From: Candidatus Nanoarchaeia archaeon
Lineage (GTDB): Archaea; Nanobdellota; Nanobdellia; SCGC-AAA011-G17; GW2011-AR17
Direction: 5' to 3'
NCBI GenBank assembly: GCA_028706745.1
Contig: JAQTVM010000012.1
Span: 1 to 50,532, forward strand
DNA length: 50,532 nt
The notes beneath the pieces were generated by a model. That model worked only from the letters and a program-made list of their open reading frames with translations, made no database searches and was not told where the DNA came from. The translations under genes were made by a program, and so were the position numbers. Below, one piece after another: positions 1-50,532 of this stretch. Each line of letters starts with the position of its first letter. Position 1 is the stretch's first letter.

Positions 1-58
1 AAGAAAACCCTTTTGTTTTTAGCTTAAAAAATTCGCGTCTTACATCTTCTTTTTTCAT
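1..58 (-). CDS. 5' end of a small HTH-like protein (partial)
   Basis: A minus-strand ATG at 58 opens a frame that runs off the window edge: MKKEDVRREFFKLKTKGFS. The 19 visible residues are basic and helical, and resemble the start of short DNA-binding (helix-turn-helix) proteins common in DPANN genomes, but this is too little to assign a family. A strong hairpin lies just upstream of its start, between it and the divergent protease gene. Only the start is visible, so confidence is moderate. Confidence 0.45.
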   Translation of the reverse strand, partial: MKKEDVRREFFKLKTKGFS

Positions 59-62
59 AAAT

Positions 63-104
63 ACCACCAAAATTCAGCGGAAACCGCTGAATTTAAAGGG
101 TGGT
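63..104. repeat. Intergenic hairpin (two nested inverted repeats)
   Basis: An 11-bp perfect stem (70-80 with 84-94, loop AAA) is nested inside a second pair, ACCACC at 63-68 with GGTGGT at 99-104. It separates two divergent genes and could act in the 5' region of the minus-strand gene or as a regulator site. Function is not known. Confidence 0.6.
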
Positions 105-156
105 GACATATGTCACTTGACTATACATTTTTCATCTTTATCGCAATCTTTATATA
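103..156 (+). promoter_or_regulatory. Promoter of the protease gene with a palindromic candidate operator
   Basis: TTTATATA at 149-156 is a TATA box whose centre lies about 28 bp before the ATG at 181, so the mRNA should be leaderless. Just upstream is a perfect 14-bp palindrome, GTGACATATGTCAC at 103-116, typical in form of a dimeric regulator site. The palindrome and spacing are seen; the operator role is inferred. Confidence 0.55.
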
Positions 157-180
157 ATAGAACCTTATTTTTGCTGTAAA

Positions 181-864
181 ATGAGCAGTAAAAAAACACC
201 TCTGGAAGACAAGATACACGGCAAAAAGCTAACCGGCGGAAGGAAACTTCTGGCAATATGCGGGCTTGGCGCCGCCATCTCAGCAGCCGGACTGCCTCCC
301 AAGGAGGCAAATGCAGAGCTTTACTGCTATCCTGACATGTTCAATCCGTATGTTGAGCATTGCACTGCGGCTATTGACACAAGCATAATCTATTCAGAAG
401 CTGAGAGCGTCACGCAGAATGCCAGCCAGTGGTGCTGGGCTGCCAGCATAGAGATGGTATTTGCATATTATGGCCATGATGTTTCGCAGGACAGGATAGT
501 CCAGAATACATGGGGCGGGCTTGTTGATTATCCGGGAAGCCCGTGGCAGATAATGCAGAACCTTAACAAGGAATGGACTGACAATAATGGAGACACATTT
601 CAGGCGCAGGGCGACAGCTATTCTGCAAGTGTTTATGCGGCTGCGCACGACCTGGCAAGCGACCATCCGCTGATAATCGGCGCGTTTGGGCATGCGACAG
701 TGCTAACCTCAATGAGCTATGCTCGGGATGTGATGACAGGCGCATGGGTGATGGAATCGGCAACTGTTCTTGACCCCTGGCCAGGAAGAGGAGAAAGATT
801 TGTCAGCGCGTATGAATGGACTTCCATAAACTTTGCGGCAAGGGTAAGGGCAGAGGCATTTTAA
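181..864 (+). CDS. Secreted papain-like cysteine protease (C39/C70-like)
   Basis: 227 residues. A basic start is followed by a hydrophobic stretch around residues 23-40 that ends at ANA, consistent with a signal peptide or N-terminal anchor. The papain-fold signature QWCWAASIEMVFAYYG gives oxyanion Gln83 and catalytic Cys85; GHATVLTSM gives His171, and VLDPWPG supplies the third residue, Asp198. This order matches the papain-like C39/AvrRpt2 (C70) clan, where such enzymes cleave peptides outside the cell. The start at 181 fits the TATA box 28 bp upstream (leaderless). It stands alone as a transcription unit, so the substrate is unknown. Confidence 0.8.
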   Translation: MSSKKTPLEDKIHGKKLTGGRKLLAICGLGAAISAAGLPPKEANAELYCYPDMFNPYVEHCTAAIDTSIIYSEAESVTQNASQWCWAASIEMVFAYYGHDVSQDRIVQNTWGGLVDYPGSPWQIMQNLNKEWTDNNGDTFQAQGDSYSASVYAAAHDLASDHPLIIGAFGHATVLTSMSYARDVMTGAWVMESATVLDPWPGRGERFVSAYEWTSINFAARVRAEAF

Positions 865-893
865 TTTTTATAATTTCTGCATGTTCTTGTATT

Positions 894-1034
894 TCATTTC
901 TTTTTCTTGAATATAGGCTGCAGGAAGAACAGGAAAAACGCGAAAAAGGCGTAATATGCCGGTTCTTGCTGCGTGTAGCCAAGAATACCGAGAAATCCCC
1001 GGAATCCGAAAAACCAGCTTGCTTTGAATTTCAT
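894..1034 (-). CDS. 46-residue hydrophobic membrane protein (DUF3796-like)
   Basis: The minus frame from ATG 1034 encodes a Phe/Gly-rich protein: MKFKASWFFGFRGFLGILGY, then TQQEPAYYAFFAFFLFFLQP, ending in IFKKKK and a TGA at 896-894. Two hydrophobic segments are separated by a short polar turn, and the FGF/GFLGxLGY pattern resembles the small DUF3796-type membrane proteins. No function is known. It is convergent with the protease gene and back-to-back with the MopE-like gene. An overlapping plus-strand frame across this region has no such pattern and is judged spurious. Confidence 0.65.
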   Translation of the reverse strand: MKFKASWFFGFRGFLGILGYTQQEPAYYAFFAFFLFFLQPIFKKKK

Positions 1035-1100
1035 ATTATGAATAAGGCTGTTTACTGTTAATAATACTTGAGCTTAAGGTTATCCGCTCCAACAGCAATA

Positions 1101-1108
1101 TTTAATAA
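1101..1108 (+). promoter_or_regulatory. TATA box of the MopE-like gene
   Basis: TTTAATAA lies about 28 bp before the ATG at 1133, the same spacing as at other leaderless genes in the window. A second AT-rich stretch, TTTATAAA at 1119-1126, is too close to the start to serve for it. Confidence 0.4.
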
Positions 1109-1132
1109 GGGATATGCCTTTATAAAAGATTA

Positions 1133-3643
1133 ATGATGAAAATATCAAAAAATCTGTTGTTGTGCTTAGTGATTGTGTGTCTTGCAATATTTTTGCTTGC
1201 TGCTGTAAGCTATGCAAAAAATGTTGATGCAATAACTATAGAAAATATTACATTAAACAGTGTCAGCTCTGTTAATGTAAGTGCAGGAAAAAAAGCAACT
1301 GCCTCAGTAACTGCTTCTGTTGAATCAGGAAGCTGGCAAAAAACACAATACAAGATTGGCGCAGGCAATTATGTCTGCAAGGACACGCCTGATTATAATG
1401 CCGGAGCCAATACTGTCTATTTTAATATTACCTCGCCTTCAAATAAGGGAGATTATGATTTTCAGGTTTGGGCGTGCGGCAGTTCCTGCAAGACAAGCAA
1501 GCCATGCTCTAATTATACATTTATGCTTTTAAATCCTGATGGCATTCATGTAGTATCAAAATGCGGTGATTTAATCGTTGAGGCAAGCGAAATTTGTGAT
1601 GGAAATTCACAAAACTGCACAACATCAAAAGGATATGCCGGAACGCAGTCCTGTAAATCAGGTTGCCTTGCGTGGAAATCTTGTGTTTCATCAGAAAAAT
1701 GCGGTGATGGAATTATAAACGGGCCTGAACAGTGCGATGACGGCAACAAAAAATCCGGCGATGGCTGCTCTTCTGCCTGCTTGCTTGAAACTGCTTATTA
1801 CCGCGACAAAGATAAAGACGGCTATGGCAATACGGCGCAGCTAAAGTTTGCAGTAAGCCCTCCGGCAGGTTATGTTTCGGAGAATGAAGACTGCAATGAC
1901 AATAAGGCAGACATAAATCCCGGAATGGCTGAAGCATGCAATAACATTGATGACAACTGCAATGATGTTATTGACGAAGACCTGGCAAGACCTGATGACA
2001 ATGTATTTGGCTTATGCTCTGCAAACAAAGAAGTGTGCAATGCAGGAATTTGGTTAGACAGCGCGGAGAACTATATTCCTATTAATGAAACATGCGACGA
2101 ATTTGACAATGACTGTGACGGCGAAATAAATGAGGACAATGTTTGCCCTCTAAGCTCTTATTATTGCGACACTGATACTGACGGGTATGCCGGCTTAATT
2201 CCAATCGGGCAATGCGACACTTACAACTGCGTGCCTGATGGATGCTCGACAGAAGCAGGGTTTGACTGTGATGATGCAAATGAGGAGATTTATCCCGGTG
2301 CAGATGAATCATGCAATAACATTGACGACAACTGCAATGGAATTATTGATGAAAACCTGTCAAGGGCTGATGACAATATGTTCGGCTTGTGCTTCTTAAA
2401 TATGGAGGTATGCAGTGCGGGCGAATGGTTTGATAATGAATTAAATTACCTGCCTTCTGACGAAATATGCGACGGTTTTGACAATAACTGTGATGGCAAT
2501 GTTGACGAGGCTGAAAACATAGAACCTCAGGGCATACAGGCATTTATTGGATTCAGCCCTCTTGTTCAGTCCTGCTATACAGGTCCTGAAGGAACAGAAG
2601 GAATAGGAATATGCGCGTCAGGACTGCAAACCTGCGCAGAAGGAAACTGGGAATCTTGTGCAAATGAAGTTTTGCCTGCAGAGGAGATATGCGACGGCTT
2701 TGACAATGACTGCGACGGAGAGATAGATAATGGCAACTTTACAGATTCTGATGCAGACGGAATAAAGGACTGCGTTGATATAGACAATGATAATGACGGT
2801 GTTGATGATGATGAAGACGTGATTAAAGGCAATAGCTCTGACATTAATACAAATGTTCCCGGCGGGCTTGTATTCTCTGTTGATGATGTGCAGGATGCTG
2901 CAAACTATGCAGGAACAGGGATAGTAAAAATTGCAGACAGCGCCGGAAATGCGCTTGTTGAGTTTGAATATGACTTTTTAACTGCGCTTGACTTATCAAG
3001 CATAAACCTGACGTTAAGCAATGAAAGCGGCTTTGGCTCTTTGATAATCAGGGGCATTAACCTTGGCGGGCAGAATGCCACAAAGACAGCTTATGTTGAC
3101 AGGATAGCGGGAACAAATACAATATGCATTATTGATGATGAAGTTGACGCAATTGTTGTCGAAGGCGACTGCTCAAACGGGATAAAGGTATCTTGCCCGG
3201 GAACAAGCGGGGATTACAGCTGTGAGCTGGCTGATGGCGGCGCAAGATATAAGATTAATGGGTTAAGGCATTCTGCTGTTACAGAATATAGCTATGTTCC
3301 ACCTGCGCCCGCTGAAGTTCCTTTGATTGGCGGAAGTTCAGGGATTTTGATTGTAGTACCGCATAATGTTCCTGTTGTTGAGGAAGAGCCCGTTGTTGAA
3401 GAGCCGATAATTGAAGAAGAGCCCGCTGTTGAAGAAAAGCAGATAATTAAGGAAGAGCCTGTTGCTGAAAAGCCTGCAACAACTGTTGAGAAAGCAAGGG
3501 CAAGGCTTGGGCAGATTACAGGGCAGGTAACCAATTCCCTAAGAAGCTCTCCTGACAAGTGGGGAGGGGCTGCAGGAATTCTATTGGCTGTTGTGCTGGT
3601 GTTCACTATTTACATTAACACAAGAAAGACAGTCAGGCAGTGA
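1133..3643 (+). CDS. Large Cys/Asp-rich surface protein with MopE-like metal-binding repeats
   Basis: 836 residues. A signal peptide (about 1-28) leads into a Cys-rich region with a DUF4215-type disulfide repeat (CGDGIINGPEQCDDGNKKSG). Several copies follow of the MopE-like metal-binding motif, with blocks such as CNNIDDNCNDVIDED, CDEFDNDCDGEINED, CNNIDDNCNGIIDEN, CDGFDNNCDGNVDE and CDGFDNDCDGEID, each preceded by a DxDxDGYG-type calcium loop and a DCND/DCDD motif. A thrombospondin-3-like stretch (DSDADGIKDC, DIDNDNDGVDDDED) comes next, then a beta-rich domain, a Glu/Val/Pro-rich stalk (about residues 745-780) and one C-terminal membrane helix with a basic tail. It is probably a calcium- or copper-binding protein held on the cell surface. 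The function is inferred from the repeats only. Confidence 0.8.
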   Translation: MMKISKNLLLCLVIVCLAIFLLAAVSYAKNVDAITIENITLNSVSSVNVSAGKKATASVTASVESGSWQKTQYKIGAGNYVCKDTPDYNAGANTVYFNITSPSNKGDYDFQVWACGSSCKTSKPCSNYTFMLLNPDGIHVVSKCGDLIVEASEICDGNSQNCTTSKGYAGTQSCKSGCLAWKSCVSSEKCGDGIINGPEQCDDGNKKSGDGCSSACLLETAYYRDKDKDGYGNTAQLKFAVSPPAGYVSENEDCNDNKADINPGMAEACNNIDDNCNDVIDEDLARPDDNVFGLCSANKEVCNAGIWLDSAENYIPINETCDEFDNDCDGEINEDNVCPLSSYYCDTDTDGYAGLIPIGQCDTYNCVPDGCSTEAGFDCDDANEEIYPGADESCNNIDDNCNGIIDENLSRADDNMFGLCFLNMEVCSAGEWFDNELNYLPSDEICDGFDNNCDGNVDEAENIEPQGIQAFIGFSPLVQSCYTGPEGTEGIGICASGLQTCAEGNWESCANEVLPAEEICDGFDNDCDGEIDNGNFTDSDADGIKDCVDIDNDNDGVDDDEDVIKGNSSDINTNVPGGLVFSVDDVQDAANYAGTGIVKIADSAGNALVEFEYDFLTALDLSSINLTLSNESGFGSLIIRGINLGGQNATKTAYVDRIAGTNTICIIDDEVDAIVVEGDCSNGIKVSCPGTSGDYSCELADGGARYKINGLRHSAVTEYSYVPPAPAEVPLIGGSSGILIVVPHNVPVVEEEPVVEEPIIEEEPAVEEKQIIKEEPVAEKPATTVEKARARLGQITGQVTNSLRSSPDKWGGAAGILLAVVLVFTIYINTRKTVRQ

Positions 3644-3682
3644 TTCGATAGGTTTTTAATTGCCTGCTTCTTATTTTTGGGC

Positions 3683-4123
3683 ATGGAAACAATAATTTCA
3701 GTGATAGGAATTACATTAGCAGCGATAATCTCTGTGATTTATTATATTAAAAAGAAAAAAGCATTTCTTGCCATATTATGGCTTGTTATCTTGTCTATCG
3801 GATTAGGCACTCCTTTGCTTTATTTTGTAATGCCCCCGGTAATTGCAGTTGCTGCAAACAGATGGCTTTATCAGAAACTTAAAAGAAACTGGCTCGCATT
3901 CCTTCTCTCATTGCCAGGAATACTGCCTGTTGCAGGATTGCTCGTATGGGCAATACCTTATTACATCCCTGTCAATTCAGATACAATCGGGCTTGGTGCG
4001 CTGGTGGCGGGGCTTGGGATGATAATAATTTATGTGTATTTGATTATAGCAAGCATTATTTTGTATTTCTTGTCCACGTTCATTTATTTAATTGTGAGAT
4101 GGGTAAGAAAACATGGACACTGA
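3683..4123 (+). CDS. Four-helix integral membrane protein, unknown
   Basis: 146 residues, nearly all hydrophobic, with about four transmembrane segments separated by short basic loops (YYIKKKKAF, YQKLKRNW, RWVRKHGH). I recognise no family. The ATG at 3683 is preferred over an in-frame TTG at 3677 because a TATA-like TTTTTAAT sits about 28 bp upstream of 3683. The end overlaps the next gene by 11 bp, so it heads a three-gene operon with a Toprim protein and a phosphoesterase. Confidence 0.65.
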   Translation: METIISVIGITLAAIISVIYYIKKKKAFLAILWLVILSIGLGTPLLYFVMPPVIAVAANRWLYQKLKRNWLAFLLSLPGILPVAGLLVWAIPYYIPVNSDTIGLGALVAGLGMIIIYVYLIIASIILYFLSTFIYLIVRWVRKHGH

Positions 4124-4466
4124 ACTGTTTGGTAAAATAGGCAGAGAGATTGAAAGGCTGAAAGAAGAGAATATTCCTGTGATTGTTGAGGGAAGCAATG
4201 ACAGGAAGGCTCTTGAAGAGCTTGGATTGTCCAATATAATAATCTTAAAGGGAAAGCCGCTTTACAAGCTGGTTGAGAGCATTGACGTTAAGGAAGTTGC
4301 TGTTTTAACTGATTTGGATGAGGAAGGCAAGAAGATGTACCACGAATTAAGGCAGGAGTTTTCCACACGCGGAGTAATGATTAATGACAAATTAAGAGTA
4401 TTGCTTTTCAAGACGCAGTTAAGGCAGATAGAGGGCTTGGCAAATTATTTGGAGAGGAACAAATGA
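4113..4466 (+). CDS. Toprim-domain protein (UPF0292-like)
   Basis: 117 residues, a stand-alone Toprim domain. The acidic motif IPVIVEGSNDRKAL supplies Glu26, and AVLTDLDEEG supplies the DxD pair Asp67/Asp69, which in this fold hold a divalent metal for phosphodiester chemistry. Length and motif order match small archaeal Toprim proteins related to RNase M5 and DnaG (UPF0292 type). It overlaps the membrane protein before it by 11 bp and the phosphoesterase after it by 4 bp, so the three are translationally coupled. The substrate is not known. Confidence 0.8.
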   Translation: MDTELFGKIGREIERLKEENIPVIVEGSNDRKALEELGLSNIIILKGKPLYKLVESIDVKEVAVLTDLDEEGKKMYHELRQEFSTRGVMINDKLRVLLFKTQLRQIEGLANYLERNK

Positions 4467-5197
4467 AAAAAGAACTCATTAATGGAATATTTGCAGTGGG
4501 GCTCTCCTTGTACACTTCCAAGACTCTTATTCTGGGAGATGTCCATATAGGATATGAGGAAGCAATGAACAAGCAGGGAGTCCTTATTCCAAGAAGGCAG
4601 TATGCTGAGACAATCTCGCTTCTTGAGCAGACTTTTGCTGAATTAAAAGCATACAATATGCCTGTTGAGAAAGTGATTATCAATGGCGACTTAAAGCACG
4701 AGTTTGGGACAATCTCTGACACTGAATGGAGGAATACGTTGGGGATTTTAGACTTTCTTGCAAAGCAGTGCAAGAGCATTGTACTGATTAAGGGCAATCA
4801 CGATACTATTCTTGGCCCGATTGCAAATAAGAGGAATGTTGCTGTGAAGGAGTTTGAAGTCGTGGGGGATGTGTTTGTTTGCCACGGGGATTATATTACA
4901 GATAAGGCAGAATTAAAGAAAGCTAAAATACTAATAATAGGGCACGAGCATCCTTCTGTTGTTTTAAGGCAGGGCGGAAGGGTTGAGAAGTACAAGTGCT
5001 TTTTAGTGGGTGAATGGCAGAAGAAATCCCTTATTGTAATGCCGTCGTTTAACACAGTTGTTGAAGGCACGGATGTATTGAAGGATGATTTGTTGAGCCC
5101 TTTTCTTTCGGATATAGGAAAGTTTGAAGTATTTGTCTCAGGATATGGGGAGATTTTGGATTTTGGAAGTGTGAATAAGCTGAGGCAGTTGGAGTAA
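4463..5197 (+). CDS. Calcineurin-like metallophosphoesterase (COG1407 type)
   Basis: 244 residues with the complete metallophosphoesterase motif set: GDVHIG (Asp26, His28), NGDLKHEFG (Asp76), KGNHD (Asn112, His113), CHGD (His141) and GHEHP (His161, His163). These bind two metals and place the protein among archaeal ICC/SbcD-like phosphoesterases (COG1407), which are often linked to nucleic-acid processing. The ATG overlaps the Toprim gene stop (ATGA). A nuclease or phosphatase role together with the Toprim protein is plausible but not shown. Confidence 0.85.
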   Translation: MKKELINGIFAVGLSLYTSKTLILGDVHIGYEEAMNKQGVLIPRRQYAETISLLEQTFAELKAYNMPVEKVIINGDLKHEFGTISDTEWRNTLGILDFLAKQCKSIVLIKGNHDTILGPIANKRNVAVKEFEVVGDVFVCHGDYITDKAELKKAKILIIGHEHPSVVLRQGGRVEKYKCFLVGEWQKKSLIVMPSFNTVVEGTDVLKDDLLSPFLSDIGKFEVFVSGYGEILDFGSVNKLRQLE

Positions 5198-5203
5198 AGA
5201 AGC

Positions 5204-6316
5204 TTAAACCATTCCAAAAACAAGCCCTGCTATTGTGGAATAGGCAATTACCAAGCCGACATATACTGCTGTTTTCTTGTTCCCCAATACTTTCCTTACG
5301 ACAAGCATATTGGGAAGGCTTAAGCTGGGTCCTGCAAGAAGCAAAGCCAATGCCGGTCCTGAAGCCATGCCTTTTGCAATCAATGCCTGAATAATGGGAA
5401 TCTCAGTAAGCGTTGAAAAGTACATGAATGCCCCGAATACTGACACAATCAGGTTTCCCAATATTGTGTTTGAGCCGACAAGCCCCTGTATTAATGTTTC
5501 AGGAAGCAGAGGCATTATGAATCCTGCGATGAAAACCCCTATAAATAAAAGCGGGAGAAGGATTTTTGCAAATCCCCATGTTTCCTCAAGCCATTTAAAA
5601 GCTATGTGGTCCCTGAACTTCCATAATACCAGCCCGACAACCCCTAAAGTAAACAGCCCCATTATTGAATATTTCAGCATACTGCCAATCTGCAAGCCAT
5701 TTACCACTAAAACTCCAACCATCAAGCCAAAGAAAGCAAGCAATACCTTGGTGGATATCTTTGATTCTTCTGTTTCCATAATCAATAATTTTTCTTTCTC
5801 AACTTTTTCCCTGAATATGAATGCCATTGTCAGCCCAACAAGAATTGAAAGGATTATCGCAGAAATAATCCTCGCTATCCCGATTTTAAATCCTAAAATG
5901 CTTAAAGTAAGGAACATTGCCGCAATGTTTATCGCAGGTCCTGCAAACAAAAATGTAATGGCTGGCCCTAATCCGGCGCCTCTTTTCCTTATGCCTGCAA
6001 ATAAAGGTAAAATTGTGCATGAGCATACAGCCAGAATTGCCCCTGAAACAGAAGCAACGCCGTAAGAGACATATTTTTTCGCTTCATGCCCGAGATATTT
6101 CATTACTTTTTCTTTTTGGATGAAAACAGCTATTGCCCCTGCTATGAACAAGGCGGGAATCAGGCAGGTTAGAACGTGCTTTTGTGCATAATCATGCAGC
6201 AAGTCAAAAGCAGACAGTACAGAATTCCTGAACCATTCTGCATTTGAAGGCACGAAATAGAATATTCCAAACACAGCGATAATTATTGCCAGTAATGTCC
6301 AGTCTTTTTTTTCCAT
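5204..6316 (-). CDS. Permease of the ArsP/UPF0718 (DUF318) family
   Basis: 370 residues with about ten membrane helices. The first half carries VCSCTILPLFAG (Cys98, Cys100) followed by GPAITFLFAGPAIN, and the second half a matching GPALALLLAGPSLS: the paired repeats of the UPF0718 permease family. Members export organic arsenicals (ArsP) or other soft metals, with the Cys pair likely binding the metal(loid). As the last gene of the arsR-arsM-trx-arsF-arsG operon (1-bp gap from arsG), it is most simply an arsenical exporter. Copper or zinc export, as in other family members, is the alternative. Confidence 0.8.
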   Translation of the reverse strand: MEKKDWTLLAIIIAVFGIFYFVPSNAEWFRNSVLSAFDLLHDYAQKHVLTCLIPALFIAGAIAVFIQKEKVMKYLGHEAKKYVSYGVASVSGAILAVCSCTILPLFAGIRKRGAGLGPAITFLFAGPAINIAAMFLTLSILGFKIGIARIISAIILSILVGLTMAFIFREKVEKEKLLIMETEESKISTKVLLAFFGLMVGVLVVNGLQIGSMLKYSIMGLFTLGVVGLVLWKFRDHIAFKWLEETWGFAKILLPLLFIGVFIAGFIMPLLPETLIQGLVGSNTILGNLIVSVFGAFMYFSTLTEIPIIQALIAKGMASGPALALLLAGPSLSLPNMLVVRKVLGNKKTAVYVGLVIAYSTIAGLVFGMV

Positions 6317-6317
6317 A

Positions 6318-7028
6318 TTAAACCACCATCCTTATTGTATAATACAATCCTGCCAAAATAAAAACAACAGCCATTATCTTTCTCATCCATAATTCAAATG
6401 TTTGAACCTTGTTCATTATTGCGCCTAATTTATTCACGCTTTTGACTAAGATAAAAGAGAATACAATTACAGGCAGCCCTGTGGCAAATGCAAAAACAGA
6501 GGGAAGGAGGATTGCGCTTTGGGCTTTTATTGCCAATGGGATAAGCATTCCGAAAAACAGCACTGCGCTGAACGGGCAGAATGCCATTGCAAAAACAACC
6601 CCCAGCAAAAATGCACCTGCGTACCCCTTGTTTGCAAGATTCTCCTTTAATCTGCTGAATCTGCCGTTTTCCTTGAAAATATTGAGCTTTATTGCATCCA
6701 GCATTACAACACCAATTATTATTAAGAAGGGACCAAGAATCTTTTCTCCGTATTTTTGCAGAAACAGCGCTATCTCCTGCGTGTTTATCCCGAAAAAAAC
6801 AATCAATGAGGCAATTCCAACATAAGTGAACATCCTGCCAAGGGTATAAAGAAAGCCCACAAGCAAGGTATGCCTGCTGTGGCTGATTCTCTTGCTTGCG
6901 TAGGCTATTGCAGTTATATTTGTTGCCAATGGGCAGGGGCTTATTGCAGTCATCAAGCCAATGAAAAAGGCGGCAACTATCGGAATGCCGCTTGTTCCCA
7001 TCGCTTCCATGAATGCCATTAATCCCAT
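6318..7028 (-). CDS. arsG: ArsG-like efflux permease (CcdA/DsbD fold)
   Basis: 236 residues, six membrane helices, CcdA/DsbD-type fold. The first helix has GLMTAISPCPLATNITAIAY and the second half AMAFCPFSAVLFFG: one Cys-Pro in each repeat, as in cytochrome-c-biogenesis transporters. The SPCPLATN form and its place directly after a CxxC lipoprotein match the ArsG group, reported to export trivalent aromatic aminoarsenicals with ArsE and ArsF. I start at ATG 7028, one base after the arsF stop; an upstream in-frame ATG at 7055 would overlap arsF. Alternative: a general thiol-electron transporter. Confidence 0.75.
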   Translation of the reverse strand: MGLMAFMEAMGTSGIPIVAAFFIGLMTAISPCPLATNITAIAYASKRISHSRHTLLVGFLYTLGRMFTYVGIASLIVFFGINTQEIALFLQKYGEKILGPFLIIIGVVMLDAIKLNIFKENGRFSRLKENLANKGYAGAFLLGVVFAMAFCPFSAVLFFGMLIPLAIKAQSAILLPSVFAFATGLPVIVFSFILVKSVNKLGAIMNKVQTFELWMRKIMAVVFILAGLYYTIRMVV

Positions 7029-7029
7029 A

Positions 7030-7488
7030 TTAGTTTCCTGCCAGCTTTTGCTCAATAACTTCCCGGAGGTAATTCATATAGTCAATTTTGTTGTTTATTT
7101 TGTACCATACATTGGTATTCTGCTCTGCCTTAAACTCTCCTTCTTTTGTATAAACGCCAAGCCATAACGAAGAGCCGGTTGCCTTATATTTCATTACCAA
7201 ATCCATATTTTCCGGAAGTTCGCCGTTAATATGCCTGAACACAATTTTACCTGTTTTCAGCTCATTCGGGAAAAATGTATTTACTGTCTCTTCAGCATAA
7301 GCACCGACTGTCTTGCATGAATAGCACTGGTGAGTCCCGTGAAAATGGTATATTTCAAGCTTGTCAATGTTTATTTGATGTTCTCCTGATACAACGGCAT
7401 TGCTGTCAATTGGCGCTTTTTCTGAGCATCCTGCAAGAAGCAGCGCAATTGCTAAAATAATGAATGCTGTATTCTTCACTTTAACCAC
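7030..7488 (-). CDS. arsF: ArsF-like thiol lipoprotein
   Basis: 152 residues. The N terminus is a textbook lipoprotein signal with lipobox LLAGC (Cys21), so the domain sits outside the membrane on a lipid anchor. The body is a short thioredoxin-like domain with HQCYSCKTVGAYAEE (CxxC). Architecture, length and position between a small thioredoxin and an ArsG-like permease match the ArsF group, reported as part of a reductase acting on nitrophenyl arsenicals. It overlaps the preceding thioredoxin gene by 13 bp. The ArsF name rests on pattern and context and should be confirmed by profile search. Confidence 0.7.
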   Translation of the reverse strand: MVKVKNTAFIILAIALLLAGCSEKAPIDSNAVVSGEHQINIDKLEIYHFHGTHQCYSCKTVGAYAEETVNTFFPNELKTGKIVFRHINGELPENMDLVMKYKATGSSLWLGVYTKEGEFKAEQNTNVWYKINNKIDYMNYLREVIEQKLAGN

Positions 7489-7706
7489 TTCTTTATTTCT
7501 TCAGGCGCAGGTACCTTCCCGTATGCTTTTACTTCTCCGTCAATGACAATTGCGGGCGTTGACATTACTCCGTAGCCTATAATCTTATCAATTTCAGTCA
7601 CTTTAACAACTTCTGCCTTCTTGCCTGTTTCTTCAAGCGCTTTTCTTGCATTCTCTTCAAGCTGCTTGCATTTCGGGCATCCTGTCCCCAGTATTTCTAT
7701 TTTCAT
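7476..7706 (-). CDS. Small thioredoxin/glutaredoxin-like protein (ArsE-like position)
   Basis: 76 residues: the minimal redox-active thioredoxin fold of the archaeal type, with GTGCPKCKQLEENARKAL giving the CxxC active site and VMSTPAIVIDGEV the conserved cis-Pro strand. It probably shuttles electrons to the membrane partners ArsF and ArsG. It lies between arsM (13-bp gap) and arsF (13-bp overlap). A clear GGGAGG ribosome-binding site sits about 8 bp before its ATG, showing that internal cistrons here use Shine-Dalgarno initiation. Confidence 0.85.
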   Translation of the reverse strand: MKIEILGTGCPKCKQLEENARKALEETGKKAEVVKVTEIDKIIGYGVMSTPAIVIDGEVKAYGKVPAPEEIKKWLK

Positions 7707-7719
7707 TTTATCCTCCCAA

Positions 7720-8475
7720 TTATTCTTTACGAGCTTCCAGTTTTAAGCTTTCAACAGGAAGTTGATTATATTGCCTTTTGCTTATGTCTGTATCTTCTGA
7801 AAGAATTTTGACTTTAAAACCCGCTTTTCTGATTAATTTTAGATATTCTCCTTTGAGTAATGCTCCTCCGACACAGCTTGAAATAAGATTTTTATCTTTC
7901 CTTTGCATTTCAGACAATTCTTTTAATAATACTATATCTGAAACAAACATTTTTCCTCCTTTCCTAATAACCCTGTGTGCTTCTTTGAAGACTTTTAATT
8001 TGTCCGGAGAAAGATTAATTACGCAATTGCTTATAATTACATCAACTGAATTATTCTCTACCGGCAAGTTTTCTATTTCTCCAAGCTTGAACTCGACATT
8101 ATTGTATCCATATTTCTTTGCATTCTCTTTTGCTTTCTTAACCATCTGCGGAGTCATATCAACACCTATGACTTTGCCTTTCTTCCCCGCTTTTTTGGCT
8201 GCAAGGAAGCAGTCAAACCCTGCTCCTGAGCCAAGATCAAGAACAGTCATGCCTTCTGTTATATCTCCGAGTGCTGTTGGATTTCCGCATCCAAGCCCAA
8301 GATTTGCTCCAGGGCAAGAATTGACATCTTTGTCAGAATAGCCAATAGATTTTGCCAAATCCTCGTTTGTAGATTGGCTGCAATTGCATGAGCATCCGCA
8401 TCCCTGCTCTGCTACTTTTCCATAACTTTCTTTCACAATTTTTTTTATTTTTTTATTTTGAATCTTATTTTTCAT
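7720..8475 (-). CDS. arsM: Arsenite S-adenosylmethionine methyltransferase
   Basis: 251 residues, Rossmann-fold methyltransferase. Motif I is [13 protein letters not shown], followed by [11 protein letters not shown] and [11 protein letters not shown]. The ArsM Cys set is present: the GCGCSCNC cluster near the N terminus, [21 protein letters not shown] and [13 protein letters not shown]; in known ArsM these hold trivalent arsenic for stepwise methylation. I start at ATG 8475, which overlaps the arsR stop (ATGA). A longer frame extends back to 8646, but its extra 57 residues only read through arsR in another frame. Confidence 0.92.
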
Positions 8476-8729
8476 TTTATTTCCAATGCCTTCAATACAT
8501 CGCAAACCCTCATATCTGCTATTGAATAAAAAACCTTTTTCCCTTCCCTTCTTGACTTTAATATCCCTGCATTTTCCAATTTCCCAAGATGTATTGAAAC
8601 AGTGGACTGGGTCCTTTTTACGTGAGGGAATATCCTGCAGACACATTTTTCCCCGTCCAATAAAAATTCAACTATCTCCAGCCGGGTGTTGTCTGACAAT
8701 GCCTTAAAAATTGCAAGTGATTGTTTCAT
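8472..8729 (-). CDS. arsR: ArsR-family metalloid-sensing repressor
   Basis: 85 residues, a compact winged helix: [21 protein letters not shown], then [20 protein letters not shown] as the recognition region and GKKVFYSI as the wing. The Cys29-x-Cys31 pair just before the recognition helix corresponds to the arsenite site of plasmid-type ArsR (CVC), so arsenite or antimonite should release it from DNA. It is the first gene of the operon, and a perfect inverted repeat lies between its TATA box and start codon, indicating autoregulation. Confidence 0.92.
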
Positions 8730-8735
8730 ATTTAC

Positions 8736-8763
8736 ATATTGATGAGTGTCAATATTTATAAAT
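8736..8763 (-). promoter_or_regulatory. ars operon promoter and ArsR operator
   Basis: On the minus strand a TATA box (ATTTATAA, 8763-8756) lies about 30 bp before the arsR ATG at 8729. Between them is a perfect inverted repeat, ATATTGA (8736-8742) and TCAATAT (8749-8755), with a 6-bp spacer. A bound ArsR dimer would cover the TATA-proximal DNA and block TBP or RNA polymerase. The transcript would be nearly leaderless. Confidence 0.75.
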
Positions 8764-8791
8764 CTTGCGCTTAAGAATCTCGTTGGGGATT

Positions 8792-8811
8792 ATAAGGGGC
8801 GCTCCCCTTAT
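8792..8811. terminator. GC-rich hairpin
   Basis: ATAAGGGG (8792-8799) pairs perfectly with CCCCTTAT (8804-8811) around a CGCT loop. It stands between the divergent ars promoter and tRNA-Pro region, so it terminates no obvious gene. Similar GGGGxGCGCCCC hairpins occur after the MFS gene (44089-44104), suggesting a short dispersed element. Confidence 0.4.
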
Positions 8812-8840
8812 GGGCTTTCCTTGCTTTAGCCTAAGAAATC

Positions 8841-8933
8841 TTTATATACAGCCTCTCACAGAATATCCTTATGCCTATCCGTGAGGATGAGAAAATCATC
8901 TATTGTGAGAAGATAAGCTATATAAATAGATAA
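8841..8933 (+). other. Candidate leaderless micro-ORF (20 residues) with TATA box
   Basis: TTTATATA at 8841-8848 is centred 26.5 bp before an ATG at 8871, the exact spacing seen at the best leaderless genes here. The frame reads MPIREDEKIIYCEKISYINR and stops at 8933. The DNA also folds: TCTCACA 8854-8860 with TGTGAGA 8904-8910, and GATGA/TCATC inside. It may be a micro-protein gene, a truncated gene or a small structured RNA; the sequence alone does not decide. Confidence 0.3.
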
Positions 8934-8955
8934 TCATAACAAAAAGGCAGATTAC

Positions 8956-9028
8956 GGGGCCGTAGTCTAGTTTGGTAGGACACAAGCTTGGGGTGTTTGT
9001 AACCGGGGTTCAAATCCTCGCGGCCTCA
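8956..9028 (+). tRNA. tRNA-Pro(GGG)
   Basis: 73 nt. The acceptor GGGGCCG pairs with CGGCCTC, discriminator A at 9028; D stem GTC/GAC; anticodon stem CAAGC/GTTTG with loop TTGGGGT (anticodon GGG); T arm CGGGG-TTCAAAT-CCTCG. CCA is not encoded. A TATA box at 8918-8928 (CTATATAAATA) lies about 30 bp upstream. Confidence 0.92.
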
Positions 9029-9121
9029 TTTTAAATGCAAAGTGCAGGCATTAACTTGCAGGCACAGAAAAGAAGAATGCCGTGAGGCTTCGAACGAAGT
9101 GAGATTGCCTCGCGGCCTCAT
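9029..9121 (+). repeat. Hairpin unit ending in a copy of the tRNA-Pro 3' end
   Basis: The last part of tRNA-Pro, CCTCGCGGCCTCAT at 9016-9029, is repeated exactly at 9108-9121. Before the second copy, GCCGTGAGGC (9080-9089) pairs fully (one G-T) with GCCTCGCGGC (9107-9116). The loop contains GAACGAAGTGAG (9092-9103). The same arrangement with the same loop motif occurs after tRNA-Ala. Confidence 0.75.
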
Positions 9122-9146
9122 ACTTTTTTAATTTAGTAAAGATTAA

Positions 9147-9170
9147 ATATCTAGAATATCTAGAATATCT
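9147..9170. repeat. Tandem ATATCTAGA repeat upstream of a small membrane gene
   Basis: ATATCTAGA occurs twice in tandem and begins a third time (9147-9170), creating TCTAGA palindromes 9 bp apart. It lies 17-40 bp upstream of the ATG at 9187 and could be a regulator site. Confidence 0.4.
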
Positions 9171-9186
9171 TGGGATAAAGCTTAAA

Positions 9187-9351
9187 ATGGCAAACTTAAT
9201 CAGTAGAATCATGAAAAACAAGCTGGCAATAAGCCTGACAGGCGCCACAATTGGCTCTGCGGGATTGTATTTTACCGCATTAGGCTATACCTTTCTTGGA
9301 GCTGTTTTTATAGGGGCGGGCGGCATATTAATCGCCTTGGGGACGAAGTAA
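9187..9351 (+). CDS. 54-residue membrane protein
   Basis: The ATG at 9187 opens MANLISRIMKNKLAISLTGA and continues as a glycine-rich hydrophobic chain ending GGILIALGTK, with two close membrane segments. No family recognised. The stop is followed after one base by the ATG of a second small membrane protein, so the two form a tiny operon upstream of the CYTH gene. The alternative start at codon 9 (MKNKLAIS) is possible. Confidence 0.6.
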   Translation: MANLISRIMKNKLAISLTGATIGSAGLYFTALGYTFLGAVFIGAGGILIALGTK

Positions 9352-9352
9352 A

Positions 9353-9499
9353 ATGGCTGATATACTTGTTGTGAGGGTTTTGGGCGCAACACTTATGTCA
9401 ATTGCATTATTCATATCTGCCATGAAGAGAAATGCGCGTATAGCAATAGCCCTGATTGTGATTAGCATGGCAATGTTTTATCTGCTTTCTCAGGCATAA
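9353..9499 (+). CDS. 48-residue membrane protein
   Basis: MADILVVRVLGATLMSIALF is followed by ISAMKRNARIAIALIVISMA and a short C terminus ending in SQA: two membrane helices with a positive loop (KRNAR) between. It starts one base after the stop of the 54-residue protein, so co-expression is likely. Unknown function. Too short for ordinary gene calling, but it has the hydrophobic pattern and close spacing expected of a real gene. Confidence 0.55.
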   Translation: MADILVVRVLGATLMSIALFISAMKRNARIAIALIVISMAMFYLLSQA

Positions 9500-9532
9500 T
9501 CCTTATATATTGTTTAAGTTTATTATTCTACC

Positions 9533-10072
9533 ATGGATGAAGTTGAGGTGAAGGTACTGGACGTTGACAGGAACGCTTTAGTAAAGAAACTTCTCTCCCT
9601 GGGTGCAACAAAATACTTTGAAGGCGAAATCCACGCTGTTTCCTTTGATTATCCAGACAATTCAATCAAGAAAGCAAAAAGAACATTGAGATTAAGGACA
9701 AAAGGCGACAAAACCTACCTCACATTAAAAAATCCAATTGATAATCCTGATATAAAAATCAGGGAAGAGATTGAGCTTGAAGTGTCTGATTTTGCGGCAA
9801 TGAAGAAGATTCTTGAATCCTTGAACCTAAAGCAGTGGAGGGACGTGAAAAAAACAAGAATAAGCTACAAATTAAAAGACGCCTTGTTTGAGTTTGACAA
9901 GTATCACGGGGAGTTTGAATATATTCCTGAGTTTGTTGAAATTGAAGTCATGGCAACAGATGACAAGGAAGCCATAAAGAAAATCTACGAATACACAGCA
10001 ATACTCGGAATTAAGAAAGAGCAGTGCCTGCCGTGGACATTGAATGAATTAACAAAGCATTACAAGAAATAA
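9533..10072 (+). CDS. CYTH-domain protein (CyaB/thiamine-triphosphatase-like)
   Basis: 179 residues. The N terminus MDEVEVKVLD carries the CYTH signature ExExK (Glu3, Glu5, Lys7); RTLRLRTKGDKTYLTLKNP and IREEIELEV supply the basic and acidic strands lining the triphosphate tunnel, and EFVEIEVMA a later acidic strand. The family acts on nucleoside or inorganic triphosphates, and the archaeal CyaB branch is often annotated as class IV adenylate cyclase. A TATA box (TTATATAT, 9503-9510) places the transcription start at the ATG. Reaction not determined from sequence. Confidence 0.88.
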   Translation: MDEVEVKVLDVDRNALVKKLLSLGATKYFEGEIHAVSFDYPDNSIKKAKRTLRLRTKGDKTYLTLKNPIDNPDIKIREEIELEVSDFAAMKKILESLNLKQWRDVKKTRISYKLKDALFEFDKYHGEFEYIPEFVEIEVMATDDKEAIKKIYEYTAILGIKKEQCLPWTLNELTKHYKK

Positions 10073-10621
10073 TCACCAGCAGTCAAAATTTAAAACCTGC
10101 TTCCAGTTCTTCCATGTCATTCTTCTTTTATTTGTTACGTTCCTGTTGTATGCAACGTCATAAAGCACGTGCTCCCATGAAGGCTTTGCGCAGCCTTTTA
10201 TCTCTGGATTGTCATCAATAATAATGTCTCCTGAAACAATTGTCTTGTCTGCAGTGAGCATAAGCTTTCTTACCCATTCGCTTCCAAGATGCCTGTCAAT
10301 CCATTCGTACTTTTCAACAACGCAGTGCTTATACCTTTTCATTGGGCTTGTGCATATGAACACGTCATGCCCTTTTGATTTCATCTCAGCCAAAGCTTCA
10401 AGCCCGCCTGCAACAGGCTCAAGATTTGCTATGAATCCTTTTGATGCAACTACGTCTCTTATATCCTCCTTAAATTCTGCAGGATATTGATTTTCCAAGC
10501 CCCATGTAGTTCTCTGCTCAACCGGTATGTAAATCCTGCTCGGATACAGTTTTCTCCACTTTTTTACAAAACCGCCTTCATAATCAGCGATTACGTCATC
10601 CATATCCACCAATACTTTCAT
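10073..10621 (-). CDS. NT5C-type 5'(3')-deoxyribonucleotidase (HAD family)
   Basis: 182 residues. MKVLVDMDDVIADYEGG gives the HAD nucleophile and acid/base pair (Asp6, Asp8); FICTSPMKRY is motif II, and IIIDDNPEIKG the acidic motif IV. This matches the NT5C family, which removes phosphate from deoxynucleoside monophosphates. I choose ATG 10621 rather than an upstream in-frame ATG at 10639, because the palindromic TATA box at 10644-10651 is centred 26.5 bp from 10621, the leaderless spacing used throughout. It is convergent with the CYTH gene, with no gap. Confidence 0.87.
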   Translation of the reverse strand: MKVLVDMDDVIADYEGGFVKKWRKLYPSRIYIPVEQRTTWGLENQYPAEFKEDIRDVVASKGFIANLEPVAGGLEALAEMKSKGHDVFICTSPMKRYKHCVVEKYEWIDRHLGSEWVRKLMLTADKTIVSGDIIIDDNPEIKGCAKPSWEHVLYDVAYNRNVTNKRRMTWKNWKQVLNFDCW

Positions 10622-10643
10622 AAGGCTGGTTATAGTCATTACC

Positions 10644-10651
10644 TTTATAAA
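10644..10651. promoter_or_regulatory. Shared palindromic TATA box for two divergent leaderless genes
   Basis: TTTATAAA is its own reverse complement. Its centre (10647.5) is exactly 26.5 bp from the minus ATG (10621) and 26.5 bp from the plus ATG (10674). One TBP site could therefore fire in both directions. Confidence 0.7.
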
Positions 10652-10673
10652 TATTCACACCTTTTACATCCAT

Positions 10674-11306
10674 ATGGGAAAAAGACAGTGGCTTGTGCTT
10701 GCTTTGATTCTTGCTTCGTTTGCAATAGGGCTTTATTTCTATCCGTGGATGCCTGACAAAATAGCATCGCACTGGAACGCGGCAGGAGAGGTTGACGGCT
10801 ACATGCCGAAGCTCTGGGGCTTGTTTCTTATGCCTTTGATTTCAGTTGCATTATTCATACTATTCCTTGCAATACCAAGAATGGACCCAATGAGGGACAA
10901 TATCAAGAAATTCAGGGATTACTTTGACACATTTACGCTTGTTTTATTCCTCTTCTTATTTTATCTCTATTTGCTTACAATATTGTGGAACATTGGGGCA
11001 AGGTTCAACATGAGCCAGATGCTTGTGCCTGCTTTCGGCTTTTTGATATACTACTGCGGCATATTGATGCAGAATGCGAAAAGAAACTGGTTCATCGGAA
11101 TAAGAACTCCGTGGACATTAAGCAGCGAAGCGGTATGGAACAAGACGCACCAGCTTGGAGGCAGGCTGTTCAAGATAGCGGCTGTGATTTCCTTTTTGGG
11201 AATCTTTGTACCAAGGTATGCACTATTCTTCTTTTTAATACCTGTTTTATGCTTCTCAGTGTTCTTGTTTGTTTATTCTTATGTAAAGTACAGGGCTATT
11301 GTTTAA
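10674..11306 (+). CDS. SdpI-family membrane protein (DUF1648 + SdpI)
   Basis: 210 residues, about six helices. The first part is DUF1648-like (YPWMPDKIASHWNAAGEVDGY, helix break and proline pattern), and the end is SdpI-like (NWFIGIRTPWTLSSEAVWNKTHQLGG). SdpI in Bacillus gives immunity against the SdpC toxin; many homologues have no known toxin. The start is set by the shared TATA box. The gene after it, 11 bp downstream, is also immunity-like, which strengthens the protective reading. Confidence 0.85.
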   Translation: MGKRQWLVLALILASFAIGLYFYPWMPDKIASHWNAAGEVDGYMPKLWGLFLMPLISVALFILFLAIPRMDPMRDNIKKFRDYFDTFTLVLFLFLFYLYLLTILWNIGARFNMSQMLVPAFGFLIYYCGILMQNAKRNWFIGIRTPWTLSSEAVWNKTHQLGGRLFKIAAVISFLGIFVPRYALFFFLIPVLCFSVFLFVYSYVKYRAIV

Positions 11307-11317
11307 AGAGGCAATTT

Positions 11318-11779
11318 ATGAAAAAATACAGCAGGCAAGAGCAGAAGCTGCTTGCAATATGGGCAGCTGACTGCGCTGAAAGAGTACTCCCCTTTTTTAA
11401 GAAAGCATATCCGAAAGATAAAAGGCCGATTAAAGCGATAAAAAAATGCAGGGAATGGGCTCAAACAGGAATCTTCAAAATGGCAGACATACGCAAGGCT
11501 TCTCTTGATTCTCACGCAGCAGCAAGAAAAGCTAAAAAGAATAATGCGGCTTGTTTTGCAGCGAGAGCAGCAGGGCAGGCAGTTGCAACTGCGCATGTTC
11601 CCCGGCACGCATTCGGCGCTGCTTACTATGCACTTAAATTATTTGCAGAAATAAGCCCAAAAAGAGCAGTCAGGGAGCTTGACTGGCAAACAATGCATAT
11701 GCCTAAAAAACTAAGGAAGGGATGGCGGGACTGGCAGTCAAAGTGCCTTCCTAAAAACCTAATGCGCACTTTTCTGTGA
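11318..11779 (+). CDS. Imm5-like putative immunity protein
   Basis: 153 residues, rich in Ala and Lys, helical. The pattern QEQKLLAIWAADCAERVLPF, then KRPIKAIKKCREWAQ and AARAAGQAVATAHVPRHAFG, matches the putative immunity family with an Imm5-like domain. A GAGG element precedes the ATG at 11318, 11 bp after the sdpI stop, so it is the second gene of an operon. A longer frame starting at 10985 only reads sdpI in another frame. No toxin gene is next to it. Confidence 0.75.
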   Translation: MKKYSRQEQKLLAIWAADCAERVLPFFKKAYPKDKRPIKAIKKCREWAQTGIFKMADIRKASLDSHAAARKAKKNNAACFAARAAGQAVATAHVPRHAFGAAYYALKLFAEISPKRAVRELDWQTMHMPKKLRKGWRDWQSKCLPKNLMRTFL

Positions 11780-11922
11780 ATTTCGCTTCACAGCTTTGAC
11801 GACGTGGAGGAAAAATCGCTTTAGGCGATGTTGAAAAAATGCATGTTTTTGCCTTCATTTTCCGTAAACTTTTCAGCAAACCTGTCTTGATTTCCAACTT
11901 CCATGAAAATTTTGCGGAAAAT
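11776..11922. repeat. Structured intergenic region with three hairpins
   Basis: CTGTGAA/TTCACAG (11776-11795) overlaps the end of the immunity gene and can end its transcript. It is followed by TTTGACGACG. ATCGC/GCGAT (about 11816-11829) forms a second hairpin. ATTTTCCG at 11857-11864 pairs with CGGAAAAT at 11915-11922. The TTTGACGACG string recurs after another perfect palindrome near 47.76 kb. No gene is seen here. Confidence 0.5.
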
Positions 11923-12018
11923 CAGCCGAAGAGTTTAAGAACAAGTTCTGCACATCTGCCAATTATGAATTTCAAGCAACCACAATCCTTAAATAGTATG
12001 TCTGAGATATACTATTAT

Positions 12019-12570
12019 ATGGCAAGCCCAAGCAAGGAAGCAAGGATACTCCAATTGATTCTTGAAAACAGCCCCTTGAAGCAGTGGCATTTCAATGAGC
12101 TGGTGAAAGAGTCAAAACTCACAAGAGCAGTTGCAAACAAGTGGCTGAACCGCTATGTGAAAGACGGGTTTTTAAGGCGGGTAAAGGAAAAAGGAAAATT
12201 CCCTTATTTTATATCAGGCATGGACAATCCAATATACATCTCAAGGAAAAAGCTTATGGCAATTGAGCAGGTTTTCAAAAGCGGGCTTGCAGAACATTTG
12301 TTAAGCCTTAAAGATGCAAAATCAGTGATTCTTTTTGGCAGCTTTGCAAGAGGAGACTGGCACAAGGACAGTGATATTGATATCTTCATTTACGGTAAAA
12401 GCAAAGGATTTGACAAAAGCAAGTACGAGCTTAAGCTGAAAAGGCAGATTGAGCTGCATCTGTTTGAAAACAAGGCTGAGCTGAATCAGGTGAAATCAGG
12501 CATGCTGAAGAACGTGCTTAACGGCTATGTCCTCAAGGGGCAGATGCAGGACTTTCTGGAGGCGTCCTGA
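12019..12570 (+). CDS. wHTH-nucleotidyltransferase fusion (MNT-type antitoxin-like)
   Basis: 183 residues. A winged-helix domain (KQWHFNELVKESKLTRAVAN, then YVKDGFLRRVKEKGKFPYF) is fused to a minimal nucleotidyltransferase with VILFGSFARGDWHKDSDIDI, the complete GS...DxD site. Such proteins pair with HEPN toxins and can AMPylate them. The chosen ATG at 12019 is about 27 bp after a TTAAAT box; an in-frame ATG at 11998 is too close to it, and the frame extends still further back without support. The stop overlaps the HEPN start by one base (TGATG). Confidence 0.82.
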   Translation: MASPSKEARILQLILENSPLKQWHFNELVKESKLTRAVANKWLNRYVKDGFLRRVKEKGKFPYFISGMDNPIYISRKKLMAIEQVFKSGLAEHLLSLKDAKSVILFGSFARGDWHKDSDIDIFIYGKSKGFDKSKYELKLKRQIELHLFENKAELNQVKSGMLKNVLNGYVLKGQMQDFLEAS

Positions 12571-13043
12571 TGAAAATAGACATAGACAACCTGGATAGCA
12601 CTTACAGGCTTTGTGAGATTTCAGGAAAATTCAGGATAACAAATGAAATAGACATGGAGCTTGTTAAATCAAAAAAGTTGGTTTCCGAACTAGGGCTTGC
12701 ATTCATAATGGAAAAGGCAAAAGGGATAAGCAGGGACAGCCCTGACTGGACATTTGTGTTTAGGGATTATTATGAGGCATTAAGGGGTTTGATGGAAGCC
12801 CTCTTGCTTTTTGACAGGATTGTTTCGGATAATCATCAGTGCATGAATTCCTATATCTGCATAAATCATCCTGAAATGGGGCTGGACTGGGAGTTCCTTG
12901 AGATTGCAAGGCTAAGAAGAAACCGCATAAATTACAGGGGTCAGCTTGTCTCATATGATGAATGGCACGGGCTTAAGCTGAAATTCGAGCTGCATATTGC
13001 CGCCATCGTAAGGGCAATAGATGCAAAAATTAAGGACAAATAG
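12570..13043 (+). CDS. HEPN-domain protein, toxin-like partner
   Basis: 157 residues, all helical. The order (N-terminal helix, FVFRDYYEALRGLMEALLLF, and FLEIARLRRNRINYRG near the C terminus) is that of HEPN proteins paired with nucleotidyltransferases. The usual RNase motif is R-x4-6-H; here the site reads RNRINY, with Asn where a His is common, so catalytic activity is uncertain or the family uses a variant. Start overlaps the wHTH-nucleotidyltransferase stop, so the two are translated together. Confidence 0.75.
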   Translation: MKIDIDNLDSTYRLCEISGKFRITNEIDMELVKSKKLVSELGLAFIMEKAKGISRDSPDWTFVFRDYYEALRGLMEALLLFDRIVSDNHQCMNSYICINHPEMGLDWEFLEIARLRRNRINYRGQLVSYDEWHGLKLKFELHIAAIVRAIDAKIKDK

Positions 13044-13086
13044 CAAAATCCTAATATTTATAAACCGCTTAACACCTCCAATTTCT

Positions 13087-13827
13087 ATGGAATTCAGGAT
13101 AAAGCAGTTCAGGAAGCCAATAATAAAGCAAGCGATAATGATTACAGGCTTTCCGGGAATAGGCAATGTGGGGAAGATAGCAATAGACTTCCTCATAGAC
13201 CACTTAAAACCTGTTAAAATAATGGAGATTGAGTCAGACAGCTTTCCGCATTCTGTTTTCGTCACAGAGCAGGGGCTTTTGGAAATGCCTTCTGTGCGTT
13301 TGTATTACAAGAAGGTAAAAAATAATGAATTTATATTTGTATCAGGGGATGCCCAGCCTGTTACAGAGGAAGCGTGCTACGCTTTCTGCAATAAACTGCT
13401 TTCAATTGCAAAAGAACTGAAAGTAAAGGAAATAATCACGATGGGAGGCATTGGCTTGGGAAAAATACCAAAGAAGCCCAAGGTTTACATTGCCGGCAAC
13501 AACAAGAATTACATAAAGGGATTTCCAAACTGCAATATTAAGATTTACGGAGTTGTAGGCCCGATAATGGGGGTTACAGGCGTGCTTGCAGGCATGGCAA
13601 AAGACATGCTTTCAGCTGTTATTCTTTCGCAGACATTTGCCCATCCTGTATATCTCGGGGTAAAGGGCGCAAAAGAAATACTTGCCGTATTGAACCAGAA
13701 GTACGGGTTCAAGCTTGACATAAAGAAGATTGCTGATGACATTAATGGCTTTGAGGAGGAAATGGTTTCTTCGCAGGAGCAGTTGCTTGCAAAGCCAAAC
13801 AAGGGGGGAATGACTTATTTCGGCTAA
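13087..13827 (+). CDS. PAC2-family protein (proteasome assembly chaperone-like)
   Basis: 246 residues. IMITGFPGIGNVGKIAIDFL is the PAC2 signature, followed by the expected strands (ITMGGIGLGK, YGVVGPIMGVTGVLAGMAKD). Archaeal PAC2 proteins (PbaA/PbaB) interact with the 20S proteasome. The C terminus ends GGMTYFG; a second PAC2 gene in this window ends INYMG, so both share a Tyr-hydrophobic-Gly tail. The ATG at 13087 lies the leaderless distance after TTTATAAA; the frame extends upstream to 13021 without support. Its stop overlaps the convergent EndoQ stop. Confidence 0.87.
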   Translation: MEFRIKQFRKPIIKQAIMITGFPGIGNVGKIAIDFLIDHLKPVKIMEIESDSFPHSVFVTEQGLLEMPSVRLYYKKVKNNEFIFVSGDAQPVTEEACYAFCNKLLSIAKELKVKEIITMGGIGLGKIPKKPKVYIAGNNKNYIKGFPNCNIKIYGVVGPIMGVTGVLAGMAKDMLSAVILSQTFAHPVYLGVKGAKEILAVLNQKYGFKLDIKKIADDINGFEEEMVSSQEQLLAKPNKGGMTYFG

Positions 13828-15167
13828 AAATCAGAAAGCCCTTTTTGCTTTGCATTGTCTTTAGAGCTTGATGAAGATTTTTTAGTTTTTGAAGATTTAG
13901 CCGCCTTCTCTGCTTTCGGTGATTTAGCTGCCTTTTCCTTCTTAGGCTTCTCTTCGTCATCCGCGTCAGGATTTGCAAACCCGTCTATGTTTCCGTAAAC
14001 CCCGTCGTATCCGGGATTTATTTTTATTGTCCTCTCCCTCAAGTCAATTATCAGCTTTGCAATGCGCTCATCACACACTTTCTTTAGTTCATCAAAAGAA
14101 ACTCTTATCAAAATATTCAATTCATCTCCGAACTTCTCAAGCAAGGGATTATACGCTTCCCACACTGCTTTTGTTGCAATGCCTTTCTGCAAAACAGTTG
14201 CGATTATCTCAGACAATGGAATCAAATGGTATGTCTTGGGAGCATCTTTGCGGACAAATCCGTCTTTCCTGTCAGCCAGCTCTTCAACCCTGTGCAATAC
14301 TCCTATTGTCAGGTGGCTCTTGCATACAGGGCAGATATTATTCAGCTTGATAGCTTCAGCAGGCTCAAGCCTTACATTGCAGTTCCTGTGCCCGTCAACG
14401 TGGTATTTTCCATAAGCAGGGTCTGCCTCAATAGTTGCCTTGATTCCCTCTCCTGTCCTTAATGCGTGAAGAAAGCTCTTGTAGTTCGGCTCTATCTCAA
14501 ACACCGTTGCCTCCCTGCCCATTCTCCACGGCCAGTAGGAGTGCAAGTCAGAGAAGCTTACGAGATTGATTTTATCTAATTTTGACAAACGCCAATTCAT
14601 TTCAGGATCAGATGAGATTCCTGTTTCAATTGAATGAATATATTTTATATTTGCCCCGAAAGCCTCTTCCAATGAATCAAACCCGCCGTTAGAGCCGAAC
14701 ACAGCAAACCAGGGCGTCCAGGCGTGAGCAGGAACAACTTCAATATCCTCTGAAATTGCCCTCATCATGTCAACAATCTCATTGCAGGAAATCTTGAATA
14801 TGGGCCTTCCATCATAGTCCACTCTTCCTCTTTTCTTCAATGCTTCTGTTATTTTATCAGCTATTTCCAATGAAGGGGCATAAAGCAAAATATGAACTCT
14901 TCTTCCCCTTCCGCCCTGCGAGTAAATCAATGAAATCTCTGTCTGCAGAATGAATGGAAATCCTGTTTTTGTGCGAAGAAAGCCAGCGCCATCCTCTTTT
15001 AATTCTTCTTTTATATGCTCTATCCACTTCGGGTGCGTGAAGTCGCCTGTGCCAAGCAAAGTAATTCCTTTTACCTTTGCCCATTTCTCCAAAGTTGGAA
15101 TAGTCAATTCTTTTGAGCAGGCTCTGGAGTATTTGCCGTGGATGTGCAGGTCAGCTATGAATTCCAT
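13824..15167 (-). CDS. Endonuclease Q (PHP-domain DNA repair nuclease)
   Basis: 447 residues. The PHP domain begins MEFIADLHIHGKYSRA (Asp6, His8, His10), with later ligand motifs TGDFTHPKW, VVPAHAWTPWF, HSIETGISSDP and SFSDLHSYWPWR. A Zn-finger-like CNVR/CPVCK region and helical C-terminal domain follow, matching archaeal EndoQ, which cuts 5' to deaminated bases such as uracil and hypoxanthine. The last 45 or so residues are a Lys/Ser-rich low-complexity tail. It follows the unknown gene at 15192-16211 by 24 bp and may share its transcript. Confidence 0.9.
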   Translation of the reverse strand: MEFIADLHIHGKYSRACSKELTIPTLEKWAKVKGITLLGTGDFTHPKWIEHIKEELKEDGAGFLRTKTGFPFILQTEISLIYSQGGRGRRVHILLYAPSLEIADKITEALKKRGRVDYDGRPIFKISCNEIVDMMRAISEDIEVVPAHAWTPWFAVFGSNGGFDSLEEAFGANIKYIHSIETGISSDPEMNWRLSKLDKINLVSFSDLHSYWPWRMGREATVFEIEPNYKSFLHALRTGEGIKATIEADPAYGKYHVDGHRNCNVRLEPAEAIKLNNICPVCKSHLTIGVLHRVEELADRKDGFVRKDAPKTYHLIPLSEIIATVLQKGIATKAVWEAYNPLLEKFGDELNILIRVSFDELKKVCDERIAKLIIDLRERTIKINPGYDGVYGNIDGFANPDADDEEKPKKEKAAKSPKAEKAAKSSKTKKSSSSSKDNAKQKGLSDF

Positions 15168-15191
15168 TGGAAATAAAAAGAGATGCTTTGC

Positions 15192-16211
15192 TTATAATGC
15201 TTTCGGGAACTTCTCTAGAATGGGCTTTATTCTTGCCTCAAACTCCGCTCCTTTAATGCCTTTTTTGTAAATAAGCTCAGGCTCTTCCTCTTCAAGATAC
15301 TCAATATCTTCCTTCAGTTTTCCGTCAACAACACCGATTGGCGGATAGCGGTTTGAGCGAAGCGAGTAGCCTGCCCTATAATTGTAATCCAGCGGGCCAT
15401 GCCCCCAGTTCATATTAATCCTGTCCATTGCCTCGTGAAACTCAAAAGGAGCCACGATGTAAAGCGGAATCCCCTCCTTGCATTCATACCACAGGTTCTG
15501 CCACATTTGCTGGTCGTGCAGGAGAAGTGCGCTACATAAAAGAAGCTCTGCATCCTCTTTTTTTCCGTATTTTGAAAGCTCTTCAAGAGCGCCTTTAATG
15601 TTTCCGTCCTGCTCTGTAAATATTCTTTCTGAAGAATATGTGTTAAAGTCCCTAAATTCCTTTATCATTGAAATTGGCTCTTTTATGCCAGTCTCGCCAA
15701 AAATTTCATGCTGGTTTGGCATTTGCCGCAGAACTTCCTGCCTGAAAACAGCAGACTCTGTAAATCCTGAAAGCACAACTGCATAAGGCCTGCCTGAATT
15801 GTCCCTCATTTTCCTTTTTGAAATCTCTTCTGTTTTTCCAACAATTGAGAGATAAGAAGGCATGAACCTGTAATATTCATCTATAGGCATTACAACCGGA
15901 TGAAAGTTTAGCTCAGAGTCCATGAATGCCTTTGCGATGATTGCAGCCCACAATGTTTCCATTGATTTATTGTGCTCAAAAGACGATGCAACATAGCCAA
16001 AGCCACGGGGCTTTTCTGTTTGCAAAAGAATAGGCATTGTGACACGATTTATTGCAGGATTTTCAAAGCTTGTTATTAATCCAGAGCTTGCCTCTTTAAG
16101 CTTATTCTCAAGATTATTCAAAATATCCCTTACTCCAGCAACATAAGGTTGGCTTGAAGTTTCCAAGTCACCTATTGCAATGAGCTCTTCCTCTGAAATT
16201 CCGTTTGCCAT
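15192..16211 (-). CDS. Unknown protein of 339 residues
   Basis: I do not recognise this protein. It is soluble, mixed alpha/beta, with MPSYLSIVGKTEEISKRKM, YAVVLSGFTESAVFRQEVLR, ALLLHDQQMWQNLWYE and an acidic EYLEEEEPELIYKK segment near the end. ATG 16211 is chosen because the TATA box TTTATAAA (16233-16240) is centred 25.5 bp upstream; the frame continues to 16289 only by reading through that promoter. Within it, 15355-15366 (GAGCGAAGCGAG) matches the loop motif of the tRNA-associated hairpins and encodes part of YSLRSNR. Confidence 0.6.
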   Translation of the reverse strand: MANGISEEELIAIGDLETSSQPYVAGVRDILNNLENKLKEASSGLITSFENPAINRVTMPILLQTEKPRGFGYVASSFEHNKSMETLWAAIIAKAFMDSELNFHPVVMPIDEYYRFMPSYLSIVGKTEEISKRKMRDNSGRPYAVVLSGFTESAVFRQEVLRQMPNQHEIFGETGIKEPISMIKEFRDFNTYSSERIFTEQDGNIKGALEELSKYGKKEDAELLLCSALLLHDQQMWQNLWYECKEGIPLYIVAPFEFHEAMDRINMNWGHGPLDYNYRAGYSLRSNRYPPIGVVDGKLKEDIEYLEEEEPELIYKKGIKGAEFEARIKPILEKFPKAL

Positions 16212-16232
16212 AAAACTGGCTATTGCATTAGC

Positions 16233-16240
16233 TTTATAAA
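16233..16240. promoter_or_regulatory. Second shared palindromic TATA box
   Basis: TTTATAAA, centre 16236.5, is 25.5 bp from the minus ATG (16211) and 26.5 bp from the plus ATG (16263). It repeats the symmetric divergent arrangement at 10644-10651. Confidence 0.65.
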
Positions 16241-16262
16241 TATTATGGCAATTAGCACTTGT

Positions 16263-16736
16263 ATGGCAATAAAGAGCAGCAGGATACACGTTCCGCTTGA
16301 AATAAGGGTTTCAGGCTATAACGGCGAGCCCTTCTACCAGGACGGACCTTTTTCTGCAGCCAAGGCAAGCGCAGGCATAATGAATGAGCAGGGGCAGATG
16401 CTTGTAAAGCTTGGTGGTTCTGAGTCCTATACTGTTTTTTCCGGCTTTCCAAACGACAATAAAGGCGATAACTACTTGCTTGTTCAGAGAAAAGCGCCGA
16501 GAAAAGGAAAGCTGTATTTTGCCACAGACTATGAAGGGGATTCCTCAAAGTTTCAGGAGAATTTGAAGAGCATTGAGAATTATGTAATCCTCATCAACAA
16601 GGACACTTATGTATTCTGGAAGCCTGTTTTGTTTCCTTCTGAGAAGACAGTTTTTGAAGTACATCACCTGAGGACGTGGGTTTTCAACAGCTGGAAGCAT
16701 TTCTACGAAGTGAAGAAATTGAAAGATAAGAAGTAA
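16263..16736 (+). CDS. Unknown soluble protein of 157 residues
   Basis: No family recognised. Beta-rich with a basic C terminus: RIHVPLEIRVSGYNGEPFYQ, then LVKLGGSESYTVFSGF, LLVQRKAPRKGKLYFATD and VHHLRTWVFNSWKHFYEVKK. ATG 16263 is selected over the upstream ATG at 16245 because of spacing from the shared TATA box. It is divergent from another unknown gene under the same TATA box, which suggests linked expression. Confidence 0.55.
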   Translation: MAIKSSRIHVPLEIRVSGYNGEPFYQDGPFSAAKASAGIMNEQGQMLVKLGGSESYTVFSGFPNDNKGDNYLLVQRKAPRKGKLYFATDYEGDSSKFQENLKSIENYVILINKDTYVFWKPVLFPSEKTVFEVHHLRTWVFNSWKHFYEVKKLKDKK

Positions 16737-16772
16737 GAGGCGGAAAAACGCCGAATCCCATTTTCATACCAC

Positions 16773-16818
16773 CTGAAAATCCTTCATTTGCTTTTTAAAT
16801 AATTCGCAGGATTTTCAG
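16773..16818. repeat. Long inverted repeat in an intergenic region
   Basis: CTGAAAATCCT (16773-16783) and AGGATTTTCAG (16808-16818) are perfect complements, 24 bp apart. Just before them GGCG/CGCC (about 16739-16752) makes a small hairpin right after the preceding gene. They lie between two co-directional genes; terminator or regulator roles are both possible. Confidence 0.5.
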
Positions 16819-16906
16819 CCTTGCAGTTTATTTTCAATTTCTTTGTAAATTTTGCGCTTTTTGGGCGGGAAGTGTTATTAAGAGCTTTTTCATATGAAAT
16901 CCTGCA

Positions 16907-17320
16907 ATGGAAATGAAGTTTTACCTTGACACGTCAATCTGGATGGATTATTTTGAAGGCAGAAAAGGCAAGTATATTGACTATGGGGAGTCTGCTTTCA
17001 AGCTTCTTATAAAAGCGTTGGCTGAAGGCATTAAGATAGTTGTTTCAGATGCAATACTGCGCGAGCTTGAGAGGTTTTACTCATTTGAGCAGATAAGGGA
17101 TTTTGTGCTGCCTTTTCAGGAAATTATGGTGCAGTCAATTGCAACAGAGGTCCAAAAGAAAGATGCGGAAAAACTTGCTTTTGAGCGAAAAATTCCAAGG
17201 GATGACGCGCTTCACGCAGTTATTGCAAGGGATAATAATGCAATTCTTGTTTCAAGGGACAGGCATTTTGAATTACTTGCGGATATTTGCAAGGTTCAAA
17301 CGCCTGAAGATATCGTTTGA
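16907..17320 (+). CDS. PIN-domain protein (VapC-like)
   Basis: 137 residues. The PIN acidic residues are in place: FYLDTSIWMDYF (Asp8), SDAILRELERF (Glu53), IPRDDALHAVIA (Asp99 or Asp100) and VSRDRHF (Asp118). PIN toxins cut RNA using Mg2+. ATG 16907 and 16913 are both possible; a TTATTAAG element lies about 27-34 bp before 16907. Its 3' end overlaps, in the opposite direction, the ribbon-helix-helix gene by 48 bp. That is unlike normal vapBC operons, where antitoxin and toxin are co-directional. Confidence 0.85.
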   Translation: MEMKFYLDTSIWMDYFEGRKGKYIDYGESAFKLLIKALAEGIKIVVSDAILRELERFYSFEQIRDFVLPFQEIMVQSIATEVQKKDAEKLAFERKIPRDDALHAVIARDNNAILVSRDRHFELLADICKVQTPEDIV

Positions 17321-17566
17321 GCCGTGAAGCTCGTCAAACACCTCGTTTCTTGCTTTCTCATATTCTTCTTCTGTTGTCTTTCTTTTTGCTGCGCCCTTCA
17401 AATGTGCTATCTTCATCATAGCTTCTTTCAGCCCTTCCTTGTCTACTTTGTCCCTTAATGCTGCTTTTATGAACTCAGTCCTGCTGTAAAAACCTGATTT
17501 TGCCACTGCATCTATTTCTTCCAATGCCTTGCGTTCCATCTTGAATGTAACCAATTGCGTAGTCAT
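17273..17566 (-). CDS. Ribbon-helix-helix DNA-binding protein
   Basis: 97 residues. The N terminus MTTQLVTFKMERKALEEIDA, then AKSGFYSRTEFIKAALRDKV, is a classical RHH (CopG/MetJ) fold; the tail KRKTTEEEYEKARNEVFDEL is helical and could bind a partner. I use ATG 17566; the frame extends to 17641 only through its promoter. Two TGTATATA direct repeats 11 bp apart sit just upstream. It is convergent with, and overlaps by 48 bp, the PIN gene. Confidence 0.83.
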   Translation of the reverse strand: MTTQLVTFKMERKALEEIDAVAKSGFYSRTEFIKAALRDKVDKEGLKEAMMKIAHLKGAAKRKTTEEEYEKARNEVFDELHGSNDIFRRLNLANIRK

Positions 17567-17574
17567 ATATAATT

Positions 17575-17598
17575 TGTATATACGCTGTATATATAAGC
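17575..17598 (-). promoter_or_regulatory. RHH gene promoter with direct repeats
   Basis: TGTATATA at 17575-17582 and again at 17586-17593 lie 11 bp apart (one helical turn), overlapping the minus-strand TATA box. RHH repressors bind such phased repeats, so autoregulation is likely. Confidence 0.55.
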
Positions 17599-17700
17599 TT
17601 TTCGCTGGAAAAAAGGCAAAAGAAAGCCCGCCTTGCGGCATTAATTCAAATAAGACATTGTCTGGGCAATAAGATAATTAAAAGAACTCCAAGCTGCCTT

Positions 17701-18891
17701 TTACGCGTTCTCAAGAACTGCCTTCATGTTCACAATCTCAAAGTCTTCCCTGGGCACTATCTTCACGTAATTCGCTCCGTTGTCAACCATTGCAGAAATG
17801 TCCTTTGAATACTCTGAAGCAGACGTGTCAAAGCTGAACTCTGACTCCTGTACAGACACTGAAGCCTTCTTTCTTCCGGAGTCCCTGAACTTGAACTTCA
17901 GGAACAGCTTCTTGCTTCCGCCATCTATTGCATTGTAATCATCTGAATTGATGTCAAATGTATATGAAGGATAAGTTGACTTTCCTGTCTCAATCTTGAC
18001 TGAAGCCATGTCCAGCGAATAATCTCCTTTGTCTATTGAGAACACGAGCCTGTTTCTTCCTTCAGAGCTTAGCTTCTCGATTGCCAAAGGCAGTTTTATC
18101 TCGCCGTGGAAATCGCAGAATATTGTGTCTTTTGAAACAAGATTGTTGTTTAATTTGATGGACAACTGCCCCCTGGGCTCCTGAGCATTGCAATTTACGA
18201 TATAGCCAAGGGTTGCCTTTCTTACAGTGCCTGCTGTTGAATCAACAAAGAAGCTCCTTGCTGTCTCTGTCTGCTCAACTGTTTCTGTCTTTATCAGCTT
18301 GATGTCCTGCAATAAGTAATATGTTGACTTGTAAAATTCAGACATCGGAGGCAGGTCTGTTGAGAATGTCAGCTTGTTGTTTTTCTGCAGGTATTCTTTC
18401 GGCAGGTCAATCGGCAGCTGCTCTGATGTCAATGCGCCCTGGTAGACTATCCTGTCATTGAGCTTTATTGTGAGCCTGTTTCTTCCCTCTGCAACAACCA
18501 GGAAAAGCTTTGCTGATGAAACCTTGTCCATGTTGTCAATGGTGAAAAGAACATTCTTGAAATTGTCCTTAATAAGGTTTCTTGAAACAGAAAGTGATTT
18601 TACAAGGGGAGTCTGTGTTGTCTCATCCTTGAGATACAAATGCACAGGCTCGAGGTTGAATGTGTTTATGTTCTTTGAATATGCAAATACCTGCCCCGGA
18701 GATTCTGAAAGCAAAACCTTTGACCCTTCTGCAACAGCCACTTCCCCTGCGCTTGCTGCTGAGGATGTTTCCCCGAGAATCTCATCCCTCTCGCCGGGAG
18801 GAAGCAAAACAATATACAGGATTATGAAAAGCGCCATAAGCACTATAAATGTGGATATTTCAACTGCTCCTTCGCCTTTTCTGCTTTTCAT
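17701..18891 (-). CDS. Pilin-like anchored surface protein
   Basis: 396 residues. The N terminus MKSRKGEGAVEISTFIVLMA followed by more hydrophobic residues is a class III (type IV pilin) signal: a basic start, KGEG processing site with Glu in the mature position, then a helix. The rest is beta-sandwich rich, with recurring GRNRLTIKLNDRIVYQG-, GQLSIKLNNNLVSK- and EGRNRLVFSIDKG-like strands. It should be matured by a prepilin peptidase such as that at 36481-37341. No partner genes are next to it. Function unknown; surface display is inferred. Confidence 0.65.
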   Translation of the reverse strand: MKSRKGEGAVEISTFIVLMALFIILYIVLLPPGERDEILGETSSAASAGEVAVAEGSKVLLSESPGQVFAYSKNINTFNLEPVHLYLKDETTQTPLVKSLSVSRNLIKDNFKNVLFTIDNMDKVSSAKLFLVVAEGRNRLTIKLNDRIVYQGALTSEQLPIDLPKEYLQKNNKLTFSTDLPPMSEFYKSTYYLLQDIKLIKTETVEQTETARSFFVDSTAGTVRKATLGYIVNCNAQEPRGQLSIKLNNNLVSKDTIFCDFHGEIKLPLAIEKLSSEGRNRLVFSIDKGDYSLDMASVKIETGKSTYPSYTFDINSDDYNAIDGGSKKLFLKFKFRDSGRKKASVSVQESEFSFDTSASEYSKDISAMVDNGANYVKIVPREDFEIVNMKAVLENA

Positions 18892-18975
18892 AGCATAGAG
18901 AATACCTTTATTAATATTTAAACCTTTTCTATCCTAGCTGTTTGGCGCCAATTTTGGCAAAACAGGGAATAAAAC

Positions 18976-20031
18976 ATGAAAATCATCTTTAAGGACTGGA
19001 AATCAGGGGAGCTCAAGATTCAGGCTGAAAGCAAGGACGATCTGTGGGTATTAAGCCAGATTATAGAGCCTTCTGACAAGGTAATCGGGAAAAGCACGAG
19101 AAAAGTAAAGCTGGGAAACTCTGACTCAAAAGAAGCTGTTGTAAAGCGGACAATTACTCTGGAGATTGAGGTTGAAAAACTGGATTACAGCGCTGAGTCA
19201 TTGAGAATACAGGGTATTGTAAGGGAAGGGCCAGAGGATGTTCCCAAAGGCTCGCATCACACTATAGAAGTTGAAGAGCAGACTATTGTGAAGATTGTCA
19301 AGCCCAAATGGATGAAATACCAGATTGACAGGATAGAAGAATCAACAAAGGAAAAGGCAGACGTCATAATCTGCATTTTAGACAGGGGAGAAGCAGGTTT
19401 TGCATTATTAAAACCCTATGGTTTTGAATGGCTTTCTGAGTTTGAGGGAGAGGTAAGCAAGAAGGGATTTGAAGACAAGAAGGAGTCAAAGTTTTATGAA
19501 GAGGCTGCACTGATGCTTGCTGATTATTCAAAGAGATATAATGCAGAGAGGATTGTTATTGCTTCTCCCGCATTCTGGAAAGACGAGTTCCTTGCTGTGC
19601 TGAAGAAGAAATATCCTGATGCTGCAAAGAAGGTTGTTCTTGCCACGTGCAATACAGCGGGCAGTGAGGGAGTGAACGAGGTTCTGAAGCGCCCTGAAAT
19701 AAAGACTGCCTTGCTCCAGCAGAGGGCTGCAAAGGAGATTAATGCTGTTGAGGAGCTGATGAAGGCAATTTCAAAGGATAATGCAGCTTACGGCCTGAAG
19801 GACGTGAAAGAAGCCGCTGATTCAGGGGCTGTTTCAATGCTGTTGGTTACTGACAAGTTTATTGAGAAGGCAAAGCTGAGCAACACTTTTGGGGAAATAG
19901 ACAGCATTATGAGAAGTGTTGATAATTCAAAAGGCGAGATAGTGATTGTTTCTTCGTCGCACGAAGGCGGAAAGGAATTGGAAGGATTGGGCGGGATTGG
20001 CGCGCTGTTGAGATATAAGGTGAAGTATTAG
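18976..20031 (+). CDS. pelA: Pelota/Dom34 ribosome rescue factor
   Basis: 351 residues with the three pelota domains: an Sm-like N domain (DDLWVLSQIIEPSDKVIGKS, then RTITLEIEVEKLDY), a middle domain like eRF1 domain 2 without GGQ (IICILDRGEAGFALL, then IVIASPAFWKDEFL), and a C domain (AVSMLLVTDKFIEKAK, IVIVSSSHEGGKELEGLGGI). In archaea it acts with aABCE1 and an EF-1A-type GTPase to release stalled ribosomes. It is transcribed alone and is tail-to-tail with tRNA-Leu(CAG), 12 bp away. Confidence 0.93.
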   Translation: MKIIFKDWKSGELKIQAESKDDLWVLSQIIEPSDKVIGKSTRKVKLGNSDSKEAVVKRTITLEIEVEKLDYSAESLRIQGIVREGPEDVPKGSHHTIEVEEQTIVKIVKPKWMKYQIDRIEESTKEKADVIICILDRGEAGFALLKPYGFEWLSEFEGEVSKKGFEDKKESKFYEEAALMLADYSKRYNAERIVIASPAFWKDEFLAVLKKKYPDAAKKVVLATCNTAGSEGVNEVLKRPEIKTALLQQRAAKEINAVEELMKAISKDNAAYGLKDVKEAADSGAVSMLLVTDKFIEKAKLSNTFGEIDSIMRSVDNSKGEIVIVSSSHEGGKELEGLGGIGALLRYKVKY

Positions 20032-20043
20032 TTCTAAAATGAA

Positions 20044-20127
20044 TGCGAGGGACAGGGTTCGAACCTGCGTAAGCACTAAGCTACTAGCTCCTGAAGCTAG
20101 CCCGTTTGACCACTCCGGCACCCCCGC
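20044..20127 (-). tRNA. tRNA-Leu(CAG)
   Basis: 84 nt, class II. Acceptor GCGGGGG pairs with CCCTCGC (one G-T), discriminator A at 20044; anticodon stem CTAGC/GCTAG with loop TTCAGGA (anticodon CAG); a long variable arm; T arm with GGTTCGAACC. No CCA encoded. The promoter is not close: the nearest TATA-like element (about 20224-20232) is about 95 bp upstream, implying a 5' leader that contains two hairpins. Confidence 0.93.
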
Positions 20128-20220
20128 AACCTGCAGACAGGTTGATCATCAGTGCAGGCATACTCGCTTTGCTCGTAGCCCACATAGCACCTGCTGGTGC
20201 ACGTTTATTGTGCTATAGAA
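20128..20220 (-). other. Hairpin-rich leader upstream of tRNA-Leu(CAG)
   Basis: AACCTG/CAGGTT (about 20128-20143), a stem around GAGCAAAGCGAG (minus strand, 20163-20174), and ATAGCAC/GTGCTAT (about 20184-20217) lie between the tRNA and its likely TATA box. The middle one shares its loop motif with the hairpin units after tRNA-Pro and tRNA-Ala. Confidence 0.45.
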
Positions 20221-20336
20221 TGGATATAAAAATGCTTTAAATAGTTAACTATGGCTGAAATTCCGGCCGCCTTTCCACCTGCCACTTGCCATCCGCCCAC
20301 AAAAGCTTTTTAACCATATATTCAATTCTTTCCATT

Positions 20337-21554
20337 ATGGACTGCATAAGGTGCAAGGGCAATGCAAACAGCAAATTCTCCTGCAAAAGGGGCTTCTGCC
20401 CTATTCTCCAGAAATTCAGGGAAGCTTTGCCTAAAGTGAATCTTGATTTCAACGGCTCATCTCCCCCGGATGTTTTTGTCGGGCAGTTCAATTATCCGAA
20501 CGTATTTGCAGGAATCCTGGCGCCTGCGCAGCACGATGACACGGCAAGCAAGCTATCTGCGCCCGAGGAATGGTTCAAGGAGCATTTGGGAGTGCACGAC
20601 ATTCTTCAGAGAAGGGGCTCAATGATTTACTCAAGGTTTTCAAGCAACATAAAAAGCAATAATGATAAATTAAAAGAAGTGATGCAGGAAGTTTCAATGG
20701 CGCAAAAGCCGTGCGACATGGAATTTCATCTGCTGAAAAAGCCGTCATTGGCAATGGAGCTTAACAATCATTCATCTCCGATTGGAAATCCTGCTCCGTT
20801 GAAAAAAGCCGAAATTACCGAGAATCCGTTCATTCCCAAAAAAGTTGATTCAGTTGTTTCAGACAATGGCTTGAAATCAGTTGAAGCGCTTACTGACTTG
20901 TACAAGCACGAATACTCAGTTACTTCAATGGTTAAGCTTCTGACAGCAGGATTGCTGGGCTCAAAGCTGGAACGAAAAATGGTTCCAACCAGATGGGCAA
21001 TAACAGCTGTTGACGACATTGTTTCAAAGGATGTCTTGAAGAAAGTGAAAGATTATCCGTGGATAAATGAATACAGGGTTTATCACGACGAGTATGTCGG
21101 AAATCATTATGAAATAATACTTCTTCCAAGGCAGTGGAGCTATGAAGTGATTGAGGCAAAGATGCCCGGCTCCTGCTGGAACACAGGAATGCAGATATTC
21201 TTTATGAAAGACAATGAGGGTTTTTATGGCAGGAAGTCATATGCTTCTGAAGTGACAGGGGCTTACTATAGCTGCAGACTGGCAGTTGCAGAACATTTGG
21301 ATTCAATAAAGCGCCAGGCATCTGTGTTAATCCTAAGGGAAGTGAGGGACGAGTATTTTGCTCCCTGCGGCGTTGGGATATTAAGGGAAACAGTGAGAAG
21401 CGCAATGTCAAAGCATTTTGAAAAATTCAGCACAATAGAAGACGCATTAAAGGCAGCTTCAGCAAGATTAAGAATTCCAATCAATCAGTTCAGTGAAAGC
21501 AGTGTTTTGTTAAAAGAGGCGAAGCAGCAGAAGACGCTGCTGTCCTTTACTTAG
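20337..21554 (+). CDS. Nre-family DNA repair protein
   Basis: 405 residues. The N terminus MDCIRCKGNANSKFSCKRGFCPI supplies a four-Cys zinc site; PPDVFVGQFNYPNVFAGILAP is the DUF650 signature; PTRWAITAVDDIVSK and YEVIEAKMPGSCW are in the DUF651 part. Archaeal NreA/NreB act in repair after mitomycin damage and bind PCNA through a C-terminal PIP box. Here the C terminus ends QQKTLLSFT, a good QxxLxxF PIP match. I use ATG 20337 (TATA-like CTTTTTAA upstream); the frame back to 20286 is unsupported. It overlaps the convergent next gene by 8 bp. Confidence 0.9.
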   Translation: MDCIRCKGNANSKFSCKRGFCPILQKFREALPKVNLDFNGSSPPDVFVGQFNYPNVFAGILAPAQHDDTASKLSAPEEWFKEHLGVHDILQRRGSMIYSRFSSNIKSNNDKLKEVMQEVSMAQKPCDMEFHLLKKPSLAMELNNHSSPIGNPAPLKKAEITENPFIPKKVDSVVSDNGLKSVEALTDLYKHEYSVTSMVKLLTAGLLGSKLERKMVPTRWAITAVDDIVSKDVLKKVKDYPWINEYRVYHDEYVGNHYEIILLPRQWSYEVIEAKMPGSCWNTGMQIFFMKDNEGFYGRKSYASEVTGAYYSCRLAVAEHLDSIKRQASVLILREVRDEYFAPCGVGILRETVRSAMSKHFEKFSTIEDALKAASARLRIPINQFSESSVLLKEAKQQKTLLSFT

Positions 21555-22317
21555 GAACATCTTCATTAACGACTTTTCTTTCGCCGTCTTTCAAATCCTT
21601 CTTGTCCTGAGCAAATTTCAGGCTTTGTATTTTCAGTTCTTCTGCGACTGCTTTTTGCGCAGCCTCAAGAGAGCCTAATTTCTCTTCGTAATAAGCAAGC
21701 TCCTTCTTTGACGCGGCTTCTGACGCATCTGCATAGCTGCTGCCCTGCTTCAAGAGCTTTCTTTCCTCAATCGTGTATATTGCCATGCCCTCAAAAAGCC
21801 ATTCAGGAATATCCTTGTCAATGTAGATAACCCTCTTTTTTTCATAAAAGTCAACAATGTCGCCGATAAGCGAATGCGAATTGTCAATAATGTATGTTTT
21901 GCCTTCATAAATTGCGCCCTTAAGCATTATTAACTGGATTCTTGGCACAGGCGTTGCGTCTGTTTCTTTTTTCTTTCTTGTGGGCGGCATTCTGCCTGGC
22001 ATTGCAAGAACGATGGCTTCCTCTTCAAGAAGCATTTTTTCCCCTTCCTTGTCGCCGTGCTTTTTCTTGTAGAATTCAAGCTCTCTCTTCTGCGCCTCAT
22101 TGTGAGAATACTGGTAGCTGTGCCCTTTTTTCAGCACATTTCTTTCGTGAATTTCGTGCACCGCGATTCCCTCGTGAAACTTCGCAGGCATGTCCTTGTC
22201 AACATATACAGTGCTGTTCTTCTCGTCAAAATCCCCCACTGTGGAAACTTTTTGTGAAACATCTATCCTGTATTTCCTGCCTTCAAATTCAATTGTTTTT
22301 TCTGTGCTGACCATCAA
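21547..22317 (-). CDS. Protein with two copies of a zincin-like domain, second degenerate
   Basis: 256 residues in two similar halves. Half one: GRKYRIDVSQKVSTVGDFDE, VYVDKDMPAKFHEGIAVHEI, HERNVLKKGHSYQYSHNEAQ, KRELEFYKKKHG. Half two: GKTYIIDNSHSLIGDIVDFY, RVIYIDKDIPEWLFEGMAIY, TIEERKLLKQGSSYADASEA, KKELAYYEEKLG. The HEIHE site and downstream SHNEA of the first half look like metallopeptidase ligands; in the second half the His residues are replaced (YTIEE, ADASEA). So one half could be catalytic and the other structural. Family unknown to me. The second codon is also ATG. Confidence 0.6.
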   Translation of the reverse strand: MMVSTEKTIEFEGRKYRIDVSQKVSTVGDFDEKNSTVYVDKDMPAKFHEGIAVHEIHERNVLKKGHSYQYSHNEAQKRELEFYKKKHGDKEGEKMLLEEEAIVLAMPGRMPPTRKKKETDATPVPRIQLIMLKGAIYEGKTYIIDNSHSLIGDIVDFYEKKRVIYIDKDIPEWLFEGMAIYTIEERKLLKQGSSYADASEAASKKELAYYEEKLGSLEAAQKAVAEELKIQSLKFAQDKKDLKDGERKVVNEDVPK

Positions 22318-22349
22318 AATTCCTATGTCTTAAGGATATAAATACCTTT

Positions 22350-22763
22350 CTAGTTTGGTTGGTTTTTCAACAGCAAGCTGTACATCGGAAGCCACTGCCT
22401 TTTCACAAAAGTTTTCTCAAGAACAAGCATATGCCCGAATCCCCTCTTTCTTAATTCCCTGTTTACAATGCCGCCTGCGTGCGGGTGCCTGTACTTTCTC
22501 TCGTGAGGGCTATTGAATCCGTGCCAATAGTGCGTAAGTTCGTGCGCGATTGTCAAATCAATTATGTATTCAGGCACTGCCTCATGCGTAAACAATGAAT
22601 TCACTGCAATCTCAGTATCCTTGCCTGTCCTCTTGATGTGCCCGAACTTGTTCTTCCACTTTCCTTTGAAGCGTATGGAAACATTGTTCAGCTTTGCAAC
22701 TTCGGGGAACAGCATTTCCCAAATCTGTAACATCCGCTTTTCAAGCCATGCATTGTCGCGCAT
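22350..22763 (-). CDS. SprT-like zinc metalloprotease
   Basis: 137 residues. The active site LTIAHELTHYWHGFNSPHER gives HExxH with a further His a few residues on; FGHIKRTGKDTEIAVNSLFT upstream is the SprT-type strand. The eukaryotic homologue Spartan removes DNA-protein crosslinks, but the role of small archaeal versions is unclear. ATG 22763 is chosen because CTTTTTATA lies 22-30 bp upstream; the frame continues back to 22880 into the M24 gene without support. Confidence 0.75.
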   Translation of the reverse strand: MRDNAWLEKRMLQIWEMLFPEVAKLNNVSIRFKGKWKNKFGHIKRTGKDTEIAVNSLFTHEAVPEYIIDLTIAHELTHYWHGFNSPHERKYRHPHAGGIVNRELRKRGFGHMLVLEKTFVKRQWLPMYSLLLKNQPN

Positions 22764-22815
22764 ACAGAGAATATAATTCAGTTGTATAAAAAGATAGTGG
22801 AATGGCAGGGCAGCT

Positions 22816-23895
22816 CTACAATTCCAATTCTTCCGGAAAATGAGTAAGATTTTCGCAACCATCAGGCAAAATATGCACAATATCCTCTAGCCTTACGCCG
22901 CCTGTGCCCTTGTAATATAGTCCGGGCTCAATTGCAATAATATTGCCTGCTTTCATTGGCTCAATTCCGTGCGGAGATTCGTGGATATCCAATCCAACTC
23001 CGTGCCCAAGTCCGTGGATAAAGCCCTGCATTTTTCCATTTTCAGCGCTTGTCTTGAATCCATTCTCTTCAAATGCTGTTTTGCATTCCATATACAAACC
23101 ATAAAGATTCTCTTTCGGCTTCATCGTGAATATGCAATACTGCTTCATTTTCTTCACAATTTCATACATTTTCTTAAGTCCGGCAGGAGCCTTTCCTTTT
23201 ACAAATGTCCTGGTCATGTCTGAAAAATACCTGGTTGTTGAAGAACGCGGAAATATGTCTATTATGATGCTTTCATTTGCTTTCAAGGCGCCTTTTCCCG
23301 TGTTATGCACATCAAGGCAGGAGTCTCCGCATACAACAATGGGCTCTTGCTCTGCATAGCATCCGTGCCTTGCAAGCTCAATGCTAATTTCCCTTTTCAC
23401 CCACTCAGAAGTCAAAGCCATTGAATTGTAATGCAAAACACCTTCGCAGCCAATAAGTGAGCGGGAAATCATTTCTTTTGCAATATTCATTGCTGATGCA
23501 GTGGCATCCTGCACTTCTTTTATCTTATTTAATTCATCAAGACTTTTGCACTCGCGCCCTAATTCAGGCCCTTTTATATTGACAAAAGAATGTAATCTTA
23601 ATTTTTTTCCAATCCTGATGGGAAAATCAAGGGGTACTTCAATTGTATTAATATGTTTCATACGGACATACTTAAGCAAAGCATCCTCAAGCGGGCCCCT
23701 TTTCCCAAGAATCTCCTCTGCAGAATAAACAGATGTCGCTTTAGATTCTTTCAAGGCTCGCCCCTTCTCCATCACAGAAGTTATGATAACTTTTGACTTA
23801 TTGTCCTGCAAAAAAACAAAAGAATCAAAACATGAAAATCCGGAAGCATAATACAAGTCAGAATTTGAGGAAGTGCCGTATAAAACCAGCGTCAT
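22816..23895 (-). CDS. M24-family metallopeptidase (Xaa-Pro aminopeptidase-like)
   Basis: 359 residues. A creatinase-like N domain is followed by the pita-bread fold with all five metal ligands: IIIDIFPRS and SDMTRTF (two Asp), FIHGLGHGVGLDIHE (His), IIAIEPGLYY and VRLEDIV (two Glu). This fits a dinuclear metal aminopeptidase, probably proline-specific. It begins one base after the RpoN stop region, so it is the last gene of the ribosomal/RNA polymerase operon. Confidence 0.9.
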   Translation of the reverse strand: MTLVLYGTSSNSDLYYASGFSCFDSFVFLQDNKSKVIITSVMEKGRALKESKATSVYSAEEILGKRGPLEDALLKYVRMKHINTIEVPLDFPIRIGKKLRLHSFVNIKGPELGRECKSLDELNKIKEVQDATASAMNIAKEMISRSLIGCEGVLHYNSMALTSEWVKREISIELARHGCYAEQEPIVVCGDSCLDVHNTGKGALKANESIIIDIFPRSSTTRYFSDMTRTFVKGKAPAGLKKMYEIVKKMKQYCIFTMKPKENLYGLYMECKTAFEENGFKTSAENGKMQGFIHGLGHGVGLDIHESPHGIEPMKAGNIIAIEPGLYYKGTGGVRLEDIVHILPDGCENLTHFPEELEL

Positions 23896-23896
23896 T

Positions 23897-24091
23897 TTAA
23901 TTCTTCTTGAATTTACCTATATCATCAATCAAGTCAATATGCCCGAGGAACTGCGCCCTGCAGCAGTATCTCTTCAAGCCCAAGTCATCCATTATTTTTT
24001 TTCTGTCTTCGCCTTTTGCCGCTCTTGCCTTATAGTCTTCCCAAAGGTGCCCTATCGGCTTTCCGCAGCTGAAACATCTTATTGGTACCAT
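23897..24091 (-). CDS. rpoN: RNA polymerase subunit N (Rpo10)
   Basis: 64 residues: MVPIRCFSCGKPIGHLWEDY and LGLKRYCCRAQFLGHIDLID give the Rpb10 zinc site (CxxC plus CC). It anchors the Rpo3-Rpo11 platform of the polymerase. It follows S9 by 10 bp, the standard archaeal order. An ATG one codon upstream (24094) is also possible. Confidence 0.95.
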   Translation of the reverse strand: MVPIRCFSCGKPIGHLWEDYKARAAKGEDRKKIMDDLGLKRYCCRAQFLGHIDLIDDIGKFKKN

Positions 24092-24101
24092 CATTTTGAT
24101 T

Positions 24102-24500
24102 TCACCTGTATGACTTCTGCCTTGCAGCCCTTGCTTTTGAATCGTTCGGCTTGTGAGGCTCGTTCCTTCTTACATCAGCGACAAGCATATGCCTGTCATA
24201 GCTTAAAAACTCTTTCTTAAGGTTCTTGCTTCCTGTGTATGCAACAAGCCCTTTTGCCAGCGCAAGTCTTGCGGCTTCTGCCTGCGACATTGCGCCTCCG
24301 CCCCTGATAACTATGTCAGCATTAATCTTTTTTGCAACTTCATCCGCAAGCATCAGAGGCTCAGAAACCTTAAGCTTGAGTATTTCAGGCTCAATAGTGT
24401 CAAGCAGTCTTGAGTTTATCCTGATTATTCCTGTTCCTTCATAGATTGTCGCTCTTGCGACTGCCTTTTTTCTTTTACCTGATGCGTGTGTCTTTTTCAT
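24102..24500 (-). CDS. rps9: Ribosomal protein S9 (uS9)
   Basis: 132 residues. KRKKAVARATIYEGTGIIRI at the start, IRGGGAMSQAEAARLALAKG in the middle and the basic tail RNEPHKPNDSKARAARQKSY, ending in Arg, which reaches the P-site tRNA. The ATG overlaps the L13 stop by 4 bp. Confidence 0.97.
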   Translation of the reverse strand: MKKTHASGKRKKAVARATIYEGTGIIRINSRLLDTIEPEILKLKVSEPLMLADEVAKKINADIVIRGGGAMSQAEAARLALAKGLVAYTGSKNLKKEFLSYDRHMLVADVRRNEPHKPNDSKARAARQKSYR

Positions 24501-24910
24501 CTTGCTCCTAATTCGAATGATAATTCCTGAAGTGTTATATATCTTGTGGTTTCCAGCTTTTCAACGCCTGACTTTTCGAGCTTTTCTGTTTTCTTGCCTT
24601 CAAATTCCTTTGGCGTTCCAATGTGGCACTTTATTCTTGCCAGAGCTTCAATGCCCTTTGCCTGCTTGTGCGGAACCATTCCCTTTATCACGTGCTTAAG
24701 CAGCATATGCGGCTTTCTTCCTATGAAAGGTCCGTGAAAAGGACCGCCCCTGTCTCTCTGATGGTGGAACTTTTCAACAGTTGTCCTTCTGTTGCCTGTG
24801 ATTATTGCTTTTTCGCAGTTGATTATGTCTACTTTTTCTCCAATCAAAGCTTTCTTTGCTGCAAAAGCAGCCAGTCTTCCCATTATCAGATTAGTTGCGT
24901 CTATAATCAT
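24497..24910 (-). CDS. rpl13: Ribosomal protein L13 (uL13)
   Basis: 137 residues. MIIDATNLIMGRLAAFAAKK is the archaeal N terminus; VDIINCEKAIITGNR and GMVPHKQAKGIEALARIKCH are family motifs. The true start is ATG 24910, overlapping the L18e stop (ATGA); the frame extends to 25021 inside L18e but that part is not L13-like. Confidence 0.96.
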   Translation of the reverse strand: MIIDATNLIMGRLAAFAAKKALIGEKVDIINCEKAIITGNRRTTVEKFHHQRDRGGPFHGPFIGRKPHMLLKHVIKGMVPHKQAKGIEALARIKCHIGTPKEFEGKKTEKLEKSGVEKLETTRYITLQELSFELGAR

Positions 24911-25266
24911 CCTATTATCCTCACTTTGCTTCCTTTCGGGTTTGCTTTCATAAGCTCCTGAATAGAAAGCGCCTTTCCTTTTTTGTTGATTTTTTCCTTT
25001 GCCTTGCCTGAAAACTTCCATGCGGCAACAGTTACTTTTTTTGTAAGCTCGCCTGCTGAAAGCACTTTTCCCGGAACAAGGACAGTTGAATTCTCGTCAG
25101 AAGCAAGTTCTATCTTGCTGATGTTTACTTCCCTTCTTCTTCTCGAAGGCTTTGAAAGCTCTTCTGCAGCCAGCCTCCATATTAATGCATTCTGCTTTCT
25201 GCCAAGCTCCTTAAGTTCTGCAACCAGCTTCTGCAGGTTGATGTTTGTCGGTCCTGTTCGTTTCAT
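24907..25266 (-). CDS. rpl18e: Ribosomal protein L18e
   Basis: 119 residues. KRTGPTNINLQKLVAELKEL and VLVPGKVLSAGELTKKVTVA are typical L18e/L15-like motifs. It starts the L18e-L13-S9-RpoN-M24 group, directly after tRNA-Leu(GAG) (33-bp gap). The preceding terminator-like hairpin suggests that tRNA and L18e share a promoter separate from rpoD. Confidence 0.95.
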   Translation of the reverse strand: MKRTGPTNINLQKLVAELKELGRKQNALIWRLAAEELSKPSRRRREVNISKIELASDENSTVLVPGKVLSAGELTKKVTVAAWKFSGKAKEKINKKGKALSIQELMKANPKGSKVRIIG

Positions 25267-25299
25267 TTTTTATCCTTGTTTTTTCCGTTTGAATATGTA

Positions 25300-25385
25300 T
25301 GCAGGGGAAGGGATTCGAACCCTCGCACCCACTAAGGGACTAGACCCTCAATCTAGCGCATTTGACCAGGCTCTGCCACCCCTGC
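25300..25385 (-). tRNA. tRNA-Leu(GAG)
   Basis: 86 nt, class II. Acceptor GCAGGGG/CCCCTGC, discriminator A at 25300; anticodon stem CTAGA/TCTAG with loop TTGAGGG (anticodon GAG); long variable arm; T arm with GGTTCGAATCC. It lies inside the ribosomal protein cluster between rpoD and rpl18e in the same orientation. No CCA is encoded. Confidence 0.94.
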
Positions 25386-25465
25386 ACATGTGTTCTGGGT
25401 GTGCAAATGCGCTCTTATGACTATGCCTTTTGCTTTATGGTATGCTGCATTTGTCGCATGCCATT

Positions 25466-25491
25466 AGTAAAAAGCAGCAATGCTTTTTACT
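25466..25491 (-). terminator. Strong hairpin at the end of rpoD
   Basis: AGTAAAAAGCA (25466-25476) pairs perfectly with TGCTTTTTACT (25481-25491) around a four-base loop and includes the rpoD stop codon. The T-rich second arm resembles an archaeal terminator and would separate the S13-RpoD unit from tRNA-Leu-L18e. Confidence 0.6.
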
Positions 25492-26269
25492 TTATATCCT
25501 TTATCTCTTCCTCAAGCGCGTCAAGCTCCTCATCAAACAGTTCCATTGCTGTAGTGAGTACCTGCTTTGCGCTGAGCTGTCCCCAGCTCTCCAAAGTAAC
25601 TATGAAATCTTCATTGCTGCCTGAAACCTGTATTGCTTCAGGGCATGCGTCAACACAAGCCATGCACAAGTCGCATTTTGCCTCGTCAGTTACTTTCAGC
25701 TTCTTGCCGTCAAGCTTCAGTATTTTTTTAGGGCAAACCTCAACGCATTCCTTTGCATCCTTGCTTTCTTTTATCTTGAATTGCGGATATCCCTGAAAAA
25801 ACACTATTCCGGGGCTGAACTTTATATGATCCTTTCCTTCGCCAAGCTGCGCAGTCATTTCTGCCTTGAGTATCTGCCCCTCAAACAGCTTCACAAGAGG
25901 CATCTTGGGATAAACAGGCGTTATTTCAGGATCTTTTGATTTTATGCTTTCTGCATAGACAATGCAGGGTCCTGTCTTGTTGATTGTCATCTTTACCTGG
26001 CACCTTGCGCATCCTGCTCCCTTACACTTGCATTTTGAAGGCAGATTGTATGACTTCAAGTCAGTGTGCAGGGGCAATAACCCGAGCCTGTGCGAGAGAA
26101 TCTCGTCGTAAAGAGCAGAGCCGTTTTCCTCAAATGTGACTTCTTCTATTGCCATTGCAGGCACTTTGTTGATAACAAGCCTTCTAAGCGTATTTACATA
26201 AGCAGGAGAAGCTCCTGACAATACAAAGCTCGCATTCTGCTTGTCCGAGTGAATAATTTCCAGTTTCAT
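25487..26269 (-). CDS. rpoD: RNA polymerase subunit D (Rpo3) with ferredoxin domain
   Basis: 260 residues. The Rpb3-like part starts [20 protein letters not shown], with [37 protein letters not shown] segment and a domain with CVEVCPKKI and [14 protein letters not shown] give enough Cys for Fe-S binding, as in archaeal Rpo3 proteins that carry a [4Fe-4S] domain. Start at 26269 overlaps the S11 stop (ATGA); the frame upstream to 26305 is S11 DNA. Rpo3 pairs with Rpo11 to seed polymerase assembly. Confidence 0.95.
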
Positions 26270-26673
26270 ACTCTTCTTCCTCTCTTGCCGCCTTTTTTCC
26301 TGCACCTGTCGTGCGGAACAGCGGTAATGTCATCAATATCGCCGATTCTTAATCCTGCTCTTGAAAGCGCTCTTATTGCTGCCTGCGCGCCGGGGCCTGT
26401 GTTGTTTGGTCCGTTATGCCCGCCGGGCGCTCTTACTTTAATGTGAATAGCGTTTATGCCCTTTTCTCTTGCACCCTCTGCAACCAGCTTTGCAGCCGCC
26501 ATTGCTGCTGAAGGCGAAGGCTCCATTCTGTGCGCTTTTACAACCATTCCGCCTGACACTTTTGCGATTGTTTCAGAACCGGTGATGTCTGTAACATGGA
26601 TTATTGTATTATTATAAGATGAATAAATGTGCGCAATCCCCCATCTGAGCTTTTCATTCTTCTGCGGAATCAT
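26266..26673 (-). CDS. rps11: Ribosomal protein S11 (uS11)
   Basis: 135 residues. [40 protein letters not shown] and the C-terminal [20 protein letters not shown] are diagnostic. The start overlaps the S4 end by 20 bp, and the end overlaps rpoD by 4 bp. Confidence 0.97.
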
Positions 26674-27253
26674 CTTTCTTCTCCTTTATTTCTTCTGTAT
26701 TCTCTGCCTTTATCTCATCCTTTTGCTCTCCTTTCTTCAATGCAACCTTTCTCTCGGGATGCTCTGCATCCGCAAGGTGTGAAGTCGGCCTGAATGTAAT
26801 CATTGCTTCCTGCCCTGCAAGAAGTATGTATGCGGGCGAGGTTATTTTCCTGTTGTTAAGCATTACATGCCCGTGAGTTATGAACTGTCTTGCCTGCTTC
26901 ATGCTCTTTGCAAATCCTCTCTTGAAAACATGCGTCTGCAGCCTTCTTTCAAGTATGTCTTTTACTCCCAAGTCAAGAACATTTTCAAGCTTCGCTCCCT
27001 CTGCCATAAGCCCCAGCTTTTCAAGCCTTTTTCTGAAAAGCTGTTCTTCTTTTTCAGCCTGCTTTCCTGTCTTTGTGATAAGCTGCTTTGCCTGAGCTTT
27101 TATTCTCTTGAGCTTTGAGCTCATTTTCCATATCTCTGTCTTGTTTTTTAATCCATACTCTTCTTCAAGCTTGTTATCTTCATTGATTCTTTCTGACTTC
27201 CATGGGTGCATGGGTGTATCATACTTCTTCCTCTGCTTTTTCGGATCTCCCAT
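26654..27253 (-). CDS. rps4: Ribosomal protein S4 (uS4)
   Basis: 199 residues. [20 protein letters not shown] is the archaeal S4 start; the S4 RNA-binding domain runs through [20 protein letters not shown] and [17 protein letters not shown]. The last about 30 residues are a highly charged Glu/Lys tail ([18 protein letters not shown]), longer than needed for the fold. It follows S13 by one base. Confidence 0.96.
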
Positions 27254-27254
27254 T

Positions 27255-27731
27255 TTAAGCTTTTCCTCCGGCTGCCGGTGCCTTCTTTTTTACAACGCCA
27301 AGTGAAGAGCCGTGCCTGAAGTGCGCCTTTGTGCTCTGCCCTCTTACAGGCTGGCCTGCGGCGTGCCTCATGCCCTTGAAAGACTTAATCTTCTTCATTA
27401 TTTTGATATCATTTCCAACATAAAATGCAAGGTCTGCGCCGTGAAGGTGCATGTTTTCTCCTGTTTCATAATCCCTTCTCCTGTTTATCATCCAAACAGG
27501 GATATTATGCTTAAGGGGATATTTCACTGCATCATGGATTTTTTCAAGTTCTTCGTCAGTAAGCGCCCCTATTTTTGCCCTCTCATCAATGTTAAGAACA
27601 TGGCATATTGCATGAGCCATTGTCATTCCTATCCCTTTTATGTCTGCAAGAGCCATGAGAACCTTTCTTGTGCCGGGGATGGTTTGGTCTACCAGCCTTA
27701 CCATCTGCCTTATGTTTTCGGTTTGTGCCAT
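27255..27731 (-). CDS. rps13: Ribosomal protein S13 (uS13)
   Basis: 158 residues: IRQMVRLVDQTIPGTRKVLM, LADIKGIGMTMAHAICHVLN (helix-hairpin-helix), and GMRHAAGQPVRGQSTKAHFR near the C terminus. First gene of the cluster. It has a leader of about 50 nt, unlike most genes here, with a possible 12-codon upstream ORF and a GAAGG ribosome-binding site. Confidence 0.97.
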   Translation of the reverse strand: MAQTENIRQMVRLVDQTIPGTRKVLMALADIKGIGMTMAHAICHVLNIDERAKIGALTDEELEKIHDAVKYPLKHNIPVWMINRRRDYETGENMHLHGADLAFYVGNDIKIMKKIKSFKGMRHAAGQPVRGQSTKAHFRHGSSLGVVKKKAPAAGGKA

Positions 27732-27743
27732 TATAATTTGCCT

Positions 27744-27822
27744 TCAGTTGTTGTGACAGTCAGCCAGAGCTCGTGCCACCATTAACTTTATTCACTTTGG
27801 TTATTCTAGCCTATTTATATAG
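27744..27822 (-). promoter_or_regulatory. S13 operon promoter with leaderless upstream ORF
   Basis: The minus-strand TATA box CTATATAAATAG (27822-27811) lies about 29 bp before an ATG at 27782, which opens MVARALADCHNN and stops at 27744, 12 bp before the S13 ATG (27731). So the mRNA may begin with a leaderless leader peptide. The frame is seen; its translation is inferred. Confidence 0.35.
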
Positions 27823-27841
27823 TTTTCCCTTTCTACTGCTT

Positions 27842-27885
27842 AAACAGGATTTCCTGTTTGAGCTTAAAAAACCCGCAGGTTTTTT
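27842..27885 (-). terminator. Two tandem hairpins after DUF655
   Basis: AAAAAACC (27866-27873) with GGTTTTTT (27878-27885), touching the DUF655 stop, and AAACAGG (27842-27848) with CCTGTTT (27853-27859). They separate the L21e-Rpo4-DUF655 operon from the S13 promoter and are likely a terminator pair. Confidence 0.6.
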
Positions 27886-28438
27886 ACTTCACGAAGAGCT
27901 TGTACTTGTCTTCGTTGTTTATCTCGCTGATTATTCTCTTTACGATTGCTTTTTCAGGATCAGGGAGCAGTTTTATCCTGTCCCTCATGTCCCCAAAGCT
28001 TTCAAACGGCTTGTCCTGCCTTTTTTCTACAATCTCCCACATATGCTTCTTGCCTATTCCCGGCAAAAGCTCGATGCTGTGCATTCTTGTTGTTATTGCG
28101 CCCGCCTTGTTGAAAAACTCGACAAACTTTGCCTTGTCCTTTGCAACAAGCTCCTTTACAGCTTCCTCAAGCGCGTGCTTTGCAGTTTCTGTAAGCTTTT
28201 CCGGAAGCAGTTTTCCTGAAACATGATGTATTTCATCCCTTTTGCCTTCTCCTATATATACAACGCGCATTGACTGAAGCGCAGCTTCCTTTTTTGGAAT
28301 CAACTCAAGAAGTGAAAAATGCGAAGTGCCGATAGCCTGTGCTATTGCGGTCTTCCTGAACATGGGCCTGTTGTCAAACGGATAGCCGTTCGGCAGAAAG
28401 TCCAGTATAATTGCCTGCTCCTCCTTGCTCTCTTCCAT
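27884..28438 (-). CDS. DUF655 protein (OB fold + helix-hairpin-helix)
   Basis: 184 residues. QAIILDFLPNGYPFDNRPMF opens the DUF655 nucleic-acid-binding domain; TRMHSIELLPGIGKKHMWEI is a helix-hairpin-helix. In archaea this gene usually follows rpl21e and rpoF, as here, and is presumed to act in RNA processing or translation. It starts 5 bp after Rpo4. Exact function is unknown. Confidence 0.92.
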   Translation of the reverse strand: MEESKEEQAIILDFLPNGYPFDNRPMFRKTAIAQAIGTSHFSLLELIPKKEAALQSMRVVYIGEGKRDEIHHVSGKLLPEKLTETAKHALEEAVKELVAKDKAKFVEFFNKAGAITTRMHSIELLPGIGKKHMWEIVEKRQDKPFESFGDMRDRIKLLPDPEKAIVKRIISEINNEDKYKLFVK

Positions 28439-28443
28439 TTTAA

Positions 28444-28779
28444 TTACTCCTGTAATGCCTCTAGAAGTTTCTGGTAATCCTCTTCCTTAAGAGTCAAGGC
28501 CTCGCCGGAAAGCGTGCATTTTATGCTGTCAATATCCTTTGGAGCAATGTCAATGAGCTTTGCTATGTGCCTGTCCTTTAATCTGGAGATGTTAAGCTCT
28601 GCTATCTTTTTCTTCAGCGCTGCAATGCCCTTCTCCTTGATTGTAAAATTGTTCAGGTATTCCTTTGTCTTGTTTGCCCTGAAAGCAAGTTCCTTGTCCC
28701 TTTTTTCAATCTTTGCAAGCTTTTCCTTCAGCTCTGCCATTGTCAAAGGAATCTCGTTGATTACTTTTATGTCAGTCAT
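28444..28779 (-). CDS. rpoF: RNA polymerase subunit F (Rpo4/Rpb4)
   Basis: 111 residues: a helical Rpb4-like N part (VINEIPLTMAELKEKLAKIE) and a C-terminal HRDC-like helix set (IDIAPKDIDSIKCTLSGEA). Rpo4 pairs with Rpo7 in the polymerase stalk. The ATG overlaps the L21e stop by 4 bp. Archaeal gene order L21e-Rpo4-DUF655 supports the call. Confidence 0.9.
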   Translation of the reverse strand: MTDIKVINEIPLTMAELKEKLAKIEKRDKELAFRANKTKEYLNNFTIKEKGIAALKKKIAELNISRLKDRHIAKLIDIAPKDIDSIKCTLSGEALTLKEEDYQKLLEALQE

Positions 28780-29117
28780 TTTGTTTTCACCTTAACAGGC
28801 TTATTTGCTTTTACTGTTGCATCCGGTTTTATCTTCAGCAAGTGCACCGGGTGCGAGATTATCATTTTTTCCATGCTTCCGTCTTTTATCAGGACTTTTA
28901 CGCATTCGCCCTGTTTTCCGACAACAACGCCGCTCTTGCCCTGGAATCTCGGGTAAGGCATTCCTGCATGCACAGACGGCTCCAGCTTAAGAACCACATT
29001 TTCGCCTTCCTCAAACTTATTGAAGAATTTGCTGATTGCTACTTTTCCCTTTTCGCCTTCGGGCTTTTTAAGCTTGCTTCTTGTCTTTCTTCTGAAACCG
29101 CCTATTCTTTGAACCAT
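28776..29117 (-). CDS. rpl21e: Ribosomal protein L21e
   Basis: 113 residues: MVQRIGGFRRKTRSKLKKPE and VVLKLEPSVHAGMPYPRFQG, GKSGVVVGKQGECVKVLI are diagnostic. Heads the L21e-Rpo4-DUF655 operon. The nearest good TATA box (TTTATAAA near 29230) is about 110 bp upstream, so the transcript would carry the repeat element at 29145-29204 in its 5' region. Confidence 0.96.
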   Translation of the reverse strand: MVQRIGGFRRKTRSKLKKPEGEKGKVAISKFFNKFEEGENVVLKLEPSVHAGMPYPRFQGKSGVVVGKQGECVKVLIKDGSMEKMIISHPVHLLKIKPDATVKANKPVKVKTK

Positions 29118-29144
29118 AGTAATGTCTCCTAAAACCTATTCTAC

Positions 29145-29204
29145 GAGAAAGCTTCGCAAATTGCTGCGCTTTCTCTAGTGCATAAAGCTAGGCTTTATAC
29201 ACTA
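29145..29204. repeat. Dispersed two-stem repeat element, copy A
   Basis: Stem 1: GAGAAAGC (29145-29152) with GCTTTCTC (29168-29175). Stem 2: TAGTG (29176-29180) with CACTA (29200-29204), enclosing ATAAAGC/GCTTTAT (82-88 and 92-98). Stem 1 matches copy B at 42026-42054 in 26 of 29 bases, and stem 2 is conserved. Lies after the rnp4 stop, before rpl21e. Confidence 0.75.
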
Positions 29205-29230
29205 TCGAAGAAAAGAGAAACTTAAGAGGT

Positions 29231-29584
29231 TTATAAATGTTGCGTCTTTTGGGTTTGCGCCTTTTTTCCCGCTTTATTCTTCAAAGGCAGCTTTGACACT
29301 CCATTGCATTCAAGGCAGGCAATGATTAATGCCTTGTTTTTCGTCCGTATCCTTGCGTTTTTTCCCGGAACAAGGTATGCATTGCACTTTTTGCAGAACT
29401 TTCTTTTCAGCGCAAACGGGATTCTTGTGTTTGTCCTTGTTGAGATTTTTCTCGCAAGCTCCACATACCTCCTTGCAAGCTTCGGTTCTTTGCTGAAAGC
29501 ATCTTCTGCTTCTGAAAAAAGCTTTTCAATTCTTTCTTTCGCAATCGATGCCTGCTTTTCCTTTCTTCCCCTGAAGTTCTTCAT
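29231..29584 (-). CDS. rnp4: RNase P protein component 4 (Rpr2/Rpp21)
   Basis: 117 residues: a helical N half (KERIEKLFSEAEDAFSKEPK, LARRYVELARKISTRTNTRI), then RKFCKKCNAYLVPGKNARIR and LIIACLECNG, whose four Cys form the zinc ribbon. Part of archaeal RNase P, which trims tRNA 5' ends. A TATATATAAG-type box lies 24-32 bp upstream of the ATG (leaderless). Confidence 0.93.
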   Translation of the reverse strand: MKNFRGRKEKQASIAKERIEKLFSEAEDAFSKEPKLARRYVELARKISTRTNTRIPFALKRKFCKKCNAYLVPGKNARIRTKNKALIIACLECNGVSKLPLKNKAGKKAQTQKTQHL

Positions 29585-29674
29585 GCAGATAAAGTGTCCT
29601 TACGGCTATATATAAGTATTCCTCTCAGCCGGTTCTCCGCAATCTTTTTAACCCTGCTTGCATTTTCATTGCCT

Positions 29675-30256
29675 ATGGATGGAAAAACAGACTGGCTTGA
29701 GATAAAAAGGCAGTTATTTCATTTATTCCTGGGCATATCAATAGTGCTTCTTTATAATTTTCAGATATTAAGCGCAAGGCGCATGTTCATAATTCTTGTA
29801 ATCGGAATCCTTATTTCAATTGCTTCCACAAGATATAAAGTGCCGGGAATTGCCTGGTTCCTTGAAAGGTTCGAGAGAAAACACGCAAAATTTCCGGGGC
29901 AGGGGGCAATATTCTTTGTGCTTGGCTGCTTTACAGTGATTGGATTGTTTCCTCCGAATATTGCATCAGCCGCAATACTGGTGCTTGCCGCAGGAGATTC
30001 TTTTTCAACATTGATTGGAAAGCATTTTGGAAAGCATAAGATGGGAAGCAAGTCAGTTGAAGGCACAATAGCGGGAATTGTTCTTGGTTTTTTAGGCGCC
30101 TTTATTTTTGTGCCTTTCCTCACAGCATTCCTTGGCGCATTTGTTGCAATGATTTCAGAAGCCCTCGACATAAAGCTTTTCAACAAGGTAATTGACGATA
30201 ATCTTCTTGTTCCTGTTGTTGCGGCAATTGTAATGTACGGATGGTCGCTGATTTAG
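29675..30256 (+). CDS. Polyprenol/diacylglycerol kinase-like membrane protein (CTP-dependent family)
   Basis: 193 residues, about six helices. WLEIKRQLFHLFLGISIVLL, FPGQGAIFFVLGCFTVI, ILVLAAGDSFSTLIGKHFGK and GSKSVEGTIAGIVLGFLGAF match the dolichol/phytol kinase-CTP transferase group, which phosphorylate long isoprenoid or lipid alcohols. ATG 29675 is chosen from the TATA-like element 25-30 bp upstream; the frame reaches 29594 without support. Substrate not determined. Confidence 0.82.
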   Translation: MDGKTDWLEIKRQLFHLFLGISIVLLYNFQILSARRMFIILVIGILISIASTRYKVPGIAWFLERFERKHAKFPGQGAIFFVLGCFTVIGLFPPNIASAAILVLAAGDSFSTLIGKHFGKHKMGSKSVEGTIAGIVLGFLGAFIFVPFLTAFLGAFVAMISEALDIKLFNKVIDDNLLVPVVAAIVMYGWSLI

Positions 30257-30259
30257 CAA

Positions 30260-30310
30260 GTAGTTGGTAGTTAGTATCCTGTGGCAGGCAGCTTGTGGCT
30301 GCTAGAAATT
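30260..30310 (+). repeat. GTAGTTGGTAGTTAG-type short repeat, copy 1
   Basis: After the kinase-like gene: GTAGTTGGTAGTTAGTA (30260-30276) and GCAGCTTGTGGCTGCTAG. Related strings lie at 35671-35693 and 37381-37436 (reverse orientation). All three are next to gene ends or promoters. Confidence 0.4.
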
Positions 30311-30314
30311 GCCT

Positions 30315-30623
30315 TTAATACTTTTTCTTGCCGGAATAAAGCAGGCTAGTCATCATTTCGCTGACTTTCTCATCATAAGGCACAACCCTTCCCCCTCCGG
30401 ATGTCTTTCCTTCTTTTGGAACAGGCTTTTGAGTTTGCTGGAACTGCTGAGGCTGGTAGGAATTAGCATGCGGCTGTTGGCTGGCAGATTGAGGCTGTGA
30501 AGGCGCCATTCCGCTCTGTTTTTCCCTTTCAGAAATCATGTCCTGAATAGCCATTGCGAGCTTCTTCAAGTCATCAAGGCTTTCCTTATCCGTGTCAAAA
30601 GAAATCTGCACCTGCATTTTCAT
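30315..30623 (-). CDS. Gln-rich small protein, unknown
   Basis: 102 residues: a short helical or beta N part (VQISFDTDKESLDDLKKLAM, AIQDMISEREKQ), a Gln/Ser/Pro-rich linker (about residues 38-66) and a basic end with RVVPYDEKVSEMMTSLLY and GKKKY. No family known. ATG 30623 is the first ATG; the frame begins with TTG at 30632. Possibly a nucleic-acid-associated protein, but this is only a guess from composition. Confidence 0.5.
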   Translation of the reverse strand: MKMQVQISFDTDKESLDDLKKLAMAIQDMISEREKQSGMAPSQPQSASQQPHANSYQPQQFQQTQKPVPKEGKTSGGGRVVPYDEKVSEMMTSLLYSGKKKY

Positions 30624-30758
30624 TCCATTCAAAGGTCCACTTCACTTCCCTCGAAAATGCGTTCCATTTTAGGGGTGCCAAAAATGTTCCATTTTTCAGC
30701 ACGTTCGCAGACCATTTTACTTTCTTAAACAATTAGCTGTTTATATATATTTCTATAC

Positions 30759-32045
30759 TCAAAAATATACTTCTTTTTTGTGAGTCAAAATCCATTCTTC
30801 CCTTGCCTGCCTTGCGCCCTGAATCTTGAACCTCAATCCTGATTTGCCAAGGAAGCTTTTCAACAGCTTTGCCTGCTTTTTGATTACGCCCTCATCAAAC
30901 TGATATTCTGAGAATGCTGTGCCGGGCTTTGGCACAAACGGGTTTATTGAAACATAAAACTTTGCCTTTGAAAGCCCCTTTGCTTTTATGATAAATTCGC
31001 ACATTTTCTTAATGTTTTCATCATTTTGTTCCGGAATTCCAATCATGAAATACGCTTTTATTGTCTCAAAAGACAAGTCATTTGCATTCTCAATGAAACG
31101 GAAGTACTGCTCGTCATCAACTCTTTTTCCGATATCAAACCTCAGCTTTTCATCGCATTCAGGCGCAATCGTCAAAGTGCGCTGCCCTCCTTTCCTTATT
31201 AATTCCAAAAAATCCCTGTCAGCAAGCTCAACCTTGATTGAAGGGACAGAGAATTCAAGATTATTTGAAAGCAGATACTTAAGAATCTCTTTTCTTTTCG
31301 GGTGAGTGAATGAGGCAGTGTAAATTATCACTTTATTCCTCTTGTTCAGCTTTATTCCCTTGTCAATAATCTCCTTTATCTTTTCAAGGCTTCTTAATCT
31401 TACTCCGCCTCTTGAAGGCATTGGGCAGAACTTGCAGACAAAAGGGCATCCTCTTTCCGGCTCAAGAAGGAATGCGTTTCCGAACACATATTCTTTTGGA
31501 ACATCAACAGGCAGCGGCTGATAAAGGGGATAAGGCGTGTCATCAAGGCTTTTCACATATGAGCAGGACGGATTATTTAAGCCGGGAACAAACACTCCCG
31601 GTATTTTTGAAATATTTTCAAGGAATTTAGGCTTGTCTTCTGTATAACAATCCAGTATCTTGGGCAAAATCTCTTCAGCATCGCCCATTACAAGAAAATC
31701 CATGTATTTTGAAAGAGCAGTAGGGTTTGCATTCACGCAGGGACCGCCTGCAAACAGTATCTGCTTCCTTTTTTCTTTTTCAATTGCGATTCCTGATTTT
31801 GCAAGCATTCCTTTTATATTGAAATAGTCAGGCTCGTACTGGAACGTGAAGCCGATGAGGTTTGCTGATATCTTTCCCTCATCAAGAAAAACGCGGTTGC
31901 ACATCCAGTTTGGAATGTTATTAACAAGATTATATATTATCAAAATCCCTAAGTTATAAGCGCCTCCAAACTTCTTGTTCGGATAGACAATGTCAAGCTG
32001 GTTTATTCCTTTCTTCCACTGCTTTTGCATTAATGGAAATTCCAT
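30759..32045 (-). CDS. B12-binding-like/radical SAM protein
   Basis: 428 residues. An N-terminal B12-binding-like Rossmann part (FAGGPCVNANPTALSKYMDF, LVMGDAEEILPKIL) precedes the radical SAM domain with EPERGCPFVCKFCPMPSRGG (CxxxCxxC for the 4Fe-4S cluster), VIIYTASFTHPKRKE and TLTIAPECDEKLR. Such enzymes methylate or rearrange varied substrates; this one cannot be assigned. Ends next to an AT-rich stretch with overlapping TATA-like elements. Confidence 0.88.
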   Translation of the reverse strand: MEFPLMQKQWKKGINQLDIVYPNKKFGGAYNLGILIIYNLVNNIPNWMCNRVFLDEGKISANLIGFTFQYEPDYFNIKGMLAKSGIAIEKEKRKQILFAGGPCVNANPTALSKYMDFLVMGDAEEILPKILDCYTEDKPKFLENISKIPGVFVPGLNNPSCSYVKSLDDTPYPLYQPLPVDVPKEYVFGNAFLLEPERGCPFVCKFCPMPSRGGVRLRSLEKIKEIIDKGIKLNKRNKVIIYTASFTHPKRKEILKYLLSNNLEFSVPSIKVELADRDFLELIRKGGQRTLTIAPECDEKLRFDIGKRVDDEQYFRFIENANDLSFETIKAYFMIGIPEQNDENIKKMCEFIIKAKGLSKAKFYVSINPFVPKPGTAFSEYQFDEGVIKKQAKLLKSFLGKSGLRFKIQGARQAREEWILTHKKEVYF

Positions 32046-32152
32046 GGAATTGAATAGAAAGGAAGTAGTTTATAAATCTTATAGAGAAAAAGGCGGTTGG
32101 GGAAATAAGGGTTTGTCACTCTTTGACTCACAGCCCCAAACCCCTCGTTGGC

Positions 32153-32165
32153 AGCCCGAAGGGCT
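32153..32165 (-). terminator. Short GC hairpin after the zinc-ribbon operon
   Basis: AGCCC/GGGCT around GAA, directly after the stop of the minus-strand membrane gene. Probable transcript end. Upstream of it, GGGG and CCCC tracts (about 32098-32145) give further pairing. Confidence 0.45.
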
Positions 32166-32166
32166 A

Positions 32167-32670
32167 CTAAATATTATTAGCCCTCTTTTTCAATTTTAGG
32201 TATATAAGCAGGACTAATGGGCATAAGGGCAATAATAAAAGCAATATAAAAGGTAATACAAAAAATATAGAGATAGTTATACCTAAAAATAGTTTGCTGA
32301 TTAACATTAGTTGTATGTAATCTAGAGGTATTCCTTTTGTGAAGGTAATCGCTGCTAAAAAGGATATAAAAATTGCTTCTAGGGCAAATGTCAGTAAAAT
32401 TTCAAATCTTAAGAAGAGGATAATTTTCTTTGATTGTCTTAGAAGAGATTTACATAAATAAAATATAACATAACTTATAATCCAGATACTAACGGGGATA
32501 TAGTAAGCAATAACCAACTTATTGGCTTCATCTATGGCTAGGTTTATTAAAAGAAAGTAGTGAAGTAATACAGGTAAAAATATTGCAAGGGTTATGCCTA
32601 TTTGAATGTTATTTTTTAAATCATTTAATATCTCCTCTTTTTTCTTATTTTCTTCCTCTCCCTTATTCAT
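32167..32670 (-). CDS. Membrane protein of the zinc-ribbon/transglutaminase operon
   Basis: 167 residues with a charged N terminus (MNKGEEENKKKEEILNDLKN) and four membrane helices. No family recognised. Start 32670 overlaps the end of the transglutaminase-like gene by 8 bp, so it is the third gene of the operon. AT-rich codons (ATA, TTA, AAA) match its two upstream partners and differ from most of the window. Confidence 0.6.
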   Translation of the reverse strand: MNKGEEENKKKEEILNDLKNNIQIGITLAIFLPVLLHYFLLINLAIDEANKLVIAYYIPVSIWIISYVIFYLCKSLLRQSKKIILFLRFEILLTFALEAIFISFLAAITFTKGIPLDYIQLMLISKLFLGITISIFFVLPFILLLLLPLCPLVLLIYLKLKKRANNI

Positions 32671-33838
32671 TTTCAAATACCTCGACTTTTTCTTTGGCAT
32701 TTTTTAATGCTTTTATGCTACCATCTAAATAATAAGTGATAAAATCATCATCCGTGAATAAATAACGGATATTCTTAAATTCGTTTGAACCCAATCCCGA
32801 ATAATACCCTCCCTGAGGCTCAACTATCTGGGCATTATTTGCATATGCTACACCCGAATAAGGATCTCCACTATTGGTTATTGCTACTTCACAATGTCCG
32901 CCAATCCCCTCTACATCGCCACAAACAACATGGAAATTGCAGGGACAATTTAATTCTTGAATTGCTGAAACTTCTACAGTAATATTCTTCTCAGAGCAGT
33001 TAGTTAAGGCACGTTCATATTCAGCTCTTAACCACGCAGACATAAAAAGTGAAAAGTCCTCACAATCACCTGTTTTTGTTTCCCAAAAGGTATTTACATC
33101 ATATATCTTATCAAGGCTTGTGGCATTGGATGTTGTACTATCATCTACCCATTTAAATCCAAGCTTGTCCATATCCATACCTATCTTATTAGCATTTATT
33201 ACACATTTCCATGGTGTTGGAAAACTGAGGGGACTCCTCGTTATATTGTGGATATCGGATAATCTTATTAAATCTAATTTTGCATTGCTGCTAACCCACC
33301 ATTGTAATTTTCCTATCTCTGATTTAATATCACTAACTTCTGTCCGAATAGCCGCCAATTGCTGAGTTTTTGTGTTCAATTCGGTTTGGATTTCTGCCTT
33401 CTCCACTTTTTCTTCAATCAAATCTGTTCTTACGCCAGATAATTCTCTTTCTTTTGTTACAACTATATCTTGCGTTTCCTTTAATTCAGCTTCTTTTTGC
33501 TCTCTTAATGCGATTTCTGCTTCTTTGCTTGTTTTTTCAGTATTAAAAAGCCCTATATACCTCTCTTTTTCCCCTTGTTCAACATTAAACTTTTCATAAT
33601 AGGTTTTGTATTCCTTGTTAAAATAATAATATTGGTAGGAAGTAAATGCTAGGGAAATAATCAAAAATATAACAAAACTAAATGCAAAATACTTTAATAT
33701 TTTATTGGCTGCGAGTGTAGTCCAAAAACTTGATTTCATCTCGTTATTCTTATCATTTATGTCTATCTTATTGCCACATTTTCGGCAAAACTTCTCTTTT
33801 CCTTCCAATTCTGTTCCGCATTTACTGCAATTCGCCAT
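32663..33838 (-). CDS. Zinc-ribbon, membrane-anchored transglutaminase-like protein
   Basis: 391 residues. Order: zinc ribbon (MANCSKCGTELEGKEKFCRKC), one membrane helix (about 46-66), a long coiled coil (about 80-178), then a transglutaminase-like domain with TKTGDCEDFSLFMSAWLRAE (Cys259), GIGGHCEVAI (His315) and QIVEPQGG (Glu340). The zinc ribbon would be cytoplasmic, the enzyme domain outside. Such domains cleave or crosslink proteins or act as peptidases. It sits between another zinc-ribbon membrane protein (upstream, 21-bp gap) and a membrane protein (overlap). Confidence 0.75.
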   Translation of the reverse strand: MANCSKCGTELEGKEKFCRKCGNKIDINDKNNEMKSSFWTTLAANKILKYFAFSFVIFLIISLAFTSYQYYYFNKEYKTYYEKFNVEQGEKERYIGLFNTEKTSKEAEIALREQKEAELKETQDIVVTKERELSGVRTDLIEEKVEKAEIQTELNTKTQQLAAIRTEVSDIKSEIGKLQWWVSSNAKLDLIRLSDIHNITRSPLSFPTPWKCVINANKIGMDMDKLGFKWVDDSTTSNATSLDKIYDVNTFWETKTGDCEDFSLFMSAWLRAEYERALTNCSEKNITVEVSAIQELNCPCNFHVVCGDVEGIGGHCEVAITNSGDPYSGVAYANNAQIVEPQGGYYSGLGSNEFKNIRYLFTDDDFITYYLDGSIKALKNAKEKVEVFENE

Positions 33839-33859
33839 TAGATTCACTTAATTGTCTGT

Positions 33860-35284
33860 TCAACACCCAACATCAGAGGGGCAATTTAAACAAGTTTCTC
33901 CTTGTTGTATTATTCCATCTCCGCATCTTGCGATAGTAGTCCCCGATGCAAAGGGACCAGGTACATCTCCTTCTATTGGGATGCATTCTTCACTACAAGT
34001 ACAATGCCCGCCTGTACAAGAGCATTCATGCGCACAAGGCTTAGCCGGATTATTTATCCAGATTTCACTGGGGCTTATTTCCTCTTCATATGCAAAGTTA
34101 TCTAACGTTAAAGTTAAATCACTGGAAATCTTACCCAACTCTTTGTAACTTATGTTTTTTACCGCACAATTAATTGTGCCTTCATAGGTATCGGAAGATA
34201 TTTGAACTATTCCATTATTATCGCATTCAATAGGATAAGCCCCTTCAGCAGAAAGAGTCAATACCTGTTTAGACAGCCTATCCCTATATCTAAAACAATC
34301 AGACATAGATGGCAAAATAGTGCCTGATTCACAATCTGTCATAAACCCTCCCCCTACCTCACAAATTAAAGCCCCATTAATACGAGAGATATTACCTCGG
34401 CTATTCCTTGCTTCTTTTGCAATTGTGATACTAAATTTTAATTCTCCAATACCTTGCAGATTAAATACAATTGGCTCTTGTTGGATATTTATGATTTTAA
34501 TAGGGGAAGGTGGATTTGAACCAGAATGAAGATTAGAGCCTATATATTCTTTATTCGGTGTATAAAATAATTTTGCTTTAATTTTAAGCGGAACTTGATA
34601 GCAATATTTTCCAGTAATCATCTTAACAATTTTAGCCCCTTCTACAATCTTTCCAACATATTGCAGAGGTCCAATTGTGATAGACTCCGAATTCTCATTT
34701 CCTGTGGATGGATCTATACCTTTAAGAGTAGGAATAAAAGGCTCATTTGCACCTGAAAAAAAGTAGGGCATTGTTGCATCCCCTGTTAGCTTTATTTTAA
34801 CTTCATTAGCAGGTATATCTTCTGGTAATCTATTAGTAATTTTAACACTAATAGGAATAGGATCATTTATGCTATAAGGCTCCGACTCGTTTTTCAAAGG
34901 CTCTTCAAATATTACATCAATTGTTTTATTACCTGTAAAAGCATAATATCCTGTTGTATCAGCTTCTATCTGCTCTTTTAGATTAAGCCATTGTTGTTCT
35001 GATATAGGTGGCGTATTCTGAATAATCTCAGAAAGGCTATCAGGCTCAGTCTTATCTATGATTACAAAAATGGAAAAAAGAATAAGGGATATAGCAAATA
35101 GCGCAGTGCCGAGATAAAACATATACTTTGTCAATTTGCCTGCTTTTCGGGGAATTATCCCTTCTTTCTCTTCGTTGCAAAAAGCAGGCAATTTAAACCC
35201 GCAGTTTATACAATAAAGGTCATTGTTTTTAACTTCTGCACCACACTTTGGGCATCTTCTTATTAATAACCCCTCTTTTTCCAT
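33860..35284 (-). CDS. Zinc-ribbon membrane protein with extracellular domains
   Basis: 474 residues. A cytosolic zinc ribbon (RCPKCGAEVKNNDLYCINCG), one helix (about 54-75), an extracellular beta-rich region and a Cys-rich C terminus (CAHECSCTGGHCTCSEEC, CGDGIIQQGETCLNCPSDVG). The CGDGIIQQGE motif resembles the disulfide repeat in the MopE-like protein at 1.1-3.6 kb. First gene of the three-gene operon. Function unknown; the topology suggests a surface receptor or scaffold for the transglutaminase-like protein. Confidence 0.65.
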   Translation of the reverse strand: MEKEGLLIRRCPKCGAEVKNNDLYCINCGFKLPAFCNEEKEGIIPRKAGKLTKYMFYLGTALFAISLILFSIFVIIDKTEPDSLSEIIQNTPPISEQQWLNLKEQIEADTTGYYAFTGNKTIDVIFEEPLKNESEPYSINDPIPISVKITNRLPEDIPANEVKIKLTGDATMPYFFSGANEPFIPTLKGIDPSTGNENSESITIGPLQYVGKIVEGAKIVKMITGKYCYQVPLKIKAKLFYTPNKEYIGSNLHSGSNPPSPIKIINIQQEPIVFNLQGIGELKFSITIAKEARNSRGNISRINGALICEVGGGFMTDCESGTILPSMSDCFRYRDRLSKQVLTLSAEGAYPIECDNNGIVQISSDTYEGTINCAVKNISYKELGKISSDLTLTLDNFAYEEEISPSEIWINNPAKPCAHECSCTGGHCTCSEECIPIEGDVPGPFASGTTIARCGDGIIQQGETCLNCPSDVGC

Positions 35285-35338
35285 TTTGATAGGTATTTGA
35301 TAGGTTTTCTTTTATTTAAAACTATCCTTAAATCTCAG

Positions 35339-35617
35339 ATGGACAATGACAAGCTTTCTCTCGTCGCCCGCTCCAAAAACCGCAGAAAAATAATTTTTGT
35401 GCTGGAATCAAACAAAATGCCTTCACAGCTTAAGAAAGAGCTGAAACTGGAAGATTCAAATGTGGCAAGAGCATTAAGGGAGCTTCAAAAAGCAGGATTA
35501 ATTCGCTGCATAACCGGCTCTGCTAAAATGGGCAGAATCTACCAGCTTACGAATGAAGGCAGAGAAATAAGAAAAGAGTTGATTGCGATGAATCTGCAAA
35601 ATAATATAGCTCAATAA
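35339..35617 (+). CDS. Winged-helix DNA-binding protein
   Basis: 92 residues: LVARSKNRRKIIFVLESNKM, then KELKLEDSNVARALRELQKA and YQLTNEGREIRKELIAM, a compact MarR/ArsR-like winged helix. No sensor domain or Cys is visible. Divergent from the zinc-ribbon operon with a TTTATTTAAA element between (35310-35319) that may serve both; it could regulate that operon. ATG 35339 is set by this spacing; the frame to 35297 is unsupported. Confidence 0.72.
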   Translation: MDNDKLSLVARSKNRRKIIFVLESNKMPSQLKKELKLEDSNVARALRELQKAGLIRCITGSAKMGRIYQLTNEGREIRKELIAMNLQNNIAQ

Positions 35618-35670
35618 TAGAAATTAACAACTTAATACGGGACGGCCGCCTTCTCCACTACAGCCCGCTT

Positions 35671-35693
35671 ACTGCCAACTACAAACTACCTGC
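35671..35693 (-). repeat. GTAGTTGG-type short repeat, copy 2
   Basis: On the minus strand: GCAGGTAGTTTGTAGTTGGC. Lies between two convergent genes (35617 and 35698). Related to copies near 30.27 and 37.4 kb. Confidence 0.35.
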
Positions 35694-35697
35694 TTCG

Positions 35698-36426
35698 TCA
35701 ACCCATGTAATTAATATCCTTAATCTGCTTGTGGTCTTTTGTCTTCTTGGTCTGGTCCATCAGGGTTTTCAGCTTTGCCTCAAACTGCTGCGCAGCCTCA
35801 AGCAAGGGCTTTGGATCTAATTTCAAGCCAAGGTAAGAATCCAATACCTGCACTACTTTTGCAGCAGATGTGCTGTCAGGCAATTGCGAATGCGTCTCGA
35901 TAAATACTCCGACTATGTTCATTTCCTTTTCTTTCAAAACAAGCCCTGCTGTCACGCCAACGATTATTCCCTCTTTAAGCGGCGTTACCTTTGATTCATC
36001 CATCTTTTTTCTTGATTTCACATCATTTGTGTAATAATATACATTTGAGGTTTCGCCTTTTGACATTATGCCTTCAATAGTAATCAGCTGCTTTGCGCTC
36101 AATGTCTCGTAAAGCGAAAGAATCGCATTTGAAATGTCCCACTCAATTCCGCGCACATCGCTCAATGCATGCACTATTATTATGTTTTCCTTCTCTGCAT
36201 AGAATATCTCAAGAGGCTGTATTACTTTTGAGTCATGCACAGCTGCAATAGGCACTAATTTATTCGACCATATGAATCCTATTGACTTTGCATTCAAATG
36301 CTTTATCAGGAATTCTGTTGTTATTGTTGAAATAAGCCCCAGTCCGGGAAATCCCTCTATGATTGTCGGATTTTTTGGCTTTTGCGACAAGACTAGCTGC
36401 ATTGGCTCTTTTTGTGTGTTTTCCAT
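35698..36426 (-). CDS. PAC2-family protein, second copy
   Basis: 242 residues. PTIIEGFPGLGLISTITTEF is the PAC2 signature, with IITVEGI-type strand (LITIEGIMSKGE) and LPDSTSAAKVVQVLDSYLGL near the end. The C terminus is IKDINYMG, like the MTYFG of the first PAC2 protein. Two PAC2 proteins fit the archaeal PbaA/PbaB pattern of proteasome partners. No proteasome gene is in the window. Confidence 0.87.
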   Translation of the reverse strand: MENTQKEPMQLVLSQKPKNPTIIEGFPGLGLISTITTEFLIKHLNAKSIGFIWSNKLVPIAAVHDSKVIQPLEIFYAEKENIIIVHALSDVRGIEWDISNAILSLYETLSAKQLITIEGIMSKGETSNVYYYTNDVKSRKKMDESKVTPLKEGIIVGVTAGLVLKEKEMNIVGVFIETHSQLPDSTSAAKVVQVLDSYLGLKLDPKPLLEAAQQFEAKLKTLMDQTKKTKDHKQIKDINYMG

Positions 36427-36480
36427 GCCAGTTTATCTGTTTAAAGCATATTTATAGATTTCTATACTGCAGTATAATCG

Positions 36481-37341
36481 TCAGAAAAGAGCGAATATAA
36501 TCATATTTCCGTATATCAGCGTAATAACTGTGCCGGCAAGTATTGCAAGAAGGAACTTTATGCCCCTTTTTACAAGTACTGTCTTAACTTTTGCTTTTTT
36601 CAGCGCGGCAATCTGTTCAAGCGTAAGCCCGCAGTCTTTTTTGCTGCAAATAATTTTTTCTTTATGCTTTATTTCCTCAGCAGCCCAGTCACCTTCTGTA
36701 AGCTTTGAAACAGGCACTTTTTCATACATTCCCGCTTTCTCAGCGCCCTTGATGAACATAAACAGCAGGAAGTAGGCAAAAATAACAATCGAGGCATAAA
36801 ACATCATTATTGCCGTCAACCCTGACGAAAACAATGCTATTATCAGGGCTGTTACAACCAGCGCAATGCCGAAAATGTAAATCCCCATTCTGCTTATTAC
36901 CTCTTCTTTGACAGCCTTAATTGCTTTCTTGAAGCGCCTGATAAAAACGTAAATGCTCCATAACATTCCGTATATGCCCCCTGCAATGAATATGTTTGCA
37001 GTCAGCGCAAGCAAATAGGGAAAATTTCCGAAATAAGCAAAAGGCGGCGTTGCAAAAGCAGCACCAAGCCCCATTGCAATCTTTGCATCTCCGCCACCCC
37101 ACTGCCTTGAATAATAAATCAGGATTCCGAACACGTACATTGCTGCAAATCCCATAATTCCGTAAAGCGTGTAAAGCCAGGCGCTGTAGATGATTGAATG
37201 CAGCACCCTGATTCCAAGCGCAGATATAATGAATCCGCAGCTCAGCCAGTCAGGTATTTCGCCTGTCTTGAAATCAGTGTATGTTGCAATAATAAGAACG
37301 AGCAATGCCAGCACAACGAGTATAATGCCTGTAATCATCAA
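36481..37341 (-). CDS. Type IV prepilin peptidase (A24, FlaK/PibD-like)
   Basis: 286 residues, about six to eight helices. YTDFKTGEIPDW supplies Asp23 and WGGGDAKIAMG the GxGD Asp85, the two catalytic aspartates. It cuts class III signal peptides of archaellins and pilins. Candidate substrates in the window are the proteins at 17701-18891 and the set at 40.3-41.9 kb. A hydrophilic insert around residues 180-235 includes ICSKKDCGLT and may be cytosolic. Confidence 0.88.
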   Translation of the reverse strand: MMITGIILVVLALLVLIIATYTDFKTGEIPDWLSCGFIISALGIRVLHSIIYSAWLYTLYGIMGFAAMYVFGILIYYSRQWGGGDAKIAMGLGAAFATPPFAYFGNFPYLLALTANIFIAGGIYGMLWSIYVFIRRFKKAIKAVKEEVISRMGIYIFGIALVVTALIIALFSSGLTAIMMFYASIVIFAYFLLFMFIKGAEKAGMYEKVPVSKLTEGDWAAEEIKHKEKIICSKKDCGLTLEQIAALKKAKVKTVLVKRGIKFLLAILAGTVITLIYGNMIIFALF

Positions 37342-37380
37342 TATTTCTAGGGCTTTTTGGTTTAAAAAGAATTCGATTTA

Positions 37381-37436
37381 GCCTGTAGCTTGCAGCTTGT
37401 AGTAACTACCTGCTACTAACCACCAACTATCGACTA
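37381..37436 (-). repeat. GTAGTTGG-type short repeat, copy 3
   Basis: On the minus strand: ATAGTTGGTGGTTAGTAGC, then AGGTAGTTACTACAAGCTGC. Similar strings occur near 30.27 and 35.68 kb. It lies between the divergent prepilin peptidase and radical SAM genes. Confidence 0.4.
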
Positions 37437-37481
37437 AGTTTCCGATAAATTTATAACCAAATACCCTAAAATACCTCTGAA

Positions 37482-38591
37482 ATGTACTTCCACATCATAA
37501 CTTCAATTGACTGCAACTCAGAATGCAGGTACTGCTATAAGAAAAGCTGTGATGACTTTGGCAATGACTTAAACAAGACATTCAAGTTTGATTTTTCAAT
37601 GCCTGCGAGAATCAAATATTCAATAGAACAGCTGAAGCAGTTTCTTGCAAGAAGCAAAACAAGGCATACTCTGACATTCTACGGCGGAGAGCCTTTGATG
37701 GACATTGAGAAAATAAAAGAGATTATGGATAATGTTGATGCAAGGTATATGATGCAGACAAACGGCAAGCTGCTTGACAAGCTGCCCAAGGAATACATAA
37801 ACCGCTTTGAATTAATGCTTATCTCAATTGACGGCGATAAGAAGCTAACTGACTTCAACAGGGGGGAAGGAACATATGACAAAGTGATTTCAAACATTTC
37901 CCTGATAAGAAAGAACGGATTTAAGGGAGAATTAATCGCAAGAATGGTTGTTGACGAGCATTCAAATGTATTCGAAAGCGTTAATCACCTCTTTTCAACA
38001 GGATTTGACGCAGTGCACTGGCAGCTGGATGCAGGATTTTATCAGCAGGATTTTAAGCAGAGGAACTTTAAGGAATTCAGCAAAAAATACAATTCAGAAG
38101 TATCAGGGCTTCTTGATTACTGGCTAAATGAAATGAAAAAAGGAAAAGTATTGAAAATATATCCTTTCCTTGGAATCTTTGAAAGCTTGTATTACAGCAA
38201 GACAGAAAAGCTGAGATGCGGAAGCGGCTTTGCAAATTACACAATAGCCCCTGACGGAAAAATATCAGTCTGCCCCATAATGCACGATGCAACAGTGTTC
38301 CAGGTTGGAGACATATTAAAAGACAATCCTGATAATTTAAAGCAGATATTTGTTGAAGAGCCGTGCACTTCCTGCGATATCTATGGCTTGTGCGGCGGAA
38401 GATGCCTGTATGCAAACAAGGCAAGCCTATGGCCAAAAGAAGGGCAGGACTTGATTTGTTTTACAGTGAGGCATTTGATTGATGCAATAAGAACTAAATT
38501 GCCTGAAATAAGGGCTTTAATATCAGAAGGAAAAATCACTGAAACACAATTCAGCTATGAGAAATACACGGGGCCTGAGATTATTCCCTGA
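37482..38591 (+). CDS. Radical SAM/SPASM protein, archaeal peptide-modifying type (TIGR04084-like)
   Basis: 369 residues. MYFHIITSIDCNSECRYCYK gives the cluster motif (Cys11, Cys15, Cys18); TFYGGEPLMD and MLISIDGDKKLTD are domain motifs; the SPASM Cys set includes LRCGSGFANYTIAPDGKISV, CPIMHD and CTSCDIYGLCGGRCLY. This matches the archaeal family with presumed peptide or protein modification. Substrate unknown. TATA box at 37448-37455. Ends overlapping a convergent surface-protein gene by 11 bp. Confidence 0.88.
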   Translation: MYFHIITSIDCNSECRYCYKKSCDDFGNDLNKTFKFDFSMPARIKYSIEQLKQFLARSKTRHTLTFYGGEPLMDIEKIKEIMDNVDARYMMQTNGKLLDKLPKEYINRFELMLISIDGDKKLTDFNRGEGTYDKVISNISLIRKNGFKGELIARMVVDEHSNVFESVNHLFSTGFDAVHWQLDAGFYQQDFKQRNFKEFSKKYNSEVSGLLDYWLNEMKKGKVLKIYPFLGIFESLYYSKTEKLRCGSGFANYTIAPDGKISVCPIMHDATVFQVGDILKDNPDNLKQIFVEEPCTSCDIYGLCGGRCLYANKASLWPKEGQDLICFTVRHLIDAIRTKLPEIRALISEGKITETQFSYEKYTGPEIIP

Positions 38592-39000
38592 CTTTTGTGG
38601 TTATCACGCGCATTATTCCTGTATAGTTGCCGTAGGGCATGTCAGCAGGCATTTGAACTGTTATGCCTATCTCTTTGGTTTCCCCTATTTGCAGCAAGGC
38701 GGGATTTTCTGATGCGCTTGTGTATTCCTTAAGCTGTCCAATTGGAACAAACTTGACAGCTATCGGAAACTCCTGTTCATTGCTGATAAGAATTTTCTTG
38801 CTTCCTGAGCCTCCCGGGAATATCATGCCGAAAAACAGCTTTTCAGAGTCAACTGCAATGCCAACTTTGTCGCCAACTCTTGCCTCCATCTCAATATCCC
38901 TTATTCCTATTGTTGTCATTGTGTTGTAAGCAATAGACACAATGCCGATTGTTGTGAATGCCAGAATAAGTATTATGAGCACTGCATTTATTTTTTTCAT
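38581..39000 (-). CDS. Small anchored surface protein with Ig-like domain
   Basis: 139 residues: an N-terminal helix (INAVLIILILAFTTIGIVSI), then a beta domain with GSKKILISNEQEFPIAVKFV and YGNYTGIMRVITTKV, as in Ig-like NEW1/COG1470-type domains. Start overlaps the end of the larger Ig-like protein (ATGA), so both are coupled. Possibly a partner in surface assembly. Unknown function. Confidence 0.65.
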   Translation of the reverse strand: MKKINAVLIILILAFTTIGIVSIAYNTMTTIGIRDIEMEARVGDKVGIAVDSEKLFFGMIFPGGSGSKKILISNEQEFPIAVKFVPIGQLKEYTSASENPALLQIGETKEIGITVQMPADMPYGNYTGIMRVITTKVRE

Positions 39001-40181
39001 TTCTCTTCCTTCTTTTGCTTTTTCTGCTTAATAAGCCATACGCTGATATTGATAACAAGTATCAGCACAAGCAGGATTAAGAATACAGGGCTTGCGATTA
39101 CTCCTGCTATTTTTCCGAATGCATCGCTTTTTTTCTTTTCTTCAGGCAGTGAATTAAGCTTTACTTTCACAATCTCGCTTGTTTCCCCGCCTTTATACCT
39201 TAAAGTGACATTTGCATCATAATTTCCTGCCTCAATGCCGTTGGCGTCCCAATATCCCCTTAATGTTGCTTTCTGCCAAGGGCTTAAGTCAGTGCTTTCA
39301 GTCCTGAATTCTCCTTTAAGAACTCCGCTTGCATTATATATGGATATTTCAGCCCTGACATTTTCAATTGGGTCGCCCCACCAGCTTTCAACATCAACAG
39401 TTACAGGATTTATCTTTCCTTCTGTTGCATTCATCTGTATGCCAAGAAATTTCACAAAAAGTTTTCCGATAAGAAAGCTCGTTTCGGCATAAGCCGGCTT
39501 TTCGCCCCCGTATGCCATTACTGCCTTTGCATTATATCTTGCAGGCTCAAAATCTTCTGTATCCATCTTTTTCCACATCTCTGTTGATGAAAACGGCTGG
39601 ACATCGCTTTGAGTTGTGTAAAGTGTTTCTTTTATGTTGCCGTCAATGTCCATCACATCAATAACTGCATTCAGCGCGTACAGAGGTGTGTCCCCTAGGT
39701 TGCTTGCGCTTACCTTGAAGTAAACAGGCTCGCCCTTGTTCACGTTGTCTGCACTAAGGGTGATTGTCGCGTATTTTCCTTCTACAGGAATTAGGATGTT
39801 GATGCTTGCTTTTACTTCTGCCTTTGCAGCCACTCCCGGAGGCGCATTTATATCCTTTGCCTTATGCATTATAAAACCGCAGTCATATTTTCCAGGTATC
39901 GCATCTATTTTTTGCGGTAGTTTTATGTCTACTGTGAATGAATTCACTCCATCCTCATCATAAAGCGTTTCGTTTCTTACATGCACATACGGGCATTTCA
40001 TCTCAAAATCAATTGCTTCATATCCTATCGGGCGGAATGTAACATATCCTTCATACAGGGGAAAAAAAGGGATGTTTATTGTTGAAGGTGAAACACCTGC
40101 GGCTGAACCTGCATAAGCTCCTGAGGGAATGAATATTATGCTAAAAACAAGAATTATTGCAATTAAGCCTGCTTTTCCCAT
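38997..40181 (-). CDS. Membrane-anchored Ig-like repeat protein
   Basis: 394 residues. Signal peptide (MGKAGLIAIILVFSIIFIPS, then GAYAG), several Ig-like repeats (YATITLSADNVNKGEPVYFK, NPVTVDVESWWGDPIENVRA, GYWDANGIEAGNYDANVTLR), then a C-terminal helix and Lys-rich tail. Probably a surface scaffold. ATG 40181 fits the signal peptide; the frame to 40319 only runs through promoter-like DNA and overlaps the next gene. Upstream is the duplicated pilin-like pair. Confidence 0.7.
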   Translation of the reverse strand: MGKAGLIAIILVFSIIFIPSGAYAGSAAGVSPSTINIPFFPLYEGYVTFRPIGYEAIDFEMKCPYVHVRNETLYDEDGVNSFTVDIKLPQKIDAIPGKYDCGFIMHKAKDINAPPGVAAKAEVKASINILIPVEGKYATITLSADNVNKGEPVYFKVSASNLGDTPLYALNAVIDVMDIDGNIKETLYTTQSDVQPFSSTEMWKKMDTEDFEPARYNAKAVMAYGGEKPAYAETSFLIGKLFVKFLGIQMNATEGKINPVTVDVESWWGDPIENVRAEISIYNASGVLKGEFRTESTDLSPWQKATLRGYWDANGIEAGNYDANVTLRYKGGETSEIVKVKLNSLPEEKKKSDAFGKIAGVIASPVFLILLVLILVINISVWLIKQKKQKKEEK

Positions 40182-40302
40182 AAGGTATTCTATACATTTG
40201 TGCTTTTTAAATATTGTTATAATGGCTATTTGCGTTTTATCTTTAAATTGCTTTATTTTAAGAACAAGATAATTTATATTATAAATAAAATATTCTATGT
40301 TT

Positions 40303-40983
40303 TTATATTGCCTGCGCAACTACTGTCCAAGTATCTGACAATCCTACTCCTGATGCCGCTCTTGTAGTTGGAGTGATATGCAGTTTAAAGCTTAAGTTAA
40401 TCTTGTCGCTTCCGTCTGTTTTATTGAACAAATCGCATATAGTCCAATTTTCAGCACTTGAATAAGTTGCGGTTATATTCTGATATTGCCCCCATACACC
40501 ATACATCCCGCTTCCTCCGCCCGGGGTAAAGTTTCCGCCAATACATGTTGCATCATTGCTGAGATTCTCAAACTTCCATGCATATCCTGACAGCCCTGTG
40601 CTGTCATAAAGCAGGCTGCTTGTATAATTTGTGTTTGATATCTTAATTGACGCATGCATATTCCCAATGTTCTCAAGCATTAAGCCGTTAGGTATTGTAA
40701 ATCCGTAGCATCCGCTTGTGTTTGTTCCGTCAGTGCCCATTGTGCAGGATGATTCTCCTGCTCTGACATATCCTGTGTTAAAATTAGCAGTATCATCTGT
40801 AAAATTTATCACAAGATTTGTTTCAATGGTCAGGTTTACTGCGCCGTAAGTTGTATCGCCTACTCCCCACGCGCCTGTCAAGGCGTCAAAACCGCCGAAT
40901 ATGCTTATTACAGTAATTGAACCCAACATGGAGATTACAAGGATTGTTACCAATATTCCTATAATAACTCGTTCAGATGTCAT
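40303..40983 (-). CDS. Pilin-like surface protein, paralogue 2
   Basis: 226 residues. N-terminal helix (VIIGILVTILVISMLGSITV) after a short head, then Asn/Thr/Gly-rich sequence with many N-x-S/T sites. From TNTSGCYGFTIPNGLMLENI on, it is almost the same as the next gene, including CIGGNFTPGGGSGMYGVWGQ and LHITPTTRAASGVGLSDTWT. The N-terminal parts differ more, with only AVNLTI-NLVINFTDDTA shared. Probably a pilin or minor surface subunit. 21 bp after its paralogue. Confidence 0.7.
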   Translation of the reverse strand: MTSERVIIGILVTILVISMLGSITVISIFGGFDALTGAWGVGDTTYGAVNLTIETNLVINFTDDTANFNTGYVRAGESSCTMGTDGTNTSGCYGFTIPNGLMLENIGNMHASIKISNTNYTSSLLYDSTGLSGYAWKFENLSNDATCIGGNFTPGGGSGMYGVWGQYQNITATYSSAENWTICDLFNKTDGSDKINLSFKLHITPTTRAASGVGLSDTWTVVAQAI

Positions 40984-41004
40984 TGCTCCTCTGTTATTGG
41001 CAGT

Positions 41005-41697
41005 TTATGATTCTGCATCTGCTGCAACCACCGTCCAAGTATCTGACAATCCTACTCCTGTTGCCGCTCTTGTAGTTGGAGTGATATGCAGTTTAAAGCT
41101 TAAGTTAATCTTGTCGCTTCCGTCTGTCTTATTGAACACATCGCAGAGAGTCCAGTTTACAGTATTTGAATAAGTTGCGGTTATATTCTGATATTGCCCC
41201 CATACACCATACATCCCGCTTCCTCCGCCCGGGGTAAAGTTTCCGCCAATACATGTTGCATCATTGCTGAGATTCTCAAACTTCCATGCATATCCTGACA
41301 GCCCTGTGCTGTCATAAAGCAGACTGCTTGTATAATTTGTGTTTGATATCTTAATTGACGCAAGCCTGTTTCCTATATTCTCAAGCATTAAGCCGTTAGG
41401 TATTGTAAATCCGGAGCATCCGCTGGTGTTTGTTCCGTCAGTGCCCATTGTGCAGGAAGTTGCACCGCTTTTTACATTTCCTTGCCCGAAGCTAGCAGTA
41501 TCATCAGTGAAATTTATAACAAGGTTTGAGCTTATTGTAAGATTTACTGCGCCGTGCGTCGTAGTTCCCTGGTCCCACGCGCCTGTAATTGCTTTAAATC
41601 CCCCAAACTTGTTCATCGTGGCAACAGTGCCAAAAAGCGCAATAAACAGCGTTGCAACCATAATCACAACAAGCGTCCTGGATGCTGTCTCTTCCAT
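41005..41697 (-). CDS. Pilin-like surface protein, paralogue 1
   Basis: 230 residues, with the same plan as its neighbour: short head (MEETASR), helix (TLVVIMVATLFIALFGTVAT), then an Asn/Thr-rich globular part. DNA of the C-terminal half is nearly identical to the paralogue at an offset of about 708 bp, showing recent duplication or gene conversion. It begins 2 bp after the 72-residue protein upstream. Function inferred as surface or pilus subunit. Confidence 0.7.
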   Translation of the reverse strand: MEETASRTLVVIMVATLFIALFGTVATMNKFGGFKAITGAWDQGTTTHGAVNLTISSNLVINFTDDTASFGQGNVKSGATSCTMGTDGTNTSGCSGFTIPNGLMLENIGNRLASIKISNTNYTSSLLYDSTGLSGYAWKFENLSNDATCIGGNFTPGGGSGMYGVWGQYQNITATYSNTVNWTLCDVFNKTDGSDKINLSFKLHITPTTRAATGVGLSDTWTVVAADAES

Positions 41698-41699
41698 GT

Positions 41700-41918
41700 T
41701 TACTCAGCTCCTTCTGTCGGCTGCGGCAGTATTGTAAGAGAAACCTGCCCGCCTGACGGCGGTCCTTCGAGAACCCTTTCAGTTACTTTCACGACTTTCG
41801 GTTCGTCTGAATCTATTGCGTTTAAATTGCTTACAGTAAGCCACGTGCTTACTGCAACAACTATGACTACCAATAATGCAAGAACCACAATCAGTTTGTT
41901 GCTTACTTCTTCACCCAT
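41700..41918 (-). CDS. Small anchored protein heading the surface operon
   Basis: 72 residues: MGEEVSNKLIVVLALLVVIV, VAVSTWLTVSNLNAIDS, then a polar Pro/Glu tail. The head and helix are like those of the two following pilin-like genes. A palindromic TATA box CCTTATATAAGG (41962-41973) is about 50 bp upstream and a good GAGGTGG ribosome-binding site precedes the ATG, so this operon has a leader, unlike most genes here. Function unknown. Confidence 0.65.
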   Translation of the reverse strand: MGEEVSNKLIVVLALLVVIVVAVSTWLTVSNLNAIDSDEPKVVKVTERVLEGPPSGGQVSLTILPQPTEGAE

Positions 41919-42025
41919 GTTTTTCCACCTCTGATTTTTTACAGCCCAATATATGAATATGCCTTATATAAGGAATAATTGTATTCTATATAAACCTTTC
42001 GGGAACTCTCTGATTAGGGACAACA

Positions 42026-42144
42026 AGAAAGCTTCGCTAATTGCTCAGCTTTCTTTAGTGTATTCGAAACGCAAAGCGTTTCGGATATCCGAAAATGCTT
42101 CGCATTTTCGAATACATAAAGTTATACTTTATACACAACACTAA
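42026..42144. repeat. Dispersed multi-stem repeat element, copy B
   Basis: Stem 1: AGAAAGC (42026-42032) with GCTTTCT (42048-42054). TTAGTG (42055-42060) with CACTAA (42139-42144) encloses ATAAAGT/ACTTTAT (42116-42132) and a branched block: TATTCGAAA (42061-42069) with TTTCGAATA (42106-42114), holding CGAAACGC/GCGTTTCG (65-83), GGATATCC (83-90) and CGAAAATGC/GCATTTTCG (90-110). It is copy A plus this extra branched insert. Lies 7 bp after the rps2 stop. Confidence 0.78.
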
Positions 42145-42150
42145 GAATTT

Positions 42151-42750
42151 TTACTCAGGCGTGAAATCTTCAAGCGATTCTTTCAGCTCTTCGCCTTCCT
42201 TTAAAATGCCCTTGTTCTTCATTATCTCTTTTGCCAAAAGCCAGAAAATTAATGCAATGCTTTTCTTGCCCTTGTTGTTGCACGGAACAACCAAGTCAAC
42301 AAATGTCGCTTCATTGTTTGTGTCGCACAAAGCAATTACAGTGACTCCTGTTTCAACAGCATCCATGATTGCATTCTTGTCAGGCCATGGGTCAACTGCC
42401 AATACTAATTTTGCCTCTGAGAAATCTTCCAAATCAGGGTTTGTCAGCAGGCCGGGCTTGTACCTGCCCATTATTGCCTTTATGCCTGTTATTTTTGAGA
42501 AAAGCGCAACAGGTTTCCACCCGTTCTCCCTTCTGCATAAGATAATCACGTCTTTAGGCTCATACTGCGACAGAAGCCTTCCTGCAAGCTCTATTCTTTC
42601 GCTTATCTTTTTTACATTCATCACTGCCAGTCCGTCGGGTCTTACCTTGTATATGAACGGCTCCATGTACTTTGTCCTGAATTTAGTGCCTATGTGAAGC
42701 CCCACTTTTAGGTAAGTGTCCAATGGAATCAGCAGTTGCTCTTCAGCCAT
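42151..42750 (-). CDS. rps2: Ribosomal protein S2 (uS2)
   Basis: 199 residues: YLKVGLHIGTKFRTKYMEPF, IYKVRPDGLAVMNVKKISER and LAVDPWPDKNAIMDAVETGV, VIALCDTNNEATFVDLVVPC are diagnostic of archaeal uS2. Leaderless spacing from TTTATAAA (about 42770-42778). It stands alone, with repeat element B at its 3' end. Confidence 0.96.
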   Translation of the reverse strand: MAEEQLLIPLDTYLKVGLHIGTKFRTKYMEPFIYKVRPDGLAVMNVKKISERIELAGRLLSQYEPKDVIILCRRENGWKPVALFSKITGIKAIMGRYKPGLLTNPDLEDFSEAKLVLAVDPWPDKNAIMDAVETGVTVIALCDTNNEATFVDLVVPCNNKGKKSIALIFWLLAKEIMKNKGILKEGEELKESLEDFTPE

Positions 42751-42851
42751 ATCTCATCTGTGAAAATAGGGTTATTTATAAACCTTTCGAGTAATTGCCC
42801 TGCCCCTCATATTCGAAAGGATTAAATAAAGAGCAGACGATTAGAGATTGC

Positions 42852-44075
42852 ATGGAAATCAAGAGGTGCTGGTACCATCCTTTCAGCTTTTCAAGAGAGA
42901 TGCTTAATGTGCCTTACAATATTAAGATGATTTCTGTCGTAATATTCTTTTATTACTTAGGCTGGGGAATTGTGTCTCCTTTCCTGCCATTGTATTACAA
43001 GACAATCCTTGGAAGCTATACTGCTGTCGGTCTCGTTACTGCCCTGCTTCCCTTGTTTGCACTGCTCATAGATATCCCTGCGGGCGGAATCATAAACAGG
43101 GTTTCAAAAGTATGGGTGTTAAGGATTGCATTATTGCTTTACCTTCCGTTTAGCTTTTTTCTTCTTTCACTTAAGAATATTTTTCACTTTGTCCTGTTCA
43201 GGATATACCATTCTTCTGTTTCAACGCCGTTCTGGATTTCAGCTGATTCATACGCACGCGGAAATGCGCAAAAATGGAAAGCTGCAGAGTCAATGTCTGT
43301 GTATGATGTCGGCGCGACATTAAGCCTTGTCATAGGACCGATAATCGGCGGTATATTGTTTGTTTATTTTGATTTTTCCCTGCTGTATGCAATCTCAATA
43401 TTTGCGGGCATTGCGCTTATTGCCTCTTTTTTCTTAAAGGACAGCGAGAAGCATGAAACAGCAAAAGAGGCTGTGAAAAATCTTATATTTTCAGACGGCG
43501 TGTACAAGCGCGCGATTGTTGATTTTTTGCAGAACAAGCTTCTTGTCAAGGTATATTCCTTTGTATTCCTTTTCAGGTTCTGCATGTCTTTTGTCGTGAT
43601 GCTCCTTCCCCTTTTCCTGAAGGAGTTTGGGGCTTCCAATTTTCAGATAGGGCTTGTGTTCGGATTGTATTACCTTCCTTTGCTGTTTGAGCCTTACTTC
43701 TCAGTCTATGCAAAGAACAAGAGATTAATGACAATGGGGCTTCTTTTGTGCGCTGTATTGTTTGTTTCTTTGTTTGTTAACAACAGGCTGTCTTTCATAT
43801 TTTTCCACGCAATCCTGCTTTCATTGCTGTTTGCAGCCATAATCCCGATGCTTAACGGAAGGATTGTTGAGCTTATGCCCAAGGAGCAGATGGGGGAGTT
43901 GTCCGGAGTTGGCATGATGTTTATGCATGTTGCTGATTTTGCAGGGCCTATTATTGCAGGAGTTGTTTCTGACGCATTTGGATTGAGTTACATGTTCTTG
44001 GTTGGCGCAATGGTTGCGTTTGGATTAGTAATGCTTTCTTTGAGGAAAAGCTTCAGAACTGCTTTGTTTGATTAA
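42852..44075 (+). CDS. Major facilitator superfamily transporter
   Basis: 407 residues, about twelve helices. After a short N-terminal stretch: VVIFFYYLGWGIVSPFLPLY, GLVTALLPLFALLIDIPAGG, DVGATLSLVIGPIIGGILF in the first half and IGLVFGLYYLPLLFEPYFSV, LSGVGMMFMHVADFAGPIIA in the second. Typical MFS layout. Substrate cannot be read from sequence. ATG 42852 lies at the usual distance from ATTAAATAAA (42820-42829); the frame to 42795 is not supported. Confidence 0.85.
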   Translation: MEIKRCWYHPFSFSREMLNVPYNIKMISVVIFFYYLGWGIVSPFLPLYYKTILGSYTAVGLVTALLPLFALLIDIPAGGIINRVSKVWVLRIALLLYLPFSFFLLSLKNIFHFVLFRIYHSSVSTPFWISADSYARGNAQKWKAAESMSVYDVGATLSLVIGPIIGGILFVYFDFSLLYAISIFAGIALIASFFLKDSEKHETAKEAVKNLIFSDGVYKRAIVDFLQNKLLVKVYSFVFLFRFCMSFVVMLLPLFLKEFGASNFQIGLVFGLYYLPLLFEPYFSVYAKNKRLMTMGLLLCAVLFVSLFVNNRLSFIFFHAILLSLLFAAIIPMLNGRIVELMPKEQMGELSGVGMMFMHVADFAGPIIAGVVSDAFGLSYMFLVGAMVAFGLVMLSLRKSFRTALFD

Positions 44076-44088
44076 GTGAAGAAAGCCA

Positions 44089-44104
44089 TTGGGGAGCGCC
44101 CCAA
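44089..44104 (+). terminator. Hairpin after the MFS gene
   Basis: TTGGGG and CCCCAA around AGCG, 13 bp after the stop. Similar in form to 8792-8811. Likely transcript end; both may be copies of one short element. Confidence 0.5.
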
Positions 44105-44114
44105 ACCCCCTAAC

Positions 44115-44284
44115 TCCATCCTGCTGAATGGACTCGTCGGTATTCTCACTTTGTTCAGAACCGCCGAGTGCCACTAAAGTGGACTCGTCGGGTTGATGGA
44201 CTTCGTCCCTACCCGCCTAGTCCTCAGAAGTGGACTCGTCGGTTTCCTCACTTTGTTCAGAACCGCCGACTCCATCCTGCTGAA
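44115..44284 (-). repeat. Three hairpin units, each ending in a copy of the tRNA-Ala 3' end
   Basis: TGGACTCGTCGG, the last 12 bases of tRNA-Ala (complement), recurs at 44129-44140, 44180-44191 and 44231-44242 besides the tRNA copy at 44285-44296 (spacing 51, 51, 54). Read on the minus strand, each unit forms a 10-11 bp stem whose 3' side is the tRNA 3' end. Two loops contain GAACAAAGTGAG (44145-44156, 44247-44258). Outer strings (CTCCATCCTGCTGAA) also repeat. Confidence 0.85.
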
Positions 44285-44357
44285 TGGACTCGTCGGGATT
44301 CGAACCCGAGGCCTTTCCCGTGCGAGGGGAACGCTCTACCAACTGAGCTACGAGCCC
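44285..44357 (-). tRNA. tRNA-Ala(CGC)
   Basis: 73 nt. Acceptor GGGCTCG/CGAGTCC with the G3-U70 pair that marks alanine tRNAs; anticodon stem TTCCC/GGGAA with loop CTCGCAC (anticodon CGC); T arm CTCGG-GTTCGAAT-CCCGA; discriminator A at 44285. No CCA is encoded. Followed by three repeat units. Confidence 0.94.
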
Positions 44358-44436
44358 TTAGCTTATTGTGGAGATAGAATGCCTTTTTTAATGTTGCGGT
44401 AAGATAATAGAAGAAGAAAAAAAGAAAAAAATAAAT

Positions 44437-46449
44437 TTAATCCCTGCCAGAGCCAAAACTCTGCTGCTTCTTTCGCTTGAGGAATTCTCCCCTCACATAT
44501 TGCTGCCTTTCCTTGTCAGTAGGCTCGCGCCAAAAAACAAGCACGTGCTTTTTCCTGTAGCCAAGAACTGCAAGGAAAAGCACAAGCAGCACTCCTATTG
44601 TTATCCAGAGCGCTTTTAAGCTTACTTTTTCAGCTTGTTCTTCAATGGCTGCTGCAATAGGGGCAACTTCCAAATCTTCTGTCAGGTTTGTTTCTTCTTC
44701 AGCAGGAGTTGCTTCAGCAGGCTTGTTCGCAGTTATGGCAAAGTAACTGAATCCGGAACTTGTTGCTTCAAAGTAAACTTTGTTTGCATCAGATGATTCC
44801 ACTTTGACAGGCAGTAAGACCCACTTAGTTGTATACCTTTGCAGCTTAATATCTGAAGGGCTAAACCCATTGTCATCGAGCCATTCCTTTGTCACAAAGA
44901 AGCTTATTTTTGCATTTTTTATTGTTGCATCATCGAGGTTTGTCTTTGTAATCTGCAGGTATTTGTATATTCCTCCATTTGGCGTGTCAATCCCTGACGG
45001 CTTTCCTGACAGTGACTCTACGGTTACTCTTACATTTGAAGCGGATTCTTTAACTTCAAACTGAACTTCTGTTATGGGTATGTTTGAGTCACTTACCCTT
45101 ACTTTTGCAGTAGTGCCGGGAGATACAGATAAAGTTGTGCTAGTTGATGCTGAGGATGAACTGCTTCCACCAGATGATGTGGGTGTGTTTACAGTAAATG
45201 TGCTTTCTGTGTAGGCAGTGTGCCCCACATAATCAGTTGCAGTGCACCTTACTGTATAAGTGCCTGCCTGGGCTGTGTCTGTAAATGTGCCGTCAAGATC
45301 AGTTGAATAAGTGTCATCAGGTTTCTTTACTGTAAAACTTGCTGAGGGATTGGTATCCCTTGTATGGCTAGCAGAGCATGTTATTGTCTCACTGTCAAGC
45401 GTATAAATTAATGCAGATGAGATAGATAATGAAGGCGTCGGGGGTGTTACGTCAACATAAAATGCCCTGAAGTTATAGCCAGAGTCGTTGAACGTTCCTG
45501 TCGTGTTTGCATTGCCGACAATATCAGTGCAGTTCACATACCACGCGTGATATCCTTCTGATAAATTGTTCACTGCCTGACTTGCTGCTGCGCCTGAAGC
45601 GCTTGCCGCATACCACCCTGTCAAATTCCTGACTCCGTCAACAACAAGGCTGCAGTTAACAACAGTTGAAGTTGCATCTGTTGTTGTCCAATTCAGATAA
45701 ACAGTGCTTGAGCTGAAGTTTGTGTTGTTTGCAATAGCCGGAGCTATGTTGCTTGGCGCTAAATTGTCAACAGCTAAATTGCCTGTGCTGCTGGACGCAG
45801 TGTTTGCAGTTGCATTTGTCGGGTCCCAGCAGGTTACGCCCCAAACATAATTGCCGTCAGGCATGTTTGCAACAGTCGTGGAATTCAATGAGCCGTTTGT
45901 AACCATTACAGTTGCATTTCCAACTCCGTCAAATGTAAGATTGCACAGGAAGTTTACTGCAAGGTTGTCTGTTGCTGTCCAGTTGAATACAATCGTTCTT
46001 GCAGTTGTGTTAAGCGCAGTCGGCGCATTAAGAGTGATTGTCGGCGCAGTAAAATCAACATACAATGTTCTGTTTGCTGCAGCCATCAGACTGCTTCCGG
46101 GAATTGAAGCATTATATGCCTCGCAATTCCATGCATATTGTGCTTCAGTAAGTCCTGTTATCGGGAATTCTATTGTTGTGCTATTGAATGCAGGGCTTTG
46201 GTTCGCTAAATGAGTTACTTCTACTCCATTCACAGCCCATATACGTAATGTTATATTCCCTAAATCTGTTTCAGTTGCATTCAATACAGCAGTACAGTTA
46301 AAATTAACATCACCGCTTGCACTCCACGTATTGTCTGCAGGAGAATCCAGTGTTACTGAAAAGATTCCTGCAAATCCATATATCGCAAAAATAGCAATTA
46401 ATATCGCGCCTATTATTAAGAATCCTGATAAAGACTTACCTTGTTTCAT
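44437..46449 (-). CDS. Surface glycoprotein with PGF-pre-PGF domain
   Basis: 670 residues. Signal anchor (MKQGKSLSGFLIIGAILIAI), then several Ig-like repeats with many N-x-S/T sites (FSVTLDSPADNTWSASGDVN; TIVFNWTATDNLAVNFLCNL; VYLNWTTTDATSTVVNCSLV), a Ser-rich linker, a PGF-pre-PGF domain (VQFEVKESASNVRVTVESLS, TKEWLDDNGFSPSDIKLQRY, FEATSSGFSYFAITA), an acidic stalk and a C-terminal helix with a basic cytosolic tail. Likely a cell-surface protein. ATG 46449 fits a TATA box at 46475-46487. Confidence 0.8.
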   Translation of the reverse strand: MKQGKSLSGFLIIGAILIAIFAIYGFAGIFSVTLDSPADNTWSASGDVNFNCTAVLNATETDLGNITLRIWAVNGVEVTHLANQSPAFNSTTIEFPITGLTEAQYAWNCEAYNASIPGSSLMAAANRTLYVDFTAPTITLNAPTALNTTARTIVFNWTATDNLAVNFLCNLTFDGVGNATVMVTNGSLNSTTVANMPDGNYVWGVTCWDPTNATANTASSSTGNLAVDNLAPSNIAPAIANNTNFSSSTVYLNWTTTDATSTVVNCSLVVDGVRNLTGWYAASASGAAASQAVNNLSEGYHAWYVNCTDIVGNANTTGTFNDSGYNFRAFYVDVTPPTPSLSISSALIYTLDSETITCSASHTRDTNPSASFTVKKPDDTYSTDLDGTFTDTAQAGTYTVRCTATDYVGHTAYTESTFTVNTPTSSGGSSSSSASTSTTLSVSPGTTAKVRVSDSNIPITEVQFEVKESASNVRVTVESLSGKPSGIDTPNGGIYKYLQITKTNLDDATIKNAKISFFVTKEWLDDNGFSPSDIKLQRYTTKWVLLPVKVESSDANKVYFEATSSGFSYFAITANKPAEATPAEEETNLTEDLEVAPIAAAIEEQAEKVSLKALWITIGVLLVLFLAVLGYRKKHVLVFWREPTDKERQQYVRGEFLKRKKQQSFGSGRD

Positions 46450-46610
46450 TATAATGCACCTCATTCCCAAATTCAATATTATTTAAATGCATACATCTAT
46501 TTTTAAATGTTTCTTAAAACAGGCGTTACTGCCAAGTTTGCACAGGCACAGCAATATTTATATAGGTGAGGATTATCAGGCATTACATTATATATAGGGG
46601 GTTTATCACA

Positions 46611-46967
46611 ATGAAAAAAACACTTGGATTGGCTGCATTGGCAATGACAGGATGCATCTTTGTCAGGGCTGCGCCTGTATCAGACGCGCTGCTTGAAGAG
46701 GGGCAGTCTGCTGCTTATGAAAGAAACATTAACCGCGTTGCTGTTGAGTATAGGGGTCCCTGGGGAAATGACACTGCTGATGATGATTTCATAATAATAA
46801 AGAGCTATGGCCGGAGAATTCCATATTCTGAAAATTACAGACTTATCAGCTCAGGAGATTCTGCCTGCGTTCTTGGAATAAGGCTGGATTTTGAGATTAT
46901 AAATGACAATGACGGCGATGTCAGCAACAATATCCTTAAGATAACAAGGGGAAGATGCTGGCAATGA
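46611..46967 (+). CDS. Tandem lipoprotein 1
   Basis: 118 residues: MKKTLGLAALAMTGCIFVRA, a short lipoprotein-like signal with Cys15, then a beta-rich body with AVEYRGPWGNDTADDDFIII and the C-terminal family motif FEIINDNDGDVSNNILKITR. Two further paralogues follow at once. An upstream TATA box (TTTATATA, near 46555-46562) and GGGGG before the ATG indicate a leader. No known family. Confidence 0.65.
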   Translation: MKKTLGLAALAMTGCIFVRAAPVSDALLEEGQSAAYERNINRVAVEYRGPWGNDTADDDFIIIKSYGRRIPYSENYRLISSGDSACVLGIRLDFEIINDNDGDVSNNILKITRGRCWQ

Positions 46968-47320
46968 AGAAAGCTCTTGGATTAACAGCGCTTGTCGGAA
47001 TGTTCGGATGCGCTGATTTTCACACACAGATGCCTGTTTCGTGGTATATCCTTGAATCAGGAAAGTCAGTGCAGATAGAGGACAATGGCAGGCACGTCAC
47101 TATTAAGTATTCCGCGCCTTCATCAGGAGACTGGGAGAAGGATGACATTGTGCATCTTGAATGCTATGAGCCGTTTAGCCTGGCAAAAAAGCTGGAATTC
47201 ACTATAGGCGGTTCAGGGAAATTTTACGGTTGCGGCGCGCTTTTCAATTACACTGTTGTGAATGACAATGACGGCGATGCAGCGAATAATATCCTTGGAT
47301 TTTCAGCGAGAAGGTGGTAA
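46964..47320 (+). CDS. Tandem lipoprotein 2
   Basis: 118 residues: MKKALGLTALVGMFGCADFH (Cys16), then VTIKYSAPSSGDWEKDDIVH and NYTVVNDNDGDAANNILGFS. Same plan as its neighbours: lipoprotein-like signal, a YxxP/SxxDD strand motif, a G-rich strand (FTIGGSGKFYGCGA), then the NDNDGD motif. ATG overlaps the stop of lipoprotein 1 (ATGA). Asn-Asp-rich motifs could bind calcium. Unknown function. Confidence 0.65.
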   Translation: MKKALGLTALVGMFGCADFHTQMPVSWYILESGKSVQIEDNGRHVTIKYSAPSSGDWEKDDIVHLECYEPFSLAKKLEFTIGGSGKFYGCGALFNYTVVNDNDGDAANNILGFSARRW

Positions 47321-47686
47321 ATGAAAAAGGCAGTTTTAGGTATTGCTGCGCTTGTTTCAGGATGCTATCTTAATGTGCATACTAATTACAGGCTTCACGA
47401 CTGGACTGAACTTTCTGAAGGCGGCTCTGCAATATTTCATTCAGGAGACGCTTCAATTCATCTGAATTATTACGGGCCTGCATCCAATCACGCTGACGGG
47501 GCGCACGATGACATTGTGTTCATCGGAAGGCATGTTCCTTTTGAAGGCTATGATGAAAGGGAGCTTGTCATTGGCGACGGAGATGTTCGTTCTTTGTTTG
47601 GATACAGGTTCAGGTTTGATATTCTTAATGACAATGATAATGTGATAGAGAACAATCGTGTTGTTGTGTATTGGGACAAGGAGTAA
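47321..47686 (+). CDS. Tandem lipoprotein 3
   Basis: 121 residues: MKKAVLGIAALVSGCYLNVH (Cys15), then IHLNYYGPASNHADGAHDDI, VIGDGDVRSLFGYRFRFDIL and NDNDNVIENNRVVVYWDKE. The NDND motif is altered after the fourth residue, so this copy has diverged most. It starts right after the preceding TAA. Three paralogues in one operon imply a shared process on the cell surface. Confidence 0.65.
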   Translation: MKKAVLGIAALVSGCYLNVHTNYRLHDWTELSEGGSAIFHSGDASIHLNYYGPASNHADGAHDDIVFIGRHVPFEGYDERELVIGDGDVRSLFGYRFRFDILNDNDNVIENNRVVVYWDKE

Positions 47687-47945
47687 GCATCTATAAAGGC
47701 GGCAGAGTTGCACTCTGAACCGGCTGTTCTTTGAACCAAGTTAAATCTCTGCAGAGATTTGACGACGAGCGCGTAAATTCCCTTCCGGCAAGTATGGAAA
47801 TTCCTAACCTAATCTTCTTTTTTCGCATTGGATTTTCGGATTCGCTGCGGGAATTTTCAAAGGTTGCCGTAAAATTTACGGAAAATTGTGGGAAAGCTAT
47901 ATAAGGAAAGCGCGCATATCATTATTAAGAGTGAAATATATAAAC
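47687..47945. other. Intergenic region with palindromes, no gene seen
   Basis: It holds AAATCTCTGCAGAGATTT (about 47743-47760, perfect 18-bp palindrome) followed by TTTGACGACG-like sequence; GGAAATTCC and a later GGAATTTTC; AACCT/AGGTT (about 47807 and 47861); and CCGTAAAATTTACGG (about 47868-47882). TATA-like elements follow near 47896 and 47937. No open frame with protein-like composition is visible. Confidence 0.5.
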
Positions 47946-48018
47946 CACTTAAGTGTCCGTATAAAGCCACTTAAGTGGAAATGTTTATAAACAAAAAAGT
48001 ATTAAATACACTTAAGTG
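47946..48018 (+). promoter_or_regulatory. Promoter with three CACTTAAGTG operators
   Basis: The palindrome CACTTAAGTG occurs at 47946-47955, 47968-47977 (here extended to CCACTTAAGTGG) and 48009-48018. Spacings of 22 and 41 bp are about two and four helical turns, so all face one side. GTTTATAAAC at 47983-47992 is the likely TATA box; the third copy covers the start region of the following gene. Confidence 0.7.
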
Positions 48019-48024
48019 GTTTTT

Positions 48025-48216
48025 ATGGCAGATACAGAAAACTCATGGACACAGCTTTTGCCTCTTGAGCGGGAGAATTATATCCTTTTTCATGAAACAG
48101 CATACAAAGACGACATCAGCCATGCTGAGCATAATGCTGTCAAATTTCCAAGATGGTCAATAATCTCCGCATATTATGCAATGCAAATAAATGTATATGA
48201 GCGAACTTTGTTTTAA
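48025..48216 (+). pseudogene. Truncated HEPN-like gene
   Basis: The frame reads MADTENSWTQLLPLERENYI and SHAEHNAVKFPRWSIISAYYA (through about residue 53), a typical first half of HEPN toxins, in which RWSIISAYYAM is followed by a further 70-90 residues. Here the frame goes on for ten unrelated residues and stops. The break lies at about 48180-48187, where the opposite strand becomes the nucleotidyltransferase gene. Its operator-rich promoter is intact. Confidence 0.6.
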
Positions 48217-48496
48217 CAGGAATGCATTTCTTCAAGTAATCATCAGGCAGCTGCTGGGAAAATATCATGCCTTCAACAAACAGGTCAACCCTGAACCCGT
48301 GCGGAATGGAATTAAAAGCCCTCCTCAGCTCAGTAACGTCATCTTTTGAGGCATTAAAGTCAATGTCAATTGTAGACTGCTTAAGGTCCAGCAGCGTCAT
48401 CGCAGTGCCGCCTACTGCAACAATGCTCATCTCTTTTCCAAGAGCCTTATCCACTTCAGAAAGCAAATCAAGCAGCATATCCTTGTCTATTGCCAT
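48140..48496 (-). pseudogene. Nucleotidyltransferase (DUF6036/AbiEii-like), 3' end lost
   Basis: 118 residues. MSIVAVGGTAMTLLDLKQST and IDIDFNASKDDVTELRRAFN are the nucleotidyltransferase GG..D-x-D region; VDLFVEGMIFSQQLP and HIHLFAL follow as expected. After FAL (about 48180) the frame reads antisense of the HEPN remnant and stops, so the C-terminal part is missing. It overlaps the upstream wHTH gene by 10 bp. May still fold in part, but is probably inactive. Confidence 0.65.
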
Positions 48497-49548
48497 GTTC
48501 CATACAGCTCCATGTTGCGCTTCACAGCGCTTAAATCAACCTGTTCAGTTTTCACGCCGATTGCCTTTATAACCTCTTCCATTTCTGCATATTCTTTATG
48601 CCCGAGGCGGCGCAATGCCTCAAGAATGCCAAGCAGCTTTCCCAACAGCCTGTATTTCAGGCAAATGAATGCCAGGAGCATCATGTCCGGCTTGTTCTTT
48701 AATAACAGCACAGGCGCTGCATAAAAAAGCCGCGCTCCCCTTTCAAGCATTGCGGCTGCTATAATCATCTCAATGCAAATCCTGTTTTGCTCGCTTGCTT
48801 TCCACCCTATTTCCGAATACCCGAAGCGGAGAAGGTTGTAACGCAGCTCGTCATCGCTTATCTTTCCCGGTTCTATGCCTTCCTGCGCCGCTGCCTTATC
48901 CCCTCTCATGTAGGCTGCGCAAATCACTGCCCAGAACATCTGCGGCGAGGAAAAGGCAATCTTGTCAGCCAGCATCTCTTTTAAGGGATTTATTTCAGGA
49001 GACTTCAGAAAAGAGATGAACGCCTTTTCAGGCATTATAAGGCAGTCAATCCTGATATTGTACCTGTCCCGGATTGTTTTGGCAAGCGAGTATATGGCTT
49101 TTGCCTCATTCTGAATCTGCCTGCTTTCCCCTTCCCTTAAAATGAAAAGCAGCTCCATTCTGTTCAGCCTGGCATTCCTTTCCGGGCTTATCAAAGAAAT
49201 GGAATCTATTGTGTAAAATTCCCTTGCAAATGCTGACTCAATTTCAGGAAGAATAATGCCAAGGCTTTTTCTTTTTGCAAGCAGGCTGCTTTTGCTCTCA
49301 AGCTCAGCCAGCGCCATTGTGTCAGGAAGCCTTGCGTACGCCAGGTTTAATTCCGCAAGCATTGATTTTCCCGAGCTTGCCAGCGTGATAATGCCTTCTT
49401 TTTCAAGCGCTTTTGCCTTATAGTATATGTTCCTGTACTGGCCTTTGCCGTATTTCTTTTTTATATCACCGGCAAGCCGGCTGATTGAAATAGGATTGCC
49501 TAACCTGCTTCCCAATGCGTCCAGTATCCTGTAAGTTAGTTTGTCCAT
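48487..49548 (-). CDS. wHTH protein with nucleotidyltransferase-like domain (AbiEi-like position)
   Basis: 353 residues. N-terminal winged helix (MDKLTYRILDALGSRLGNPI, SISRLAGDIKKKYGKGQYRN, KALEKEGIITLASSGKSMLA), a middle domain whose strands (MELLFILREGES, RIDCLIMPEKAFISFLKSPE) recall a degenerate nucleotidyltransferase, and a helical C-terminal half. Its stop overlaps the next gene, a nucleotidyltransferase, by 10 bp. Order and overlap resemble AbiEi antitoxin plus AbiEii toxin. Homology to AbiEi was not established. Direct repeats upstream suggest autoregulation. Confidence 0.6.
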   Translation of the reverse strand: MDKLTYRILDALGSRLGNPISISRLAGDIKKKYGKGQYRNIYYKAKALEKEGIITLASSGKSMLAELNLAYARLPDTMALAELESKSSLLAKRKSLGIILPEIESAFAREFYTIDSISLISPERNARLNRMELLFILREGESRQIQNEAKAIYSLAKTIRDRYNIRIDCLIMPEKAFISFLKSPEINPLKEMLADKIAFSSPQMFWAVICAAYMRGDKAAAQEGIEPGKISDDELRYNLLRFGYSEIGWKASEQNRICIEMIIAAAMLERGARLFYAAPVLLLKNKPDMMLLAFICLKYRLLGKLLGILEALRRLGHKEYAEMEEVIKAIGVKTEQVDLSAVKRNMELYGTWQ

Positions 49549-49556
49549 TATGACTC

Positions 49557-49595
49557 CAAAGACATAATATTATATTATCAAAGACATATATAAAG
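49557..49595 (-). promoter_or_regulatory. Promoter of the wHTH gene with paired direct repeats
   Basis: CAAAGACATA occurs at 49557-49566 and 49579-49588, 22 bp apart (two helical turns); the second overlaps the minus-strand TATA box CTTTATATAT (49595-49586). Good candidate for a site bound by the wHTH protein itself. Confidence 0.55.
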
Positions 49596-49719
49596 ATTTC
49601 GGTTGAAACGGGTTTTTGTCCGCCATGTCCCTCTAGTTATAATACACTTTATAGTGGTTACAATAGAAAGATTTAAATACTTGCAAGAGCCTCAAAAACT
49701 AAGGTTTAGGGGGTATAAA

Positions 49720-49836
49720 ATGGATATGAGCACAACAGGCATACCGCAAGGCTCTGCTTTGGCGGCACAGGCGAGGTTTTTGCCGGATTTTGAGAGACAG
49801 ATAGTTTTGAACCGAAAAACAGATTGTTTAAGGTAA
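49720..49836 (+). CDS. 38-residue protein ahead of the phosphoesterase gene
   Basis: MDMSTTGIPQGSALAAQARF, then LPDFERQIVLNRKTDCLR, with a GGGGG ribosome-binding-like element 8 bp before the ATG and a TATA-like element (ATTTAAATA, about 49671-49679). It ends 5 bp before the next ATG. No family is recognised; it could also be a leader peptide for the gene behind it. A longer frame begins at 49603. Confidence 0.45.
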   Translation: MDMSTTGIPQGSALAAQARFLPDFERQIVLNRKTDCLR

Positions 49837-49841
49837 ATGCT

Positions 49842-50532
49842 ATGGATAAAGAAACCGAAGAGAATACAAAAGAGAAAGAATCTCAAAAAGAGCATTTTAA
49901 TGGAGAATTTGAGAGATTTAAGGATGCAGAATGCTCTGCTGACGGAAGGGTTTATGCAAAAGAAGGGGAATTATACATTCCCGAGCTGGGTCTTGTATGC
50001 TATGGCAATGGCCCCTGCGGAAAGCCTTCACAGGAGATAGATACTGCAACTCCCTGCTACCATACTGCTTACATCAAAACTTCAGAAGGCAAGGTATATG
50101 CAAGAAAAGATTATCAGGGCATAAAAAAGCTTAAGGAATTCTTTGACAGCCATGGGAATACATTAAAAGATGCATACAAAGCTCAAAGAAAAGAAGAATT
50201 GGGGCTTGTTTCAAATACATCAATTGAAAATGCAGTTGAAGTTAATGAACCGGAACCCACTGAAGCAACAAGCAATTATGAACCAAAAGAAGAAACTTCA
50301 AGCACCACACTTGTAGAGCCGGTTTCAGCGATTGAAGGCATAAAGAGCGGCTCTTTAGAACAAAAAGTTTCAAATGGCGTAAAAAGAGACGGGAAGATCG
50401 TTGAATATCCCAATGAAGGGACATTGTTTGTGGCAACAGATATTCACGGCGACATGGATGCACTTGAAAAAGTAATAGCTGCCTTTGAGAAGAAATATGC
50501 AAAAAATTCCAAAATAGGAAAGAAGACTTACC
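49842..50532 (+). CDS. Calcineurin-like phosphoesterase with long N-terminal region (partial)
   Basis: The frame from ATG 49842 stays open to the window end (230 codons). A charged start (MDKETEENTKEKESQKEHFN) leads to a Cys-containing part (ADGRVYAKEGELYIPELGLV, CYGNGPCGKPS, ATPCYHTAYIKT), an acidic Ser/Thr/Glu linker (about residues 125-175) and the beginning of a metallophosphoesterase domain, EGTLFVATDIHGDMDALEKV, whose DxHGD holds metal ligands. The rest lies outside. Only the domain start is visible, so substrate and full length are unknown. Confidence 0.7.
   Translation, partial: MDKETEENTKEKESQKEHFNGEFERFKDAECSADGRVYAKEGELYIPELGLVCYGNGPCGKPSQEIDTATPCYHTAYIKTSEGKVYARKDYQGIKKLKEFFDSHGNTLKDAYKAQRKEELGLVSNTSIENAVEVNEPEPTEATSNYEPKEETSSTTLVEPVSAIEGIKSGSLEQKVSNGVKRDGKIVEYPNEGTLFVATDIHGDMDALEKVIAAFEKKYAKNSKIGKKTY

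Follow-up and report, generated by a model that had tools for sequence, protein, structure and literature searches.

The window, a stretch of 50,532 nucleotides, is contig C7 in the 1.24 Mb genome of a small DPANN-type archaeon; this genome is labelled G000 below. On its reverse strand lies a tRNA-Ala(CGC) gene whose 3' end, CCGACGAGTCCA, has no encoded CCA, and downstream of this gene three hairpin units are arranged in tandem (Table 1). The terminal 12 nt of the gene, corresponding to tRNA positions 62-73, recur exactly in every unit, each time preceded by a near-complementary strand, and the tRNA end and its three copies follow one another start-to-start at distances of 54, 51 and 51. An earlier note had described these copies at steps of about 51 bp as well as two nearly alike loops; both descriptions are confirmed, the loops in question being those of units 1 and 3, which are nearly identical (95%). 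The second occurrence of the 16-nt linker, beyond unit 3, is a trace of duplication. Among 20,000 first-order Markov shuffles of the 200 nt downstream of the tRNA-Ala gene, none contained any 12-nt copy, and genome-wide the 12-mer occurs in exact form only at the two tRNA-Ala genes with that end and in the array itself. The predicted folding of the array region beats that of 200 out of 200 shuffles (z = -4.2). A second unit-bearing gene in the window, tRNA-Pro(GGG), has its end copied exactly at 9108-9120, with a T-rich tract coming next.

Table 1. Positions of the unit-bearing tRNA genes, their units and the linker repeat in the window
Feature	Position	Strand	Description
tRNA-Ala(CGC)	44285..44357	-	ARAGORN; Rfam RF00005, 71.3 bits
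Unit 1	44231..44274	-	5' arm TGGAGTCGGCGGTT (44274-44261), cap with GAACAAAGTGA, 3' arm CCGACGAGTCCA (44242-44231)
Unit 2	44180..44223	-	5' arm GGACTAGGCGGGT (44223-44211), cap GGGACGAAGTCC, 3' arm CCGACGAGTCCA (44191-44180)
Unit 3	44129..44173	-	5' arm TGGCACTCGGCGG, cap similar to that of unit 1, 3' arm CCGACGAGTCCA (44140-44129)
16-nt linker repeat TTCAGCAGGATGGAGT	44113..44128	-	other copy directly 3' of tRNA-Ala (44284-44269)
tRNA-Pro(GGG)	8956..9028	+	carries the second unit of the window
Long-linker unit 3' of tRNA-Pro(GGG)	9079..9120	+	GCCGTGAGGC, cap TTCGAACGAAGTGAGATT, GCCTCGCGGCCTCA

Occurrence and anatomy of the units

To survey such units, tRNA genes were called with RF00005 in this genome and in three congeners (G001, G002 and G003), and the stretch downstream of each gene was scanned for a copy of its own end. 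An exact 10-mer of the own end was detected for 15 of 38 tRNAs (G000), 14 of 33 (G002) and 12 of 32 (G003), whereas the ends of other tRNAs occurred on the identical downstream stretches at a background of 0.5-1%; the units copy the end of their own tRNA. When up to three mismatches were allowed and a hairpin was demanded, the numbers were 20/38 (G000), 12/32 (G001), 16/33 (G002) and 12/32 (G003). In G000, G002 and G003, one Val match each was subtracted, since it represents an adjacent tRNA gene, and the two tRNA-Leu genes of the window add two unit-less tRNAs to the total of G000. The corrected numbers of unit-bearing tRNAs are about 19/40, 12/32, 15/33 and 11/32, respectively, which means 34-45% in the congeners. 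The expectation raised in the earlier note, that similar units accompany other tRNAs of the genome and of its relatives, clearly holds.

Outside the genus the picture is different. None of 67 tRNAs in four other genera of the family and order carries a unit by either criterion, and the Ala-specific pattern, for which 103 genomes of the order were scanned, is present in three of them, which all belong to this genus. A looser test, a scan for own-end copies of at least 9 nt, gave scattered cases in other archaea, namely Bin_444 (3/14), W9 (4/9, some of them weak) and Woesearchaeota CG10_45_16 (1/10). Longer duplications of the tRNA-Ala 3' part, including the T-arm, were observed behind the gene in Methanolinea (L137) and Halobacteriales (L113), and they are of another make than the units of this genus; the bacterial matches of the collection scan had no tRNA nearby. 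Our literature searches found no description of these archaeal units. Since the presence of a unit differs even between close relatives, no single unit is essential, which counts against the trailer explanation proposed below.

Across 69 units of the four genomes, the copied segment comprises positions 62-73, while position 61 already differs in 32 of the 69. The 5' arm complements the tRNA end in a tailored way, mostly by Watson-Crick pairs, and the proposal of the earlier note that the units resemble half of a tRNA, built of T-stem and acceptor, is supported. Two classes can be distinguished. In the short-linker class the copy lies within about 60 nt of the tRNA, and the minimal form is about 44 nt; pairing is 0.42 for position 69 and 0.55 for position 65, compared with more than 0.8 at most other positions. 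The bases opposed at these two mismatches are mostly purine-purine, and for 69 as well as for 65, at least one unit is unpaired in 7 of 10 tRNA families. The long-linker class measures about 80-100 nt and has an AT-rich linker, often with a hairpin of its own; here positions 61-69 are paired throughout, and 71-72 in about half of the units. A decoy for RNase Z and the CCA-adding enzyme, as suggested in the earlier note, is conceivable, but because of the mismatches in the former class and the frequently open 71-72 in the latter, neither is a clean processing substrate.

RNase P RNA and RNase Z are both encoded, and the idea of a genus lacking one of these enzymes was hence rejected. The RNase P RNA (G000:C31:177-536, G001:C184, G002:C34, G003:C108) has about 350-360 nt and is longer and lower-scoring in this genus than in the other genera of the order. 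Neither a C/D nor an H/ACA guide RNA could be recognized, with no consistent boxes by eye and no Rfam match above the cut-off. The cap GAACNNAGTGA was also rejected as a defining motif: G000 has 43 sites with such loops against 6 for the reversed pattern, many of them away from tRNAs, at gene ends and near start codons (L146, L166, L167), which marks it as a general hairpin cap. A second short repeat of the genus, composed of ATAAGGG, a hairpin, CCCTTATCAACC and further hairpins (G000:C30:16852, G000:C21:105524, L346-L368), directly adjoins the 3' or 5' borders of tRNA genes and also follows immediately upon unit copies (G001 Lys, G003 Phe); it has 23 matches in the four members of the genus and none in two other genera.

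Probable co-transcription and base pairing

The T fraction is 0.39 after the last copy, 0.23 directly after unit-bearing tRNAs and 0.35 after unit-less tRNAs, so a T-rich, terminator-like tract is displaced to the 3' side of the last copy. In G000, G001 and G002 the last unit of tRNA-Asp ends 3 nt before tRNA-Lys, and no TATA box was found in the stretch upstream of tRNA-Lys, which was read in G000 and G002. The displacement of the T-tract, together with the location of the Asp units, indicates that the units are very probably part of the pre-tRNA, and the co-transcription of array and tRNA suggested by the earlier note is in this sense supported by position.

The hairpins might instead be transcription terminators, which end the tRNA transcripts or insulate neighbouring genes. 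The last copy is indeed often followed by T-rich DNA, hairpins capped by GAACNNAGTGA stand elsewhere too, one of them before a T run (L146), and enterobacterial RtT-like elements overlap with BIMEs that are able to terminate (PMC2965389). However, the Asp units are inside an Asp-Lys operon in three species, with tRNA-Lys beginning 3 nt downstream and no promoter of its own where the stretch was read, which speaks against terminators at least for these units. Moreover, unit-less tRNAs equally often have T-rich tracts behind them, and termination gives no need for an arm that equals the tRNA end. We regard this explanation as most improbable.

Counting the in-register combinations of the stems, with registers taken from predicted folds and related units not being independent, we obtained 643 Watson-Crick pairs, 53 G-U, 1 A-C and 46 purine-purine. 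If the stems decayed neutrally, or were selected as DNA hairpins, A-C should appear about as often as G-T, thus the ratio of 53 to 1 argues for selection on the transcribed RNA. At positions with a G.U pair in the tRNA, A-U is mostly found in the unit (26 versus 12), and therefore most wobbles of the units are not inherited. Pairwise comparison of orthologous units between the genomes gave 24 position comparisons in which the copy followed a change of the tRNA, 3 in which it did not, and 7 in which it changed alone, the tRNA being unchanged; these are not independent events, and some of the Ser comparisons are probably mis-paired. Compensatory pairs were found at position 67 of Pro(CGG) (C-G to T-A) and at positions 67 and 71 of Phe (G-C to A-T), in each case with a like change in the tRNA. 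At position 66 of Gly both arms changed with the tRNA unchanged, and in Lys(CTT) of G000, as read by eye, the copy has diverged from the tRNA and the opposite arm has followed it. As far as sequence comparison can tell, this points to units that are selected as RNA, with their pairing kept in an RNA manner.

Duplication, and possible insertion or template switching

At the DNA level, identical tandem units occur behind the Arg CCT, Met and His tRNAs, and clean empty sites at Gly GCC of G001 and Phe of G002. Along with the repeated 16-nt flank of the tRNA-Ala array, they indicate duplication and loss between direct repeats. At another site (G001:C169:3540-3598, L008), a tRNA-Ala(CGC) has a T-loop longer by 17 nt, the extra part of which resembles a unit cap; this gene seems to have been fused with its unit by deletion.

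Such dynamics would also be expected if the units were a functionless by-product. According to this explanation, template switching during replication makes the reverse-complement arm, slippage or unequal crossing-over at the 12-nt repeats copies, multiplies and deletes units, and the apparent conservation is nothing but mending by further template switching. Creation and repair of RNA hairpins in one event of this kind have been reported (PMC8794818), and the mostly Watson-Crick arms, even at G.U positions of the tRNA, fit it, as do the identical tandem units and clean empty sites. Nevertheless, the excess of G-U over A-C is unexpected under decay at the DNA level, the mismatches at 69 and 65 recur across tRNA families, and the units are confined to one genus within its order. 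On balance we consider a neutral origin unlikely.

Alternatively, an integrase or casposase targeting tRNA 3' ends could have left short inserts with target duplication, as remnants or miniature elements. The 12-nt direct repeats do sit at tRNA 3' ends, where casposons can insert with target duplication (PMC6614799), and the likeness consists in this short direct repeat; Cas1 genes are present in G000 and G001 and partially in G002, and another small repeat of the genus lies at tRNA borders and behind unit copies. Against this, an insert would not bring a tailored complement of each target. Unlike an element that is unrelated to its target and has ends of its own, the inserts here contain the complement of the repeat, have no coding capacity and keep an RNA-like pairing. 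Exact copies of this tRNA-Ala end stand only behind tRNA-Ala genes, and the unit-bearing G003, a draft about 95% complete, gave no match to PF01867 (Cas1). Scars of integration are thus a very unlikely explanation. The suggestion of the earlier note that the array is purely a record of repeated site-specific insertion does not stand, in view of the background level of other tRNAs' ends, the tailored stems and the predominance of G-U over A-C. A CRISPR array was rejected as well, because two of the three loops are nearly alike, every unit is complementary to its repeat and unrelated spacers are absent. By eye, the copies contain no GTT core of integron attC sites (GTTRRRY/RYYYAAC).

Proposed function and comparison with known systems

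We think it rather probable, judging from sequence, that the array exemplifies a class of transcribed tRNA trailers which extends through the genus, is similar to the RtT element of E. coli and is selected as RNA. The casposon, CRISPR, integron, terminator and simple lock readings of the array fit less well. In the favoured scheme, tRNA and unit would share one transcript; cleavage of the tRNA end at the discriminator base would then leave the unit in the trailer, from which it would be set free as a small hairpin RNA, in the way reported for E. coli RtT. By recombining with each other, the direct repeats would keep the second tRNA end equal to the first, and this would account for the tandem copies as well as for the clean losses. 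The 5' arm would be selected to hold the second end in a hairpin.

As to the effect, the likeliest one, which we put forward tentatively, is that the hairpin competes with or delays the 3' maturation of its own tRNA. In equilibrium folding, the mean probability of native tRNA pairs decreases from 0.84 to 0.33 when the unit is included. The predicted competition could be harmful and would then count against the trailer explanation. A protective lock, in which the 5' arm sequesters the extra end, was rejected for want of folding support: the native pairing was 0.33 for the tRNA followed by its unit, 0.42 once the copy had been removed, 0.25 after masking of the 5' arm and 0.38 when the arm was made perfect. 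It is conceivable, if rather doubtful, that each unit is a private regulator, where arm, copy and tRNA strands constitute a three-way strand-exchange switch that sets tRNA maturation. If true, a large share of the tRNA pool in this genus would be adjusted through trailer RNAs, and such control would have arisen independently, on a small scale, in E. coli RtT.

Among known structures, the minihelix of tRNA acceptor and T-stem resembles the units in its 12-bp-like stem (1-7/66-72 plus 49-53/61-65) that ends at the discriminator base. The units differ from it in that the T-loop is swapped for another cap, that 4:69 and 49:65 are often mismatched in the short class, and that the pairing of 71-72 is often absent in the long class. 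The alanine G3:U70 pair is changed to A:U in the window units, and an alanine minihelix was ruled out on that account.

The closest counterpart is RtT (rttR, RF00391) of the E. coli tyrT-tyrV operon. To our knowledge, this little-studied element has been regarded chiefly as a peculiarity of enterobacterial and related tRNA operons. Repeats of 178 nt stand behind tyrV, and each of them comprises GGGGAAGGAT, several hairpins and an exact tRNA-Tyr end; upon refolding their arms pair at a probability of 0.97-0.98. In E. coli, cmscan detected four RF00391 copies with 133-138 bits, one of them between tyrT and tyrV, and the argX-hisR-leuT-proM operon has no copy of a tRNA end. The common layout is a tRNA, a linker, a complementary strand, a capped multi-hairpin loop and an exact tRNA end, which is that of the archaeal long-linker class. 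In both systems the closing stem is formed by the complementary strand and the exact 3' end of the upstream tRNA, and tandem repeats occur behind a tRNA as well as between two tRNA genes. Differing from RtT, the archaeal units are smaller (about 44 nt in the minimal form and 80-100 nt where the linker is long, compared with the 178 nt of RtT), lack CCA, stand behind many tRNA species and, in the short class, have recurrent mismatches at 69 and 65. No match to RF00391 was obtained in 43950-44450 at E up to 10, and we read the archaeal class as convergent with RtT and do not file it as a member of this family. RtT is reported to be set free when the tRNA is processed (PMC4986893), and a role in the stringent response has been proposed (PMC4986893, PMC2965389). 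By analogy with this layout, the idea in the earlier note that the array may be a source of tRNA-like small RNAs gains support, and its interpretation as a whole is partly supported. That the RtT layout is used genome-wide in an archaeal genus, behind between a third and a half of the tRNA genes, suggests that tRNA biology has arrived more than once at trailers with a copied tRNA end, and the orthologous genes with and without units offer many natural replicates for the effect of such trailers on maturation.
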